This document shows, piece by piece, positions 1 through 64,000 of a DNA stretch of 64,000 bases; within the stretch, counting starts at the first letter, position 1, and every line of letters starts with the position of its first letter. A model generated the notes under the pieces. That model was not told the DNA's origin. It worked only from the letters and a program-made list of their open reading frames with translations, and made no database searches. The stretch spans positions 1 to 64,000 of the forward strand of contig JAGRHC010000002.1 in the NCBI GenBank assembly GCA_020445145.1, in the 5' to 3' direction. The translations under genes and the position numbers were made by a program. This DNA is from Alphaproteobacteria bacterium (GTDB lineage: Bacteria > Pseudomonadota > Alphaproteobacteria > Micavibrionales > Micavibrionaceae).

Positions 1-1121
1 CCGGAATAGAAGTCCACATTCGGGAAGAGTTTACGATCAACAAAATACGGATCTTCCAGAGCAATCCGCTCCAACTCACGCGCCAGCTCAAGACGAGGAT
101 CATTAACCCCAAGATCATCAAGAACTTCGTCACAAGCCTTCTTCAGTACGTTCGCACGCGGATCGAAGTTTTTATAAACGCGGTGCCCGAAGCCCATCAA
201 CTTAAACGGATCATCCTTATCTTTCGCACGCGCCAAAAACTCAGGGATATGATCCACCGAACCAATCTGGTCCAGCATCTCAAGAACCGCCTGATTAGCC
301 CCGCCATGGCTCGGCCCCCAAAGAGACGCAATCCCTGCCGCAATGCAGGCAAACGGATTAGCCTGCGAAGAACCCGCCAGACGTACGGTCGACGTCGAAG
401 CATTCTGCTCATGATCCGCATGAAGAATGAATATCTTGTCCATAGCATTCGCCAGAACCGGATTAACCTTATAAGGCTCTGCCGGAACAGAGAAACACAT
501 GTAAAGGAAGTTCTCCGCATAAGACAAATCATTACGCGGATAAACAAACGGCTGACCAACCGAATATTTATAGGTCATCGCCGCCAGCGTAGCGACTTTC
601 GCAATCAACCTGTGCGCGGAAATCTCCCTTTGCTTCGGATCCCATATATCCAGAGAGTCATGATAGAACGAAGACAGCGCCCCCATAATCCCGCACATAA
701 TAGCCATCGGGTGTGCATCACGACGAAAACCTCTAAAGAAGAAGTTCACCTGCTCATGCACCATCGTGTGATAGGTAATGTTATATTCAAACTCATCTTT
801 CTGCGCCCGTGTCGGCAAATCTCCATAAAGCAGCAAATGAGCAACATCCATAAACGTGCTCTTCTCTGCAAGATCGCGGATATCATATCCGCGGTGCATC
901 AAAATCCCTTCATCACCATCAATAAACGTCAGGCGCGACTTACAACTCCCCGTCGAAGCAAAACTGGGATCAAAAGTAAAATGACCGGACTGCTCATATA
1001 TCTTGCGAACATCAATGACCGAAGGCCCCATAACCCCGTCGATAACAGGAAGCTGACAGGATTCACCTGTCTCATCATTGGTTAAAGTAAACGTTTTTTG
1101 GCTCGGACTTTCAGTGGACAT
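1..1121 (-). CDS. gltA: Citrate synthase, 3' end outside the window
   Basis: Condenses oxaloacetate and acetyl-CoA to citrate, the entry step of the TCA cycle, in the cytoplasm. About 373 codons are visible. The translation begins [13 protein letters not shown] and contains the type II (hexameric) citrate synthase signatures: [16 protein letters not shown] near the N-terminus, [14 protein letters not shown], the active-site region [17 protein letters not shown], and [15 protein letters not shown]. The start at 1121 is supported by a GAGGT ribosome binding site six to ten bases upstream. The family is normally about 430 residues, so roughly 55 residues lie beyond the left edge. It lies 115 bp downstream of gltX on the same strand and may share its transcript or use a promoter in that gap. 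Confidence 0.95.
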
Positions 1122-1236
1122 AGTTACCTCGGGGGAGAAATGTGAAGATCTATAAACGGAATGTGAAAAGCGAACGCTTTCCGTATAAAAGAGTATAAGA
1201 AACGGCCCCGAAAATCAAGGCGCCGCATATATAAGA

Positions 1237-2646
1237 CTATGCTTTTATAGCCGCCTGAATTCGTGCGCATGTCTCCTGCTGCCCAAGAATTTCGCAGGCA
1301 TGAAAAATAGACGGCGAAACCGTAGTCCCCGTAACCGCCGCGCGCAACGGCATCGCAACCTTACCAAGTTTCCCGTCCGCCATAGAGGCCGCAACCCCCT
1401 TGCAAACATCCTGAATGGCATCTGACGTGAAATCGGTCACCATAGAAAGACCGTCATGCAAAGCCCGCAAAACATCCTGAGCCTCTTCAACCATTGCCAA
1501 AGCCTTCTCATCATAAGAAAACGGTACCACCTTCGCATAAAAAACAGACTCGTCCACAAACTGCAGCAAAGTTTTCGCGCGCGATTTTAACTCCTCAATA
1601 CCCGCAACAATCCTGCCGCGTCCGGTCTCATCAAGCACAATCTCATGCCGTTCCAGATAAAAGGGCGCACAGCGCGACAAAAGATCATCCGCCTCCAGCG
1701 TCTTGATATAATGTGCATTCAAATGATCAAGCTTCGCCGTATCAAACCGGGCAGGGGACTGACCGATATTCTCCAGATTAAACCACTCCACAGCCTTGTC
1801 GCGCGGAATAATCTCATCATCCCCATGGCTCCACCCCAACCGGAGCAGGTAATTACAAAAAGCCTCGGACAAATACCCTAGCCCCTCATATTCATGCACA
1901 CCCTGCGCCCCATGCCGCTTGGAAAACTTACCGCCATCTTGCCCATGAATCAGGGGTAAATGCGAAAACTCCGGCAAATTCCAACCCATCGCATCATAAA
2001 TAACCTTCTGCCGGAACGTATTGTTCAGGTGATCATCTCCGCGCAAAATATCCGTAACCCCGGCATCATGGTCATCAACCACCACAGACAACATATATGT
2101 CGGCGTCCCGTCCGAACGCAAAAGAACAAAATCATCCAGCTGATCATTCCGAACCGTAACATCACCTTGCACATGATCGCGGATCGTCGTTTCACCCTCC
2201 AAAGGCGCCTTGATCCTGACCACAGGCTTGATCTCCTCACTGACGTCCCCCGGAGCCGGCGAACGATCCCGCCAGCGCCGGTCATAGAAAGTCTTGCGAC
2301 CTTCCTTCAAAGCGGTCTCGCGCATAACCTCAAGCTCTTCCGGCGTGCAATAGCAATAATAAGCCTGCCCGTTATCCAGCATCTGCTGCGCGACCTCGGC
2401 ATGACGATCCATCCGCGAAAACTGTGATACGATCTCCCCGTCATAATCCAGCCCCATCCACTTCAGGCCGTCCTTGATCGCCTGCACAGCCTCCTCGGAA
2501 TGCCGCTTGCGATCCGTATCCTCAATCCGAACAACAAACTTCCCGCCATGATGCCGCGCATACAGCCAGTTAAACAGAGCCGTGCGCGCATTCCCCACAT
2601 GCATAAACCCGGTGGGCGAAGGCGGAAAACGTGTTACAACAGTCAT
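1237..2646 (-). CDS. gltX: Glutamyl-tRNA synthetase
   Basis: Class I aminoacyl-tRNA synthetase that charges tRNA-Glu (possibly also tRNA-Gln in bacteria using the amidotransferase route). About 469 residues, the usual length. The N-terminus reads MTVVTRFPPSPTG, followed by the HIGH-like motif MHVGNAR. The KMSKS-like loop GGKFSKRHG lies in the middle, and the C-terminal anticodon-binding part is complete. The first possible Met is at 2661, but 2646 fits the family N-terminus and is preceded by GAGAAG at a suitable distance. The start codon is face to face with that of comEC: both ATGs share the CATG at 2644-2647, so the promoters of the two genes must lie inside each other's coding sequence or nearby. 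Confidence 0.95.
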   Translation of the reverse strand: MTVVTRFPPSPTGFMHVGNARTALFNWLYARHHGGKFVVRIEDTDRKRHSEEAVQAIKDGLKWMGLDYDGEIVSQFSRMDRHAEVAQQMLDNGQAYYCYCTPEELEVMRETALKEGRKTFYDRRWRDRSPAPGDVSEEIKPVVRIKAPLEGETTIRDHVQGDVTVRNDQLDDFVLLRSDGTPTYMLSVVVDDHDAGVTDILRGDDHLNNTFRQKVIYDAMGWNLPEFSHLPLIHGQDGGKFSKRHGAQGVHEYEGLGYLSEAFCNYLLRLGWSHGDDEIIPRDKAVEWFNLENIGQSPARFDTAKLDHLNAHYIKTLEADDLLSRCAPFYLERHEIVLDETGRGRIVAGIEELKSRAKTLLQFVDESVFYAKVVPFSYDEKALAMVEEAQDVLRALHDGLSMVTDFTSDAIQDVCKGVAASMADGKLGKVAMPLRAAVTGTTVSPSIFHACEILGQQETCARIQAAIKA

Positions 2647-4828
2647 GGAACTTCTCAACATCTATAAAATTACGAGCCCGAACCCTAGCATGCAGGCCCT
2701 GCAAAGCAAAGACTGGAAATTCGCCCCGCGGGAAATTTTAATTCCCCCAAATCTGCACGCATGGCTGCTGGAACAACTCTATCTCCAGAAAAACAATCTG
2801 TTCCTCTGGACACCGGTATTGATCGCCCTTGGCATAGGATTATATTTCAGCCTCCCCACAGAGCCCCCTGTACTGTTCGGTCTCGCCGCCTTCCTTTTGT
2901 CCGCTAGCATCTTGGTCCTGATCGCCCCCGCCAGAACAAAAAGCAGAACAGGGCAGGGCGCCTTCCTGTTCTCTCTGTCGATATCCCTCGTAGTGGCCGG
3001 ATTCCTGACCGCTCAAATCCGCACAGCAAGCATCAATACCCACGTTCTTGAAAAACGCCTCGGCCCGGTAAATATAACAGGAACAATAAAATCAGTAGAA
3101 ATACTGGAGGGCAAAAAAGGAAGCCGCATCATTCTCGAAAACCCGGAAATCGACAACCGCCCCCCGGACAAAACGCCGCAAAGAATAAGGCTCCAGCTCC
3201 GCGCCGACCAAAACATCGCTCCCGGCCAGAAAATAAAAGCGCTCGCAACCCTGAACCCACCATCAGGACCGGTCATCCCCGGAGGATTTGACTTCCGCCG
3301 CCACCTCTATTTTCAAAAAATCGGCGCCGTCGGTTTCATCTACCGCGCCCCCGAAATACAGGAGCCAAACCAAAGTACGCTGAACCTGGAAACACTCAGG
3401 CAATCAATCAACCAAAGAATCACGAAAATCCTCCCCGCGCAGCAAGCCGGAATCGTCACAGCCCTCATCACCGGCCACCGCAAACAAATCACAGACAACG
3501 ACAACAGCGCCATGCGCGACGCTGGCCTCGCCCACATCCTCGCAATCTCCGGCCTTCATGTCGGGTTCATAGCAGGTTTTATATTCTTCTCGGCAAGACT
3601 CTTCATGGCCTCCATCCCGCCGCTTGCCCTGAACTACCCCATCAAGAAAATAGCCGCCATCATCGCTTTCGCCGGCGCAATCTTCTACATGCTCCTCGCC
3701 GGAACCACAGTCCCGACCCAGCGCGCCGTCCTGATGAGCGGGATAATCTTTCTTGCTGTCATTCTGGATCGCTCGCCAATATCCCTGCGCCTCGTCGCTT
3801 TCGCCGCCCTTTGCATCCTTCTAAGCGCCCCGGAAAGCCTTCTCTCCGCCAGCTTCCAAATGTCCTTCGGCGCCGTCACCGCCCTCGTCGCCTTCTACGA
3901 AGCAACGCGCAATTTCTGGTCCAAAACATACAGCAAAGCCGGATTTGCACGCAAAGCCACCCTCTACATCCTCGGCGTTGCCACAACCACCCTCATCGCC
4001 AGCTTCGCCACAGCCCCGTTCGCCCTCTACCACTTCCAGCAAGTCTCGGCCCTCGGCAGCATCTCAAACCTGATCGCCGTCCCGATCCTGGCCTTCTGGG
4101 TCATGCCGTGCGCCATTCTCTCAATCCTGCTGATGCCCTTTGGACTGGACACCTTGCCGCTTCAGATCATGGGGCAGGGATGCGCGCAAATCCTGTCTAT
4201 CGCACACTGGAGCGCAGACCTCCCATCCGCCGCTATCCATACGCCCGAAATATCCTTCCCGGCATTCATAATGCTGTGCATCGCCGCCCTCGTCATCATA
4301 CTCTGGCGCGGAGCCGGTAAAATACTGGCGCTCCCCCTCATCATCGCAGCCGTCTTCAGCGCACAAACCAAAACCCACCCGGATATCCTGATCGCCGCCA
4401 GCCATAATATTTTCGCCTTCAAAACAGATCAAAGCACACTCTACGCCACAAGCCTCAGCAAAGAAAAATTCGTCCGTGAAAATTGGGAACGAGCCTTGGG
4501 ATTAAACACCAAAATCCTGCCAACCGACGCAAGCGCAAAGCAAACCGCAAACGCGCCAAAATGTGACGCCCAAGCCTGCCGCTTGGAAATAAAAGGCAAA
4601 AAAATATCCTTCGTCAAACAACCCTACGCCCTGCAAGCCGATTGCATATGGGCCGACATCGTAATCTCCCAAAATCCGATCAAGACCAGATGCCCGGCCA
4701 AAGTAAAACTGGATAAATTCGACACATGGAAAAACGGCGCCTACGCCATCTGGATCAAAAGCAACGGAACCATCCAGATCAAAAACACCCGCGACCAAAC
4801 CGGCCAAAGACCATGGGGCACAAAATAA
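2645..4828 (+). CDS. comEC: ComEC/Rec2-family DNA uptake channel protein
   Basis: Inner-membrane channel protein of natural transformation. About 727 residues from the 2645 ATG. Hydrophobic segments near residues 45-95 are followed by a DUF4131-like OB region (about 120-240, with the RRHLYFQKIG signature) and the Competence domain (about 270-560), which carries the conserved HILAISGLHVGF and GATVPTQRA-like motifs (here GTTVPTQRA). The C-terminal about 130 residues correspond to the position of the metallo-beta-lactamase domain, but no HxHxDH zinc motif is present. Degenerate C-termini of this kind are known to me in alphaproteobacterial ComEC. An alternative start at 2690 (MQALQSKDW) is possible, since neither has a strong ribosome binding site. 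No other competence gene is in view. Confidence 0.88.
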   Translation: MELLNIYKITSPNPSMQALQSKDWKFAPREILIPPNLHAWLLEQLYLQKNNLFLWTPVLIALGIGLYFSLPTEPPVLFGLAAFLLSASILVLIAPARTKSRTGQGAFLFSLSISLVVAGFLTAQIRTASINTHVLEKRLGPVNITGTIKSVEILEGKKGSRIILENPEIDNRPPDKTPQRIRLQLRADQNIAPGQKIKALATLNPPSGPVIPGGFDFRRHLYFQKIGAVGFIYRAPEIQEPNQSTLNLETLRQSINQRITKILPAQQAGIVTALITGHRKQITDNDNSAMRDAGLAHILAISGLHVGFIAGFIFFSARLFMASIPPLALNYPIKKIAAIIAFAGAIFYMLLAGTTVPTQRAVLMSGIIFLAVILDRSPISLRLVAFAALCILLSAPESLLSASFQMSFGAVTALVAFYEATRNFWSKTYSKAGFARKATLYILGVATTTLIASFATAPFALYHFQQVSALGSISNLIAVPILAFWVMPCAILSILLMPFGLDTLPLQIMGQGCAQILSIAHWSADLPSAAIHTPEISFPAFIMLCIAALVIILWRGAGKILALPLIIAAVFSAQTKTHPDILIAASHNIFAFKTDQSTLYATSLSKEKFVRENWERALGLNTKILPTDASAKQTANAPKCDAQACRLEIKGKKISFVKQPYALQADCIWADIVISQNPIKTRCPAKVKLDKFDTWKNGAYAIWIKSNGTIQIKNTRDQTGQRPWGTK

Positions 4829-4911
4829 ACAAGAGAAAGGATATGTGGCTCCAAAGAGCGGCCCCTGAAGTGTCTCGCTCGCGAGCCAACAAGTAACCTG
4901 CCAATACCACG

Positions 4912-5598
4912 CTAGTGATAAGACCGCAGCAACCCCGCAAGCCGCCCCTGTATCTTCACGCGCTCCTGCTCAAGAACCCGCGGCTCATAATCATCATTCT
5001 CCGGCTCCAGAACAATCTTGCTCCCGGCCCGGCGCAATCGCTTGAGTGTCACATCCTGATCATCCACCAGAGCAACAACAATCGCTCCGTTCTCCGCCGT
5101 CTCGCAGCGTTGGATAATCACCGTATCCTGATCGAAAATCCCCGCCTTGATCATCGAATCCCCGTCGACTGTCAAAGCATAATGATCCCCGCGCCCGATA
5201 AACCCCGGCGGAACCTGAACACTCTCGCCTTCATCGCGAATAGCCTCAATTGGCGTCCCCGCAGCAATCCTTCCGCACAAAGGCACTTCCATAACCTGAG
5301 ACAACAGGGCCGCCTGCTGGGTTGCAGCAATTTCACGCGACAAATCCGCCACCGCGCTCCGGTCCTCGTCCTTGGGCCGAAATCCCTCCGGCAACCTCTT
5401 GATCTCAAGTGCCCGCGCACGGTGCGGCAAACGCTCAATATAGCCACGTTCAACCAATCCCGTAATAAGCCTGTGAATCCCGGACTTCGACTTAAGCCCA
5501 AGCGCCTCCTTCATTTCCTCAAAAGACGGTGGCACATCATCCCCCGACATCTTCTCATGAATATAAAGCAGCAAATCGCGTTGTTTCTTGGTCAGCAT
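4912..5598 (-). CDS. lexA: LexA SOS repressor
   Basis: Transcriptional repressor of the SOS regulon that self-cleaves on contact with RecA filaments. 228 residues: N-terminal winged HTH (about 1-65, with SKSGIHRLITGLVERGY), hinge, and C-terminal S24 peptidase domain. The cleavage site is Ala113-Gly114 in GRIAAGTP. The catalytic dyad is Ser148 (GDSMIKAG) and Lys186 (DVTLKRL). It is the last gene of the trpG-trpD-trpC-lexA series, separated from trpC by 93 bp that hold a GTTC-N7-GTTC SOS box, so it can be autoregulated independently of the trp genes. It converges with comEC across an 83-bp gap. Confidence 0.96.
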   Translation of the reverse strand: MLTKKQRDLLLYIHEKMSGDDVPPSFEEMKEALGLKSKSGIHRLITGLVERGYIERLPHRARALEIKRLPEGFRPKDEDRSAVADLSREIAATQQAALLSQVMEVPLCGRIAAGTPIEAIRDEGESVQVPPGFIGRGDHYALTVDGDSMIKAGIFDQDTVIIQRCETAENGAIVVALVDDQDVTLKRLRRAGSKIVLEPENDDYEPRVLEQERVKIQGRLAGLLRSYH

Positions 5599-5659
5599 AT
5601 CTCTTGCATCCTGCCTGAAGTTCCCAAAAATGTCCGGTGAAACCAGATATACACTATTT

Positions 5660-5674
5660 GTTCTAGTTTAGTTC
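5660..5674. promoter_or_regulatory. LexA (SOS) box upstream of lexA
   Basis: Direct repeat GTTC, seven bases, GTTC (5660-5663 and 5671-5674), 62 bp upstream of the lexA start codon. This is exactly the operator form established for alphaproteobacterial LexA. A third GTTC follows at 5677-5680 with different spacing. It predicts negative autoregulation of lexA. No other copy was searched for systematically. Confidence 0.88.
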
Positions 5675-5691
5675 ACGTTCTGTGTCAAATT

Positions 5692-6477
5692 TTAAGTGCC
5701 GGTGCCCATCAAATTATGCACCGCAGCCTCAATATCCTGCTGGCGCATCAAGCTCTCCCCAACCAGAAACGCCCCAAACCCAAGCTTATAAAGATTGATC
5801 ATCGTCTCATGATCCGCAATGCCGCTCTCCGAAACCTTATAAACATCTTTCGGAATTTGGGAGTACAGATCAACCGAAGTCGCAACATCGACCTGTAAAC
5901 TCTTCAAATTGCGGTTATTTACCCCGATCATCATTGGGTTCAATCTGATCGCACGCTCAAGCTCCTCCAGATTATGAACCTCAACCAGCACATCCATCCG
6001 AAGCGACAACGCCGTCTCATAAAGCTCACGCGCCATCCCGTCTTCAAGCGCCGCCATAATCAATAAAACACAATCCGCCCCCAAAGCCCGCGATTCATAA
6101 ATCTGGTAAGGATCGAGCATAAAATCCTTGCGCAAAACCGGCATATCAACAGCCTGCACAACCGCGCGCAAATAGTCATCCGAACCCTGAAAATAAGGCT
6201 CATCCGTTAAAACGGACAAACACTTGGCTCCCGCCGACTCATAAATCTTGGCGATCGCCACAGGATCAAAATCAGCCCGAATAACCCCCTTGCTCGGTGA
6301 GGCCTTCTTCACCTCTGCAATCAAAGCCGGCCCGTCGGCCAAAAGCAAATGACAGAGAAACCCCGAAGGCAAAGGCATATCCGCAACTTTATATTTCAAA
6401 TCGTCAAATGAAACCGCATACTTCATATCGCGAATATGAGAGCGCTTCTTTTCACAAATCTCGCCAAGCGTATCCAT
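5692..6477 (-). CDS. trpC: Indole-3-glycerol phosphate synthase
   Basis: Converts carboxyphenylamino-deoxyribulose phosphate to indole-3-glycerol phosphate in tryptophan synthesis. About 261 residues, a single-domain TIM barrel. Family motifs are visible: LIAEVKKASPSKGVI (catalytic Lys), LRKDFMLDPYQIYE, VEVHNLEELERA, IGVNNRNLKSL and ESGIADHE. The start was set at 6477 (MDTLGEICEKKR) because it lies one base after the trpD stop and has AAGGAG about nine bases upstream. An upstream in-frame extension exists but does not resemble the family. Translationally coupled to trpD. Confidence 0.96.
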   Translation of the reverse strand: MDTLGEICEKKRSHIRDMKYAVSFDDLKYKVADMPLPSGFLCHLLLADGPALIAEVKKASPSKGVIRADFDPVAIAKIYESAGAKCLSVLTDEPYFQGSDDYLRAVVQAVDMPVLRKDFMLDPYQIYESRALGADCVLLIMAALEDGMARELYETALSLRMDVLVEVHNLEELERAIRLNPMMIGVNNRNLKSLQVDVATSVDLYSQIPKDVYKVSESGIADHETMINLYKLGFGAFLVGESLMRQQDIEAAVHNLMGTGT

Positions 6478-6478
6478 C

Positions 6479-7504
6479 TCAAGATACTCCTTTCGTGAAA
6501 TTGATATACCCGTCAAGAACACCGCGCGCACGCCCGCTGTTAACCGCCTCGGCCGCCAGCGCCACAGAGTCACGCAGAGTATGAACGCCCAAACCGTTCG
6601 TGTCCTTGCTAATCATCAAAACAGCAGCCGCATTCGCCAGAACAATATCCCTGTATGCACAACGCTTCCCATCCAGAACATCAGAGAGCGCCGCCGCATT
6701 CAAAGCAGCATCACCTCCGATCAAATCCTCAGCGCGAGAAACATCCAAACCAAAATCCCCGGGACTCAGGATAGTCTCCTCAATCACACCATTTTCCAAT
6801 TTGGCCACAAACGTCTCACCCGTCGTCGTAATCTCGTCCAGCCCGTCACTGCCATGAACAATCCAGGCACTTTCCGACCCCAACCGGCGCAGCGTCTCCG
6901 CAAAAGGAATAAGCCACTTCCGGTCCAAAACCCCGATCAACTGACGCTTCGTCCCTGCAGGATTAGCAAGAGGCCCAAGAAGATTGAAAATCGTGCGCAC
7001 CCCGAGCGCTTTGCGCACAGGCATCACATGCTTCATCGCCGCGTGATGTTTCGGCGCCATCAAAAAAGCAAAAGAAAATCGCTCAAGCGCCTGCGCCAGC
7101 ACATCCTGAGAAGCATCCAGATTAACCCCAAGCTGCTCCAGAACATCCGCCGCCCCTGACTTCGAACTCGAAGCCCTGTTCCCATGCTTCGCCACCGGAA
7201 CCCCGCAAGCCGCAACCACAAGCGCGACGGCCGTAGAAATATTATACGTCCCTGACTTATCGCCCCCGGTCCCGCAACAATCCACCGCGCCTGCCGGAGC
7301 AGAAACACCAGAAGCCTTGGCCCGCATCACACGCGCTGCCCCTGTCAACTCATCCACTGTTTCCCCGCGCATGGAGAGCCCCATCAAAAAGGCGGCAATC
7401 TCCGCGTCACTGCATCCTCCCTCCATAATCTGAGAGAAGAGGGCATTCATCTCCTCTTCGCGAAATGCCTCTCCGCGCTGAAGCCGAAGCAAAATATCCT
7501 TCAT
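6479..7504 (-). CDS. trpD: Anthranilate phosphoribosyltransferase
   Basis: Transfers phosphoribose from PRPP to anthranilate, the second step of tryptophan synthesis. 341 residues, the usual length. Motifs: CCGTGGDKSGTYNIST (PRPP-binding Gly loop), KHGNRASSSKSGAADVLE, and RTIFNLLGPLANPAG. Its start overlaps the trpG stop by four bases (ATGA at 7501-7504), and its stop is one base before the trpC start, so trpG, trpD and trpC form one translationally coupled operon. Confidence 0.97.
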   Translation of the reverse strand: MKDILLRLQRGEAFREEEMNALFSQIMEGGCSDAEIAAFLMGLSMRGETVDELTGAARVMRAKASGVSAPAGAVDCCGTGGDKSGTYNISTAVALVVAACGVPVAKHGNRASSSKSGAADVLEQLGVNLDASQDVLAQALERFSFAFLMAPKHHAAMKHVMPVRKALGVRTIFNLLGPLANPAGTKRQLIGVLDRKWLIPFAETLRRLGSESAWIVHGSDGLDEITTTGETFVAKLENGVIEETILSPGDFGLDVSRAEDLIGGDAALNAAALSDVLDGKRCAYRDIVLANAAAVLMISKDTNGLGVHTLRDSVALAAEAVNSGRARGVLDGYINFTKGVS

Positions 7505-8082
7505 GCCGAAACCTTCGTAAAACCTAGGAAATTCTCAAGCAACTTATGCCCATAAGCCGTCGCAATACTCTCCGGGTGATATTGAACCCCGAATATAGGT
7601 TTGGTCTTATGCGCCAAAGCCATAATCAACCCGTCATCCGTCCGCGCCGTAACCTCCAGCACATCAGGAAAACTAGCCTCCTCGGCAATCAGGGAGTGAT
7701 AGCGCGTCACCTCATAAGGGGAGGGGATACCTTCAAAAATTCCAGTCCCGTCATGATTAATCCGGGATACCTTCCCATGAAGCGGCTCCGGCGCGCGGAC
7801 CACGTTCCCGCCAAAAGCCTGCGCAATCGACTGATGCCCAAGACAAACCCCGAACAAAGGAATATGATCCGCAGCCGCACGCCCGATCAACGCAAGACAA
7901 ATTCCGGCATGATCCGGGTCACTCGGCCCCGGCGATATCAAAATCCCCGATGGCTTGGCATCGACAACATCCTGCACAGAGATTTTATCATTCCTGTGCA
8001 CAGCAACATCCGCCCCCAGATCCCCGAGATACTGGACCAGATTGTAAGTAAAACTGTCATAGTTATCGATAAGTATAATCAT
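7501..8082 (-). CDS. trpG: Anthranilate synthase glutamine amidotransferase component
   Basis: Supplies ammonia from glutamine to TrpE for anthranilate formation. 193 residues, a class I glutamine amidotransferase. The N-terminus is MIILIDNYDSFTYNLVQYL. The catalytic Cys is in FGVCLGHQSIAQAFGG and the His-Glu pair is in FGVQYHPESI. The partner trpE lies about 1.4 kb away in another operon, not adjacent. It may also serve folate synthesis (PabA role), which cannot be decided from sequence. First gene of the trpGDC-lexA run, with a stem-loop just upstream. Confidence 0.95.
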   Translation of the reverse strand: MIILIDNYDSFTYNLVQYLGDLGADVAVHRNDKISVQDVVDAKPSGILISPGPSDPDHAGICLALIGRAAADHIPLFGVCLGHQSIAQAFGGNVVRAPEPLHGKVSRINHDGTGIFEGIPSPYEVTRYHSLIAEEASFPDVLEVTARTDDGLIMALAHKTKPIFGVQYHPESIATAYGHKLLENFLGFTKVSA

Positions 8083-8118
8083 GACTTTGTTATGAACTGC
8101 GCCGATTTAAAAAGCAAG

Positions 8119-8146
8119 CGAGGCGTTTTTTCGAATTTACGCCTCG
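8119..8146 (-). promoter_or_regulatory. Stem-loop in the trpG leader region
   Basis: Perfect 8-bp inverted repeat (8119-8126 and 8139-8146, arms CGAGGCGT and ACGCCTCG) with a 12-base loop, 37 bp upstream of the trpG start. Read on the minus strand, the stem is followed within five bases by CTTTTT, so it could act as an attenuator-like terminator ahead of trpGDC. No Trp-rich leader peptide was found upstream, so classical attenuation is not supported. It could equally be an operator in this divergent intergenic region. Confidence 0.45.
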
Positions 8147-8171
8147 TGAAAATAAGGGTATGCTAAGCCCC

Positions 8172-9452
8172 ATGAAATACCCCAAGCCTCAGGGCGACCC
8201 CGCAAAAACACTTCTCATTATTCTCGTCGGTGCCTGCCTCGTAGTCGTAGTGGACCTGTTCCTGCTTGGCGGAGAAAAAGACATATGGCGCGCAAAGCCG
8301 CAAGCCATGAGCCCCGAGCAAGTCGCACAGCTTGAAAGCACGCACCAGCGCTACCTGCAACAAGGTGCCGTCTATGAAGAAGGGCTGGCCTTCGCCCGTG
8401 CCGAAACCCCGGCTCAACCCGCAGAGCCAAAAGAAGAAAACTATCTGCCGGATCTACCAAAAGAGCAAGCCGCCGATACCCCGGACGACCTGACCTATAG
8501 ACTGGCCAGCACCCCCAACATCTATCCCGCCAAAAGCGAACAATACATCGCCCCGGAAAAACCGTCCAAACCCATAGAAATAAAGGCCGAAGCCAAAACA
8601 GAAAAGCCCCGGCCGCCAAAGGCCCAATACAAATATGACGAGCCCAAAGGCAAAGGTCTTGTTGTCATTATCATCGACGACATGGGCCTGAACGTCAAAA
8701 ACACACGCGAAGTTGAAGATTTACCGGGCCCCCTAACCCTTTCTTATCTGCCCTACGCCAACAACCTCCCGAAACAAACCGCCTACGCAAAAGGGCAGGG
8801 ACATGAGCTCATGGTACACGTCCCCATGGAGCCACTGAACGGGAAACTCGACGCTGGCCCCGAAGTCCTGAAAACAAACATGGACAAAACCGCGTTCAAC
8901 AAGGCGCTGGAAGACGATCTCTCCCAGTTCTCCGGTTACGCAGGCATAAACAACCACATGGGAAGCCGCCTGACGCAAGACCCCGCGGCCATGCGCCTCG
9001 TCATGGCCGCCTTGAAAAAACGCGGCGTCTATTTCGTTGACTCTAAAACAATCGGTACATCCGTAGCCGCCGACATTGCCGCCGAAAGCGGCCTTCCGTA
9101 TGCCGAGCGTGATGTCTTCCTCGACCACGAAATGACATCGGCCTTTGTTGAAAACGCGCTGCGAAAACTGGAAAAAACCGCCTACCAAAAAGGCTACGCC
9201 ATAGCGATCGGCCACCCGCACGACGTCACCATCGCCGCCCTCGAAAAATGGCTTCCGACACTCAAAGAAAAGGGCCTGACCCTTGTCCCGGCTAGCGCAG
9301 TCGTCAAACACGTAAAAGAACCGATCCTCGCAACCGCAGAGCATCAGAGCAATCATATCAAAACTTATGAAGCCACCTACGGCCCGGCGCCACACGAAGG
9401 ACTGTCTTGGGAAGAACGCGAAGGCAGTTCAGAACAAACGCTTCAGGAATAA
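8172..9452 (+). CDS. Divergent polysaccharide deacetylase family protein
   Basis: About 426 residues. A membrane anchor near residues 10-32 (TLLIILVGACLVVVVDLFLL) is followed by a charged Ala/Pro/Glu/Lys-rich linker (about 80-160) and a C-terminal domain of the YibQ type (divergent polysaccharide deacetylase, PF04748-like). The domain shows VVIIIDDMGLN, AYAKGQGHELMVHVPMEP, NNHMGSRLTQD, FVDSKTIG and IAIGHPHD, matching the family's conserved Asp, His and Glu positions. Probably envelope-associated, with the catalytic domain in the periplasm; substrate unknown. The start at 8172 (MKYPKPQGD) is preferred over 8160. Divergent from trpG, and its stop is one base from the trpE stop. Confidence 0.85.
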   Translation: MKYPKPQGDPAKTLLIILVGACLVVVVDLFLLGGEKDIWRAKPQAMSPEQVAQLESTHQRYLQQGAVYEEGLAFARAETPAQPAEPKEENYLPDLPKEQAADTPDDLTYRLASTPNIYPAKSEQYIAPEKPSKPIEIKAEAKTEKPRPPKAQYKYDEPKGKGLVVIIIDDMGLNVKNTREVEDLPGPLTLSYLPYANNLPKQTAYAKGQGHELMVHVPMEPLNGKLDAGPEVLKTNMDKTAFNKALEDDLSQFSGYAGINNHMGSRLTQDPAAMRLVMAALKKRGVYFVDSKTIGTSVAADIAAESGLPYAERDVFLDHEMTSAFVENALRKLEKTAYQKGYAIAIGHPHDVTIAALEKWLPTLKEKGLTLVPASAVVKHVKEPILATAEHQSNHIKTYEATYGPAPHEGLSWEEREGSSEQTLQE

Positions 9453-9453
9453 T

Positions 9454-10986
9454 CTATAAATACTTATCGACGGCCATCTCGGCAGCCGTCAAAACCGCAC
9501 GTGCCTTGTTGCAAGTCTCTTGATACTCGCCCTCTGGCGTACTATCCGCAACAACACCGCCACCGGCCTGCACATAAACCCGACCGTCCTTAACCAGCGC
9601 CGTCCGCAAAGCAATACAGCTATCAAGCGTCTGCCCCGAAAAATACCCGACAGCCCCCGCATAGAATGAGCGCTTGTTCACCTCAAGCTCCTCAATAATC
9701 TCCATCGCCCTGATCTTCGGCGCGCCGCTAACCGTCCCCGCCGGGAAGCCCGCGAACAGGGCATCCACAATATCAAGCCCCTTGCGCAAAACCCCTGTCA
9801 CATTCGAAACGATATGCATAACATGGGAATAATATTCGATCTCGAACTTGCCCGTGACCTTGACGCTACCAATCTCTGCCACGCGCCCGACATCATTCCG
9901 CCCCAGATCAAGCAGCATTAAATGCTCCGCACACTCCTTCGGATCTCCAAGCAGATCAGCCGCCAAAGCCTTATCTTCCTCGGCGCTCTTCCCGCGCTTG
10001 CGTGTCCCCGCAATAGGGCGGATCGTAACCTCTCCATCGCGCACCCGAACCAGAATTTCCGGGCTCGATCCCACCAGAGAAAAATCATCAAACGCCAGAT
10101 GAAACAAAAAAGGCGAGGGGTTCACACTGCGCAACGACCGGTAAAGCTCAAAAGACGGCAAATCAAACGGCACCGAAAAACGCTGCGAAGGCACAACCTG
10201 AAAAATTTCCCCCGCCCGGATATATTCAACAGCCTTCTCAACCATCCCCCGGTACGCATCTGCCGCCGTATTCGAAGAAACCGGTAAAGGAGTCTGAAGA
10301 ATCGTCCCGTGCGCAAGCAATTCCGGCGCAAGCGGCGCAAAAAGCTTATCCAGCGCCCCCTCAAGATCGCCGCAGGCATCCTTATAAACGTCCGCCGCCG
10401 TCTCCCGGCTATTCCCCGCATGAGCATAAACCGCTCGCGCCAGCACAATCTGGTTCTTAACATTATCAAAGATCGCCAGCACCTGAGGCCGCATCAAAAC
10501 ACTATCCGGTATCCCCAGGACATCCGGCTTGGTCTGCGGAATATCCTCGATCAGGCGCACCATATCGTACCCAAGATACCCAAACAGCCCAAACGCACAC
10601 ATCGGGGGCAAATCCTGCGGCGTCCCTTCAATCGCACTCTCGGCAATAATCTCCTTAAGCGAAGCAAGGGCGTCAACATCGGAAGCCGCCCAATCCTCGC
10701 CGGAACCATGAGCAACATCAACCCGCCCATCCCGGCACCGCCAGAGCAGGTCCGGCTGCATCCCGATAATAGAATACCGCCCCAGCGTCGCGCCGCCCTC
10801 AACGGACTCCAGCAAAAAACTGTAAACCCCGTGACCGCAAAGCTTTAAATAAGCAGAAACCGGCGTCTCAAGATCAGAAGAAATCCGTGTCCAGACAATC
10901 TGCGCCTTCCCGGCGTCATATTTTCCCCGAAAGTCAGAAAACTCCGGAAACAGAACCTTACGGCGAACCGCCCCGACACCGCTCAT
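9454..10986 (-). CDS. trpE: Anthranilate synthase component I
   Basis: Chorismate-utilising subunit that makes anthranilate with the TrpG amidotransferase. 510 residues, typical length. The C-terminal chorismate-binding domain includes PSPFLFHLAFDDFSLVGSSP, IRPIAGTRKRG, LLDLGRNDVGRVAEIGSV, GTVSGAPKIRAMEII and CIALRTALVKDG. The N-terminal regulatory domain has the LLESVEGG stretch expected for tryptophan feedback binding. The ATG lies three bases after the stop of the PpiD-like gene, so the two are co-transcribed. Separated from trpGDC by one opposing gene. Confidence 0.96.
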   Translation of the reverse strand: MSGVGAVRRKVLFPEFSDFRGKYDAGKAQIVWTRISSDLETPVSAYLKLCGHGVYSFLLESVEGGATLGRYSIIGMQPDLLWRCRDGRVDVAHGSGEDWAASDVDALASLKEIIAESAIEGTPQDLPPMCAFGLFGYLGYDMVRLIEDIPQTKPDVLGIPDSVLMRPQVLAIFDNVKNQIVLARAVYAHAGNSRETAADVYKDACGDLEGALDKLFAPLAPELLAHGTILQTPLPVSSNTAADAYRGMVEKAVEYIRAGEIFQVVPSQRFSVPFDLPSFELYRSLRSVNPSPFLFHLAFDDFSLVGSSPEILVRVRDGEVTIRPIAGTRKRGKSAEEDKALAADLLGDPKECAEHLMLLDLGRNDVGRVAEIGSVKVTGKFEIEYYSHVMHIVSNVTGVLRKGLDIVDALFAGFPAGTVSGAPKIRAMEIIEELEVNKRSFYAGAVGYFSGQTLDSCIALRTALVKDGRVYVQAGGGVVADSTPEGEYQETCNKARAVLTAAEMAVDKYL

Positions 10987-10989
10987 AAT

Positions 10990-12939
10990 CTAGTAACTTT
11001 CTGTCTCACTAGAAGGCGCATAGGTTTTCTCAAGAAGATTATTATTCGTCATCGCCGTATACTTCTTCCCGATAGATTCAATATACATCGCAAAAACCTC
11101 ATCCTTGGTTTCTTTTTCCACCGTAGAGAGAACCTTGGGAAGAACATCACGCTCCGACGCTTCATCAATCTCCGGTAACGTATAACCGGTAATCTTAACC
11201 AGTGCACTTCCACCTTCAAGCGGAATAAAAGTATACCCGCCGACCTTGGTCTGGAATATAACCGGGCGTCCGCCTTCTGTCACCGGCGCAGGCAAAACCC
11301 CGCCAATCGTAATCCCTTTAATCTGCTGAATATCCTTCTTCGCATCCTTCGCAATCGCCTCAAGATCCGTCTTGCCGTTCAATAACTTCTCCAGATCATC
11401 CGAAATCTTTTTGCCGTTCACAGCCCGCTGCTGATCCGCCATATACTGAGCCGAAATCTCCTCCTTCGCATCTGCAAAAGGCTTAAACGACTTCTCCTGG
11501 ATCGACGCAACCTGAATAGCTGCAAAATGCCCGCTAGGAAGCTCAATCACACGAGAAATCTCACCCTGCTGCAAATCAAAAGCCGTTTTAACGATTGTAT
11601 CGCGATCCTTTTCCTGATCATCCCCATAAGGAAGAAAAGCATTCTCCCCCTTGTCATCCTGCCCAAGATCACTCGTCGCAGGAATATCAACAATCTTGAG
11701 CGGAACCTGCTTACCAGCCTCATCAAGCGTAGCCCCACCCGCAAGCGCATCATCAAGCTCCGAGGAAAGCTCATAAACACGATCATCAACCTTAATAGAG
11801 AGCAAATCCTCACGAATTGTATCCTGCACATCCTTAAGCGCCTTGGTGTGCTCAGGAATAACTTCAATCAAATGCGCAACGTGATACCCAAGCGCCGTCT
11901 GCAAAGGCCCGATATACTCACCATCCTTGGCATTGGTCACCGCATCCTTAAATTCAACCGGCAACATATCAATCTCAAACGGAACAGGCGGCGTAAGGGG
12001 AATATTGTCACTGTCCTTCATCGCTTTAATCGCATCTGGAAGGCTCTTCCCATCGTCCTTCACCATCTTGATAACCTTCTCGGCCTCCTCAAGCGTCTTC
12101 AAAATAGCCTGCTCCATCACATGCTTCTGAGGATCAAGAAACGCATCGATATTATCATCATAATATTTCTGAATTTCATCATCACTAACCGCAATCTCCG
12201 ATTTCAGATTGCTCCCGTCGATAATGCCGATCTTAAGGGCTCTATATTCTGGAATAGCAAACTTGGAGTCCTTCAAAACATCATACAAACGCTGCAACTG
12301 CTCATCCGTCGGCGCAGCAACATCTGTAATTTCATTATCCATGAAAGCAACAAGCTCTATGTCGCGCGTCTGGTGCTGAAAGGTCACAAGATCACGCGAA
12401 AGCTGTTCAGATCCGCCTTCAAAACTCTTTTGAACCGTATCGGCCAGGATGTTGCCGATCATCTCCCGGCTGATCCCTTGCGTAAACATATCCTCGGTCA
12501 TCCCTTGCGCCGCCAGAACCTTCTCAAAAGTCTGCTGCAATGTTTGACCATTCTCAACAAGAGGCGAAATAACTTCAGCAGTCTTCTCGGCAACCATGCT
12601 CTTGTCGATCTTCAAACCAAGACGGTCAGCCTCCAGCATAACAAAATTCGCCCGAACTTCCGAAGCTAGCACTTCCTGCAAATACCCTGTCTGATATGCC
12701 TGCTGGGGCGTCATCCCAACGCGGGCCACAGCACGGCGGAGAGTCCTGTCAAAACTCTGCAAACTGATGGAATGCCCCTCAATCTTCGCAACATCGGAAT
12801 CACCAACAGACAGCCCTCGGCCGAAAACGCCGTTCACATCCATAAACACCAGTCCCAAAACCGCCATCATCAACAAGCCGAAAAGAACAAACTTCATAAT
12901 ACTTCCGACCGCACCGCTGCGCATGGACTGCATAACCAT
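10990..12939 (-). CDS. PpiD/SurA-type membrane-anchored peptidyl-prolyl isomerase
   Basis: Periplasmic folding factor for exported proteins, held at the inner membrane. 649 residues. A single N-terminal membrane segment (about residues 14-34, MKFVLFGLLMMAVLGLVFMD) is followed by a SurA_N_3-like chaperone domain (about 45-180, with LRRAVARVGMTPQQAYQTG) and a parvulin-like PPIase segment (about 240-370, with LGYHVAHLIEVIP). A second degenerate parvulin-like stretch may lie about 390-530. Parvulin catalytic residues are only partly recognisable, as is usual in PpiD. Directly upstream of trpE, an arrangement common in alphaproteobacteria. Two possible starts (12939 and 12933). Confidence 0.88.
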   Translation of the reverse strand: MVMQSMRSGAVGSIMKFVLFGLLMMAVLGLVFMDVNGVFGRGLSVGDSDVAKIEGHSISLQSFDRTLRRAVARVGMTPQQAYQTGYLQEVLASEVRANFVMLEADRLGLKIDKSMVAEKTAEVISPLVENGQTLQQTFEKVLAAQGMTEDMFTQGISREMIGNILADTVQKSFEGGSEQLSRDLVTFQHQTRDIELVAFMDNEITDVAAPTDEQLQRLYDVLKDSKFAIPEYRALKIGIIDGSNLKSEIAVSDDEIQKYYDDNIDAFLDPQKHVMEQAILKTLEEAEKVIKMVKDDGKSLPDAIKAMKDSDNIPLTPPVPFEIDMLPVEFKDAVTNAKDGEYIGPLQTALGYHVAHLIEVIPEHTKALKDVQDTIREDLLSIKVDDRVYELSSELDDALAGGATLDEAGKQVPLKIVDIPATSDLGQDDKGENAFLPYGDDQEKDRDTIVKTAFDLQQGEISRVIELPSGHFAAIQVASIQEKSFKPFADAKEEISAQYMADQQRAVNGKKISDDLEKLLNGKTDLEAIAKDAKKDIQQIKGITIGGVLPAPVTEGGRPVIFQTKVGGYTFIPLEGGSALVKITGYTLPEIDEASERDVLPKVLSTVEKETKDEVFAMYIESIGKKYTAMTNNNLLEKTYAPSSETESY

Positions 12940-13084
12940 AGTAATAAAATCCCTAAATATAATAGTTCAAATAGACGACTCCGCACTATAAGGACCCATT
13001 CCGGGCGGAGCAAGGCCCATATTGCTTTCTAACGCTTCGAAATGTAGGGTGCGTGCGTAAAGAGTCAAAGATAGAGGAAATAAG

Positions 13085-13843
13085 ATGAAAAAACTAATCG
13101 CCGGGAATTGGAAGATGAATGGAAGCATCCAGAAAAACGCTCTTCTGATTCAAGGGATTATCAAAGGCATAGAGGCCGAGCCCAATCTTCTCTCGGCCTG
13201 TGACTTTGCCGTTTTCCCCCCTTTTGTATTTATCCCGTCCATAAACAAAGAAATCAAAAACGCGGCAGGAAAAATAATTCTAGGCGCGCAGGATTGCTCC
13301 GCATTTGATGCCGGCGCATACACAGGCGAAGTTTCTCCGCTGATGTTAAAGGAAACAGGCTGCACACATGTCATCCTAGGTCACTCGGAACGCCGCCAAT
13401 ACCATGGCGAAACAGACGAACTCATTTCCCGAAAAGCACAAGCCGCAAATAAAGCAGGTTTGATCACGGTCATCTGCGTCGGAGAAACCCTCGAAGAACG
13501 CGAAGCCGGAGAAGCGCAAAAAATTGTAGGCCGTCAACTTTCATCGTCTATACCGGAAACCGCAACGGCCGAAAATACCATTATCGCCTACGAGCCTGTC
13601 TGGGCCATCGGCACCGGCAAAACAGCCACCCCGGATGACGCGCAGGCCATGCATGGTTTTATTCGCAAAAAACTAAACGAACAGCTTGAAGATTCTCAAA
13701 AACTGCGTATTTTGTATGGCGGTTCAATGAAGCCTGAGAATGCAAAAGACCTGTTGGCCGCCCCGGACATAGACGGAGGCCTCATCGGGGGAGCGAGCTT
13801 GCAGGTGGCAGATTTTCTGTCCATCGGCCGCGCAGCTTTATAA
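13085..13843 (+). CDS. tpiA: Triosephosphate isomerase
   Basis: Interconverts dihydroxyacetone phosphate and glyceraldehyde 3-phosphate in glycolysis. 252 residues, a TIM barrel. Motifs: AGNWKMNGS (catalytic Lys), VILGHSERRQ (catalytic His) and AYEPVWAIGTGKTA (catalytic Glu). The C-terminal phosphate-binding loops LYGGSMKPEN and GLIGGASL are intact. The ATG follows AGAGGAAATAAG. First gene of a plus-strand run (tpiA, secG, pyrG), divergent from the PpiD-like gene across 145 bp that must hold both promoters. Confidence 0.97.
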   Translation: MKKLIAGNWKMNGSIQKNALLIQGIIKGIEAEPNLLSACDFAVFPPFVFIPSINKEIKNAAGKIILGAQDCSAFDAGAYTGEVSPLMLKETGCTHVILGHSERRQYHGETDELISRKAQAANKAGLITVICVGETLEEREAGEAQKIVGRQLSSSIPETATAENTIIAYEPVWAIGTGKTATPDDAQAMHGFIRKKLNEQLEDSQKLRILYGGSMKPENAKDLLAAPDIDGGLIGGASLQVADFLSIGRAAL

Positions 13844-13856
13844 AGGAAAGTAAATT

Positions 13857-14327
13857 ATGGAATCGGTTTTGCTTGTTATTCACCTGTTTTTGGCCATCGC
13901 GATTATTATCCTGGTCCTGCTACAGCGCTCCGAAGGGGGCGGCCTCGGTATCGGTGGAGGAGGAGGGGGGCTCGGCAGTTTCGCTAGTGCCCGGACAACA
14001 GCTAACGCCCTGACAAGAATGACGGCAATCTGTGCTGCCGCGTTTTTCACAACATCTATCATTCTCGCAATCATGGCCGGTGGCCACACCAAGGCTAACC
14101 AGGGGCTCCTGAGCGCCTTGAGTGCAAAAGACGTAAAAACGGAGGCGCCAGCCGCCCCGGCCGAAGCATCACCGGTAACAATTACAATGCCGCCTCAAAT
14201 GCCGGCAGAAGTAAAAGACGCCGTTGAGAATGCTGGCGAAGCGAATGTAGCACCCGCCGCAGAGACCACAACCACGGACCAACCGAACGAAGAAAAGCCG
14301 GAGCCAGCCGCACCGGTAGCGCAATAA
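13857..14327 (+). CDS. secG: Preprotein translocase subunit SecG
   Basis: Small inner-membrane subunit of the SecYEG export channel. 156 residues. Two membrane segments (about 4-22 and 55-75) flank the characteristic glycine-rich loop LLQRSEGGGLGIGGGGGGLG and LTRMT. The Ala/Pro/Glu-rich tail from about 90 to 156 is much longer than in E. coli SecG (110 residues) but common in alphaproteobacteria. Ribosome binding site AAAGGAAAG. It sits between tpiA and pyrG, a usual alphaproteobacterial order. Confidence 0.93.
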   Translation: MESVLLVIHLFLAIAIIILVLLQRSEGGGLGIGGGGGGLGSFASARTTANALTRMTAICAAAFFTTSIILAIMAGGHTKANQGLLSALSAKDVKTEAPAAPAEASPVTITMPPQMPAEVKDAVENAGEANVAPAAETTTTDQPNEEKPEPAAPVAQ

Positions 14328-15959
<1,632 letters not shown>

Positions 15960-15975
15960 AAATAAGGAGGCCCAA

Positions 15976-16446
15976 ATGTCAGAACATCAAGAAGAAGACC
16001 GCTACCTTCTAGAGGCCATTACCTGCAAAATCAAAGAGGACGGAATCGTTGACGAAAAAGAAGCGTCATTCCTTTTCGATATACAGGAACGTATCGACGG
16101 GATCGCCGCGGAGGAGGGGTTCCACGACCTGTTCGTGAACGCCCTGACATCCTATCTTTTATTCGACAAAGACGCCCCCGGCACACTCAGCACAACACAA
16201 TTCGTCTGGCTCAAGGAACACGTAACCGCCGACCACCTCTATACGTCGCTCGAGAGCGATCTGATCAAAAACCTGATCGTCGAGGCCGAAACACTTCCTC
16301 CCGGCTTCCACGAATGGGTCTGGCACATGGAAACCCACCTCAAGGATTTCGCCGGAGACCTCGACACACTCGAATACGAAAAGAGAACCAGCTTCTACGC
16401 AGAACTAAAAGCGCTTCTGGAAAGATATTTCCCCCACAAGGATTAG
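15976..16446 (+). CDS. Small acidic protein of unknown function
   Basis: 156 residues, strongly acidic, no signal peptide or membrane segment. The N-terminal part (KIKEDGIVDEKEASFLFDI) resembles helical repeats of TerB-like proteins in being an acidic DG-x-V-D-x-x-E motif, but the match is too weak to assign. Trp- and His-rich stretches occur at about 98-115 (FHEWVWHMETHLKDF). A strong ribosome binding site (AAGGAGG) precedes the ATG. It lies 16 bp after pyrG and 59 bp before kdsA, suggesting the same transcript. Confidence 0.72.
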   Translation: MSEHQEEDRYLLEAITCKIKEDGIVDEKEASFLFDIQERIDGIAAEEGFHDLFVNALTSYLLFDKDAPGTLSTTQFVWLKEHVTADHLYTSLESDLIKNLIVEAETLPPGFHEWVWHMETHLKDFAGDLDTLEYEKRTSFYAELKALLERYFPHKD

Positions 16447-16505
16447 TATCATAAAAACAGAACCGCACTTCCCTTTTTACCCTGCATAGGCTAAAACAAG
16501 GCATC

Positions 16506-17327
16506 ATGAAAACAGTCAAAGTACAAACGTTGGAAATAGCCAACAACAGGCCCTTCACCCTGATCGCCGGCCCATGCCAAATGGAAAGCCGCGATCACGC
16601 CTTCGAAATGTGCGGCGCCATCAGGGAGCTATGCCATCAACTGGACATCCCCTTTATCTACAAATCCTCCTACGACAAAGCCAACCGAACCTCCTTGAAC
16701 GGCAAGCGTGGGATCGGACTTGAAAAGGCAATGGAAGTCTTCGCCGACCTCAAAAAAAAATACGGCGTCCCGGTCATAACGGATGTCCACACCGAAGCCC
16801 AATGCGCCGAAGTCGCCCACGTCGTCGACGTTCTCCAGATCCCGGCATTCCTCTGCCGCCAAACCGACCTTCTCATCGCTGCTGCCAAAACCGGAAAAGC
16901 CGTAAATATCAAAAAGGGTCAGTTTTTAGCCCCATGGGACATGGCCAAAGTCGCCGAAAAAGTCTCCCAAAGCGGCAATGACGACATCATGCTCTGTGAA
17001 CGCGGCGCAAGCTTCGGCTACAACACACTGGTGTCCGACATGCGCAGCCTCCCGATCATGGCACGCACTGGCTACCCCGTGATCTACGACGCAACCCACT
17101 CCGTCCAGCAACCCGGCGGAAAAGGGGATTCATCTGGCGGAGACCGCGAAATGGTCCCTGTTTTAGCCCGCGCAGCCATCGCCGTCGGCGTCGCAGGCGT
17201 CTTTATGGAGGTCCATCAAGACCCCGACAATGCCCCGTCCGACGGCCCGAATATGGTCAAACTCGCAGAACTCCCGGAAATTCTCGAGACACTTGTAAAA
17301 CTTGATAAAATCGCCAAGATGCAGTAA
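16506..17327 (+). CDS. kdsA: 3-deoxy-8-phosphooctulonate (KDO-8-P) synthase
   Basis: Condenses phosphoenolpyruvate with arabinose 5-phosphate to give KDO-8-phosphate for lipopolysaccharide inner core, implying a Gram-negative outer membrane with LPS. 273 residues. Motifs: [69 protein letters not shown], and [12 protein letters not shown]. The PCQ motif keeps the Cys that usually marks the metal-dependent class. Upstream of eno, as often seen in alphaproteobacteria. Confidence 0.96.
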
Positions 17328-17359
17328 TATATAAGGATAAGCAGGAGGCTTGTATTTAA

Positions 17360-17725
17360 ATGTCTACAATTGCAGGAGCATCGCAGTACCTTACACAGGC
17401 CACTCTGGCCAACGTACAGGGCTACACAACATCCTCTACAAACCTGCTCGTTGAATCAGGTGCCTCCGCCGTGAGTTTGCTTGACGTGGGCCGCTCTCTC
17501 AACTCTATCGGTGGTCTGGGGCTTTCCACAAACGCCCGAATTTTAAACAAACAACTTCTCGATAAAAACAATGGTACCTTTAACACCTTGTTTTCCGCAG
17601 GTCTCGACAGCGGTGGTTCCACAGTAGAAAGCGCGATCACCATCATCAACTCTCTGCGCTCCACATTGCCGCAAGATCAGGTCCATGAATCCGTCCGTGG
17701 TATCACAATCGACACCTCAACCTGA
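17360..17725 (+). CDS. Small Ser/Thr/Leu-rich protein of unknown function
   Basis: 121 residues, rich in Ser, Thr, Gly, Leu and Asn, with no Cys or Trp, no signal peptide and no membrane segment. The sequence looks like low-complexity helical surface protein (for example ANVQGYTTSSTNLLVESG and RSLNSIGGLGLSTNAR). The composition is vaguely like flagellar axial proteins, but no flagellin motif is present and I do not recognise the family. The ATG is preceded by CAGGAGG at about 11 bases. Located between kdsA and eno with short gaps; its own promoter is not evident. Confidence 0.65.
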   Translation: MSTIAGASQYLTQATLANVQGYTTSSTNLLVESGASAVSLLDVGRSLNSIGGLGLSTNARILNKQLLDKNNGTFNTLFSAGLDSGGSTVESAITIINSLRSTLPQDQVHESVRGITIDTST

Positions 17726-17799
17726 TTTTTTCTTCACTTCCCCCTTTATCTTTGCGTTTTTTCCGTTACAAAGTCATGACAGTAACGATTTGACCATGA

Positions 17800-19104
<1,305 letters not shown>

Positions 19105-19116
19105 GAAATTTTCCTT

Positions 19117-19154
19117 TTCAACGGCATGGGCTTATAATAGCGCATGCCGTTGAA
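19117..19154 (+). promoter_or_regulatory. 12-bp hairpin covering the start codon of the YqgE-like gene
   Basis: Perfect inverted repeat with 12-bp arms (19117-19128 and 19143-19154) and a 14-base loop. The right arm contains the ATG at 19144, so the mRNA start region would be buried in the stem. No T-run follows, so it does not look like the eno terminator. The loop holds TATAAT at 19133-19138, only six bases before the ATG. If that is a real -10 element the transcript would be nearly leaderless and would lack the left arm. Confidence 0.6.
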
Positions 19155-19755
19155 GTTAACGCCACAGACAGCCAGAATTTACCTGCTCACCGCAGCATTT
19201 TTGCTCGCGCTCCCTTCGGCTCTAAGTCTCTATAGCGGTCACACAGGAAAATTCATCATCGCCACCCCCCGCGCCAATCGCGACCCGAATTTCGGGGTAA
19301 CCATGGTTTATATAGCTTATCACAATGGCTGGGGTGCCTTCGGCGTCGTCGTGAACAAACCGCTCCCGGGAGACAAAATAAAAAAATTCCTTGGAAATAA
19401 CAAAGCACCGGCCGAAGCATTCTTCTATGGCGGCCCCGTCAGCCCGAATGAAATTTTTGTAATCCCGCAGGCCACAAAATCCCCTCCCAAAGTAATCCCG
19501 CTCGCACGGTTCAAAAATGAAAACCCCGCCCAGTGGGAAGATTTCATGGCCGGAAAAACCGGTACAAATCTCCGTCTTTATTTCGGCTACGCAGGCTGGG
19601 GCGCGTTGCAACTGGACAAAGAAATGCTGCGCGGCTCATGGGCGATCAAGAACTATGACCCGGCACTTTTCTACGAAACAAAACCACAAAATATGTGGGG
19701 CAGGGCAGTAGACGACCTCAACCCGCAAAATAAAAAAAATCAGCCCGGAATATAA
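19144..19755 (+). CDS. YqgE/AlgH family protein with an N-terminal hydrophobic export or anchor segment
   Basis: 203 residues. Residues about 36-195 match the YqgE/AlgH (DUF179) fold: GKFIIATPRANRDPNF, YIAYHNGWGAFGVVVNKPL, FFYGGPVSPNEIFVI, LRLYFGYAGWGALQLDKE and GSWAIKNYDPALFY are the family's conserved blocks. The biochemical role of the family is unknown. Unlike typical members, which begin at the GxFLIAxP block and are cytosolic, this one has about 35 extra residues with a hydrophobic stretch (IYLLTAAFLLALPSALSLYS), implying a signal peptide or membrane anchor. It follows eno by 39 bp and its start lies in a strong hairpin. Confidence 0.82.
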   Translation: MPLKLTPQTARIYLLTAAFLLALPSALSLYSGHTGKFIIATPRANRDPNFGVTMVYIAYHNGWGAFGVVVNKPLPGDKIKKFLGNNKAPAEAFFYGGPVSPNEIFVIPQATKSPPKVIPLARFKNENPAQWEDFMAGKTGTNLRLYFGYAGWGALQLDKEMLRGSWAIKNYDPALFYETKPQNMWGRAVDDLNPQNKKNQPGI

Positions 19756-19757
19756 AT

Positions 19758-19766
19758 TGTGGATAA
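19758..19766 (-). promoter_or_regulatory. Perfect DnaA box upstream of ftsB
   Basis: TGTGGATAA on the plus strand is the exact complement of the consensus DnaA 9-mer TTATCCACA. It lies two bases after the stop of the YqgE-like gene and 116 bp before the ftsB start, in the same intergenic region as four GANTC sites. Confidence 0.6.
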
Positions 19767-19770
19767 AACT

Positions 19771-19873
19771 GAATCAAATGAACGTGTTGCACAAGATCGT
19801 TCTACTTATGTTCCGGTTAAATCATTGACTCAATTAGATTTTTCACCTTGACGCGATTCAGTGGATATGATTC
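19771..19873. promoter_or_regulatory. Cluster of four GANTC (CcrM) sites in the ftsB promoter region
   Basis: GANTC occurs at 19771-19775, 19827-19831, 19855-19859 and 19869-19873, all in the 127-bp gap before ftsB. About 0.4 sites would be expected by chance in 100 bp of even composition. A -35-like TTGACG is at 19848-19853, just upstream of two of the sites; no convincing -10 was found. Because a ccrM gene is present in this window, methylation-dependent expression is plausible. Confidence 0.6.
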
Positions 19874-19882
19874 TATATCCCT

Positions 19883-20194
19883 ATGAAGAAACTTGTGCAT
19901 AACACTTACGGTCTGCGCGAAAACGTCCTTGTATTGCTGGGCGTTTGCTTGGGTCTGTATTTTGGTTGGCACGCAGTTTACGGCGCCAGAAGTTTCTCCC
20001 AACTGGAATCCTTGCAGCACGCCCTCGTGCAGCGCGAATCTGCGCTGGATAGCATTTCAGCAGATCGCGAATCATTAGAGGCAAAAGTAAAGATGATGCG
20101 CCCCGGCTCCATCAGTCGAGATCTTCTTGAGGAGCAGGCGCGCTACGTGCTGGGCTACAAGCGTCAGGACGAACTGGTTGTCTTTGATAACTAA
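19883..20194 (+). CDS. ftsB: FtsB-like septum formation initiator
   Basis: Small bitopic cell-division protein that, with FtsL and FtsQ, activates septal peptidoglycan synthesis. 103 residues: a short cytoplasmic N-terminus, one membrane segment (about 15-34, VLVLLGVCLGLYFGWHAVYG), a coiled coil (about 37-75, QLESLQHALVQRESALDSIS) and a C-terminal block PGSISRDLLEEQARYVLGYK with the family's E-x-A-R-x-x-L pattern. Lies between eno and pdhA, the conserved alphaproteobacterial position. No good ribosome binding site is seen before the ATG. Confidence 0.88.
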   Translation: MKKLVHNTYGLRENVLVLLGVCLGLYFGWHAVYGARSFSQLESLQHALVQRESALDSISADRESLEAKVKMMRPGSISRDLLEEQARYVLGYKRQDELVVFDN

Positions 20195-20345
20195 GTTGTC
20201 GAAAGCATAATCCAATTTAAAATTTTCTTTTCTTTTCAGTATGTTGCACTGCACAAAAAAGGCATTTTCGCTAGCCATGCCTTGCAAAATGGTGTAGCAA
20301 ATATGATCTGAACAAGTTTGAGTATGTCACGGGAGGTCAGGTATC
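20195..20345 (+). promoter_or_regulatory. Leader and presumed promoter region of the pyruvate dehydrogenase cluster
   Basis: 151-bp gap between ftsB and pdhA. It holds a T-rich stretch (about 20219-20238) and an inverted repeat AAGGCAT/ATGCCTT (20259-20265 and 20277-20283). The strong ribosome binding site GGGAGG (20331-20336) lies nine bases before the TTG start of pdhA. No clear -35/-10 pair was recognised. The inverted repeat could be an operator, but its regulator is unknown. Confidence 0.45.
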
Positions 20346-21368
20346 TTGGCTGCAGCAAAAACAAAAGACAAAAATCAGTCTGTCGTAAAAATGTCACCAT
20401 CATCAAATCTGTCTGTCGAGGAACTCAAAGGCCTCTACCGCGAAATGCTCCTCATCCGCCGCTTCGAAGAAAAAGCAGGCCAGCTCTACGGCATGGGCCT
20501 CATCGGCGGTTTCTGCCATCTCTATATCGGTCAGGAAGCGGTCGTCACAGGCATCACCTCCGTGCAGCAACCGCAAGACACCGTCGTGACCTCCTACCGC
20601 GATCACGCCCACATGCTGGCCTGCGGCATGAACGCCCGCGGCATCATGGCCGAGCTCACCGGACGCAAAGACGGATACTCCCGCGGCAAAGGCGGATCGA
20701 TGCACATGTTTTCCCGCGAAAAGAACTTTTTCGGCGGTCACGGGATCGTTGGCGCCGGAACAGCCATCGGCGCAGGTCTCGGCTTCGCGCACAAATACAA
20801 GGATGACGGCGGCGTCGCCATCGCTTACATGGGCGACGGCGCCTCCAACCAGGGCCAGGTCGCCGAGTGCTATAACATGGCCGCCCTCTGGAGCCTCCCG
20901 GTCCTGTTCGTCATCGAAAACAACCAGTACGGCATGGGCACAAGTGTCTCCCGTTCCTCCGCCGGCCAGCTCTACCGCCGCGGCGAAGGCTACGGCATCC
21001 CCGGCGAGCAAGTCGACGGCATGGATGTCCTCGCCGTCCGCAAGGCCGCAAGACAAGCCTTGGCTTACATCCGCAGCGGCAACGGCCCGTACATCCTCGA
21101 AATGATGACCTACCGCTACCGCGGCCACTCCATGTCCGACCCGGCCAAATACCGTACCAAAGAAGAGGTCGATAGTATGAAAACCGACCGCGATCCGATC
21201 TCGCACCTCAAGGAAATGATCGAGGCACAAGGCGTCTCAGAAGAAGACATCAAAGCCATCGACAAGGAAATCAAGACAATCGTCAACGACGCCGCCCAAT
21301 TCGCACAAGAATCCCCTGAACCAGACGAAAAAGAACTCTGGACAGACGTACTAGTGGAGATCGAGTAA
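20346..21368 (+). CDS. pdhA: Pyruvate dehydrogenase E1 component, alpha subunit
   Basis: With the beta subunit, decarboxylates pyruvate using thiamine diphosphate. 340 residues of the alpha2beta2 E1 type. Motifs: [50 protein letters not shown], the ThDP motif [19 protein letters not shown] ending at [10 protein letters not shown], and [20 protein letters not shown] (phosphorylation-loop region). The TTG at 20346 was chosen because an in-frame stop lies at 20319, GGAGG is nine bases upstream, and the only in-frame ATG (20391) has no ribosome binding site. Two bases from pdhB. Confidence 0.96.
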
Positions 21369-21369
21369 C

Positions 21370-22761
21370 ATGCCAACAAACATCCTCATGCCCGCCCTAT
21401 CGCCAACCATGACCGAGGGAAACCTCGCCCGCTGGCTCAAAAAAGAAGGTGACACCGTCGAAGCAGGCGACGTCATTGCCGAAATCGAAACCGACAAAGC
21501 CACGATGGAAGTCGAAGCTGTTGACGAAGGCATCCTGCAAAAAATTCTCATTTCCGAAGGCGCGCAAGGTGTTGCCGTGAATACGCCGATTGCGGTGCTG
21601 GTCGGAGAGGAAGAAGAGGACCGGAGAACCGGAGAACCGGAGGATTCGAAGAAGGTACCCGTTTCACCCTCCAATCCTCCAATCCTCCAATCCTCCGATC
21701 CTCAACAAAACCGTGACATCCTCTACGCGCAAGGCGCCGTCCTGAAGCCCCCGGCCTTCGACGAATCCGCCTTCAAGGAAACCGCCGTCCACACAGTCCG
21801 CGAAGCGCTCCGTGATGCCATGGCCGAAGAAATGCGCCGCGATGAAACAGTCTACCTGATGGGCGAAGAAGTCGCCGAATACCAGGGCGCCTACAAAGTC
21901 TCCCAAGGCCTCCTCGACGAATTCGGTGCCAAGCGCGTCATCGACACCCCCATCACCGAACACGGGTTTGCTGGCATGGCCGTCGGCTCCGCCATGAACG
22001 GTCTCAAACCCATCGTCGAGTTTATGACATGGAACTTCGGGATGCAGGCCATCGACCACATCATCAACTCAGCCGCCAAAACCCTCTACATGGCGGGTGG
22101 CCAGCTCGGTTGTCCGATCGTCTTCCGCGGCCCCAACGGCGCCGCTTCCCGCGTCGCCGCGCAGCATTCGCAGTGCTACGCCAGCTGGTACGCCCACGTC
22201 CCCGGCCTGAAGGTCGTCGCCCCGTGGTCCGCCGCGGATGCCAAAGGCTTGATGAAGGCCGCAATCCGCGATCCGAACCCGGTCGTCTTCCTCGAAAACG
22301 AAATCCTCTACGGCCAAAGCTTCGACGTCCCGACTTCCGAAGATTACGTCATCCCCTTGGGCCGCGCCAAAATCGAACGCGAGGGCAAAGACGTCACCAT
22401 CGTCACATTCTCGATCATGGTCGGCAAAGCGCTCGCCGCCGCCGAGAAACTGGCAGAGCAGGGGATCGATGCCGAAGTCATCAACCTGCGCACCATCCGC
22501 CCGCTCGATCGCCACACCATCATCGAAAGCGTCAAGAAAACCAACCGCATCGTCACCGTAGAAGAAGGCTGGCCCTTCGCCGGCATCGGCGCAGAAATCG
22601 CTGCCCTGATCGGTGAACACGCGTTTGATTACCTCGACGCCCCTCTGGTCCGCGTCGCCTCCGCAGACGTACCGCTCCCCTACGCAGCAAATCTCGAAGC
22701 GCTCGCCCTGCCGCAAGCCGACGAAATCATTCATGCCGTCAAAAGGGTGTGCTATAAATGA
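21370..22761 (+). CDS. pdhB: Pyruvate dehydrogenase E1 component, beta subunit, with N-terminal lipoyl domain
   Basis: 463 residues. An N-terminal lipoyl domain (about 1-80; lipoyl-lysine in [17 protein letters not shown]) is joined by a variable linker (about 81-120) to the E1-beta domain (about 130-463). E1-beta motifs include [51 protein letters not shown], and [10 protein letters not shown]. Lipoyl domains on E1-beta are characteristic of alphaproteobacterial pyruvate dehydrogenases. The linker DNA consists of two blocks of 8-bp tandem repeats (21621-21644 and 21668-21699), which is unusual. Confidence 0.96.
21621..21699 (+). repeat. Two blocks of 8-bp tandem repeats inside the pdhB linker
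   Basis: CCGGAGAA twice then CCGGAGGA at 21621-21644, and CCTCCAAT three times then CCTCCGAT at 21668-21699. GGAGGATT in the first block and AATCCTCC in the second are complementary, so the two blocks could pair. The unit is not a multiple of three, so gain or loss of one unit would shift the frame. Confidence 0.85.
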
Positions 22762-22790
22762 CATCAAAAAAATCATCTGGAGTACTGATA

Positions 22791-23267
22791 ATGAAAAAAT
22801 TTAGCTTCTTTATTTTTCTTCTCTCAACCATTCTTTTCCTTGAAAGAACACCACTTAGAGCGGAGAGCACTGCAACAACTGCGTTCACGAACGCGAGAGC
22901 ACAATCCCAAACAAAATCGTGCCCCCTAAAATCGACAGCAATATTAGGGGTAACAATCCCGAATACATACATGGAACTCGAAGAGGCGACGTCTTACGTA
23001 AACAAGGTGGTTGAGAAAATTAATGGTTACGCAAAAGAACTGGGCATAGAGGATATTCAAATAAGCATGATGAATTATAGTATCCGCAGCGCAAGCCAAA
23101 GTTACCACCGCCAACAAATGCCCTCAGATAAAAAAGGCATGTACAATATCTCGGGATCTCTGTCTTTGGCACTAAATGATAATAAAAAAGCAACGGAACT
23201 GATGCAAAAAATCGGTGACGAATTTGTTTTAAACCTTCAGGTTAGCGCGAGACTCAGCTGTAACTAA
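22791..23267 (+). CDS. Exported protein resembling the SIMPL (DUF541) domain
   Basis: About 158 residues from the ATG at 22791, which has TCTGGAG upstream; an earlier in-frame start overlaps the pdhB stop. The N-terminus MKKFSFFIFLLSTILFLER is a signal peptide. The mature part has the pattern of SIMPL/DUF541 proteins: paired helix VVEKINGYAKELGIEDIQIS, then YHRQQ and a Y-N-I-S-G-S-L-S-L strand followed by NNKKATELMQKIG. It is shorter than most members (usually over 200 residues), so assignment is tentative. Base composition is more AT-rich than the flanking pdhB and pdhC, suggesting later insertion in the cluster. Confidence 0.6.
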   Translation: MKKFSFFIFLLSTILFLERTPLRAESTATTAFTNARAQSQTKSCPLKSTAILGVTIPNTYMELEEATSYVNKVVEKINGYAKELGIEDIQISMMNYSIRSASQSYHRQQMPSDKKGMYNISGSLSLALNDNKKATELMQKIGDEFVLNLQVSARLSCN

Positions 23268-23298
23268 CACCATTTTCGTGTATCAAAGAGATGAAGCA

Positions 23299-24564
23299 AT
23301 GTCAATAAACGTTACAATGCCCGCCCTTTCCCCAACCATGACAGAAGGCACACTCGCCCGCTGGCTAAAGGCCGAAGGCGATAAAGTTGAGTCCGGCGAC
23401 GTCATCGCCGAAATAGAAACCGACAAGGCCACCATGGAAGTCGAAGCAGTCGACGAAGGCATCATTGGCAAAATCGTCATCCCCGCAGGCACGCAAAACG
23501 TCCCCGTAAATGACGTCATCGCCGTCCTGTTGGAGGAGGGCGATGACACCTCCGCCATTTCTGCGGCCCCCGCGCCCAAACCCGCAAAGGCAGAACCCGA
23601 GACCAGACAATCAGCGCCCGCCGCACTGGCCCCAGCCGCGCCAACCGCCACACAACCGGCCCCAAAACAGGAAGCCGGGACCCGTATCTTCGCGTCACCT
23701 CTGGCCAAACGCATCGCAAAAGAAAAAGGCGTCGACCTGACCACTGTAAAAGGCTCCGGCCCCCATGGCCGTATCGTCAAAGCCGACATTGAAAAGACCG
23801 GAACCAGCGTCGCCACCAAAGCAGCCCCCCTTGTGTCCAGCACAATCGACAGCAAGGCCCTCTCAAACGCCTACGGCATGGCTTACACGGAAATCCCGAA
23901 CAACAATATCCGCAAAGTCGTCGCCAGACGCCTGTCCGAATCCAAACAAACCGTCCCGCACTTCTACCTCAGCATAGAATGCCGCCTCGACAACCTGCTC
24001 GCCGCCCGCAAGGAACTGAACGAAAAAGCAAACGGCGCCTACAAACTCTCGGTCAACGATTTCGTCATCAAAGCCGCCGCCATGGCCCTCAAAGCCTACC
24101 CGGCCGCCAACGTCTCATGGACCGACGATGCAATCCTCCAATACCGGAAGGCCGACATTTCCGTCGCCGTCGCAACGCCAACCGGCTTGATCACCCCGAT
24201 CATCAAAGCCGCCGAAGACAAAGGCCTGCGCGGCATCTCCACGGAAATGAAAGAACTCGCCGGACGCGCCCGCGAAGGCAAACTGAAACCCGAAGAGTTC
24301 CAGGGCGGCTCCTTCTCTATATCAAATCTCGGTATGTACGGAATCAAAGATTTCGCAGCCATCATCAACCCGCCCCAAGGCTGCATCCTCGCCGTCGGTG
24401 CAGGCATTGAACAACCAGTTGTCGAAAAGGGCCAGATCGTTGTCGGCACAGTCATGACCTGCACCCTCTCCGTCGATCACCGTTGCGTTGACGGCGCAGT
24501 TGGCGCTGAATATCTCCAGATTTTCAAACAATACATTGAAAACCCTGTCTCAATGCTTGTCTAA
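23299..24564 (+). CDS. pdhC: Dihydrolipoamide acetyltransferase (E2) of pyruvate dehydrogenase
   Basis: Transfers the acetyl group from lipoamide to CoA and forms the core of the complex. About 421 residues. A lipoyl domain (about 1-80, [17 protein letters not shown]) and an Ala/Pro-rich linker are followed by a peripheral subunit-binding domain (about 130-170, FASPLAKRIAKEKGVDLTTV and GSGPHGRIVKADIE) and the catalytic domain (about 200-421), ending with the acetyltransferase motif LSVDHRCVDGAVGA. The variant DHRCVDG replaces the commoner DHRxxDG without loss of His or Asp. The start at 23299 matches the family N-terminus; a GTG at 23278 is also in frame. Confidence 0.96.
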   Translation: MSINVTMPALSPTMTEGTLARWLKAEGDKVESGDVIAEIETDKATMEVEAVDEGIIGKIVIPAGTQNVPVNDVIAVLLEEGDDTSAISAAPAPKPAKAEPETRQSAPAALAPAAPTATQPAPKQEAGTRIFASPLAKRIAKEKGVDLTTVKGSGPHGRIVKADIEKTGTSVATKAAPLVSSTIDSKALSNAYGMAYTEIPNNNIRKVVARRLSESKQTVPHFYLSIECRLDNLLAARKELNEKANGAYKLSVNDFVIKAAAMALKAYPAANVSWTDDAILQYRKADISVAVATPTGLITPIIKAAEDKGLRGISTEMKELAGRAREGKLKPEEFQGGSFSISNLGMYGIKDFAAIINPPQGCILAVGAGIEQPVVEKGQIVVGTVMTCTLSVDHRCVDGAVGAEYLQIFKQYIENPVSMLV

Positions 24565-24576
24565 AAGGAACTCACG

Positions 24577-24735
24577 ATGAAAAAACCAGTTTTTCTAACT
24601 ATCATGTGCGTGTCTGTCCTCGGCCTCAGCGGCTGCGTCACCACTGTCAAAGACGGCTCCACCAGCGTAACCGTAAAAGACGGTAGCGGCGGCAGCTTCT
24701 GCCCACCCGGACACGCCAAAAAAGGCGAATGCTAG
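24577..24735 (+). CDS. Small lipoprotein
   Basis: 52 residues. Signal peptide MKKPVFLTIMCVSVL with a clear lipobox LSGC, so mature Cys20 would be acylated. The remaining 33 residues are Gly/Ser/Lys-rich with two further Cys (FCPPGHAKKGEC), which might form a disulfide. The ribosome binding site AAAGGAACTCACG precedes the ATG. Sits between pdhC and lpdA, both with short gaps, so it is co-transcribed. Function unknown; not an obvious part of the pyruvate dehydrogenase machinery. Confidence 0.75.
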   Translation: MKKPVFLTIMCVSVLGLSGCVTTVKDGSTSVTVKDGSGGSFCPPGHAKKGEC

Positions 24736-24766
24736 AATAATAAGCCTGTAGAAAAGGAAGAGTACA

Positions 24767-26167
24767 ATGAGCGGGAAATCTTTTGACGCAATCGTGATCG
24801 GTGGCGGACCGGGCGGCTATGTCGCAGCCATCCGCGCAAGCCAGCTTGGCATGAACGTCGCCCTGATCGAAGCCAACCATCTCGGCGGCATATGCCTGAA
24901 CTGGGGCTGCATCCCGACCAAGGCTCTCCTGCGCTCAAGCGAAATTTTCCACCTTCTGCACCGTCTTGATGAATTCGGCCTGTCCGCAAAAGACATCAAT
25001 TTTGACCTCAAAAAAATCGTCAAACGTTCCCGAGACGTCGCCGGCCAACTCTCCAAAGGCGTTCAGCACCTGCTGAAAAAAAACAAAGTTACCGTCATCG
25101 ACGGCTGGGCTAAACTCGCAGGGCAGGGGACAGTCACCGTCGAAAAAGACGGCAAGACCATCGACCAGCTATCCGCCAAACACATCATCCTCGCCACCGG
25201 CGCCAGAGCCCGCGTTCTTCCCGGTCTCGAGCCCGATGGCAAACAAGTCTGGTCCTACCGCGAAGCCCTCGTCGCCGAAAAAGTTCCAAAATCGCTGCTC
25301 GTTATCGGCTCCGGCGCCATCGGCATCGAATTCGCCAGCTTCTTCCATTCCCTCGGCGCACAGACCACCGTCGTCGAAGTCATGGACCGCATCCTCCCGG
25401 TCGAGGACGAGGAAATCTCCACCTTCGCCCGCAAAGCTTTCGAAAAGCAGGGGCTAAAAATCATAACAGGCGCCTCCGTCACCAAACTCGACAAAAAACC
25501 CGGCGCCGTCACCGCCACAATCAAAACAGCCAAAGGCGAAGAGCAGATCACAGTCGAAACGGTCATCTCCGCTGTCGGTATCACGCCAAACACAGAAAAT
25601 ATCGGCCTTGAAAAAACCAGGATCAAACTCGACCGCGGCCACATCGTCACCAACGAATGGTCCGCAACCGACGAGCCCGGCATCTATGCCATCGGCGATG
25701 TCACCGCCCCACCATGGCTCGCGCACAAAGCATCCCACGAAGGCGTCATCTGTGTTGAAAAAATCGCAGGGCTAAACAGCGTTCACCCGCTTAACAAATC
25801 CAACATCCCCGGCTGCACCTACTGTAGCCCCCAGGTCGCCTCCGTCGGTCTGACCGAAAAAGCCGCCAAAGAAAAAGGCTACAAAGTCAAAGTCGGCCGC
25901 TTCCCCTTCATGGGTAACGGCAAAGCCATCGCCCTCGGCGAGCCTGAAGGACTGGTCAAAACAATCTTCGACGAAAAAACCGGAGAACTCCTCGGCGCCC
26001 ACATGATCGGCGCAGAAGTCACAGAAATGATTCAGGGCTACGGCATAGCGCGCACCCTCGAGACAACGGAAGAAGACCTGATGCACACCGTCTTCCCGCA
26101 CCCGACCCTCTCCGAGATGATGCACGAGAGCGTTCTCGACGCCTATGGCAAAGTCATACACTTTTAG
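24767..26167 (+). CDS. lpdA: Dihydrolipoyl dehydrogenase (E3)
   Basis: FAD enzyme that reoxidises dihydrolipoamide with NAD+. 466 residues. FAD-binding motif AIVIGGGPGGYVAAIRASQLG, redox-active disulfide GGICLNWGCIPTKALL, NAD-binding motif LVIGSGAIGIEFASFFHSLG, FAD motif GIYAIGDVTAPPWLAHKA, and the C-terminal catalytic His-Glu in HTVFPHPTLSEMMHES. Together with pdhA, pdhB and pdhC it completes the pyruvate dehydrogenase complex. Confidence 0.97.
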   Translation: MSGKSFDAIVIGGGPGGYVAAIRASQLGMNVALIEANHLGGICLNWGCIPTKALLRSSEIFHLLHRLDEFGLSAKDINFDLKKIVKRSRDVAGQLSKGVQHLLKKNKVTVIDGWAKLAGQGTVTVEKDGKTIDQLSAKHIILATGARARVLPGLEPDGKQVWSYREALVAEKVPKSLLVIGSGAIGIEFASFFHSLGAQTTVVEVMDRILPVEDEEISTFARKAFEKQGLKIITGASVTKLDKKPGAVTATIKTAKGEEQITVETVISAVGITPNTENIGLEKTRIKLDRGHIVTNEWSATDEPGIYAIGDVTAPPWLAHKASHEGVICVEKIAGLNSVHPLNKSNIPGCTYCSPQVASVGLTEKAAKEKGYKVKVGRFPFMGNGKAIALGEPEGLVKTIFDEKTGELLGAHMIGAEVTEMIQGYGIARTLETTEEDLMHTVFPHPTLSEMMHESVLDAYGKVIHF

Positions 26168-26181
26168 TATAGGATGGCCCA

Positions 26182-26904
26182 ATGGATCTCAAAGAAGAAG
26201 ACATTCTGGGCGATAAAATAGGGGAACACTGGTACTACGTCTCCAAAGGCCGCGCCATGCGCGCGTTTCTAGGAGACCTAAAGGCCAACCAAATCCTCGA
26301 CGTTGGTGCAGGCTCCGGCATCTTCTCCAAACAACTGCTTGACCTGAACATCGCCCAAAGCGCAGTCTGCGTAGACCCGAACTATCCGGAAGAGCGCCGG
26401 GAGGACTGGCACGGCAAATCCATAGAGTTCGTGAAATCCCTGAAATCCGGCGGACAAGAACTCGTCCTGATGATGGACGTTCTCGAACACGTCCCGGACG
26501 ATGTTGCGCTTCTAAAAGAATATGTCGACCAAATGCCCAAAGGCGCACACCTGCTCATCACAGTCCCCGCCTTCCAGTTCATGTGGTCCGGCCACGATGT
26601 CTTCCTGGAACATTACAGACGCTACACCATAGAAATGATGGAAACAGCAACGCGCGAAGCAGGCCTGACTCCAATAAAAAGCCGCTACTTTTTCGGCGCA
26701 CTTTTCCCGGTCGTCGCCATCATCCGGTTGGCAAAAAAATTACTTCTGGAACGCGGGCAGGTTAAAGCGCAAAGCGAGCTAAAACTTTACCCTGACGGAC
26801 TAAACAAAACACTCATCGCAATCCACGACATTGAACGCCAAAGCCTTTTCAATATAAATAAACTCTACGGCCTAAGCGTCTTTTGTCTCTGCAGAAAGGA
26901 CTAA
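26182..26904 (+). CDS. Class I SAM-dependent methyltransferase
   Basis: 240 residues. Motif I ILDVGAGSGIFSKQLL binds S-adenosylmethionine; an acidic motif II (CVDPNYPE) and a motif VLMMDVLEHVPDDVALLKEY (DxLEHV, as in methyltransferase 11/23 families) follow. The C-terminal part has a hydrophobic stretch (YFFGALFPVVAIIRLAKKLL) that may contact the membrane. Substrate unknown; a lipid or quinone is possible but not shown. Fourteen base pairs after lpdA, and its 3' end abuts the next gene, so it belongs to the same transcript. Confidence 0.8.
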   Translation: MDLKEEDILGDKIGEHWYYVSKGRAMRAFLGDLKANQILDVGAGSGIFSKQLLDLNIAQSAVCVDPNYPEERREDWHGKSIEFVKSLKSGGQELVLMMDVLEHVPDDVALLKEYVDQMPKGAHLLITVPAFQFMWSGHDVFLEHYRRYTIEMMETATREAGLTPIKSRYFFGALFPVVAIIRLAKKLLLERGQVKAQSELKLYPDGLNKTLIAIHDIERQSLFNINKLYGLSVFCLCRKD

Positions 26905-26906
26905 AA

Positions 26907-27443
26907 ATGCGTATTCTAAAAATATTCCTGTTTCTCACAGCCACAATCCTTTTCACCGCCCCGGCTCACGCAGCAACCCTCGATGAAGAAACGGTAAAAG
27001 AATATCTGCAAGAGACCATCAATCTCTATAATGCAGAAACCGTAGATCATGGCAAAATTTCAGATTTCACAAGAAAACACTATTCACCCGATATTAGGGT
27101 CGTTCTGAAAGTACAAAACAACATTAGCGCTATAGAGCCTAAAGAAATCATCCTGACACGGAGCGACATACTGGCTTCAAATGATAACCCGCCAGCTCTA
27201 TTCCAGAATTCCCGCGCTAAAATTGAAATGACTGAATTCGAGCCAGAAGACGGGCAGGTATGGGTCACCTACAAATTCCTAATCAATGCAACACTGCAGG
27301 GAACGCGCTCGGACGGCACGATCGCCCACAGTCCATACATCAATGAATCCTCATGCAAAGATCGCATGGGACTAGAAAATGACATAATAATCGTATATGA
27401 AAGCCTCTGCGAAACTCATGAGAAAATCGGGGACGCAAACTAA
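26907..27443 (+). CDS. Exported protein of unknown function
   Basis: About 178 residues from the ATG at 26907, preceded by AAAGGAC; this start gives a clean signal peptide (MRILKIFLFLTATILFTAP, cleavage after AHA). The mature protein is acidic and the first half resembles helical NTF2-like folds in pattern (a YLQETINLYNAE helix followed by DFTRKHYSPD and strands with EFEPEDGQVWVTYKF), but this is only a shape impression. Two Cys near the C-terminus (SSCKDR and SLCETH) could pair. Located between the methyltransferase and lipA. Confidence 0.65.
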   Translation: MRILKIFLFLTATILFTAPAHAATLDEETVKEYLQETINLYNAETVDHGKISDFTRKHYSPDIRVVLKVQNNISAIEPKEIILTRSDILASNDNPPALFQNSRAKIEMTEFEPEDGQVWVTYKFLINATLQGTRSDGTIAHSPYINESSCKDRMGLENDIIIVYESLCETHEKIGDAN

Positions 27444-27475
27444 TATCCTGAGAACAGGAAGACGGAGTACAACGC

Positions 27476-28441
27476 GTGACATACAACCCCACGCTTTTAG
27501 ACAAAGCCAAACGGCACCCTGAAAAACAAAAGAACCCCGACCGTCCAGCTGGACGAAAGCCGGACTGGATCCGCGTACCTGCGCCGCAGGGAAAAACCTA
27601 CAAGGAAACCATGGACATCGTCCGCGGCCAAAAACTGACCACAGTTTGCGAGGAAGCAGGGTGTCCGAACATCGGCGAATGCTGGCAGAAAAAACACGCA
27701 ACCTTCATGATCCTTGGCGAAGTTTGTACCCGTGCCTGCGCATTTTGTAACGTTGCAACCGGAAAACCCGATGAAGTCGATAAACTGGAACCATTGCGCG
27801 TCGGCGTAGCCGTCCACCAGATGGGCCTGAAACACGTCGTGGTTACGTCTGTAGACCGCGACGACCTCAAGGATGGCGGGGCAGATCACTTCGCCAAAAC
27901 CATTCAGGCCATCCGCATGAAAAGCCCTGAAACAACAATCGAAATCCTCCCCGGCGACTTCCGCGGTAAAATGGAGGACATCGACCACGTCATAAAGGCA
28001 AAGCCGGACGTCTTTAACCACAACCTGGAAACAGTCCCGCGCCTCTACCCATCCATCCGCCCCGGTGCAAGATACTTCCGCTCCCTGCGCCTGCTCGAAC
28101 GCGTGAAGGAAATCGACCCGGCAATCTTTACCAAATCCGGCATGATGGTCGGCCTCGGCGAAACCCGCGAAGAAGTCGGGCAAGTCATGGACGACATGCG
28201 CGCCGCCGGCATCGACTTCATCACCATCGGCCAGTACCTCCAGCCCACCCCGAAACACGCCCCTGTCGAAAAATGGTGGACCCCGGAAGAATTCGAAGGC
28301 CTGACCAAAATGGCAAAATCCAAGGGATTCCTGATGGTCTCAGCCTCCCCGCTAACACGCTCTTCTCACCACGCAGGCGAAGACTTCGAACGCCTTCGCG
28401 CCGCCAGAACAGCCAAAGCTGCAACAATAGCGGCAGAATAA
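27476..28441 (+). CDS. lipA: Lipoyl synthase
   Basis: Radical SAM enzyme that inserts two sulfurs into octanoyl groups to make lipoate, the cofactor of the pdhB, pdhC and other lipoyl domains. 321 residues. N-terminal auxiliary cluster cysteines in [12 protein letters not shown], radical SAM motif CTRACAFC, and a C-terminal serine motif in [15 protein letters not shown] start at 27476: no in-frame ATG exists before residue 46, and CGGAG lies nearby. Its place directly after the pyruvate dehydrogenase cluster makes functional sense. Confidence 0.96.
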
Positions 28442-28455
28442 TTTTTTGAAACGGC

Positions 28456-28920
28456 ATGACCACACACGCTGAAAAAAGAAATCTCCCTTATACCCCGGAG
28501 CAACTCTTCGCATTGGTTGCAGACGTCTCAAAATACCCGGAATTCCTGCCATGGTGCCTGTCCTGCCGCATCCGCCGCAAAGAAAGTGAGAACCTCTTCT
28601 TCGCCGACCTCGTCATCGGGTACAAATTAGTCCGCGAAACATTCGGCTCAAAAGTCAGGCTCGAAGAACCTTCACTCGTCCACGTAGAATACCTCTCGGG
28701 CCCGATGAAATACCTCTCCAACCACTGGAAATTCATCCGCGAAGAAGACGGCTCTTGCACCATAGACTTCTTCGTCGATTTCGAATTCAAAAGCCGTTTC
28801 CTGCAAAATCTGATGGGCGTCTTCTTCAACGAAATCGTCCGCCGCATGGTCAGCGCCTTCGAAGCCCGCGCCAAAGACCTCTACGGCGAAAACGGCCTCA
28901 CCCTTCAAGCAAAGCAATAA
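28456..28920 (+). CDS. COQ10/RatA-type START-domain protein
   Basis: 154 residues, a polyketide cyclase/START fold of the COQ10-RatA family: YTPEQLFALVADVSKYPEFLPWC, a central RLEEPSLVHVEYLSGPMKYL, and a C-terminal helix FFNEIVRRMVSAFEARA. Members bind ubiquinone (COQ10) or were reported as ribosome-associating toxin RatA; in alphaproteobacteria next to lipA the quinone-chaperone role is more likely. Its last 23 bp overlap the 3' end of cinA on the other strand. Confidence 0.87.
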   Translation: MTTHAEKRNLPYTPEQLFALVADVSKYPEFLPWCLSCRIRRKESENLFFADLVIGYKLVRETFGSKVRLEEPSLVHVEYLSGPMKYLSNHWKFIREEDGSCTIDFFVDFEFKSRFLQNLMGVFFNEIVRRMVSAFEARAKDLYGENGLTLQAKQ

Positions 28921-29401
28921 GCGCCGTCAAAGCCGCCGCGCATGACTTTGTCCTGACATCCGTACGATCACCTGAAAAATCATGCTTGTAAGTAACCGGA
29001 TCATACCCCCATCCGGCAACGCCGATATAAACCAGCCCCACAGGCTTATCCGCCGTCCCGCCATCCGGCCCCGCAACCCCTGTCACAGAAACCGCAACAT
29101 CCGAATGACTATGCTGCAAAGCCCCTTGCGCCATCCTCTCCGCACACTCATCACTCACCGCACCAACACGAGAGATAAGCCCCAAAGGAACCCCCAGAAG
29201 CTCAGACTTCGCCTCATTGGAATACGTCACAAACCCGCGCTCAAAAACATCCGAAGCACCAGGCCGAGCCGTCATCAAAGCCGCGATAAGCCCCCCCGTA
29301 CATGACTCCGCACAAGCCATAGTCTTCCGCTTCGCCAGCAACAAAGCCGTCAACGTCTCAACCAGCCCGGTAAGATCTTGATCAATAAGGTTTGTGTCCA
29401 T
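28898..29401 (-). CDS. CinA C-terminal-type nicotinamide-nucleotide amidohydrolase
   Basis: Predicted to deamidate nicotinamide mononucleotide in pyridine-nucleotide recycling. 167 residues from the ATG at 29401, a stand-alone PncC/CinA C-terminal domain: MACAESCTGGLIAALMT, VFERGFVTYSNEAKSELLGV, VSDECAERMAQGA, VSVTGVAGPDGGTADKPVG. The start at 29401 was chosen because AAGGA is spaced correctly for it; the ATG at 29407 is immediately after AAGGA and too close. The start region is one arm of a 140-bp near-palindrome. Same strand as pgpA and ispDF. Confidence 0.9.
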   Translation of the reverse strand: MDTNLIDQDLTGLVETLTALLLAKRKTMACAESCTGGLIAALMTARPGASDVFERGFVTYSNEAKSELLGVPLGLISRVGAVSDECAERMAQGALQHSHSDVAVSVTGVAGPDGGTADKPVGLVYIGVAGWGYDPVTYKHDFSGDRTDVRTKSCAAALTALIALLEG

Positions 29402-29535
29402 CGCCATTCCTTTTATAAAGTCAACGAAAACGCAACGATTCGAGAACCGGAACGGAGCATACATAAATGTATTTGAGTACCGGAAGCGCAGAAGCGTTGC
29501 GTTTGCAGGTCTTTAGAAAAGGAATGGCGATGGAC
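29396..29535. repeat. 140-bp near-palindrome between pgpA and cinA
   Basis: Outer arms of 19 identical bases (29396-29414 and 29517-29535), then TAAAG on both sides. An AAACGCAACG core, CCGG blocks and a central ATACAT-AA-ATGTAT palindrome (29459-29472) follow. The structure is symmetric about 29465.5 with small compensating shifts. The outer arm of the left half is the ribosome binding site and start codon of cinA, so the right half carries an inverted copy of that start. It fills the gap between the pgpA stop (29537) and cinA. Confidence 0.88.
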
Positions 29536-29536
29536 C

Positions 29537-30058
29537 CTAGAAGAAGACAAGGCGTACACCCATCAAACAAACCGCCGCCAAAATCCCGGCCACAAGGTCA
29601 TCCCCCATAACCCCGGCGCTCCCCTCAACCTTCCGGTCATAGTAAGAAACCGGAAACGGCTTCAAAATATCAAACAACCGAAACAGCAACAAAGAAAGGA
29701 TCAACAAAAACGGATTAAGCCCCGCCGGTATCATCGCAATCCATTGCCCGGCGACCTCATCAATCACGATCATTTTTGAATCATGCCCCCCGCTGGCCTT
29801 GTCAAATTCCTGCGCCGCCCACAGCCCGAGCGTCGTCACAAAAATAAACCCGGCAATCAGCCCATAAGCCCCGCCCAGCAAATAAACGATAATCCCGCAG
29901 ACCAGCCCCGCAATCGAACCCCATGTCCCCGGAGCAGGGGAGAGAAACCCGGCACCCCCCCAGGTCGCAATCCAGACATAAGGCGCCTTCCGATCGATCC
30001 CCTCAGGAATCTCGAAAACAGGTTTAACCTTATCCAAAGTAATCTCGGAAAAATCCAT
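29537..30058 (-). CDS. pgpA: Phosphatidylglycerophosphatase A
   Basis: Membrane phosphatase that makes phosphatidylglycerol from its phosphate. About 173 residues. Motifs: LSPAPGTWGSIAGL, FDKASGGHDSKMIVIDEVAGQWIAM, and FRLFDILKPFPVSYYDRKVEGSAGVMGDDLVAGI, all diagnostic for PgpA. Three to four hydrophobic segments. The start was set at 30058 (MDFSEITL), one base after the ispDF stop with GGGAGG upstream. The reading frame is open further upstream inside ispDF but without family similarity. Confidence 0.94.
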   Translation of the reverse strand: MDFSEITLDKVKPVFEIPEGIDRKAPYVWIATWGGAGFLSPAPGTWGSIAGLVCGIIVYLLGGAYGLIAGFIFVTTLGLWAAQEFDKASGGHDSKMIVIDEVAGQWIAMIPAGLNPFLLILSLLLFRLFDILKPFPVSYYDRKVEGSAGVMGDDLVAGILAAVCLMGVRLVFF

Positions 30059-30059
30059 C

Positions 30060-31247
30060 TTAAACCTCCCGGGCTTGGAACACGACACTCGCAACCGCCT
30101 GCGCAGCAATCCCTTCCTCCCGCCCCGTAAACCCGAGACGTTCAGTCGTCGTAGCCTTTATATTGACACGTCCACGCTCAATGTCCAGTATTTCAGCCAC
30201 CCTGAGGACCATAGCCTCCCGGTGCGGCCCGACCTTGGGCGCCTCACAGATAATCGTAACATCTACATTACCAATAACCGCCCCGGCCTCCCGCACCAGA
30301 TCACGCGCCTTTTCTAAAAATACCCGGCTATCCATATCCTTAAACGCAGGGTCTGAAGGCGGAAAAAGCTGACCGATATCCCCGCCGCCAATTGCCCCGA
30401 GCAAAGCATCCGTCAAAGCATGCAATCCGACATCCGCGTCCGAGTGCCCCTTCAGCTTCCGCTCATAAGGAACATCAACCCCGCAAAGCCTGACAGCCTT
30501 CACACCCAAAGCCTCATTATCAAAGGCATGAACATCAAACCCGCTCCCCGTCCTGACATCCGCAAGGCACGAAGCCCCCAAAATCTTCTGCGCCAAAACA
30601 AGATCCTCCGCATACGTAATTTTAAAATTGGTCCGGCTCCCTTTAACAAAGCCAACATCCACCCCGATCGAGCGAACCATGCCACAATCATCCGTAAACC
30701 CGTTCCCGGCAATAAGCGCCGCATGGGCCTTCTTCAAAACCCCAAACCGAAAAGCCTGCGGCGTCTGCACTGCCCACAAATCCTCCCGGGAAACATCTGC
30801 GCCATGTCCCCCATACCGAACCGTATCCACAACCGGACAAGCAAGCGTCGCCGCATCATAACGATCCATAGAGCGCAACAAAGCCGCGATATCGTCCCGG
30901 CAAACAAGAGGGCGCGCCGCATCATGAACAAGAACAATCTCACCATCATCCAGATCCAGAGCCTCAACGGCATTCTGAACGCTATCACTCCGGCTCGCAC
31001 CGCCCGCAACCACAGAAGAAACATCAATCCCGCGAGACGCCGCTCGAAACAAATCCTGATGCGCCGGATCAATGACCACATGAACCCCCAGGACAGTCTC
31101 AAACCCTGAAAACATCTCAAGGCTATAACGCAAAATCGGCTTGCCGTTCAACGCCATATACTGCTTCGGAACCTCACCGCCATCAAACCGAGATCCGCCC
31201 CCGGCAGCAACAATCACAACATGAAAAGGCGGAAGAGGGGAGGTCAT
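30060..31247 (-). CDS. ispDF: Bifunctional MEP pathway enzyme IspD-IspF
   Basis: Fusion of 2-C-methyl-D-erythritol 4-phosphate cytidylyltransferase (about 1-230; VVIVAAGGGSRFDGGEVPKQYMAL, VLVHDAARPL) with 2-C-methyl-D-erythritol 2,4-cyclodiphosphate synthase (about 238-395; RTGSGFDVHAF with the metal ligands D-x-H, KGHSDADVGLHALTDALLGA, NIKATTTERLGFTGREEGI). Two steps of isoprenoid synthesis. The fusion is typical of alpha- and epsilonproteobacteria. Divergent from ntrY across 38 bp. Confidence 0.96.
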   Translation of the reverse strand: MTSPLPPFHVVIVAAGGGSRFDGGEVPKQYMALNGKPILRYSLEMFSGFETVLGVHVVIDPAHQDLFRAASRGIDVSSVVAGGASRSDSVQNAVEALDLDDGEIVLVHDAARPLVCRDDIAALLRSMDRYDAATLACPVVDTVRYGGHGADVSREDLWAVQTPQAFRFGVLKKAHAALIAGNGFTDDCGMVRSIGVDVGFVKGSRTNFKITYAEDLVLAQKILGASCLADVRTGSGFDVHAFDNEALGVKAVRLCGVDVPYERKLKGHSDADVGLHALTDALLGAIGGGDIGQLFPPSDPAFKDMDSRVFLEKARDLVREAGAVIGNVDVTIICEAPKVGPHREAMVLRVAEILDIERGRVNIKATTTERLGFTGREEGIAAQAVASVVFQAREV

Positions 31248-31285
31248 GAGAACAAACTTGAATCCGGATAAAAATTGTTGTAAAT

Positions 31286-33667
31286 ATGCAACACTCTAAT
31301 GAAGGCACATATAATCTTATACAAGAGTATATTTTGACACACAAAGCTTCTGACGCAAATAATCAAAAAAATGCGGATAGCAAACGACTTTCTGTATCGT
31401 CGCTGATTTCAAAAGTAACGCATTGGAAGCGTAAGCGCCTCTCTTGGCGAAGCATCGCCGCCGTCTTCCTCGTCCTCAGCGCCATAGCCAGCGGCTTCGC
31501 AACATATGCAGCCCTGAACGAAACACCACCCTTCGGCAGAGATACCGGAAGCGTCATCTGGCTCATGAACATCGACCTGATTATCCTGCTGCTACTGGCC
31601 TCATTAATCGCCCGCCGCATCGTCATGCTCTGGAGCGGACGTAAACGCGGCCTCGCCGGCTCGCACCTGCACGTACGCCTTGTCTACGTCTTCAGCATAC
31701 TCGCCGCGGCACCCGTCATCATCATGACGGTATTCTCAGCGTTTTTCTTCCACTTCGGCGTACAGGCGTGGTTCAGCCAACGCGTACAGACAGCCATCAA
31801 CGAATCTCAGGCCGTCGCCCAGTCCTACCTCGAAGAACACAAACAGGTGATCCGCGCAGACACGCTCGCCATGGCAGACGACCTCAACCGCCAGGCCGAC
31901 ATCCTCCTTCTCAATCCCCGTGCCTTCGATACCATCATGGACACACAGTCCTCCTTACGAAACCTTTCCGAAGCGCTTGTCTTCGACGAAAAAGGAAAAA
32001 TCATCGCGCGCGCCGGATTAACCTTCGCACTGGAACTCGAAAAAGTCCCGCCATACGCACTGCATCAGGCAGATGAAAGCGGCGACGTTGTCCTGATGAC
32101 AACCCAGAGCAAGGACCGCGTCCGCGCCCTCGTGAAACTCCATAACTTCGAAAATACCTACCTCTTCGTTGGCCGCATGGTTGATCCGCAAGTCCTGAAA
32201 CATCTGCGTTCAACCGAAGAAGCAACGCAGGACTATAACGACCTTCAATCAAAATACGGAGACCTGCAGGTCACTGTTACCCTGTTATTCGTCGTCGTCG
32301 GTCTGCTGCTGCTGTTCGCCGCCATCTGGTCCGGCCTGATCCTCGCCCGCCAGCTCGTAACCCCCATCAGCCATCTCATCTTCGCCGCAGACCGCGTGCG
32401 CGCCGGAGATCTGACCGCTCACGTCAACGAAGACGAGGATATGGAGGAATTCGAATTCCTCGCCAAATCATTCAACCGAATGACCAGACAAATTCAACAA
32501 CAAAGAAACGAACTGATCGAAGCCAACAGACAAATCGACAGCCGCCGCCGCCTGACCGAAAGCGTCCTCTCCGGCGTCTCCTCAGGTGTCCTCGGTGTAG
32601 ACAAGGACGGAACAATTAACCTCGCTAATGCTTCCGCCGCATCGCTCCTCGAACAAGATGTCGCCGCCATCACCGGACAACCCCTGACAAAGGTTCTCCC
32701 GGAACTGGAAGAAACACTCGAAAAAGCCGGAGGCCGTGCCGGAAAAATCACCCAGACCGAAATCGAAGTCGTCAGCGCCAGCAAAACCAAACACACGTTC
32801 CTCTTCCGCATCAGCACAGAAAAAACCGGCATGATCGTGACCTTCGACGATATCACCGAACTCGTCTCCGCGCAGCGCAAAGCCGCATGGTCAGACGTCG
32901 CGCGCCGCATCGCCCACGAAATCAAAAACCCGCTGACCCCGATCCAGCTATCCGCCGAGCGCCTGCGCAAAAAATACATGAACCAGATCCAGACCGATCA
33001 GGAAACCTTCGCCCGCTGCACGGAAACAATCATCCGCCACGTCGGCGATATCGGCCGAATGGTCGATGAATTTTCCGCCTTCGCCCGCATGCCCGAACCC
33101 GTCCTGCGCGACGAGAGCCTCCTTGAGCTTACAAAGGATTCCCTGATCCTCTCACAACAGGCGCACCGTGAAATCACATTCAAGCTGAACGAGCCGACAC
33201 CGCAAATAAATTACAAAGCCTCCATCGACGCCCAGCAAGTCCGACAGGCCCTGACCAACCTCATCCGCAACGCCGTCGACTCCGTCCACAGCCAGTTTAA
33301 AAATGAAACAGGCGGTAAAATAGACATCCTCATCGCCGCCCACGGCAAAGATGAACTCTTCATCGCCGTCACCGACAACGGACAAGGCTTCCCCGAAGGC
33401 GAAAATCCGGCCACTCTGACCGAACCCTATGTCACGCACAAACGCAAAGGCACAGGCCTCGGCCTCGCCATCGTCAAAAAAATCATGGAAGACCACGGCG
33501 GCCAGATCATCCTCGGCACGCCATCATGGCTAAAAGATAACAACAACTGGCAAGATTTGGGCGGCGCCTGCGTGGTCCTCCTGTTCCCGGCAAAAACCGA
33601 ACGCCACCCGATAACAGACAGCGAAATAAAAACACCAACAAAAAGCAATCCCAGAAAGGTCGCATAA
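31286..33667 (+). CDS. ntrY: NtrY sensor histidine kinase
   Basis: Membrane sensor of the NtrY/NtrX system (nitrogen or redox and envelope responses, depending on species). 793 residues. There are three membrane segments near the N-terminus (about 54-76, 96-118, 145-166) and a periplasmic part about 167-345. A fourth membrane segment lies about 346-368, followed by HAMP (about 370-420) and a PAS domain (about 425-530). His544 is in IAHEIKNPLTPIQLSAERLR, and the HATPase domain has NLIRNAVDSV, DNGQGFP and KGTGLGLAIVKKI. Immediately upstream of ntrX. The usual neighbours dusB-ntrB-ntrC are not here; ispDF abuts instead. Confidence 0.95.
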   Translation: MQHSNEGTYNLIQEYILTHKASDANNQKNADSKRLSVSSLISKVTHWKRKRLSWRSIAAVFLVLSAIASGFATYAALNETPPFGRDTGSVIWLMNIDLIILLLLASLIARRIVMLWSGRKRGLAGSHLHVRLVYVFSILAAAPVIIMTVFSAFFFHFGVQAWFSQRVQTAINESQAVAQSYLEEHKQVIRADTLAMADDLNRQADILLLNPRAFDTIMDTQSSLRNLSEALVFDEKGKIIARAGLTFALELEKVPPYALHQADESGDVVLMTTQSKDRVRALVKLHNFENTYLFVGRMVDPQVLKHLRSTEEATQDYNDLQSKYGDLQVTVTLLFVVVGLLLLFAAIWSGLILARQLVTPISHLIFAADRVRAGDLTAHVNEDEDMEEFEFLAKSFNRMTRQIQQQRNELIEANRQIDSRRRLTESVLSGVSSGVLGVDKDGTINLANASAASLLEQDVAAITGQPLTKVLPELEETLEKAGGRAGKITQTEIEVVSASKTKHTFLFRISTEKTGMIVTFDDITELVSAQRKAAWSDVARRIAHEIKNPLTPIQLSAERLRKKYMNQIQTDQETFARCTETIIRHVGDIGRMVDEFSAFARMPEPVLRDESLLELTKDSLILSQQAHREITFKLNEPTPQINYKASIDAQQVRQALTNLIRNAVDSVHSQFKNETGGKIDILIAAHGKDELFIAVTDNGQGFPEGENPATLTEPYVTHKRKGTGLGLAIVKKIMEDHGGQIILGTPSWLKDNNNWQDLGGACVVLLFPAKTERHPITDSEIKTPTKSNPRKVA

Positions 33668-33675
33668 ACAAAATC

Positions 33676-35139
33676 ATGACCCACGAAATTCTAATCGTTG
33701 ACGATGAAGAAGACATCCGGAGCCTCGTCCAGGGTATTCTGGAAGACGAAGGCTACGCCACCCGCGAAGCCGGAGGAGCCGAAGACGCCTATAAGCAGAT
33801 CGAAACCAAAGTCCCCGATCTCGTCATCCTCGACATCTGGCTCCAGGGAAGCGCCGAAGACGGACTGAAGATTTTGGAGAACATCAAACAAGATCACCCG
33901 TCACTCCCCGTCGTCATGATCAGCGGCCACGGTACCATCGAAACCGCCGTCACCGCCATCAAACACGGCGCCTACGATTTCATCGAAAAACCCTTCAAAG
34001 CCGATCGTCTTCTCCTGATGATCCAACGCGCCATAGAAAACGCACGCCTGCGCCGTGAAAACGAAACCCTGCGCCAGCGATCTCTCGAATCAACCGATGA
34101 AATCATCGGAGAATCCCCCATCATCCAGAACATCCGGCACGTCCTGAAAAAAGCCGCTCCGACCAACAGCCGCATCCTCCTGATCGGCGAGGCCGGAACC
34201 GGCAAAAACATGGCCGCCCGCTACATCCATCGCCACTCCACACGCGCAAAAGAACCCTTCATGGTCCTGAACTGCACCACCATGCACCCGGAGCGCCTCG
34301 AGGTAGAACTCTTCGGCAGCATAGACGGCGTTCTCGGCGAACCTGCAAGGGCAGGGCTCATAGAAATAGCAAACGGCGGAACGCTTCTCTTGGATGAAGT
34401 CGGCGACCTCCCGATCGAAACGCAAGGCAAGCTCGTCCGCTTCCTGCAAGATGAAACCTGTCGCCGGATTGGTGACACAGGAAGCTACAGCTCCGACATC
34501 CGCCTCATCGCCTCCACCAGCCGCAACCTGGAACAGGAAAAAAACGCAAATCGTTTCCGCAGCGACCTTTACTACCGCCTGAACGTCGTCCCGGTCCCCA
34601 TGCCGGCCCTGCGCGACAGAACAGAAGACATCCCGCTTCTGGTTGAAAAAATAATCCAAAACCTCGCCCGGACACATGGCTACATCCCAAGGCAATTTTC
34701 CTCCGCCGCCATGATGCTCCTGCAAGCCTACGAATGGCCCGGCAACATCCGCCAGCTCAGAAACATACTGGAATGGGTCATGATCATGAAAGGCCCCGGC
34801 GCCCCGACCGATCAGGAAATCCAGATCGACGACCTCCCGCCGGAAATCACGGGACAAGGAAACAACACCGGAGCCTCAGGCATCGACTCAGGATACGCCC
34901 GCTTCCTCGGCCTCCCGCTGCGAGAAGCCCGGGAAAAATTCGAACGCGAATATCTACAGGCGCAAGTCGAGCGTTTCCACGGAAACGTTTCAAAAACCGC
35001 CCAATTCGTAGAAATGGAACGTTCAGCCCTGCACCGTAAACTGAAAACGCTGGAAATTTACGCAAATGACAGGGATAATAGCGCGGCATCCACGCAGGAA
35101 GAAGAAAACCCTCCTGCACGCACCGCCATATCAGGATAA
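33676..35139 (+). CDS. ntrX: NtrX response regulator
   Basis: Partner of NtrY. 487 residues. The receiver domain (about 1-120) has Asp53 as phosphoacceptor (LVILDIW) and Lys in FIEKPFK. The AAA+ domain (about 140-380) has Walker A GEAGTGKNMAAR and the Walker B-like LLLDEVGDLP. A Fis-type HTH lies about 440-470 (HGNVSKTAQFVEMERSALHRKL). The sigma-54 contact motif GAFTGA is absent; the site reads GSIDGVLGEPARAG. Loss of GAFTGA is known in alphaproteobacterial NtrX and argues that it is not a classical sigma-54 activator. Eight base pairs after ntrY. Confidence 0.95.
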   Translation: MTHEILIVDDEEDIRSLVQGILEDEGYATREAGGAEDAYKQIETKVPDLVILDIWLQGSAEDGLKILENIKQDHPSLPVVMISGHGTIETAVTAIKHGAYDFIEKPFKADRLLLMIQRAIENARLRRENETLRQRSLESTDEIIGESPIIQNIRHVLKKAAPTNSRILLIGEAGTGKNMAARYIHRHSTRAKEPFMVLNCTTMHPERLEVELFGSIDGVLGEPARAGLIEIANGGTLLLDEVGDLPIETQGKLVRFLQDETCRRIGDTGSYSSDIRLIASTSRNLEQEKNANRFRSDLYYRLNVVPVPMPALRDRTEDIPLLVEKIIQNLARTHGYIPRQFSSAAMMLLQAYEWPGNIRQLRNILEWVMIMKGPGAPTDQEIQIDDLPPEITGQGNNTGASGIDSGYARFLGLPLREAREKFEREYLQAQVERFHGNVSKTAQFVEMERSALHRKLKTLEIYANDRDNSAASTQEEENPPARTAISG

Positions 35140-35182
35140 CAAGCACACAAAAGCGGAACGATAAGAATAGAAAGGATTTTTC

Positions 35183-36559
35183 ATGCGGGTCATTATTTGC
35201 GGCATGGGCCAGGTCGGACGAAGCATCGCTTCCTATCTCTCAAAAGAAGACAACGACGTCACCGTCATCGACGAACGCGAACAATACATCCGCCAGATCG
35301 ACGACGAACTCGACGTCAACGCCATCGTCGGCCACGCTTCCGATCCCGATGTCCTCAGCAACGCCGGCGCCAAAGACGCAGACCTGATTATCGCCGTCAC
35401 CAAATCCGACGAAATCAACATGGTCGCCTGCCAGATCGGCCACTCTCTGTTCGGCATCCCGAAGAAAATCGCCCGAATTCGTCGCCACTGCTACCTGGAC
35501 CCGGCATGGTCCAACCTGTTCAGCCGCGCACATATGCCCATCGACGTCATCATTTCCCCGGAAATGCTCGTCGCGCAAGACATCTACCAGCGCCTTCAGG
35601 TCCCCGGAACCACCTCCGTCGTCTCCCTCGCCGGAGGCAAAGCGCAACTCCTTGGCGTTGTCTGCATGGAAGACTGCCCGGTCCTGAACACCCAGCTCGT
35701 CCAGCTCAAAAAACTCTTCCCCGACCTCGCATTCGAAATCGTATCCATCACCCGCGCCGGTAAACACATCGTCCCGGACGAAAACGACATGTTCGAAGTC
35801 GGTGACGAAGCCTACGTCGTCGTCGACAGCCGCCACACCCAGCGCATCATGGCTGCCTTCGGCCACACCGAAAAAACAGCACGCCGCATCATCATCTCCG
35901 GCGGTGGCAATATCGGCATGACCTTGGCCAAAATCCTTCAGGAAACAGTCCACGGTATCCAGATCAAAATCATCGAACAACGAGAAGACCGCGCACAGAC
36001 CCTCAGCGAAGAACTCAACAACATCGTCGTCCTCAATGGAAACACCCTCGATCGCGAAGTGCTCAGAGAATCCTCCGTCGAAACCGCAGAAACCTTCATC
36101 GCCCTGATGAACAACGACGAAAACAACATCCTCGCCTCGCTCCTCGCCAAACAATATGGCTGCGAGCGCGTCATTACACTCGTCAACAACAACGCTTACT
36201 ATCCGCTCGTCGGACCGCTCGGCATAGACGTCATGGTTTCCCCGAAATCCATCGTTGTCGCCAACATCATGCAACACATCCGCCGGGGCCGCATCCGGGG
36301 CATCCACAATCTCGGCGACGGACTTCTAGAGGTTATCGAAGCCGAAGTCTCCGACAACGCCCGCATCGTCAACAAACAGATTTTCGAACTCGACCTGCCA
36401 CGCGAAATCGTCATCGGCGCTGTGATCCGCGAAGAAAAAGTCTGTATGCCCACCCCGGAATTTGAAATCAAAACCGGCGACCACGTAATTATATTCACCA
36501 CACGGGAACAAGCCTCAAACGTCGAAAAACTCTTCTCGGTACAGGTAGACCTCTTTTAG
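35183..36559 (+). CDS. trkA: TrkA potassium uptake regulatory subunit
   Basis: Peripheral NAD-binding subunit gating Trk potassium channels. 458 residues with two RCK_N/RCK_C repeats. The first Rossmann motif is at the N-terminus (VIICGMGQVGRSIASYL) with VIDEREQYIRQIDDELD. The second begins about residue 232 (IIISGGGNIGMTLAKIL). TrkA_C domains lie about 140-225 and 370-455. It follows ntrX by 43 bp with ribosome binding site GAAAGGA, the conserved alphaproteobacterial order. No trkH/trkG channel gene is in this window. Confidence 0.95.
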   Translation: MRVIICGMGQVGRSIASYLSKEDNDVTVIDEREQYIRQIDDELDVNAIVGHASDPDVLSNAGAKDADLIIAVTKSDEINMVACQIGHSLFGIPKKIARIRRHCYLDPAWSNLFSRAHMPIDVIISPEMLVAQDIYQRLQVPGTTSVVSLAGGKAQLLGVVCMEDCPVLNTQLVQLKKLFPDLAFEIVSITRAGKHIVPDENDMFEVGDEAYVVVDSRHTQRIMAAFGHTEKTARRIIISGGGNIGMTLAKILQETVHGIQIKIIEQREDRAQTLSEELNNIVVLNGNTLDREVLRESSVETAETFIALMNNDENNILASLLAKQYGCERVITLVNNNAYYPLVGPLGIDVMVSPKSIVVANIMQHIRRGRIRGIHNLGDGLLEVIEAEVSDNARIVNKQIFELDLPREIVIGAVIREEKVCMPTPEFEIKTGDHVIIFTTREQASNVEKLFSVQVDLF

Positions 36560-36562
36560 ATC

Positions 36563-37366
36563 ATGAAACTCGGTATCTTCGATTCTGGATTGGGAGGACT
36601 GCTCATCGCCGCAGCCATCTCCCGTCATTTGCCGGATATCGATACCGTCTACTTCGGCGACACGCTCCACGTCCCCTACGGCAACCGCTCCCTCGACGCC
36701 ATCTACAGCTACAGCAAAACCGCCATGGACTTCCTGTTCGATCAGGACTGCGCCCTCATCATCGTCGCCTGTAACACCGTCAGCGCCTCAGCCCTGCGCA
36801 GGCTCCAACAGGAATACCTGCCCCAAAAAGCCCCGGACAGAAGAATCCTCGGCGTCGTCGTTCCCACACTGGAAACCGCCATCGACCGCGGCTACAAAAA
36901 CCTTGGTGTCATAGCGACAAACCACATCGTCCAGTCCGGCATCTACGAACAGGAACTCCAGAAACTCGACCCATCAATTCGGATCCACCACAAAGCAACC
37001 CCCTTGCTCGTCCCTCTCATCGAAAATGACGGCCTGAAATGGGCGCCACCAATACTCGAGGAATACTTAAGCCCGCTGACGCAAAAACAAATAGAATGCC
37101 TCATCCTCGGCTGTACGCATTACCCGTTTCTAAAAAAACAAATTGCCGACATTTCCGGCCCCTCGGTCGATCTTCTCTCTCAGGACGAGATCATCCCCGA
37201 AAAGCTCGCGGACTACCTGAGACGCCACCCTGAAATATCCAGTAAACTAGATCGCCACGGCCAGAAAAAGTTCTTCGCCAGCGACATGACCGAAAGCTAC
37301 GCCAAGGCCGCCAACACGATCTACGGCAAACAAATTGAAATCCAGCGCATCAACCTCCATGAGTAG
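36563..37366 (+). CDS. murI: Glutamate racemase
   Basis: Makes D-glutamate for peptidoglycan. 267 residues. Motifs: IFDSGLGGLLIAAAI (Asp-Ser), YFGDTLHVPYGNRS, the first catalytic Cys in VACNTVSASALR, and the second Cys with His in LILGCTHYPFL. Starts three bases after the trkA stop and ends three bases before the next gene, so it is co-transcribed with both. Confidence 0.93.
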   Translation: MKLGIFDSGLGGLLIAAAISRHLPDIDTVYFGDTLHVPYGNRSLDAIYSYSKTAMDFLFDQDCALIIVACNTVSASALRRLQQEYLPQKAPDRRILGVVVPTLETAIDRGYKNLGVIATNHIVQSGIYEQELQKLDPSIRIHHKATPLLVPLIENDGLKWAPPILEEYLSPLTQKQIECLILGCTHYPFLKKQIADISGPSVDLLSQDEIIPEKLADYLRRHPEISSKLDRHGQKKFFASDMTESYAKAANTIYGKQIEIQRINLHE

Positions 37367-37369
37367 AAA

Positions 37370-38041
37370 ATGACCAACGCAACACCACAATTAGAAAAAC
37401 CCGAAGCCGTCTTCTTCGACTGGGACGGAACTTTGGTCGATACATATGAGTTCCTCAATCAAGGCCATTGCCAGACCCTCACACAACTTGGAATGGAACC
37501 CTTCAAAGGCGATGAGTTCAAAGCCCATTTTGGACGCCCCCGTGAAATCCTCTACACCGAAATATACGGCGCCGATCAGGTCGACCGCGCCAAAGAACTC
37601 TTCGGCGACTACGTCAGCGAAAACGCTCATTTGCTCTCCCCGTTCGAAGGTGCAGAAAAACTCCTCAATACACTGAAAGACTTAAATATTCAGGCCGGCG
37701 TTGTCAGCAACAAACACAAAGACTTCATCGCCAGAGAAATGAACAATTTCGGCTGGCAGAAATACTTCGACGCACTCGTCGGGGCAGGGGAGGCTTCTGA
37801 AGACAAACCCTCCGGCGCACCACTGCGCCTTGCCCTCGACCGGGCGAAGTTCAAAGGCAACCCCTCTAAAATCTGGTACGTCGGTGACACAGAATCCGAC
37901 CTGAAATGCGCCGCAGACCTCCAATGCCAAGCCGTCTTCATCAAAGGTCATCACGAAACAGAAAGACTCATAAAAGAATATAAGCCACTACTAAGCGTTA
38001 CAAATCTCTCTGAACTACAGTCGTTTTTGGTTGCAATATAA
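37370..38041 (+). CDS. HAD-superfamily hydrolase, phosphoglycolate phosphatase-like
   Basis: 223 residues. HAD motif I FFDWDGTLVDT, motif II GVVSNKH (Ser/Thr position), motif III Lys in EDKPSGAPLR, motif IV VGDTESDLKCA. A helical cap lies between motifs I and II, the Gph/PGMB-like subclass. Likely dephosphorylates a small sugar phosphate; the substrate is not predictable from sequence. In the murI transcript, 101 bp before hfq. Confidence 0.87.
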   Translation: MTNATPQLEKPEAVFFDWDGTLVDTYEFLNQGHCQTLTQLGMEPFKGDEFKAHFGRPREILYTEIYGADQVDRAKELFGDYVSENAHLLSPFEGAEKLLNTLKDLNIQAGVVSNKHKDFIAREMNNFGWQKYFDALVGAGEASEDKPSGAPLRLALDRAKFKGNPSKIWYVGDTESDLKCAADLQCQAVFIKGHHETERLIKEYKPLLSVTNLSELQSFLVAI

Positions 38042-38142
38042 CTGAAATGCGATAAAACCTACCTAGGTGCGTGAGGAAAAAACGCTTTGGATACAAAGCA
38101 AAAAAGTAGCAACAACAATAAATAAACAGGATAAAACAAAAA

Positions 38143-38394
38143 ATGGCCGAAAAATTTCAAAATGTTCAGGATGTATTTCTAAATAAAATACGCAAAGAAA
38201 AAATGTCGGTAACAGTATTTCTCGTTAACGGGGTAAAATTACAGGGTATCGTCACATGGTTTGACAACTTCTGCTTACTGCTCCGCCGCGAGTCACACGT
38301 ACAGCTGATCTACAAGCATGCAATCTCGACGATTATGCCCGGCGGTCCGCTGAACCTCAATGAAGAGGGCGAGAAGGACGGCGTAGACGATTAA
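38143..38394 (+). CDS. hfq: RNA chaperone Hfq
   Basis: Sm-like hexameric RNA chaperone for small-RNA regulation. 83 residues. Sm1 motif [21 protein letters not shown] and Sm2 motif with the conserved YKHAIS. The RNA-binding Gln at the proximal site is in NVQDVFLN. A 101-bp AT-rich leader precedes it, suggesting its own promoter, with a short GCTTTG/CAAAGC stem-loop at 38084-38099. The downstream hflX is in the same frame with no stop other than the hfq UAA. Confidence 0.96.
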
Positions 38395-38418
38395 ATCGCC
38401 GCCCCAAGCCAGACACGC

Positions 38419-39753
38419 TTGAAAAAAACGACTTACATCAAGGACGGTAAAAACGCCCCCTTCGTTGAAAGTGAGGCGGAGTCCGCCTACATCGTCCAGC
38501 CCACCGCATTGGCTGGACGCGAAGACCGCCGCCAAATCGAAGACATCATCGCCGAGGCGCAAGGCCTCGCCCGCGCCATAAATCTCGAGGTTGCAGAAAC
38601 AAGAACCGTCCCCAGCCAGAAAATCCACGCCGGGGCCTTCTTCGGCAAAGGCGCCAGAGAAGCCATTGCCGCAAGAGTAGAAGAACTCGAACCGGCCATC
38701 GTCATCGTAAACACAACACTCTCCCCGGTCCAGCAACGAAACCTTGAAAAAGAATGGAACGCCAAGGTCATCGACCGCACAGGCCTCATCCTCGAAATTT
38801 TCGGCGCCCGCGCACAAACCAAAGAAGGCCGCCTGCAAGTCGATCTCGCTGCCCTCGAATACCAACGCTCGCGCCTCGTCCGCTCATGGACCCACCTCGA
38901 GCGCCAACGCGGGGGAGCAGGCTTCATGGGCGGCCCCGGCGAACGCCAGATCGAAATCGACCGCCGTCTGATCGTCCAGAAAATCGCAAAACTAAAAAAA
39001 GAACTCGAAGAAGTCCGCCGCACCCGCGACCTCGGTAGAAAAAGCAGGGAGCGCGTCCCGTTCCCCGTCGTCGCCCTCGTCGGCTACACCAACGCCGGAA
39101 AATCGACATTATTCAACCGCCTGACCGGGGCAGGGGTCTTCGCCGAAGATCTCCCCTTCGCGACCCTCGACCCGACAATGCGAAAAATTGCACTCCCCAA
39201 CCATCAGGACGTCATTCTCTCTGACACAGTGGGCTTCATCGCCGACCTGCCAACCCACCTCGTCGCCTCCTTCCGCGCAACCCTCGAGCAAGTCGTCTAC
39301 GCCGAAATCATCGTCCACGTCATCGACGTCTCCCGCCACGACTGGCAAGCCCAGAAACAAGACGTCATCGACATCATGAAAGACCTCGGCGTAGAATACG
39401 AAACCGACGACCGCATCGTCGAAGTCCTCAACAAAATCGACCTCCTGCCTGAAAACGACCTGACAACGCTGGAGGCAAAACACAACCCGTCTATTGTCGC
39501 CATATCCGCGACCTCCGGAAGCGGGATTGAAAGCCTTCTAAAAACCATCGCCGAAATCGCCAGCCGCGCCCACCAGGTCTACAACCTGAACATCCGCCCC
39601 GAAGACGGCAAAGCCCTCGCCTGGCTCTACGCCCACGGCGATGTTTTGGAGAGAAAAGACAGTGAAAAGAAAATAAGCGTCAAAGTCGCTATGGAAGACA
39701 CAAACTACAATAAATTCATCGAAAACTTCGGCGGCAACAAGAAAAAAGCCTGA
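38419..39753 (+). CDS. hflX: GTPase HflX
   Basis: Ribosome-associated GTPase that splits stalled ribosomes. 444 residues. An N-terminal HflX domain (about 1-200, TTLSPVQQRNLEKEW and DRTGLILEIFGARAQTKEG) and a Gly-rich linker ERQRGGAGFMGGPGERQIE are followed by the G domain: G1 VALVGYTNAGKSTLF, G3 DTVGFI, G4 NKID. The TTG start at 38419 was chosen because there is no in-frame ATG until deep in the gene. The frame upstream runs directly to the hfq stop eight codons earlier. The ribosome binding site is weak. Three base pairs from the convergent mazG. Confidence 0.93.
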   Translation: MKKTTYIKDGKNAPFVESEAESAYIVQPTALAGREDRRQIEDIIAEAQGLARAINLEVAETRTVPSQKIHAGAFFGKGAREAIAARVEELEPAIVIVNTTLSPVQQRNLEKEWNAKVIDRTGLILEIFGARAQTKEGRLQVDLAALEYQRSRLVRSWTHLERQRGGAGFMGGPGERQIEIDRRLIVQKIAKLKKELEEVRRTRDLGRKSRERVPFPVVALVGYTNAGKSTLFNRLTGAGVFAEDLPFATLDPTMRKIALPNHQDVILSDTVGFIADLPTHLVASFRATLEQVVYAEIIVHVIDVSRHDWQAQKQDVIDIMKDLGVEYETDDRIVEVLNKIDLLPENDLTTLEAKHNPSIVAISATSGSGIESLLKTIAEIASRAHQVYNLNIRPEDGKALAWLYAHGDVLERKDSEKKISVKVAMEDTNYNKFIENFGGNKKKA

Positions 39754-39756
39754 AAA

Positions 39757-40581
39757 TTATTCCTTCAACTTCTGAGCGCGCCAGGCCTCTTCCATCCGCG
39801 CCAGAGAAGTCTCCGTCAATTCAACCCCCTCAGCCCTCAAATCAGCCTCAAGCCCGCGAAACCGCCGTTCAAATTTCGTGCAAGCCTGCCGCAAAGCCTC
39901 CTCCGCATGAATATCCAGAACCCGTCCGACATTCGCCAGAACAAAAAGAACATCCCCCAACTCCTCCGCCTGATCCTTCGGACTCCCCGTAGAAATCGCC
40001 TCCCGCAATTCCCCAAGCTCCTCTTCAAGCTTCGCCAGAACATCCTCAATCCGGGTCCACTCAAACCCGACCTTCGCCGCTTTCTTCTGTAACTTCTGCG
40101 ACTTGAGCAAAGCAGGCAAAGCCCGAGTAACCCCGTCAAGCGCACTGGAGGAACCGCTCGCTTGCTTCTCACTCGCCTTGCGCCGATCCCAAATCTTGTT
40201 CACATCCTCGGCGCTCTGCGCATCTTCATCTCCGAAGACATGAGGGTGCCGGGAAATCATCTTATGCGTCACATCGTGAATGACATCGTGAAGATCAAAC
40301 GCCGCGCGCTCACTGGCCATCTGCGCATGATAAACCGACTGGAAGAGCAAATCCCCAAGCTCCTCCCGCAAGTCAGTCATATCCTCACGATCAATCGCGT
40401 CCGCAACCTCGTAAGCTTCTTCAATCGTATAGGGAAGAATAGACCTGAAGTCCTGCTCCAGATCCCACGGACACCCCGTCACAGGCGCCCTGAGCGCAGC
40501 CATAACCCGCATAAGATCATCAAGCGTAAATTTATCATCAGGAGAAGACGGGGAGGGTGGTTTCATCACAGCCTCACCCAT
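39757..40581 (-). CDS. mazG: Nucleoside triphosphate pyrophosphohydrolase MazG
   Basis: House-cleaning NTP pyrophosphohydrolase. 274 residues with two MazG domains: CPWDLEQDFRSILPYTIEEAYEVADAI with EELGDLLFQ in the first, and KLEEELGELREAI with EELGDVLFVLANVGR in the second, giving the ExxE...ExxD metal motifs twice. Last gene of the dciA-efp-suhB-mazG series, four bases after the phosphatase stop. Confidence 0.94.
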   Translation of the reverse strand: MGEAVMKPPSPSSPDDKFTLDDLMRVMAALRAPVTGCPWDLEQDFRSILPYTIEEAYEVADAIDREDMTDLREELGDLLFQSVYHAQMASERAAFDLHDVIHDVTHKMISRHPHVFGDEDAQSAEDVNKIWDRRKASEKQASGSSSALDGVTRALPALLKSQKLQKKAAKVGFEWTRIEDVLAKLEEELGELREAISTGSPKDQAEELGDVLFVLANVGRVLDIHAEEALRQACTKFERRFRGLEADLRAEGVELTETSLARMEEAWRAQKLKE

Positions 40582-40585
40582 ACCC

Positions 40586-41380
40586 TTAAACAGCCTTCAG
40601 AACACGGCTCAGATCATTATAGATCTTGTCATTCGCCGCCAGAACATTCCCGGTCTCAAGCATGTTCTTACTCGGGTTATCAATATCAGAAATAAACCCG
40701 CCAGCTTCCTTGACAATCAAAATCCCGGCAGCAATATCCCAAGCCTTGAGATCACGCTCCCAAAACGCTTCATAACGCCCCGCAGCCACATAAGCCAGAT
40801 CCAGAGCCGCAGCCCCGAAACGACGCAACCCCGGCGCCACGCTCAACACAGCCTGATACTCACGAATAAATCTCTCACGTTGTTCCTTTGACCGGCGCGG
40901 CGCCCCCGTAGCAATCGTCGCCAGCATCAAATCGCCACGCCCGGAAACCCGCAAACGACGACGGCGCATAAAAGCTCCGGTCCCTTTCTCGGCATGGAAA
41001 ATCTCATCCTTCACAGGATCGTGAATCAGCCCCGCAATAATTTCGCCCTTATGCTCCAGACCAATAGAAATCGCCCAGTGCGGCAAACCGTGAAGGAAAT
41101 TCGTCGTCCCGTCCAACGGATCGATAATCCAGCGAAACTCAGTCGTCTCACCCTTAACCGCGCCGCCTTCCTCCATAAGGAAGCTATACCCCGGACGAGC
41201 TTTATTGAGCTCTTCAAAAATAATCTCTTCCGCGCGCCTATCCGCCGCCGAAACAAAGTCCCCCGGCCCCTTGGTCGAAACTTGAAGGTTTTCAACCTCA
41301 CCAAAATCCCGCAGCAAAGACCGCGCGGCCTTCTCGGAAGCCCGCAACATAATATTCATAATCGGAGAATGAGAAGACAT
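40586..41380 (-). CDS. suhB: Inositol monophosphatase family protein (SuhB-like)
   Basis: 264 residues, a metal-dependent phosphatase. Metal-binding motifs: FLMEEGG (Glu), WIIDPLDGTTNFLHGLPHWA, and WDIAAGILIVKEAGG near the C-terminus. In proteobacteria, SuhB-type proteins dephosphorylate inositol phosphate and also assist rRNA antitermination; which applies here is not shown by sequence. Six base pairs after efp. Confidence 0.9.
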   Translation of the reverse strand: MSSHSPIMNIMLRASEKAARSLLRDFGEVENLQVSTKGPGDFVSAADRRAEEIIFEELNKARPGYSFLMEEGGAVKGETTEFRWIIDPLDGTTNFLHGLPHWAISIGLEHKGEIIAGLIHDPVKDEIFHAEKGTGAFMRRRRLRVSGRGDLMLATIATGAPRRSKEQRERFIREYQAVLSVAPGLRRFGAAALDLAYVAAGRYEAFWERDLKAWDIAAGILIVKEAGGFISDIDNPSKNMLETGNVLAANDKIYNDLSRVLKAV

Positions 41381-41386
41381 CGTCGC

Positions 41387-41953
41387 TTAACCTTTAAACC
41401 GCTCTACATAAGAACCATCTTCAATACGCACAACAATCTTGATCCCGCTCTCAATATGCGGCGGCACCATAACACGTACACCATTCTCAAGGATCGCCGG
41501 CTTATAAGACGTCGTCGCCGTCTGCCCCTTAACCACAGGCTCCGCCTCGACAATCTCCAGAACCACAGTATCAGGGAACGAAAACCCGAGGGGCTCGCCC
41601 TCAAAAGTCTCAACCTCGATAATCATACCTTCCTGTAAATAAGCAGCACGCTCCCCAATCACATCCTTGTTAATCTGGATTTGCTCAAAATTCGTCTGAT
41701 GCATCAAAACAACATCATCGCCATCCATATATAGGAACTGGTACTCATCTTGCTCCAGACGAACGCGCTCAACAGTCTCTTGCGTTCTAAAACGAGCGTT
41801 ATCCTTTGAACCGGTACGAATATCGCGCAGTTCAACCTGCGCCACAGAAGCCCCTTTGCCGGGCTGAATAATTTCGTTTTTCACAACAACGCAAAGCTTG
41901 CCGTTATATTCAATCACATTGCCGGGCCGCAAAGTAATAGCTGTAACCTTCAT
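41387..41953 (-). CDS. efp: Translation elongation factor P
   Basis: Relieves ribosome stalling at polyproline. 188 residues, three beta-barrel domains. The KOW-like N-terminal domain holds NEIIQPGKGASVAQVELR, where the Lys in PGKG is the position modified by beta-lysylation in other bacteria. The C-terminal signature LENGVRVMVPPHIESGIKIVV is intact. Its start overlaps the DciA-like stop by four bases (ATGA at 41950-41953). No epmA or epmB modifying gene is in the window. Confidence 0.96.
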   Translation of the reverse strand: MKVTAITLRPGNVIEYNGKLCVVVKNEIIQPGKGASVAQVELRDIRTGSKDNARFRTQETVERVRLEQDEYQFLYMDGDDVVLMHQTNFEQIQINKDVIGERAAYLQEGMIIEVETFEGEPLGFSFPDTVVLEIVEAEPVVKGQTATTSYKPAILENGVRVMVPPHIESGIKIVVRIEDGSYVERFKG

Positions 41954-42417
41954 GATTTTTCTTTCCTGATAATCTCTTGCCCCAATTTCTGGAGCCTGTC
42001 TTTGATAGCATGATCCTGCACGCCGTCAAGCATTTCGCTAAGATTATTTTGCTCCGCCTCACTCAAAGGAATTGTCCGCCGCTTCGGCTTCAACAAATTC
42101 GAATTCGAAGACACCGTCACAAACCGGATCGCCGTAATCCAGTCATCCCCGAAAATCCTGTTTATTCGCTCAAGGATCAAATCCTTCTGATAATGCAAGG
42201 TCGTCGCATGCGCCCCCGTCGTCGCGATATCAAGCGATGCCTGCAAAGCCTTGCCTTCCTTGGACTTACGATAATGGATCTTCATCGGCTGCGCCTTGTC
42301 CGCAAAACTGGCCCCCACAATATCCTCCCAATGCGAGACAATTTTCCCGATCGCGATATACTTGCGACTAAAATTAAGGCTGGCTATTCTGGCAGCAGCT
42401 TCAGACAAAGGACGCAT
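41950..42417 (-). CDS. DciA-like protein (DUF721)
   Basis: 155 residues. The N-terminal half has the DUF721 pattern (a helix followed by VSHWEDIVGASFADKAQPMK and strands, then TTGAHATTLHYQKDLILERI). DUF721 proteins include DciA, which loads the replicative helicase in bacteria lacking DnaC. The tail after about residue 105 is polar and probably flexible. Divergent from mutY with only 15 bp between starts, so the two promoters overlap each other's coding regions. Confidence 0.8.
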   Translation of the reverse strand: MRPLSEAAARIASLNFSRKYIAIGKIVSHWEDIVGASFADKAQPMKIHYRKSKEGKALQASLDIATTGAHATTLHYQKDLILERINRIFGDDWITAIRFVTVSSNSNLLKPKRRTIPLSEAEQNNLSEMLDGVQDHAIKDRLQKLGQEIIRKEKS

Positions 42418-42432
42418 AAAAGGTTTCCATTC

Positions 42433-43482
42433 GTGAACAAGAACGACATTATAGATTTTCGCGAGGCAATATTAAAGTGGTATGATCGCCACCGCCGCGT
42501 CCTGCCATGGCGGGCATTACCCGGACAAACCCCGGACCCATACCACGTCTGGCTCTCCGAAATCATGCTCCAGCAAACAACAGTCCCCGCCGTCATCCCG
42601 TATTTCCTGAAATTCCTGAACAAATGGCCGGATGTAAAATCGCTGGCCGCAGCCGATCCGCAAGACATCATGAACGAATGGGCAGGCCTCGGCTACTACG
42701 CCAGAGCCCGCAATCTCCTCAAATGCGCCATAACAATCACAAACAACCACAACGGCGAATTCCCTCAAACCCAGACCGAGCTAAAAAAACTCCCCGGCAT
42801 CGGCGACTACACAAGCGCCGCCATAACCTCCATCGCCTTCAATAACCCTGCCACCGTCGTCGATGGCAATGTCGAGCGTGTCATGGCGCGGTACTTCCAT
42901 ATAACCGAAAAACTCCCCCAATCAAAACCAACCCTGAAATCACTCGCCCACGATCTTTCCAACAATCAAACCCACCGCCCCGGAGACTACGCCCAGGCCC
43001 TCATGGATCTCGGCGCCACAATCTGCACACCCAAATCACCCCTGTGCAGCCTGTGCCCCATCAACCAGACCTGCCAGGGCTACAAACACGGAAGACCCGA
43101 AACCCTCCCTGCACGCGCAGAAAAAACATCCAAGCCCAAAAAATCCGGCTACGTTTACATCATCAAAAACAACCAATCCGAAATCCTGCTCCATAAACGC
43201 CCGGCCAAAGGACTCCTCGGCGGTATGCTGGGCCTGCCCACAACCGACTGGACCCCGGAAAAACCAGAGCATGTAGACTTCCTGCAAGCCGCAGAAATTA
43301 ACCGCGAAGCAATCCACCACAGCTTCACCCACTTCGACCTGACCCTGACAATCTGCACCATGACCAAAGCAAACATCACACCCCCGTCCAATGACTACAT
43401 CTGGCAACCCATAGAAAACTTTGAGAGCAAAACCCTCCCGACAGTCTTCCGAAAGGCCTTCGTTTTAAACCAAAAACAATAA
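42433..43482 (+). CDS. mutY: A/G-specific adenine DNA glycosylase
   Basis: Removes adenine opposite 8-oxoguanine. About 349 residues from a GTG at 42433. The frame is open further upstream but the protein family starts here. HhH motif LPGIGDYTSAAI and catalytic Asp in VVDGNVERV. The [4Fe-4S] cluster Cys are in CTPKSPLCSLCPINQTC with the canonical 6-2-5 spacing. The C-terminal part (about 230-349) is a NUDIX-like domain that recognises 8-oxoG (HKRPAKGLLGGMLGLP). AAAGG lies about ten bases before the GTG. Confidence 0.94.
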   Translation: MNKNDIIDFREAILKWYDRHRRVLPWRALPGQTPDPYHVWLSEIMLQQTTVPAVIPYFLKFLNKWPDVKSLAAADPQDIMNEWAGLGYYARARNLLKCAITITNNHNGEFPQTQTELKKLPGIGDYTSAAITSIAFNNPATVVDGNVERVMARYFHITEKLPQSKPTLKSLAHDLSNNQTHRPGDYAQALMDLGATICTPKSPLCSLCPINQTCQGYKHGRPETLPARAEKTSKPKKSGYVYIIKNNQSEILLHKRPAKGLLGGMLGLPTTDWTPEKPEHVDFLQAAEINREAIHHSFTHFDLTLTICTMTKANITPPSNDYIWQPIENFESKTLPTVFRKAFVLNQKQ

Positions 43483-43492
43483 CCACAAGAAG

Positions 43493-43521
43493 TTGCCCAA
43501 AAAACCGCCTTCCTCTATAAT
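43493..43521 (+). promoter_or_regulatory. Predicted sigma-70 promoter for the 43551 gene
   Basis: -35 TTGCCC (43493-43498), 17-bp spacer, -10 TATAAT (43516-43521), the best-matching promoter seen in the window. Transcription would begin near 43528, 23 bases before the gene. AGGAG at 43535-43539 is the ribosome binding site and lies only four bases before an out-of-frame ATG at 43544 (a nine-codon reading frame). Confidence 0.7.
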
Positions 43522-43550
43522 AGAATCCTGTTTCAGGAGCGGCATGAAGA

Positions 43551-44557
43551 ATGATGAGAATAAACACATATAAATTTGCACTCATAGCCATGCTTGCTCT
43601 GGCAATGGTATCCACACCATTAGAAAATGCCAAAGCGCAGGAAAAAAAAGATCAGCTTAGCACTGATGATGTAAGAAACAGCATCCAGCCCCAAGACATC
43701 AATAAAGACATGATGTCCGAAAGCATTACGCTTGATGAAAATACAGGATTTGTTGAAGGAAAACCAAAGTCACAAAGAAAATATATCTATGAAAGACCCA
43801 CAATGGCGTCGCTATCCCACTTATATTGGACGCTGGGACTTCTAGACCTTGAAAACAAAGAATATATTGATGACTTTCTACGAATTAACGAATGCCGAAT
43901 ATACCAAAACTACTACAGCCGCGAGTTTGAATGGAATGAAATCCGCGATGCCACTGTAAAATTCATAAAAGAAAACAAAGACGATTTTCCGGTCAGATTC
44001 GAACTGGTAATTCCGATCCGCCTGAAGGACTACGATACCAAGCGTCACGCGTTTCAGGTTCTAAATGAAGATCAAATTTTGGTTGCACGCCGATTTGAGG
44101 TAGGCGCCCCCGACGCCAGAAGAACATTCTGCGGCAATAGAAAAGCTATTGAAGGATACCCAGGCAAGATTATCGTAGAATTTAGTAGACCAGTTTCTAT
44201 CAGCTACATTCCAGCGCCTGTAAACATTGCAGAACAATACATCCAGCGCATAGATAAAATCGCAAAAAGCAATTCGAACATTACAACCAAAAATAACCTC
44301 TACAACATCAGGACGGCCTTCATCATTCTTCAATTCAAAATTTTCTCACACCGCGGAATTATTCGACAAGGTGATTTCTACGCCCTACAAACTTCTGCCG
44401 TGCTGGAAGGTATCGAAATCTATGGTGATGAACGGCGTACAGAGCTGTTCTACACACAAAGCTACCTCAGAAAAGATTCTGACCTGTCCATCACCTCAAA
44501 ATTTGAGTCCGAATACAAAATCCTGAACGAAAAACACAAAGCCGACGGTGTCTTCTA

Positions 44558-44561
<4 letters not shown>
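43551..44561 (+). CDS. Exported protein of unknown function
   Basis: 336 residues (or 335 from the second Met). An N-terminal signal peptide (residues about 7-22, FALIAMLALAMVSTPLEN) is followed by a polar linker (about 25-75, Gln/Asp/Lys-rich) and a globular part rich in Tyr, Arg and Glu (LSHLYWTLGLLDLENKEYID, FELVIPIRLKDYDTKRHAFQ). Two Cys (NECRIY and RTFCGN) might pair. Not recognised. It has its own promoter and a base composition more AT-rich than its neighbours. Its last four bases overlap the folB stop on the other strand. Confidence 0.75.
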
Positions 44562-46150
<1,589 letters not shown>

Positions 46151-46153
46151 GCT

Positions 46154-46792
46154 TCAACAACTTAACTGCCGACGCACCGGCCCAAAACTTTTCCGGTGAT
46201 GCTCCGTAACACCATGCACCTCCAGAGCCTCCAGATGCTCTTTCGTCGGATACCCCGCATTATTCGCCCACCCATAATAAGGATAACGCTCCCCAAGAAA
46301 GCGCATAATTGTATCCCGGTGCACTTTCGCAATAATCGACGCGGCTGCAATCGAAACAGACCGCGCATCCCCCTTCACCACAGGCATAGCCGGGCAGGGC
46401 AGTTCCTTCGGACATCTGTTCCCATCCACCAAAGCCAGCCCCATATCAACCCTCGCATCCTCATAAGCCAGCACCATAGCCCGCAGCGATGCCTGCAAAA
46501 TATTAACCCGGTCAATCTCCTCCGGCGTAACCTCGGCAATCCCGAAAACAAAATGCGCGCGGATCTCCCGGTCCAGCATCGCCAGCTTTGCCCCTGAGAG
46601 CTTTTTGCTATCCTTGATCTGCCCGACAAAATCCAGCCCGCGCTTCTCAACCGGAATATGAACACAAGCCGCTACAACCGGCCCGGCCAACGGCCCGCGC
46701 CCCACCTCATCCAGCCCGCAAACAAGTCCGCTCTCGCAAGCATCTTCAAGCGCAAAATCCGGCATGGAATTCAGGCGGGCAGGGCGAGCCAT
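46154..46792 (-). CDS. rnhB: Ribonuclease HII
   Basis: Cleaves RNA of RNA-DNA hybrids and removes misincorporated ribonucleotides. 212 residues. N-terminal catalytic Asp28-Glu29 in GLDEVGRGPLAGPVVAA, the Asp in ALVDGNRCPKE, and the motif DARSVSIAAASIIAKVHRD. An internal Met (46765) is an alternative start. Its ATG is five bases after the pepN stop, so it is read through from pepN. Confidence 0.95.
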   Translation of the reverse strand: MARPARLNSMPDFALEDACESGLVCGLDEVGRGPLAGPVVAACVHIPVEKRGLDFVGQIKDSKKLSGAKLAMLDREIRAHFVFGIAEVTPEEIDRVNILQASLRAMVLAYEDARVDMGLALVDGNRCPKELPCPAMPVVKGDARSVSIAAASIIAKVHRDTIMRFLGERYPYYGWANNAGYPTKEHLEALEVHGVTEHHRKSFGPVRRQLSC

Positions 46793-46797
46793 AACGC

Positions 46798-49386
46798 CTA
46801 CGCCCCTAGGCTCTTGCTCGCAATTTCAAAAATATCCGGGGCGATATCCGACGTCTTCAAAATCTGCTCCAAAGCATCCTTCATCTTATCCTGACGATCC
46901 GGCGTATAACGTCTCCACTCCCGCAGCGGCGTCAAAAGTCGCGCCGCAATCTGCGGATTGATCGTATTCAACTCAACCACCGCATCCCGCAAAAACGCAT
47001 ATCCCGACCCGTCCGCTGCATGAAACCGCACAGGATTCATCATCGCAAACGCCGAGTACAAAGACCGCACCCTGTTCGGATTACGAATATTGAAATCAGG
47101 ATGCCCCCGCAGCTCCTTCACCACATCAATCGTCTTCGCCAGAGGCACCTGCGCCTGCGCCGAGAACCATTTATCAATAACCAGAGGATAGCTCCTGAAA
47201 CGCGCATAAAATCCGTTCAAAACCTCATCATGCACCGAACCTCCCATCGCGCACGCCAGCATAAGCGCCGCCATCCGGTCCGTCATATTATTCGCATCCT
47301 CATAATGCGCCAAAGCCCGTGCCCCATCTTCCGCAGTACGTCTTGACGACAAAAGCATCATCGCCGTATTGCAAAGAGAACGCTTACCCACAGCCTCCGC
47401 TGTAATCGAGAAATCAGTACCACTACGGTTACGCGCATACAAATCCCCAAGCTTATCTGCAAAATGATCCACAACCGCCCCCAAAAGCGCTTCCCGCGTC
47501 TCCCAGATCGCCTGAGGATCAATAACCGCCTGTTCCATCGCAATCGCAGAAATATCCGGCAACGTAATCGCCCGCGCCATCAAAGCTTTATCCGCGTCCG
47601 CCTCCAAAGCCTTATCCAGCAGCCCCCCGTAAGTCTTCAGGAAACACTCCGGCACCCCCGCACCACTCTGCATCATATACCCGATCGTGTTCAGGAAATA
47701 CCGCTGCCCTGCCTCCCAACGGTTAAAGCCGTCCGTATCATGAACCATCAAAAACTGGAGGTCCTCATCCGAAAAATCTGCCTTCAACTTCACCGGAGCC
47801 GAAAACCCGCGCAGCACCGAAGGCGTTGGCTCGGAAGCCACATCCTTGATCTCGAAAACCTGCGTCGCCTCGGTCAGGTGCAAAACTTCTTCCGCAACCT
47901 CATCACCGTTATCGTTCAAAAGTCCGACCCGAACCGGAATATACATCGGCTCTTTATGTGTCTGCCCGGGTGTTGCCGGCACCTCCTGCGCCAACTCAAC
48001 CTTATAAGTCTTGCCTGCCGCATCATAAGCCCCCTTGAACGAGAGCGTCGGCGTCCCTGCCTGCCTGTACCAAAGCTTGAAATGTGAAAGATCAATCCCG
48101 CTGGCATCTTGCATCGCCTGAACAAAATCATCGCACGTCACAGCCTGCCCGTCATGACGGCTGAAATACAGATCCGTCCCCTTACGATAATTCTCCGGCC
48201 CCAAAATCGTCCGCAGCATCCGGATAACCTCGGCCCCTTTCTCATACACGGTCATCGTATAGAAATTATTGATCTCAATATAATTATCGGGCCGGATCGG
48301 ATGGGCGAGGGGCCCCGCATCCTCAGGAAATTGAAACCGGCGCAAATGCATCACATCGTCAATCCGCTGCACGGCGCGAGAATGCATATCTGCCGAAAAC
48401 TCCTGATCCCGGAACACCGTCAACCCTTCCTTCAAGGAAAGCTGAAACCAGTCACGGCAGGTCACACGGTTACCGCTCCAGTTGTGAAAATACTCATGCG
48501 CAATCACGCTCTCGACACGAATAAAATCACTGTCCGTCGCCGTCTCCTGCTGCGCCAGCACAAGCGCCGTATTAAAAATATTAAGCGACTTATTCTCCAT
48601 CGCCCCCATATTAAAATCGCTCACAGCGACAATGTTGAAGATATCAAGGTCATACTCCAACCCGTAAACATCCTCATCCCACTTCATAGACTTCTTCAGC
48701 GACTCCATAGCATGCGCACACTGCCCCTCATCCCCGGGCCGCACATAAATATATAGATCCACCGTCCGCCCCGAAGCCGTCACAAACGTATCGTGAATAT
48801 CCCGCAAATCCCCGGCCACCAGCGCAAACAGATAACAAGGCTTCAAAAACGGATCATGCCACACCGCATAATGACGCCCGCCCTCAACAGCACCTTTCTC
48901 AACCAGATTCCCGTTCGACAACAAAACCGGCAACGACGTCCCGGCCTCAACACGGACCGTAAAGACGCTCATCACATCCGGCCGATCCGGGAAATAAGTG
49001 ATCCGCCGAAACCCTTCCGCCTCACACTGTGTGCAATACGTCCCCCCGGAGTTATAAAGCCCTTCTAGCCGTGTATTCTCCTCTGGAAAAATCTTCGTCA
49101 CAATCTCCAGCGTAAACACATCCCCCGGCACATCTAGAGTCAAAGACGCCTCATCGCGCCGATACGCCGCATAATCCTGCCCATCCACCTTCAGCGTAAG
49201 GATCTCCAGCGCCTCCCCATACAAAAACATCTCCGCCGCCTGCACCTCTGTCCGCTTCACCCGAAGCACCGACGTCACAACCGTATACCCGTCATAAATC
49301 TGAAACCCGAGCCGAACATCCTCAATATCAAAAGGGTAGGGCGCATAATCCTTCAAAAAAATCGTCTTCGGCAAATCAGTCTTCAT
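46798..49386 (-). CDS. pepN: Aminopeptidase N
   Basis: M1-family zinc metallopeptidase removing N-terminal residues. 862 residues, E. coli PepN-like length. Exopeptidase motif MGAMENKSLNIF, zinc motif HEYFHNWSGNRVTCRDW with the distal Glu in LKEGLTVFRDQEFS, and a C-terminal helical domain of DUF3458/ARM type with PALMxxAFT-like features not clearly seen. ATG at 49386 is favoured by AGGGGG upstream, although a GTG one codon earlier is open. No signal peptide, so cytoplasmic. Confidence 0.95.
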   Translation of the reverse strand: MKTDLPKTIFLKDYAPYPFDIEDVRLGFQIYDGYTVVTSVLRVKRTEVQAAEMFLYGEALEILTLKVDGQDYAAYRRDEASLTLDVPGDVFTLEIVTKIFPEENTRLEGLYNSGGTYCTQCEAEGFRRITYFPDRPDVMSVFTVRVEAGTSLPVLLSNGNLVEKGAVEGGRHYAVWHDPFLKPCYLFALVAGDLRDIHDTFVTASGRTVDLYIYVRPGDEGQCAHAMESLKKSMKWDEDVYGLEYDLDIFNIVAVSDFNMGAMENKSLNIFNTALVLAQQETATDSDFIRVESVIAHEYFHNWSGNRVTCRDWFQLSLKEGLTVFRDQEFSADMHSRAVQRIDDVMHLRRFQFPEDAGPLAHPIRPDNYIEINNFYTMTVYEKGAEVIRMLRTILGPENYRKGTDLYFSRHDGQAVTCDDFVQAMQDASGIDLSHFKLWYRQAGTPTLSFKGAYDAAGKTYKVELAQEVPATPGQTHKEPMYIPVRVGLLNDNGDEVAEEVLHLTEATQVFEIKDVASEPTPSVLRGFSAPVKLKADFSDEDLQFLMVHDTDGFNRWEAGQRYFLNTIGYMMQSGAGVPECFLKTYGGLLDKALEADADKALMARAITLPDISAIAMEQAVIDPQAIWETREALLGAVVDHFADKLGDLYARNRSGTDFSITAEAVGKRSLCNTAMMLLSSRRTAEDGARALAHYEDANNMTDRMAALMLACAMGGSVHDEVLNGFYARFRSYPLVIDKWFSAQAQVPLAKTIDVVKELRGHPDFNIRNPNRVRSLYSAFAMMNPVRFHAADGSGYAFLRDAVVELNTINPQIAARLLTPLREWRRYTPDRQDKMKDALEQILKTSDIAPDIFEIASKSLGA

Positions 49387-49511
49387 CACAAGGCCCCCTA
49401 TAAAAGAATCAGTCCCAAAAGGATGCCCGAAAACACCCCCTTTGAAAACACCGGCCCATAGAAGAAAAATTGTAAAAGACTAGAGTAGGAAACCTATAAG
49501 AATGGAATACC

Positions 49512-50687
49512 CTAACGCAAAAGCATCAGATCATCATAATGAACAAGCGCCTTCCGCCCGGCATACCCCAGTAGAGTAGGGATATCCGCCGTCTGCCGCC
49601 CGGCCACAAGCCGCGCCTCATCCGCATTATAAGCACTCAAACCAACCCCCAGCTTCCGCCCGTCAAACGTCATAATCTCAACAACATCCCCGCGCTCAAA
49701 CCGCCCCTCAACGCTTTTCACACCAACTGGCAAAAGACTGTTCTTCCCCGAGAGCAGCGCTTTCACCGCCCCGTCATCCACAATATAAGCCCCCTTGGGC
49801 CGCATATGCGTTTCGATCCAAGACTGCCGCGCCGAAGCCCCCGTATTCAGCGCATGAAAAAGCGTAGACCGCCGCGCGCCATCCTCTGTCAGGCTCCGCA
49901 AAACATGATCATCCCGACCATTCGCAATGACCAGATGAATCCCCGACTTCACAGCCGCCTGCGCCGCCTCGATCTTGCTCTTCATCCCCCCGGTACTAAG
50001 CCCCGGAATAGCCTTCCCGGCCATCCGCACATGCTCTTCGGTAATCTCTTCAATCAAAGGAATATGCACCGCATCCGGATTCGTATCCGGGTTCGCCGTA
50101 TAAAGCCCGTCCGTCGTTGAGAGCAAAACAACCGCGTCAGAAAGGATCATCTGCCCCACCCTGACACTCAGTCGGTCATTATCCCCAAACCGGATTTCCC
50201 CGGTAGAAACCGTATCATTTTCATTGATAACCGGTACAATCCCGCGATCCAGAAGCGTATGCAGGGTCTCCCGCGCATTCAGGTTCATGCGCCGGTTCTC
50301 CGTTTCACTCATGGTCAAAAGAACCTGCGCTGCAACGATCCCGCAAGATGCAAAAGCCTTATGATACCCATGAAACAAATGATACTGCCCGACCGCCGAA
50401 GCCGCCTGCTTTTGCTGCAAGGGAATCTGATCCGGCGCAACCTTCCCCGAAATCCCGAGCGCCTTGCGCCCCAGAGCAATCCCCCCGGAAGAAACAATCG
50501 TAACCTTCTTCCCAAGCTTCATCAGAGCCGCAACATCCTGCGCCAGAGCATCCATCCACCCTTGCCGCACACCATCCGTCTCTGGATCACGGACCAGAAC
50601 CGAGCCGATCTTGATAACAATACTCTCGGCCTCCCGTAAAACGGAAACCGTAGAAAGGTCAGATGTAAAAGAAGAATCGCTCGCCAT
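49512..50687 (-). CDS. proB: Glutamate 5-kinase
   Basis: First step of proline synthesis. 391 residues. Amino-acid kinase domain (about 20-265): IVIKIGSVLVRDPETDG, IVSSGGIALGRKALGI, NENDTVSTGEIRFGDNDRLSV and GTGGMKSK-like region (here LSTGGMKSKIEAAQAA). C-terminal PUA domain about 290-380 (ALLSGKNSLLPVGVKSVEG). Twelve base pairs after obgE, the usual alphaproteobacterial arrangement. The gap after the gene to pepN is 125 bp. Confidence 0.95.
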   Translation of the reverse strand: MASDSSFTSDLSTVSVLREAESIVIKIGSVLVRDPETDGVRQGWMDALAQDVAALMKLGKKVTIVSSGGIALGRKALGISGKVAPDQIPLQQKQAASAVGQYHLFHGYHKAFASCGIVAAQVLLTMSETENRRMNLNARETLHTLLDRGIVPVINENDTVSTGEIRFGDNDRLSVRVGQMILSDAVVLLSTTDGLYTANPDTNPDAVHIPLIEEITEEHVRMAGKAIPGLSTGGMKSKIEAAQAAVKSGIHLVIANGRDDHVLRSLTEDGARRSTLFHALNTGASARQSWIETHMRPKGAYIVDDGAVKALLSGKNSLLPVGVKSVEGRFERGDVVEIMTFDGRKLGVGLSAYNADEARLVAGRQTADIPTLLGYAGRKALVHYDDLMLLR

Positions 50688-50699
50688 AACCCAAGCCTA

Positions 50700-51725
<1,026 letters not shown>

Positions 51726-51737
51726 CTAATTCGCCAT

Positions 51738-51765
51738 AAGAAAAGGGGAAGAAACCCTTCCCCTT
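51738..51765 (-). terminator. Stem-loop between rpmA and obgE
   Basis: Nine-base-pair perfect stem (51743-51751 and 51757-51765, arms AAGGGGAAG and CTTCCCCTT) with a five-base loop. Reading on the minus strand it is followed by TTTTCTT, so it looks like an intrinsic terminator. It lies just upstream of obgE, suggesting partial termination that would let ribosomal-protein mRNA outnumber obgE-proB mRNA. Confidence 0.65.
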
Positions 51766-51793
51766 GTCATTGATCTTTCAAAAACCGGAGGGC

Positions 51794-52078
51794 CTATTCA
51801 GCAGCCTGTGCTTGTCCGTCATTCGCAGCCGGCAGCACGTTAACAATCGGCTGACCACCTTGCCCGCGAGAGAACAGAACTTCACCATCCAGCAGAGCAA
51901 AAATCGTGTGATCTTTACCCAAGCCGACATTTTTGCCGGGCTGATACTTGGTGCCGCGCTGACGCACGATGATGTTACCGGCCAGAACAATCTCGCCGCC
52001 GTATTTTTTGATGCCAAGGCGACGACCGATCGAATCGCGACCGTTTCTGGAACTACCGCCTGCTTTTTTATGTGCCAT
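51794..52078 (-). CDS. rpmA: 50S ribosomal protein L27
   Basis: 94 residues. N-terminus [22 protein letters not shown] and core [20 protein letters not shown] are the L27 signature. The first residues match mature L27 without a removable Firmicute-type extension. Located 33 bp after rplU. Confidence 0.97.
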
Positions 52079-52111
52079 ATCCTATCTCCTACTATCCTGA
52101 TGCCGCTCGAA

Positions 52112-52426
52112 TTAAGCAGCTTTAATATTCGTGATTTGAATCATTGTCAGGTCTTGACGGTGACCTTTTTTACGACGGTAATTCTGACGACGTTTCTTTT
52201 TGAAAACGGTGATTTTTGGACCGCGTGTCTGCGCAACAACGGTCGCCTCTACAGAAGCGCCACCCACAACAGGCTCGCCAATCTTGGTTGTCTTACCATC
52301 AGCAACCATCAGAACCTGATCCAGCGTAACCTTGTCGCCTTCATTCCCGTCGAGCTTCTCAACGAGGATCTTGTCGTCTTTCTGAACTTTGTACTGTTTT
52401 CCACCAGTCTTAATAACTGCGAACAT
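52112..52426 (-). CDS. rplU: 50S ribosomal protein L21
   Basis: 104 residues. [42 protein letters not shown] and [20 protein letters not shown] are diagnostic. Heads the rplU-rpmA-obgE-proB series. A minus-strand -35 hexamer TTGACA (52504-52499) lies about 75 bp upstream of the ATG and probably belongs to its promoter; no good -10 was identified. Confidence 0.97.
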
Positions 52427-52679
52427 TTTCTAATTCCATTCCGGTCTAATATAAACGTTAGTCTCAGGTCGGGGGAAATAATCATACTCCCGCGCCTGTG
52501 TCAAGAAATATAAAGGGTAATTCCAACGTAAAATACAAAAAACCGGACAAAAGATCAAACCATATTTATCAAGGCTAAAATCAAAGGTCCCGATATCTGT
52601 TGACCCTGCATTATAAGAAAGTTAGCATGCCCTGTTTTAAAAACCCCGGCAATAACACACCAATATATTAAGGTTGAGC
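52427..52679. promoter_or_regulatory. Divergent promoter region between rplU and nhaD
   Basis: 253 bp without a gene. It contains TTGACA at 52504-52499 on the minus strand (rplU side). On the plus strand there is a candidate -35 TTGACC (52600-52605) and -10 TAGCAT (52623-52628) with 17-bp spacing for nhaD. The region is AT-rich. No hairpin resembling an r-protein autoregulatory site was recognised. Confidence 0.55.
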
Positions 52680-54068
52680 ATGCTCCGTTTCATATCCTCC
52701 TTTCTGGCATTTTTCCTCATGTTCCCGGCCATGGCGCTGGCAAATGGCGGAGGCGAAGAAGCCGCAAACGTCGCCCACATGCAAATGCATCCCGGCGCCA
52801 TGCTGTGTATTGTTGTCTTTATACTGTCCTATGCTCTGGTCTTCGCCGAAGAATACATTCACATGCGTAAATCCAAGCCCGTCATGCTCGGAGCAGGGAT
52901 CATCTGGGTCATCATCGCCATTATCGCGCCCAGCTACGGCATAGGCCATGAGCAAGTCCGCAAAGCCGTCTTCTCCGGCCTCGAGGAATACGCCAGCCTT
53001 CTCCTATTCCTCCTCGCCGCCATGACCTACATCAGCGCCCTCGAGGAAAGACAGGTCTTCAACGTCCTGAAAAACAAACTCATAGGGATGGGCCTGAACC
53101 TGCGCCAGCTCTTCTGGGCCACAGGCACACTGGCCTTCTTCATCTCTCCCGTCGCCGACAACCTGACCACCGCCCTCGTGCTCGGCACAGTCGCAGTCGC
53201 CGTCGGCGCAGGAAACGGCAAGTTCATCACACTGGCCTGCATCAACGTCGTCAACGCCGCCAACGCAGGCGGAGCCTTCTGCCCGTTCGGAGACATTACA
53301 ACCCTCATGGTATGGCAAGCGGAAAAGGTTGAGTTCTTCGAATTCTTCGACCTGTTCATCCCGTCCGCCGTCTGCTACCTCGTACCGGCTATCATCATGA
53401 GCTTCTTTATTCCAAAAGACAAACCGCTCCCACCAAAAGACACAGCCACCCTGAAGCCTGGCGCGATGCAAATCCTGTTCCTCGGCATCATGACAATCGG
53501 CATGGCCGTCACCTTCGAACAAGCCCTAGGCTTGCCACCCTTCGTCGGAATGATGACCGGGATGTCGCTTCTTATGATCTACTCATGGATCATCCAGTAC
53601 GTCCAAAACAGCGACCGGGACTTCGACATCCTCGATAACGTCGCCTCCGCAGAATGGGACACGCTCCTCTTCTTCTTCGGCGTCATCTTCAGCGTCGGCG
53701 GCCTCGGCTATATCGGCTACCTCGAAGTCGCCTCCCACGTCCTCTACGGTGACTGGGGCGCAACAAACGCCAACATCGCCGTAGGCTTCCTCTCCGCCAT
53801 CGTCGACAATATCCCGGTCATGTTCGCGGTCCTCACCATGGACCCCGACATGCCGCACTTCCAGTGGATGCTGGTCACCCTGACCGCAGGGATCGGCGGA
53901 AGCCTGCTCTCCATCGGCTCAGCCGCAGGCGTCGCCCTGATGGGAGTAGGGCGGGGCTACTACACCTTCTTCTCCCACCTCCGCTGGACCCCGGTCATCG
54001 CCATAGGCTACGCAGCCGCCATCGCCGCACACTTCATCTTCAACGCCCATCTGATGAACCACCCGTAA
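52680..54068 (+). CDS. nhaD: NhaD-type Na+/H+ antiporter
   Basis: Inner-membrane sodium/proton antiporter of the ion-transporter superfamily. 462 residues with about 12 membrane segments and an N-terminal signal-like segment (MLRFISSFLAFFLMFPAMALA). NhaD blocks visible: FISPVADNLTTALVLGTVAVAVG, NVVNAANAGGAFCPFGDITTLMVW, AIVDNIPVMFAVLTMDPDMP and LSIGSAAGVALMGVGRG. The first two carry the conserved Asp, Asn, Thr and Ser residues. ATG at 52680 with AAGG upstream; the TTG at 52674 is in frame but less likely. Confidence 0.92.
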   Translation: MLRFISSFLAFFLMFPAMALANGGGEEAANVAHMQMHPGAMLCIVVFILSYALVFAEEYIHMRKSKPVMLGAGIIWVIIAIIAPSYGIGHEQVRKAVFSGLEEYASLLLFLLAAMTYISALEERQVFNVLKNKLIGMGLNLRQLFWATGTLAFFISPVADNLTTALVLGTVAVAVGAGNGKFITLACINVVNAANAGGAFCPFGDITTLMVWQAEKVEFFEFFDLFIPSAVCYLVPAIIMSFFIPKDKPLPPKDTATLKPGAMQILFLGIMTIGMAVTFEQALGLPPFVGMMTGMSLLMIYSWIIQYVQNSDRDFDILDNVASAEWDTLLFFFGVIFSVGGLGYIGYLEVASHVLYGDWGATNANIAVGFLSAIVDNIPVMFAVLTMDPDMPHFQWMLVTLTAGIGGSLLSIGSAAGVALMGVGRGYYTFFSHLRWTPVIAIGYAAAIAAHFIFNAHLMNHP

Positions 54069-54072
54069 AGGC

Positions 54073-54738
54073 CTAGTGAAGCGGAACCGCTCCCCCGTAA
54101 AAATACCGCCCCAGCCCAATCAGGAACAACGCGTTCCCATACAGGGCATGCTCGATCGTCACCAGAGCCAGCGACCGGGTCTTGCTAAACGTCATCGCAA
54201 AAATTACCCCTGCAATAAGGGTTAAAAACGGCGCCACCCAATTGATAAAAAGAATATGCGCATAAGCAAACACCAGCGCACTCGCGACAATCTTCACCCG
54301 CTCCGTTCTGAAAAAAACAGCATACCGCTCAAAGAAAAAACTACAGAAAATCAACTCCTGCGGAAACGCCGAAAGCACCGGATACGCCACCATCAAATAA
54401 GGCAAAAACCCGGGCTTATGCAGAACCATCTCAAACATCCGCTCCGGCGCATAATAATAAAGAAACAAAAGCATCCCCACGCAAGCAATAAGCCAGCGCA
54501 CAACAATAATCTTCATATTCGCAAAGGTAACCGCATCCCACTTCCACACATCCCGCAGGAAATTCTCGCGATTATGATGAATAGCCAGCCAGCAATAAAT
54601 CCCCGCCCCCCAGAGGAAAAACAACATCACCCCGGCCAAACGAAACGAAATAATAATACTGGGCAAAAGAAGGCAAAGAACAACAAACTCTAAGAGTAAA
54701 AGAAGCTTGATCCGATCACTCACAACCATATTGTCCAT
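54073..54738 (-). CDS. CPBP-like intramembrane protein with altered motif
   Basis: 221 residues, about seven hydrophobic segments. The CPBP (Abi/CAAX protease) pattern is visible as PQELIFCSFFFERY, VFAYAHILFINW and EHALYGNALFLIG, matching motif 1, FxxxH and HxxxN. Motif 1 is normally EExxxR; here the first Glu is Gln (QE) and the Arg at the usual position is replaced (C). Either catalytically altered or degenerate. Related proteins process prenylated peptides or act in bacteriocin self-immunity. Converges with nhaD across four bases. Confidence 0.7.
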   Translation of the reverse strand: MDNMVVSDRIKLLLLLEFVVLCLLLPSIIISFRLAGVMLFFLWGAGIYCWLAIHHNRENFLRDVWKWDAVTFANMKIIVVRWLIACVGMLLFLYYYAPERMFEMVLHKPGFLPYLMVAYPVLSAFPQELIFCSFFFERYAVFFRTERVKIVASALVFAYAHILFINWVAPFLTLIAGVIFAMTFSKTRSLALVTIEHALYGNALFLIGLGRYFYGGAVPLH

Positions 54739-54790
54739 AATACCATTGTAGCGGATCGCACAAAAATAAGAAAGATTTCAAACCCATCCC

Positions 54791-55681
54791 TCAATCATGA
54801 GACGGCAAAAAAGGCTCCTCCACAACAGCCGCCGACGACGCATAAGACTTCAACCCCTTAAAATCCAGAGGATCACAAGGCTTGGAACTGATCCTGACCG
54901 CAGACTCAATAATCTCACCATTCGGCGTCACATGCTCGCCGAGCTGATCTTGAGACAAAATCTGCCGGGAAATCTTGGGCCCTCCCACAAACAGATAATA
55001 ATGCAAAACCTTGTCCGTATAGGCTGAATCAAGAAAATCGTTATAAGCAAGCTTGATCAGTTGAAACATCTCCGACTGCTTATCTTTTGAATCCGTCGTC
55101 AACACAGCAGGCGAACTCAAAACCTTCTCACCATACAAAACACCGATCGTATCAATAACCGCATCCCCGCCGGCATTCCGCCGTGCAGGAGTCGTCGCCG
55201 TAATGATCGTCACCCCGGCCTCGTACATCTCCTTCAACTGCCGCGCAGCAACAGCAACCAGATCAGGCGGCGGGTTAAGCCCGGTTGCCCCCGGCACCTC
55301 GCTCGACATCAAAAACAAAGCATGATCCGTAAAATCGGAAATCCTCTGCAACAAATCATCCTTACGTTGATGCAAAGCCGTATCATCAGCCTCATATAAA
55401 GAAAAATCCTTATCCGATTTCGGGGCAGGGCGCTTCTCCTGCTCCAAAGCAATCGCCTTCGCAAACACATCAGAACAAAAATTCGAGGCCCGATACCCAA
55501 AGAGCTGCGCATATTTCTGAATCTCACGAATATTCTCGTGATAATGCGCCTCAGCATCCTGCAAAAAAGCGTGCTGCCGCTTCTCTTCCTCACTCTCGCA
55601 ACCAGGAAGCAAAAGAGAAAGAGTCGAAGCAAACAACCCCTTCAAAGCAATCCGTCGATCAGATAAAAATCCACCCGTCAT
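54791..55681 (-). CDS. Predicted Tat-exported lipoprotein of unknown function
   Basis: 296 residues. The N-terminus has a twin-Arg motif (SDRRIALKGLF) and a lipobox LLPGC, so export as a Tat-dependent lipoprotein is predicted. The mature part is helical and charged (AFLQDAEAHYHENIREIQKY), with a middle section (VITATTPARRNAGGDAVIDTIG) that might bind a ligand. The family is not recognised. Codon use still matches the core genes, so it is probably the last chromosomal gene before the change of composition at about 55.8 kb. Confidence 0.7.
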   Translation of the reverse strand: MTGGFLSDRRIALKGLFASTLSLLLPGCESEEEKRQHAFLQDAEAHYHENIREIQKYAQLFGYRASNFCSDVFAKAIALEQEKRPAPKSDKDFSLYEADDTALHQRKDDLLQRISDFTDHALFLMSSEVPGATGLNPPPDLVAVAARQLKEMYEAGVTIITATTPARRNAGGDAVIDTIGVLYGEKVLSSPAVLTTDSKDKQSEMFQLIKLAYNDFLDSAYTDKVLHYYLFVGGPKISRQILSQDQLGEHVTPNGEIIESAVRISSKPCDPLDFKGLKSYASSAAVVEEPFLPSHD

Positions 55682-56077
55682 ATTGAAGCACCCTAAAAAA
55701 CAATCAGCCCATTATGCCGAAGCCTGATAAAACATGCAAATATAAGGAAAACTGGAACGGACCTCTATCGAATTGAGCGGTTAAGCACTTGAACTGACTC
55801 AATAATCACCAATTCGATTTTAGCATAGCCCCCAAATTTGCCCCTTATTACAGAGGCTTGAAGGACTTTTATTCATTATCAATCAAGGGCGATCATACAC
55901 GCTTGCGCTCTGAAAACAAAGCACTATTCAAGGTTATTTCAGATATAAACCCACCCCCCGGGGGCGCCCCGCGCCTGTCGCAGAAAATTCTATCTGCTGC
56001 GGCTATAAAAATTATGGACAAAAATGACTTGCCTACATTTTGTATTATGGTTGCCGTATAAAACGGAATTCTACGCT
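55682..56077. other. Intergenic region at the core/accessory boundary
   Basis: 396 bp without a convincing gene. It contains a 9-bp inverted repeat ATCGAATTG/CAATTCGAT (55767-55775 and 55810-55818) with a 34-base loop. A short GC block around CCCCCCGGGGG (55955-55964) interrupts otherwise AT-rich sequence. A 67-codon plus-strand frame (55858-56061) has no ribosome binding site and no recognisable similarity. No tRNA, tmRNA fragment or attachment repeat was identified, but the integration site of the accessory element could be here. Confidence 0.5.
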
Positions 56078-59000
56078 TTAGTCTACGGCTTTTGAGGCCT
56101 TCTTAGCGTGCCAAAAGCGAGTAGGCTTGCTACTACTCTTCAGACCAACATAAATTTCTTTGACACCCGATGAATCATCATAGTCGTGCCTTGATTTGTA
56201 TTTCGAGAAGCTGAGGTGATAGACGAGACTTCTATTGCAAGATTCTAGTGCGGCATCAAGCGCCGTATTTTCAGCCCATAAGATTGCCCCCCCATCTTGA
56301 AAGCGGTGGTTGCGGACGTCCGGATCTGGCTTCCATTCTCCCCAGACTTGATTTTCCAGTATTACTTTACCGTCACGATTATGCCAGAGTTTGGATTTAT
56401 CATCATTAGTAATACCAAGTTTCCTAGAGATTGTTTTACCTAATCTTGGTCGTGCTATTGCATATTTTGCAGCCCACTCATCGCCTTCATCAATGCCTAT
56501 GGGATAAGTCTCTGGTTCCCAAATTAGCGGAGAAAATGGTCTTGCTTTCTTGTTGAAGTGGAAACGATCTACGCACCCATCTGATGCAAACATCGGTAGC
56601 CAGAGGTCGTGATCCGGTAGCTTTGACAAATTTGTGCACTGGGTAACCGCTCCTCTTTGTTTAGTTAAGGCTGATACGAAGCGTACATATACCCCATCTC
56701 TGGATTTCCAGTGGCCATAAATCGGTTGAAAGCCTTTTTTAGATCCCTGTAAAAACCCAATTTTCTCTAGTAGCGTATCTCGATCCACAAGGGTTTCTTG
56801 ATTATCTCTGCGCTCACCTAAAAGGTCTTCGCGCGCTTGTGTCGGAACCCAATCTTTATGATCGGCCAGCCATGAGCCATCCTTAAAAGATACATCTTTT
56901 TCTATAAGCCATTCCTGCCAAGGGTTGAGCTTATCTGAATCATAGCTCGCACGAACTACCGGATGTGATTTAGAAAGCGTTGTTGCTGCATGAAGCAATG
57001 CGTGTCTTTGTATATGCTCGCGGTACATCTCAAATCGGTCATCAGGTCGGTAGCGCTCTGTGCCCGGAAAATCCGACATACTTGTAGCGTCCGGCCAGCG
57101 TTTAATCACTTCTTCAGCAATACTATCACATGCCTCATTATTCGAAATTCCGAACAATCGGGCTAAATCGGAAACCTTATGTTTGTTGAACTCGTAATCA
57201 AAATCGAAGTCTCTCACGCGCGCTTTGTTTGCAGGATAATCATTTCGTACAGCTACGCCATGAGGCGGCGTATTGACCTCGTTCCATAGCGTGGCAAGCT
57301 CAGGACTCATCTGTTGTCCACCTTCTATCTGTGTTAGACAGCGCGTCAGATGAAGTTTATTGACTACATGTAAATCAGACCGCTTCAAAAGACTTTCAAG
57401 TCGCGGCTTCAGAGATGCGAGTTTGTCTGCGTGATGTAGCGCTGCGCGGGTAAGCCCCATCAAGAGCCACTGTTGCGCATTGAGATATGCAAAGTTATAG
57501 TCCTCAGAGGCAAGCGATCCTGTTTCGGCCAGATCGAAACGATCAAGCAAACGTTCAATATCTTCGACAAGATCCACATCAAGCATGCCCTTTATGCTTC
57601 TTGCTGCACTCCATCTGACAAAAGCATCATCGTCACCAAGCAAATGCCAAATGATGTCCGCAAGCACATCGCCTTCTGTCGTGGCACCGGCAAAGTCGGA
57701 ACGATATTGTCCCTCACCAATCTCATCACCAATCTGCGCCGATGAACTTGCCAACAAGTCTTCAAATACCTCTAAAGCGACGGAAGGGGTTGCATGATTG
57801 CACAGGCTCGTCGCGATTTGGAGCCATTCATCACCTCCGAGCTGTATTCGTTCTTTCGCTATTGTCTCCAGAACGGACATGAGCACAAACCTAGGATCAC
57901 CACACAATGCGGACAGTCGGTAGATTTGTCGAGAAATTCCAGAATACCGAAGATCAAAAAGCTCGGAACCTTTGAACGCGAAAAGTTTGGAAATTATCTC
58001 GCGTATATTCTCTTTTACATGAGCTGTAGAGTCTGCCCACGCTTCCACGCACTCGATTATCAGGTCGAGGGCTCTATCGAACTCCAACTCAGTTGATTCA
58101 CAGATTGCATTAACGAAAGCGGCCCGTTTATCGTAAGGGCAATTCTCCAATATATTTTCGAAAAGGCGCTGTCTGTGGCTGAATTGGAGCACGTCACTAA
58201 GCTCAATTTCCTGTAGCGCCTCATCAAGAAAGAGAACATTAGCGGTATCAAGCTTGGCCACAATCGCGTTAAATGCCTTTTCACCATCTTGGTCGTCGCG
58301 GCTCTTTTTTCCGAGTTGAAGGTTTTTGCCGGTCGTGTTTCCTTCGTAATTCAGTCTGGCATTATCAAGATCGCGTTTGCGCCGTGCAGTATCGCGCAAG
58401 CCTTCCAAGCGTTCCCTCAGGCCGGTGTCGTTAATTTCTTCAAATGTTTTTACGCAATCAAGCAGGCTCTCCCAGAGCGTTTCCCAAGCCCCAAAGGTAT
58501 GTTCTGAATTCAGCTTTTCCACCACGAGCGAGAAGATCGCTTGTCGGCTATCAGGCTTTGCCACCGAAAGAAGATCGACAAGCCCTTTGCCAACCTGCCA
58601 CTCGTGCCAACCATGATCCTCGCAAATCGTCAATAATACTGCTGCGCGACGGGGATTCAGGCGTTCCGCCTTGGCGAGATAGCAGGCGAGTTGGGGAAGA
58701 CCGTATGAGAAGTCGGCAACATCCTGATCGTCCCATCGAACAAGCTTATAAACTGCCGGATAGCCTATAGAGGAAGCGGCGGCCTGACCAAAAAGCGTCC
58801 ATCCGAATTTTGACGGCTCATGCTGGAAGATCGTCTGGCACAAATTCATAAGCCGATGCGAGAGTTCAGGCTTGACGCAACCGCCAGATTGTTCGGCGGC
58901 ATAACGGAGAGTCGAGTATATCAGATCGAAGTCATCGCCGCCCATTTGATCAAGCTGGGCCAAACCCAGTTTGTAGTATTCACGCGCTTCAGCCAAACTC

Positions 59001-62000
59001 ATCGGGATCAATGACCCCGCAAGCTCCCTGTAATACTCTCCGCGCTGTTCGATATACTCGTCTTGGCGAATTTCTGCGGAAAGAGTCTTCGCATACTTTC
59101 CCGCAACATCGTTCAAGCTCAGGCGTCGAGAAATAAGAGCAAGAACACCGAGCTTGTCGGATAGAGTGAAACGGTTTCCTGATATGATTTCGATAAGAAG
59201 TTCAGCTTCCGTCTTTTCGACAGATAGGGAGGCCCGGAGCAGCACTTTGATAAATCCGATACCAACACGACGCGCCACATTGTCACGACCTCTTTCAGAT
59301 CTCCAGTGGGTATCAGACCTGAGTTCCGATTTCCAGACGGTCAGGAATTCGTTAATGGTAGCATTTGAAACTGGTGCTCCGGAAAGAATAGCAATTTCAA
59401 TGGGCTTAGCCAATCGCAGGATGCATTCGATACTTTCGACAATCTCCTCTCTTTCATGTTGTGGAAACCGCTTGCGCTTTTTTTGCGTGCCGTCTTTTTT
59501 ACCCCCGCGTTGAGCGCTTATTACCTCTAGACTATCAAGGTAGCTGTTCAATGCCGACTGATTGTCAATCGATCTCTCTTTTCGTCCGATTTTAATGCCT
59601 TGTGGCATCAAATGGTGATAGGTCAACGGGACACCGCTAGCCCAAGCCGATAGACAAGAGGACAATGCCGGTATCCACACGCGGTCCGTACCGTGCCGTT
59701 CTCCGTAATCGTAATCTGATGGTCTTCTGTGACTGTAAAGACTAAGGATCCTTTTGGCCGATTGTTTGGAGTTTACAATAATAGAAGTGATTGCTGCGCT
59801 TGCGACCTCTCCTTGAACAACGAACTCATAGTCGGAACCGTCTTCGGGAAAATTTTTCTTGTACTTTGCTGATAATGTACTCGCTGCTCGTGCCACGGCT
59901 TTGAGTTGCACATCTTTCAGGCCGCATTCGTTTGACAAAAGGCCAATCTGAAGAACAAGCGACAGACACCGTCTTGATGCCGCGAAGCGTACGAGGTTTT
60001 GCAAGGCTTGGCTTCCATTAGAAGCTTCATGCTGGGTGCAGAGCGAGATCAGTTCGCCTACAACGGAAAGTCCAAATCTCGGTGTCCAAAGCTGGATATT
60101 GCGATTAAGCGATCGAAGGTCATTTTTCAGAAGGTTTATAAAAATTACTGCGGCAACGTCAGATGCTCCAAATCCTGCGTTATTAAATCGCTTTTTCTCG
60201 TCATCATTGCCAAGGTACCAGTTTATCCAGCCTATCGCCCTGTTTTGATGAATGCGCGCATCATCAAGATCCTCTGAAAAGCTGTAGGCTACAGCTAAGC
60301 GTGCGTCACGTGCGCCGCGCCAGCCTGATCGATCATTAAACAGACGGCGCGTTGCGTCGTTGTCTCCGAGGATGGTCGCGAACGCAGGAGAGTGCCGTAT
60401 GAATTGATCGCCCCTTGCATTAGCTGAAGCAACCTGAGAGAGCTGCATGGCAAGGGTCAGGACGCGATCCAGGTCTTGGTCGCGGGTGGATAGTGCAAAT
60501 GCTGCGTGCAAACGCGCAAGCTTCAATCTGCGACGGCCATAATCGGACCCAATTGCAACTGGATACTCCTCGGACTTTGCCAGTTGATAAGCTCTATTGC
60601 TGTCGCCAATCACCACAAGAAAGTGAGGCAACGCTTCTGCCGCATAGAGCGAAGCGTTTTGGCGGTCTTGAAGTCGCTGCGCTATTGACTGCTGCGCTGC
60701 TACCTCATTCGCGTAGCGGTCATTTATGTAGGTCTCTGTCGGTTCGTCCCGAAATATTGCACCGTGTTTGACGATCTCCAGCATCGGAGCAAGATCAGAT
60801 GCTGCGCTGTTCACCTGTGAGTTCGACCAACCAAGCGCTGGCGCCAGTTCGTCCAACGGTATGGGCGGCGGAAGCAGCGAAAGGGCTGCAAAAAACTCCC
60901 GCACTTCGGATTCTAGCCACCCCGCCGTGTGTAAATTACCAAATATCTTTTCACATTTTTGCGCGATCAGTTCTTCTGCTGTTATTTCGGTCTTAGGACC
61001 GTCGCCCAGAATGTTCTCGTCCCAGCTCTCGACAAGATATTCAAGGACACGGGCATTACCGCGTGAACGCGCAAATGCAGTCGAGAACTCAACATCGGAG
61101 ACGTTTTCACGTCTCGTGTCGATAAACCTGCGTGTTTCCTCTTGAGAGAAGGGCTGAAGCTCGACGCGCTCAACTTTGCTCCTGCCGATCACGCTATCCA
61201 TGCGGTGGGGGCGGGCAGTAAGTATGAGCTTAACGCCGTCGATGGGTTCGGCACTCAGCGAACTGAGCAGAAGCCTTGGGAAGGACTGTTCATTTCGATG
61301 ATCTGCCTCCAACTGTGCGTTATCTGCGGCATCGATTACCAGCATTATGCCTTGCAGGGAGGACTGCTCCTTCACCGTTTTGCTAGCCTGCTGTAGTCGC
61401 TTTCGCGCGACTGCGATCAAGCCATATTGGTCAGCATCGGTGGGAAGCAGCGGATCGCACAGGCCCCGTGATGCCAGTTCATTAACAATCTGCAAGAGTC
61501 CCACACATGGGAGATGACGCGCTTGAGCCTCTGATCGGTACGCACCGCCGCCAAAGCAATCGAACACAACAGCTTCAAAAGTGTCGGAAAGATGAGCAGC
61601 CAAACTCTGAATGAATACAGTTTTTCCCACGCCACCGTCAGCGTACAAAAATACCGGAACGTCGGTTTTGACAATCATGCCTTTGACATCATTCAGGGCA
61701 CTGCGCTCGACTACGTCGCCAACGTCAATAAACCGCGTGTCGGCTGGAAAAAGATGATCTTCGTCGCACTCAAGCGCATCAAGAACGTCTTCACGTCGAA
61801 TAGAATTGTTATTCTGACCTTCCACTTGGGCCTTTTCGCGCACAAGCTCGACAAGTGCGAATAACCGCATTTTTGCTCGTCCGTCGGAGTCTGCGGACCA
61901 GTCACTAACTGTCCGGCGAAGGCAACGATTTTGGGTAGGCAGATCGCTTGTCGCGGCGCGGAACTCTATGAGCGGGAACAGGTGACTCGCTTCGATCTTT

Positions 62001-62518
62001 TCCTCTTTGCACCATGTCTGAAGATATTTGAGTTGTGTTTTCGCTTCGTCTGTTTTTGGTTCTACTCCGGACTTCAAACATGAAATTGCATCCCAAAGGT
62101 CTGGGGAGAATTCGGCATTCGTAACAAAGCCAAACGACAGCTTTTTTTCTACTTCTTCTTTGGGTGTGTTCTCCTCGTACTGACGCAGCGTCGCGGCAAA
62201 CTTCTTTATCGTTTTCTTGAGGTAGGATGATGTGACAGGATCAACGGCTACTTTATACTTGAATTGGAGAATTTGCTGAGCAGAGCATGTTCCAAACGTA
62301 TCCCCATCGCCGTAGAAGAGGATCAGGTCAGCGATGTCCTCTGCTTCTTGGCCGAGTTGAAGGCTTTCATTCGGAGAGAGACCTTCGACAACAATTGCGA
62401 AGAGATTATCTTTCGGGAAAACGAGTTGGAGTGCGCGCCTTGCCGACCAGCGTTCGTGGAAGGTATGTCCTGCGCGCGATGCTCTAACTGTGTCTATTTG
62501 TTTTCCGGCTTTATTCAC
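56078..62518 (-). CDS. Giant nuclease-NTPase (Cap4-like/STAND), candidate Avs-type antiphage sensor
   Basis: 2146 residues from a GTG at 62518; no in-frame ATG before residue 217, and AGGGG lies just upstream. Residues about 15-200 resemble the Cap4/DUF4297 PD-(D/E)xK nuclease: GHTFHERWSARRAL, VVEGLS, EDIADLILF (Asp61/Asp64) and QILQFKYK (Gln85, Lys87). A P-loop NTPase of STAND type follows: Walker A ADGGVGKT at 293-300, Walker B IMLVIDAADNA at 391-401, TARPHRMDS and a winged-helix-like part to about 600. Residues about 620-1700 are helical repeats; the last about 400 are mixed. Length and order fit Avs defence proteins that recognise phage proteins; which subtype is not established. Codon use differs from the core genes. 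Confidence 0.75.
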   Translation of the reverse strand: MNKAGKQIDTVRASRAGHTFHERWSARRALQLVFPKDNLFAIVVEGLSPNESLQLGQEAEDIADLILFYGDGDTFGTCSAQQILQFKYKVAVDPVTSSYLKKTIKKFAATLRQYEENTPKEEVEKKLSFGFVTNAEFSPDLWDAISCLKSGVEPKTDEAKTQLKYLQTWCKEEKIEASHLFPLIEFRAATSDLPTQNRCLRRTVSDWSADSDGRAKMRLFALVELVREKAQVEGQNNNSIRREDVLDALECDEDHLFPADTRFIDVGDVVERSALNDVKGMIVKTDVPVFLYADGGVGKTVFIQSLAAHLSDTFEAVVFDCFGGGAYRSEAQARHLPCVGLLQIVNELASRGLCDPLLPTDADQYGLIAVARKRLQQASKTVKEQSSLQGIMLVIDAADNAQLEADHRNEQSFPRLLLSSLSAEPIDGVKLILTARPHRMDSVIGRSKVERVELQPFSQEETRRFIDTRRENVSDVEFSTAFARSRGNARVLEYLVESWDENILGDGPKTEITAEELIAQKCEKIFGNLHTAGWLESEVREFFAALSLLPPPIPLDELAPALGWSNSQVNSAASDLAPMLEIVKHGAIFRDEPTETYINDRYANEVAAQQSIAQRLQDRQNASLYAAEALPHFLVVIGDSNRAYQLAKSEEYPVAIGSDYGRRRLKLARLHAAFALSTRDQDLDRVLTLAMQLSQVASANARGDQFIRHSPAFATILGDNDATRRLFNDRSGWRGARDARLAVAYSFSEDLDDARIHQNRAIGWINWYLGNDDEKKRFNNAGFGASDVAAVIFINLLKNDLRSLNRNIQLWTPRFGLSVVGELISLCTQHEASNGSQALQNLVRFAASRRCLSLVLQIGLLSNECGLKDVQLKAVARAASTLSAKYKKNFPEDGSDYEFVVQGEVASAAITSIIVNSKQSAKRILSLYSHRRPSDYDYGERHGTDRVWIPALSSCLSAWASGVPLTYHHLMPQGIKIGRKERSIDNQSALNSYLDSLEVISAQRGGKKDGTQKKRKRFPQHEREEIVESIECILRLAKPIEIAILSGAPVSNATINEFLTVWKSELRSDTHWRSERGRDNVARRVGIGFIKVLLRASLSVEKTEAELLIEIISGNRFTLSDKLGVLALISRRLSLNDVAGKYAKTLSAEIRQDEYIEQRGEYYRELAGSLIPMSLAEAREYYKLGLAQLDQMGGDDFDLIYSTLRYAAEQSGGCVKPELSHRLMNLCQTIFQHEPSKFGWTLFGQAAASSIGYPAVYKLVRWDDQDVADFSYGLPQLACYLAKAERLNPRRAAVLLTICEDHGWHEWQVGKGLVDLLSVAKPDSRQAIFSLVVEKLNSEHTFGAWETLWESLLDCVKTFEEINDTGLRERLEGLRDTARRKRDLDNARLNYEGNTTGKNLQLGKKSRDDQDGEKAFNAIVAKLDTANVLFLDEALQEIELSDVLQFSHRQRLFENILENCPYDKRAAFVNAICESTELEFDRALDLIIECVEAWADSTAHVKENIREIISKLFAFKGSELFDLRYSGISRQIYRLSALCGDPRFVLMSVLETIAKERIQLGGDEWLQIATSLCNHATPSVALEVFEDLLASSSAQIGDEIGEGQYRSDFAGATTEGDVLADIIWHLLGDDDAFVRWSAARSIKGMLDVDLVEDIERLLDRFDLAETGSLASEDYNFAYLNAQQWLLMGLTRAALHHADKLASLKPRLESLLKRSDLHVVNKLHLTRCLTQIEGGQQMSPELATLWNEVNTPPHGVAVRNDYPANKARVRDFDFDYEFNKHKVSDLARLFGISNNEACDSIAEEVIKRWPDATSMSDFPGTERYRPDDRFEMYREHIQRHALLHAATTLSKSHPVVRASYDSDKLNPWQEWLIEKDVSFKDGSWLADHKDWVPTQAREDLLGERRDNQETLVDRDTLLEKIGFLQGSKKGFQPIYGHWKSRDGVYVRFVSALTKQRGAVTQCTNLSKLPDHDLWLPMFASDGCVDRFHFNKKARPFSPLIWEPETYPIGIDEGDEWAAKYAIARPRLGKTISRKLGITNDDKSKLWHNRDGKVILENQVWGEWKPDPDVRNHRFQDGGAILWAENTALDAALESCNRSLVYHLSFSKYKSRHDYDDSSGVKEIYVGLKSSSKPTRFWHAKKASKAVD

Positions 62519-62882
62519 AACAGCCCCTATTTTTCAAAATATGATAAATTTTCTAGCATATTTGCACAACGGCCTAAGTCAGTACAGCATACAGCCTAAA
62601 GATCATTAATCTCAGAGGGTGGCCAACATCTGCAATTTAGCGCACCCATGGCTTGGGCAGGACAGGATGGTTGTGAAAATCCAATATTTTTTTCTCTGAA
62701 AAGGAGCATTGATTTTATTGAAAAAAATAGCTGTATATTGGATAAAACCTACAATATGTCGGTTTTATTAAGTTGTTTCAATAGCTTAGGAAGTTCTTTC
62801 GGTTGCCTTCACTATTAATCATTGCTATATTTCAAGCACAATCACGCGAAACCGTAACACTTCATGCGGAGGAAATGACAAC
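62519..62882. promoter_or_regulatory. Divergent promoter region of the nuclease-NTPase gene and the AlpA-like gene
   Basis: 364 bp. For the giant gene (minus strand): -35 TTGTGC (62569-62564), 17-bp spacer, -10 TATCAT (62546-62541). For the AlpA-like gene (plus strand): -35 TTGCCT (62803-62808), 17-bp spacer, -10 TATATT (62826-62831). An 8-bp inverted repeat (62742-62749 and 62761-62768, arms ATAAAACC and GGTTTTAT) upstream of the latter is a candidate operator. The segment is very AT-rich. Confidence 0.6.
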
Positions 62883-63122
62883 ATGCAAACGCTAGAAAAT
62901 AACAATGATAAGAGCAACAACGAATTGCCTTTGCCCAGACTCTCTTTTGGCCCTGTCGGAGCTGCAAACGTCGCCGGTATCGGCCTGACCAAGCTCTACG
63001 AAGAGATCAAGTCAGGACGGCTCAAGGCGAAGAAATTTGGAAAGAGAACGCTTGTGACGGCAGCGGCTCTGGAAGACTGGCTGAATAGCCTCCCTGATTA
63101 CGAAACTGAAACGCCCCAATAA
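62883..63122 (+). CDS. AlpA-type helix-turn-helix regulator
   Basis: 79 residues with a MerR-like excisionase HTH (about 20-70): GAANVAGIGLTKLYEEIKSG, then RLKAKKFGKRTLVTAAALED and WLNSL, the standard pattern of AlpA/HTH_17 proteins. Such proteins regulate excision and integrase genes in P4-like satellites, prophages and integrative elements. A strong ribosome binding site (GCGGAGGAAATG) precedes the ATG. Followed at once by an intrinsic terminator. Confidence 0.85.
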   Translation: MQTLENNNDKSNNELPLPRLSFGPVGAANVAGIGLTKLYEEIKSGRLKAKKFGKRTLVTAAALEDWLNSLPDYETETPQ

Positions 63123-63156
63123 AAAACCGCCGTGCTTGTCCCACAAGGCGGTTTTT
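63122..63156 (+). terminator. Intrinsic terminator after the AlpA-like gene
   Basis: Perfect 10-bp inverted repeat (63122-63131 and 63147-63156, arms AAAAACCGCC and GGCGGTTTTT) with a 15-base loop in which GTG and CAC can add pairs. The stem ends in five T on the plus strand. The left arm begins inside the stop codon of the AlpA-like gene. It lies 15 bp before the primase-like gene, so expression of that gene would require read-through or a promoter within the hairpin region. Confidence 0.8.
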
Positions 63157-63170
63157 GAAAGTTCTTTGAT

Positions 63171-64000
63171 ATGTCTGATAATACCAAGAGCGCGGCAGCG
63201 TTGCAAGCTGCTGATCCTCACACAATCCCCGTTCTAGTCTCCGCCTCCAGTCTGAGTTTAAGGAAACGCTTTTACAAAAAAGAAGACGGTAGCGTTGGCA
63301 AAGAAGATTACTGCAATGCCAAGCATTTCAGTGTTTTCCATCGTACAGCGTCTAGCATACGAGAGTTATCGGCAGTGCTGTCCGATTTGGAAATAGTGTC
63401 CAATAATGGCATTATTCGTGGTGCCATTAACGAAGGGGTCGCGCCTAAAAAAGTCAGGCGTTTGAAAAAGAATTTTGCAGATGTCCCGCGCTACTTCATC
63501 TGTATTGACGTTGACGAGCTTGCCTGTCCGGATTTATACGACCCGCTTACCGAGTCCGCAGAAACGATCATTGACTACATTATAGACCTTCTGCCCCCAG
63601 AATTTCATGACGCAAGCTATCACTATCAGTTTTCATCTTCTTTCGGCACAGAAGGTCTGACCGGTAACGGCACTTTCGGCCAAACACTCAAGGCACATAT
63701 TTGGTTTATGCTCGATCAGCCTCGTACTTGTGAAGAATTGCATAGATGGGCGCAGGCGGCTAACGATGCTGCCGGGTTCAAGCTGGTCGATGTGAGCTTA
63801 TACAACCCTGTCCAGATGCACTACGTCTCCAGACCGCACTTTGACGAACTCATAGACCCTGTTAAAGAGAGGTCCGGCTTTGTCGAACGCGAAAATGATG
63901 TTGTGGCCATCGTCATACCGGACAGGAAGCCGCCCGCAGCGGCCATCGCTTCCGGACAGCGCCTAACGTCAGTGGAGACGGCTCCGGGGTTTGAGAATAA
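63171..64000 (+). CDS. AEP primase-like replication protein, cut by the window edge
   Basis: About 276 codons visible, open at the right edge; ATG at 63171. It resembles archaeo-eukaryotic primase domains of mobile-element replication proteins. A hDhD metal motif lies at CIDVDEL (Asp113, Asp115), a Ser-rich loop at QFSSSFGTEG (about 153-162), and the conserved K-x-H at LKAHIWFML (His176). Usually a helicase domain follows, but it would lie outside the window. No good ribosome binding site. With the AlpA-like protein it suggests a P4-like satellite or integrative element. Confidence 0.65.
   Translation, partial: MSDNTKSAAALQAADPHTIPVLVSASSLSLRKRFYKKEDGSVGKEDYCNAKHFSVFHRTASSIRELSAVLSDLEIVSNNGIIRGAINEGVAPKKVRRLKKNFADVPRYFICIDVDELACPDLYDPLTESAETIIDYIIDLLPPEFHDASYHYQFSSSFGTEGLTGNGTFGQTLKAHIWFMLDQPRTCEELHRWAQAANDAAGFKLVDVSLYNPVQMHYVSRPHFDELIDPVKERSGFVERENDVVAIVIPDRKPPAAAIASGQRLTSVETAPGFEN

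Follow-up and report, generated by a model that had tools for sequence, protein, structure and literature searches.

A conserved ftsB promoter with predicted cell-cycle methylation and DNA-damage inputs in an uncultured alphaproteobacterium

The window, a stretch of 64,000 nucleotides, comes from the genome (2.26 Mb, 93 contigs) of an uncultured alphaproteobacterium. It includes the local gene order eno, yqgE, ftsB, pdhA, in which ftsB occupies positions 19883 to 20194 of the forward strand and encodes a product matching the DivIC/FtsB Pfam family (E-value 1.2e-10). The start codons used here, including the ftsB ATG at 19883, are inferred. A single-protein scan of named genomes returned FtsB matches in three unclassified alphaproteobacterial MAGs only, with 47-48% identity. 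We compared the DNA upstream of ftsB in 87 genomes, including the window's own; 59 of these genomes, representing 38 genera, form the same-family subset. In the class-wide sample, 204 of 219 genera yielded an FtsB match, and 66 representatives outside the order were examined. The genomic background was 464 kb of host DNA, i.e. the 64-kb window and stretches of two other contigs totalling 400 kb.

The initial annotation of this locus reported a perfect DnaA 9-mer and four GANTC sites between positions 19758 and 19873, and we confirmed these coordinates in the sequence. The DnaA box, TTATCCACA, lies on the reverse strand at 19758-19766, 3 bp downstream of the stop codon of yqgE, and the GANTC sites start at 19771, 19827, 19855, and 19869, all upstream of the ftsB ATG. 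Three further parts had been overlooked: a LexA/SOS box in the promoter, a second DnaA box in ftsB, and three GANTC sites within the gene. Over its full length, the window has far fewer GANTC sites than expected (122 found versus 303 from shuffles), and the GANTC density in the 464 kb of host DNA is 1.94 per kb. Only two places in these 464 kb contain at least four GANTC sites per 103 bp, namely the ftsB and ccrM promoters, both of them within the window. With sites placed uniformly, the probability of one such cluster per 64-kb window is approximately 0.08, so density alone is moderately rare and not conclusive. This value, together with the over-representation of GANTC reported for intergenic DNA of CcrM-bearing bacteria (PMC3973325), is what can be said for a functionless arrangement, in which the GANTC cluster and DnaA box would reflect chance or a general intergenic enrichment. 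We consider such an origin highly improbable, since it is contradicted by GANTC positions that stay fixed in the 38 genera and also in the class at large. The decisive evidence against chance, as judged from the sequence comparisons, is thus the conservation of the sites rather than their density. Conservation in relatives was among the points on which the initial annotation had staked its proposal, and the proposal withstands the comparison.

The extent of this conservation can be quantified in several ways. The 120-bp regions preceding ftsB contain 231 GANTC sites in the 59 family genomes, corresponding to 32.6 per kb, versus 1.4-2.4 per kb in ftsB and its flanks. The commonest single GANTC position is common to 39 genomes, whereas in 500 shuffles no position was common to more than 4. 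A family-wide layout emerges with parts at fixed distances from the gene: a GANTC pair at about -112/-103, RCTTAG, a GTTC-N7-GTTC motif at -84, TTGANTC at -56, and a core composed of TTGAC near -35 followed by GANTC at about -25 and -14. Of the 38 genera, 35 have the core -14 site, 29 the dual core, 28 the -56 site, 27 the SOS box, and 23 the GANTC pair. The FtsB proteins themselves are merely 33-52% identical to that of the window in a 16-member alignment, indicating that the upstream conservation is not a mere consequence of recent divergence.

In the window, the core has the anatomy expected of a sigma-70 promoter. The -35 element, TTGACG (19848-19853, forward strand, as are all parts of the core), belongs to a TTGAC that is conserved class-wide; a GANTC in the spacer follows at 19855-19859, and TGATTCTAT at 19868-19876 carries a GANTC over the -10 region. 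Taking a 17-bp spacing from TTGACG, the -10 element would be TTCTAT, and the sites at 19855 and 19869 are then placed between and over these two hexamers, as in promoters of the GcrA/CcrM type. The spacer site lies at -28 here and at -25 or -26 in relatives, whereas GATTC at -14 is fixed in 54 of the 59 family genomes. The two core GANTC sites are consequently 14 bp apart in the window's promoter versus 11 bp in relatives, and a strict 11-bp dual-GANTC pattern misses the window's own promoter; we therefore widened the spacing to N4..7 for the search of relatives. With TTGAC-N4..7-GANTC-N4..7-GATTC we obtained 34 matches in 58 relatives, mostly at the known ftsB coordinates, versus 2 for the reversed control. 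Upstream of the core, the conserved distal GANTC at -56 takes the form TTGACTC (19825-19831, forward strand). A second sigma-70 promoter using this TTGACTC (-58) as its -35 element was considered and rejected, as no convincing -10 was found at 17 bp. The single TTAA in the ftsB promoter does not amount to a full CtrA site (TTAA-N6/7-TTAA).

Could these sites be kept for a reason other than methylation? At -14 the central base is always T, as expected if the site is also part of the -10 element that it overlaps, and this GATTC may be kept simply as -10 sequence. It could then be argued that the -14 site, perhaps along with the -25 site, is sigma-70 promoter sequence that happens to read GANTC, and that methylation plays no role. 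The other positions speak against this reading, which we regard as improbable: the central base varies at -25 (T in 16, A in 16, C in 8, and G in 2) and at -56 (C in 19, A in 15, T in 5, and G in 2) while the palindromic GANTC frame is kept, which is the pattern expected of methylation sites. Additional GANTC sites are conserved beyond the core, despite the general depletion of GANTC in the window.

The core is also present outside the order: 38 of 66 representatives carry TGATTC at a comparable distance from the start, and of these 37 have a -35 element and 27 a second GANTC 11-14 bp upstream. Its presence across the class indicates that the core is old. Among 26 of these representatives whose upstream DNA was inspected in full, none of the distal parts was evident. 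The distance between GATTC and the ATG is nearly constant (9-10 bp), which suggests a leaderless or nearly leaderless ftsB message; a search for RNA structure in the ftsB leader gave no signal (z = -0.29).

The factors expected to act on such a core are encoded by the host. A ccrM gene (44929-46038, reverse strand), whose product combines N6_N4_Mtase and RAMA domains, is the only such methylase gene found in the genome, and GcrA is encoded as well (PF07750, E-value 2.3e-43). The ccrM promoter and first codons (45953-46150, reverse strand) hold eight GANTC sites and TTGTCCACA, the densest cluster in the 464 kb; their core, TTGAC-GANTC-GANTC-GATTC, places three GANTC after TTGAC and is similar in layout to that of ftsB. 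GcrA binds methylated GANTC and recruits RNA polymerase, and mutation of GANTC cripples GcrA-dependent promoters (PMC3667746). In Caulobacter, promoters with a GANTC between -35 and -10 are activated 40-60 min into the cell cycle (PMC4287350), CcrM activates ftsZ and mipZ via GANTC (PMC3708114), and the CcrM targets named are FtsZ, MipZ, FtsN, and FtsE (PMC3973325). By analogy with the published GcrA/CcrM promoters, the ftsB core should be dependent on methylation and on GcrA.

The most distal conserved part links ftsB with ftsZ. In relatives it reads GANTC-N4-GANTC-RCTTAG, with the two GANTC spaced 9 bp apart, and in the window it is half decayed (GAATC AAAT GAACG, 19771-19784, forward strand). 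Searching 58 genomes for GANTC-N4-GANTC-RCTTA gave 35 matches, 20 before ftsB, 12 before ftsZ, and 3 elsewhere, versus 1 for the control. Within the order, the pair ranges over the window's family and one other family (6 of 7 genomes). In the DNA upstream of ftsZ, most family members show a perfect DnaA box, TTATCCACA, about 66 bp before GANTC-N4-GANTC-RCTTAG. The window's genome has half of the pair left at ftsB and has lost it at ftsZ, where the DnaA box is kept. The shared ftsB/ftsZ element, GAATCATTTGAATCACTTAG, provides a precise 20-bp bait for a common regulator. A second element, resembling GANTC..TTTGCAACAC, was observed before ftsB at three loci in other families and before ftsZ at four loci in the window's family.

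The motif GTTCTACTTATGTTC (19799-19813, forward strand), a GTTC-N7-GTTC conserved at -84, is located downstream of the distal pair and upstream of the -56 site. It is present at ftsB in 39 of 59 family genomes and 27 of 38 genera, and within the order it is confined to the window's family. The window also encodes LexA (4912-5598, reverse strand; TIGR00498, above cut-off), and the SOS box of lexA, GTTCTAGTTTAGTTC (5660-5674, forward strand), served as the reference for the ftsB box. GTTC-N7-GTTC is found upstream of lexA at 22 of 30 loci and, when scored strictly, upstream of recA at 16 of 30. With a matrix built solely from the boxes of lexA and recA, we obtained scores of 23.0 for the ftsB box, 24.4 for lexA, and 25.5 for recA, with no other site in this range in the 464 kb, and 30 of the 59 family ftsB promoters scored above the 99th percentile of shuffled controls. 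The sequence before ftsB, GTTCtacttatGTTC, is close to GTTCttgttatGTTC, a form found among Caulobacter SOS boxes (PMC12700426). By its sequence, the ftsB box is the same motif as that at lexA and recA. A purely cell-cycle promoter, with GTTC-N7-GTTC serving a factor other than LexA, would fit the position of the box away from the core and the lack of a report, among titles and abstracts on ftsB and LexA, of LexA control of ftsB; given the shared motif, the scores ranking with those of lexA and recA, and the similarity to the Caulobacter form, we find it unlikely. A combined search for the SOS box and TTGANTC across 385 genomes of the class gave scattered matches in 40 genomes, the window's promoter included. 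At one locus (L118), GTTC-N7-GTTC lies between a gene of unknown function and a divergent gene whose predicted start, LDLDSYFASVEQQ, is DinB-type polymerase-like.

The position of the box bears on how LexA would act. A LexA box over the core promoter is the usual arrangement for repression. The ftsB box is situated about 35 bp upstream of the -35 element at 19848 and does not overlap the core, making simple repression of the core unlikely; since the box cannot simply cover the core, its putative role would be to modulate the distal module. The GANTC pair may also mark a distal promoter under LexA repression, although no conserved -35 was found before the pair. We favour a model in which LexA damps the distal module in undamaged cells, giving this model and one in which LexA is needed for full expression roughly equal chances. 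In the latter, LexA would be an activator or co-activator in undamaged cells, such that LexA cleavage lowers ftsB expression and helps to halt division after damage. The activator-like position upstream of the -35 element suits this proposal, as does the dual role that LexA reportedly plays at recA of Rhodobacter sphaeroides; LexA is usually a repressor, and we hold activation to be possible but on the unlikely side.

The DnaA input is more variable. Searching for TTRTCCACA on either strand, we found a DnaA box before ftsB in 13 of 59 family genomes (8 of 38 genera), mainly at one of two positions. Four family genomes have it at -125/-126, a placement like that of the window; in eight relatives TTGTCCACA replaces the ftsB -35 hexamer; one genome has a box at both sites, and two have one at -49. 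In those relatives with TTGTCCACA at -35, the -25 GANTC is often shifted or lost. DnaA boxes are enriched approximately 100-fold before the gene, with 14 in 8.85 kb of upstream DNA versus 2 in 135.6 kb of neighboring DNA. The predicted DnaA input therefore appears to be recurrent yet not a fixed part of the promoter. The additional DnaA-box consensus within codons 4-7 of ftsB (TTATGCACA, 19894-19902, reverse strand) showed no sign of conservation in the compared relatives. Of the two inputs put forward in the initial annotation, that of CcrM is strongly supported by the sequence, whereas the case for DnaA is weaker.

Taken together, these data make it probable that ftsB is driven by a GcrA/CcrM-type cell-cycle promoter with distal DnaA and LexA inputs. 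In the proposed mechanism, RNA polymerase would recognize a sigma-70 core formed by the TTGAC -35 element, the spacer GANTC, and the second GANTC over the -10, and would start transcription at about the ftsB ATG. CcrM would methylate the GANTC sites, and GcrA would read the methyl marks and stimulate RNA polymerase. Passage of the replication fork would leave the sites hemimethylated, so that ftsB transcription would track the replication and methylation cycle. The distal module, comprising the GANTC pair common to ftsZ, the DnaA box in some genomes, and the LexA box at -84, would tune the core; it could co-regulate ftsB with ftsZ, and the DNA-damage response would alter ftsB output through LexA. 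Against this reading stand the absence of the DnaA box in most relatives and the state of the pair in the window's genome, half lost at ftsB and absent from its own ftsZ.

Several known systems resemble parts of this promoter. The analogy with ftsZ drawn in the initial annotation is apt, given that the host encodes CcrM and GcrA and that the module is common to ftsZ, although the host itself is not a Caulobacter. Like ftsZ and mipZ of Caulobacter crescentus (PMC3708114), ftsB is a division gene for which replication-coupled methylation is proposed as a timer, and ftsZ also has a GANTC between -35 and -10; unlike them, ftsB has two core GANTC sites, distal GANTC sites, a LexA box, and a putatively near-leaderless start. 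GcrA-dependent methylated sigma-70 promoters (PMC3667746) share with it a GANTC in the RNA polymerase footprint and the presence of both GcrA and CcrM, but the conserved dual GANTC with its 11-bp distance is nearly exclusive to ftsB among the relatives searched. With the alphaproteobacterial LexA/SOS regulon it shares a GTTC-N7-GTTC box identical in form to the lexA and recA boxes of these genomes; what differs is the gene, which belongs to the essential divisome and not to repair or to small inhibitors like SidA, and the placement of the box outside the core. A cell-cycle master regulator, CtrA, has been reported to control ftsB in Hyphomonas neptunium (PMC7200025), whereas the window's ftsB promoter is devoid of TTAA-N6/7-TTAA.

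The statement in the initial annotation that no report of DnaA or CcrM control of ftsB was known agrees with our own search, in which no report was found that treats ftsB together with GANTC, Caulobacter, and CcrM, or that treats CcrM together with the septum formation initiator; the one report found on ftsB and GcrA is that on CtrA in Hyphomonas (PMC7200025). In the portions of the literature consulted, the GcrA targets named do not include ftsB. A survey of GcrA in 13 species, one per order, discusses ftsZ, ftsN, and ftsE in the parts consulted and describes GcrA targets as thought to be rapidly rewired between orders; ftsB does not figure in those parts, and the supplementary tables of the survey may list it (PMC7987155). 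The multi-input ftsB promoter is, to judge from these comparisons, real and conserved, its putative inputs are of known kinds (GcrA/CcrM promoters and SOS boxes), and the combination of inputs and gene appears to be new in the searched literature.

The known cases of division control by methylation are mainly ftsZ, mipZ, and ftsN in Caulobacter relatives, and a methylation-type ftsB promoter kept in many families of the class suggests that ftsB is a conserved target not highlighted in the GcrA survey texts consulted. A broader and more tentative proposal is that ftsB is a class-wide target of the CcrM/GcrA clock through its core and, at the family level, a point where LexA and the ftsZ-type pair are integrated, forming a damage checkpoint on divisome transcription that operates without a dedicated inhibitor. 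The supply of division protein would then be set by both replication state and DNA damage, and the LexA box, if bound by LexA, would connect an essential divisome gene directly with DNA damage. Three further GANTC sites, starting at 20006, 20036, and 20069 (20006-20073 in the window), were observed inside ftsB, within its first 190 bp.

Follow-up and report, generated by a model that had tools for sequence, protein, structure and literature searches.

The window, by which we mean the whole 64,000-nucleotide stretch analysed here, carries on its minus strand a single open frame for a 2146-residue protein (56078..62518), with a GTG start that is backed by homologues in other bacteria beginning at the same residue. 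When this protein was compared with all PADLOC and NCBIfam models, Avs3a was the only one to match, namely the NCBIfam model NF041816 (1.7e-202, residues 11–2118 aligned to model positions 1–2059) and its PADLOC counterpart (3.3e-175), and none of the other Avs types in these collections did. The sole solved structure that it matched was SeAvs3 (PDB 8DGC, 1.2e-112), and this match spans the whole protein. Our HMM searches thus agree with a preliminary description of the locus, made from the letters alone, which had proposed an Avs-type STAND nuclease. The match is nevertheless a diverged one: the protein is ~25% identical to canonical Avs3 and scored 675.5 bits against the 2800 required by the NCBI Avs3a equivalog cut-off. 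A phage origin of the gene was considered and rejected as it gave no matches, and IMG/VR scans with Avs3 and with the neighbouring primase as queries returned no relative.

The domain structure of the protein follows that of SeAvs3. Its first 250 residues (61769..62518, minus strand) form a Cap4/PD-(D/E)xK-type nuclease region with a profile match to SeAvs3 7–242 (2.1e-24), in which the predicted active-site motif Q85-x-K87 is invariant in an alignment of the wider family. Residues 291–466 (61121..61648, minus strand) correspond to the NACHT/STAND ATPase (Pfam NACHT, 6.7e-8, above its cut-off), with Walker A (ADGGVGKT, K299) and Walker B (IDAAD, D396 and D399) recognizable in the alignment, so the nuclease-like N-terminus and the STAND P-loop that had been read from the translation are both genuine. 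The last ~400 residues had been described as free of any recognised domain, which is correct as far as Pfam is concerned; however, the predicted C-terminal sensor region (residues 1700–2146; 56081..57421, minus strand) is homologous to SeAvs3 1651–2054 (hmmsearch, 1.8e-16), and as this region matches separately we regard it as an ordinary Avs3 C-terminus. Invariant across clades, counting the window lineage against the canonical proteins compared and omitting a few divergent or incomplete rows, are Q85 and K87 of the nuclease, G296, G298 and K299 of Walker A, D396 and D399 of Walker B, and H1717, F1789, H1839, W2059 and G2077 in the C-terminal part. For residues 1–250 and 1700–2146, the alignments available to AlphaFold were shallow and its models had low confidence (pLDDT 43 and 52), so they were set aside. 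The likeness to Avs3a of AVAST type 3 comprises the full-length alignment, the Cap4-type nuclease, the STAND/NACHT ATPase, the long C-terminal sensor and the motif residues. DUF4297-HerA and Cap4 effectors have a PD-(D/E)xK nuclease of the same superfold as that in SeAvs3 (PMC11291478), whereas in the window protein the nuclease is fused to the STAND and sensor parts in one chain.

Divergent from the avs3-like gene lies the gene of a 79-residue AlpA/excisionase-type HTH protein (62883..63122, plus strand; Pfam HTH_17, 7e-7), which scored 27.5 bits against the TIGR01764 excisionase model, slightly below its cut-off of 28.8. It is followed by a 1271-residue AEP primase-helicase (63171–66986, plus strand), of which the first 276 residues fall in the window (63171..64000; PHROG DNA primase, 1.1e-30); the match of its helicase part to Pfam is weak, and the proteins most similar to it are those of alphaproteobacterial plasmids. 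The AlpA-type regulator and the AEP primase-like gene of the preliminary description were thus correctly recognized. We followed the contig rightwards in search of an integrase, as had been suggested, and found 3' of the primase gene a 370-residue protein (L002:15096–16208), for which neither Pfam, NCBIfam, PHROGs nor PADLOC gave a family and plasmids gave nothing similar, and between this gene and the integrase an HI1420/HI1419-type antitoxin-toxin pair. The CP4/P4-type integrase itself (68933–70156, minus strand) matched PRK09692 with an E-value of 4.3e-93 and 312 bits, under that model's own cut-off of 434, and is separated by 168 bp from a tRNA-Cys gene (70324–70397, minus strand; L002:18325–18398). 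The right flank is consequently not plain chromosome. Beyond the tRNA, on a contig that ends at 73,622, conserved chromosomal genes follow, namely PCMT, DUF2497 (PopZ-type) and one further gene, in the same order as beside tRNA-Cys in relatives.

The limits of this gene group are visible in its composition. The strong chromosomal strand asymmetry vanishes between two change points, placed by a two-change-point fit at 55960..56040, shortly beyond the stop codon of Avs3, and at 70,310–70,410, at the 3' end of tRNA-Cys; the mean asymmetry is -0.003 inside, as compared to 0.155–0.230 in every other equal-length stretch to the left. These limits put Avs3 within an island of ~14.4 kb. Searches for att direct repeats, both exact and mismatched, in the contig, the genome itself and its relatives identified none that was significant, the best left-flank match to the 3' part of tRNA-Cys being the candidate GGAACGGACCTCTATCGAA (55754..55772, plus strand), which is identical at 14/19 positions and does not exceed shuffled sequences. 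GCCCC repeats of the arm type, seen at either end, were set aside because they are too common to count.

With a P4-type integrase and a tRNA on the right and composition breaks at both ends, the earlier proposal that the gene is cargo of an AlpA/primase element stands, while two of the terms used for that element were too strong. "Defence island" overstates its content, as no defence gene was recognised in it besides Avs3, which is accompanied by one toxin-antitoxin pair. "P4-like satellite", taken in its strict sense, goes beyond what the genes support: neither capsid-hijacking genes nor a cos site were identified in the element, and a search of its proteins for the capsid-size and polarity families Sid, Delta and Psu found none. 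In common with P4-like satellites, and with the defence islands that integrases carry to tRNA genes (PMC9122126, PMC10121019), it has a CP4/P4-type integrase by a tRNA, an AlpA-like regulator, a primase-helicase and variable cargo that includes a defence gene; unlike the satellites, it has a plasmid-like primase-helicase and belongs to another host group.

At least nine other genomes of the order have integrases 69–76% identical to this one at tRNA-Cys, and across at least ten genomes of the order P4-type integrases with differing replication modules have repeatedly used this tRNA for integration. In the four elements that we looked at, the integrase is accompanied by AlpA-type genes and by unrelated replication genes (an AEP-like primase; a Toprim primase plus AAA helicase; an AAA helicase alone; DUF3631). 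In one genome (G004), a close integrase lies at tRNA-Tyr in addition to the one at tRNA-Cys. The window's own genome encodes two more integrases of the same family (G000:C58:8024–9235, 60% identical, and G000:C26:50646–51869, 54%), from which we expect that it probably contains further islands.

What sets the protein apart is the gene that is missing next to it. In all nine canonical loci examined (seven on plasmids, one in Halomonas and one in the genome G039) the Avs3a gene is immediately followed by avs3b, a gene of ~210–260 codons. In contrast, a profile made from seven avs3b proteins found no avs3b in the window, the contig extension or 13 genome-collection loci, and none next to additional relatives, which came from plasmids and one other genome; nor did it find a copy fused to the large protein. 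The observation that the window gene stands alone, with no small accessory genes on its strand, is correct. A 296-residue gene downstream on the same strand (54791–55681) was rejected as a partner, as it has no family, lies beyond the composition limits and is not avs3b. This orphan gene lies directly left of the island, and among 142 genomes of the order it has one weak relative.

A tree of 25 proteins places the window protein in a group with 15 members, none of which has avs3b (SH-aLRT 100), with a stem of ~1.2 changes per column, and seven canonical Avs3 proteins form a separate group (support 99). In a second tree, which omitted several rows including long-branched ones and two Tistrella-type proteins, the presence or absence of avs3b is explained by a single change. 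The Tistrella-type Avs3-like proteins (L115, L116; G399, G174) are more distant, lack avs3b and fall outside both main groups, and in the first tree the two of them group with an avs3b-bearing protein. The avs3b difference may thus have a single origin, a suggestion for which two trees made by a quick method, in which long branches meet, fall short of proof. The preliminary description had raised the possibility of a new subtype because of the C-terminus, a reason that does not hold for an ordinary Avs3 C-terminus; the missing avs3b and the separate clade do indicate a distinct Avs3 subtype. The genome G039 (L111, G039:C88), which belongs to the same family as the window's genome, has avs3b beside an Avs3a gene of the canonical branch, and a single bacterial family thus harbours both branches.

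The nearest relatives of the window protein (65–69% identity) are found in Rhodobacteraceae, Hyphomonadaceae, Pseudohongiella, Ewingella, Citrobacter and Desulfosediminicola, and so cover Enterobacterales (Ewingella, Citrobacter) and Desulfobacterota besides Rhodobacteraceae, a taxonomic scatter that indicates horizontal spread. Avs3-like proteins of any branch are sparse nearer to home, being matched in two other genomes of the 142 of the order, one by a weak fragment only, and in three other genomes of 385 sampled from the class. Some avs3 relatives are broken by IS elements or disrupted frames (L108, L012, L014), among them a Rhizobium copy split by IS elements and the interrupted copies L012 and L014, possibly a sign of cost or of relaxed selection.

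Based on the full-length homology to SeAvs3, the retained nuclease and ATPase motifs, the lack of avs3b, the composition limits and the integrase at tRNA-Cys, we consider it likely, with a probability of about 0.85, that the product of the window gene is an anti-phage sensor of Avs3 type, from a sister lineage of canonical Avs3a that has no partner gene, and that an integrative element of ~14.4 kb at tRNA-Cys carries the gene as cargo. None of its 65–69% relatives lies beside relatives of the element's integrase, primase or AlpA; Avs3 relatives elsewhere thus occur in other contexts, and the link of Avs3 to this element is local. The same fact, with the failure to find an att copy beyond Avs3, would suit an independent entry of Avs3 into the chromosome beside a tRNA-Cys element, i.e., two adjacent islands, but we judge this improbable given that there is one composition change point directly beyond the end of Avs3 and one at the tRNA, that Avs3 and AlpA are divergent and 364 bp apart, and that cargo next to the replication module would be usual in such elements. 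The several broken relatives could suggest that this copy, too, has decayed or fallen silent, which we hold to be very unlikely for one open frame of 2146 codons in which all motifs are intact.

The published mechanism of SeAvs3 and of Avs1–4 (PMC11291478, PMC12931631) can be transferred to the window protein by homology: SeAvs3 captures a phage protein with its C-terminal part, ATP drives the formation of tetramers in which the nucleases are paired, and both phage and host DNA are cleaved. By analogy, the C-terminal repeats of the window protein would recognise a conserved protein of the phage, the large terminase subunit being the most likely one. Oligomerisation (tetramerisation) that depends on ATP would then pair the N-terminal nucleases, and these would cut phage and host DNA such that the infection is aborted; the protein is thus a probable sensor of invading phages that acts by destroying DNA. 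In the element, the AlpA-like protein would act as excisionase or activator and the primase-helicase would copy the excised element. The putative ligand is the least certain step. As the trigger varies between Avs families (PMC12931631), and this lineage has no avs3b, ~25% identity to canonical Avs3 and a long stem branch, it is conceivable that it senses something other than the large terminase, e.g., another packaging or structural protein, a suggestion to which the same full-length architecture and conserved C-terminal residues lend little favour, and which we hold to be rather unlikely.

NLR immune receptors have their bacterial counterparts in the Avs proteins. The avs3b-free branch of Avs3 is a modest novelty, in a protein that is otherwise ordinary in kind and well supported. 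A well-separated branch that retains the whole chain without avs3b offers a direct route to asking what role avs3b has, and the intact copies in Enterobacterales (Ewingella, Citrobacter) are readily transferable to laboratory E. coli. In addition, tRNA-Cys emerges as a site at which P4-type integrases, with replication genes that are interchangeable, have docked repeatedly in an alphaproteobacterial order that has received little study. Finally, we tentatively speculate that this Avs3 lineage, as a single-gene system that extends over several classes of proteobacteria and Desulfobacterota and works without avs3b, may recognise a phage signal unlike that of canonical Avs3.
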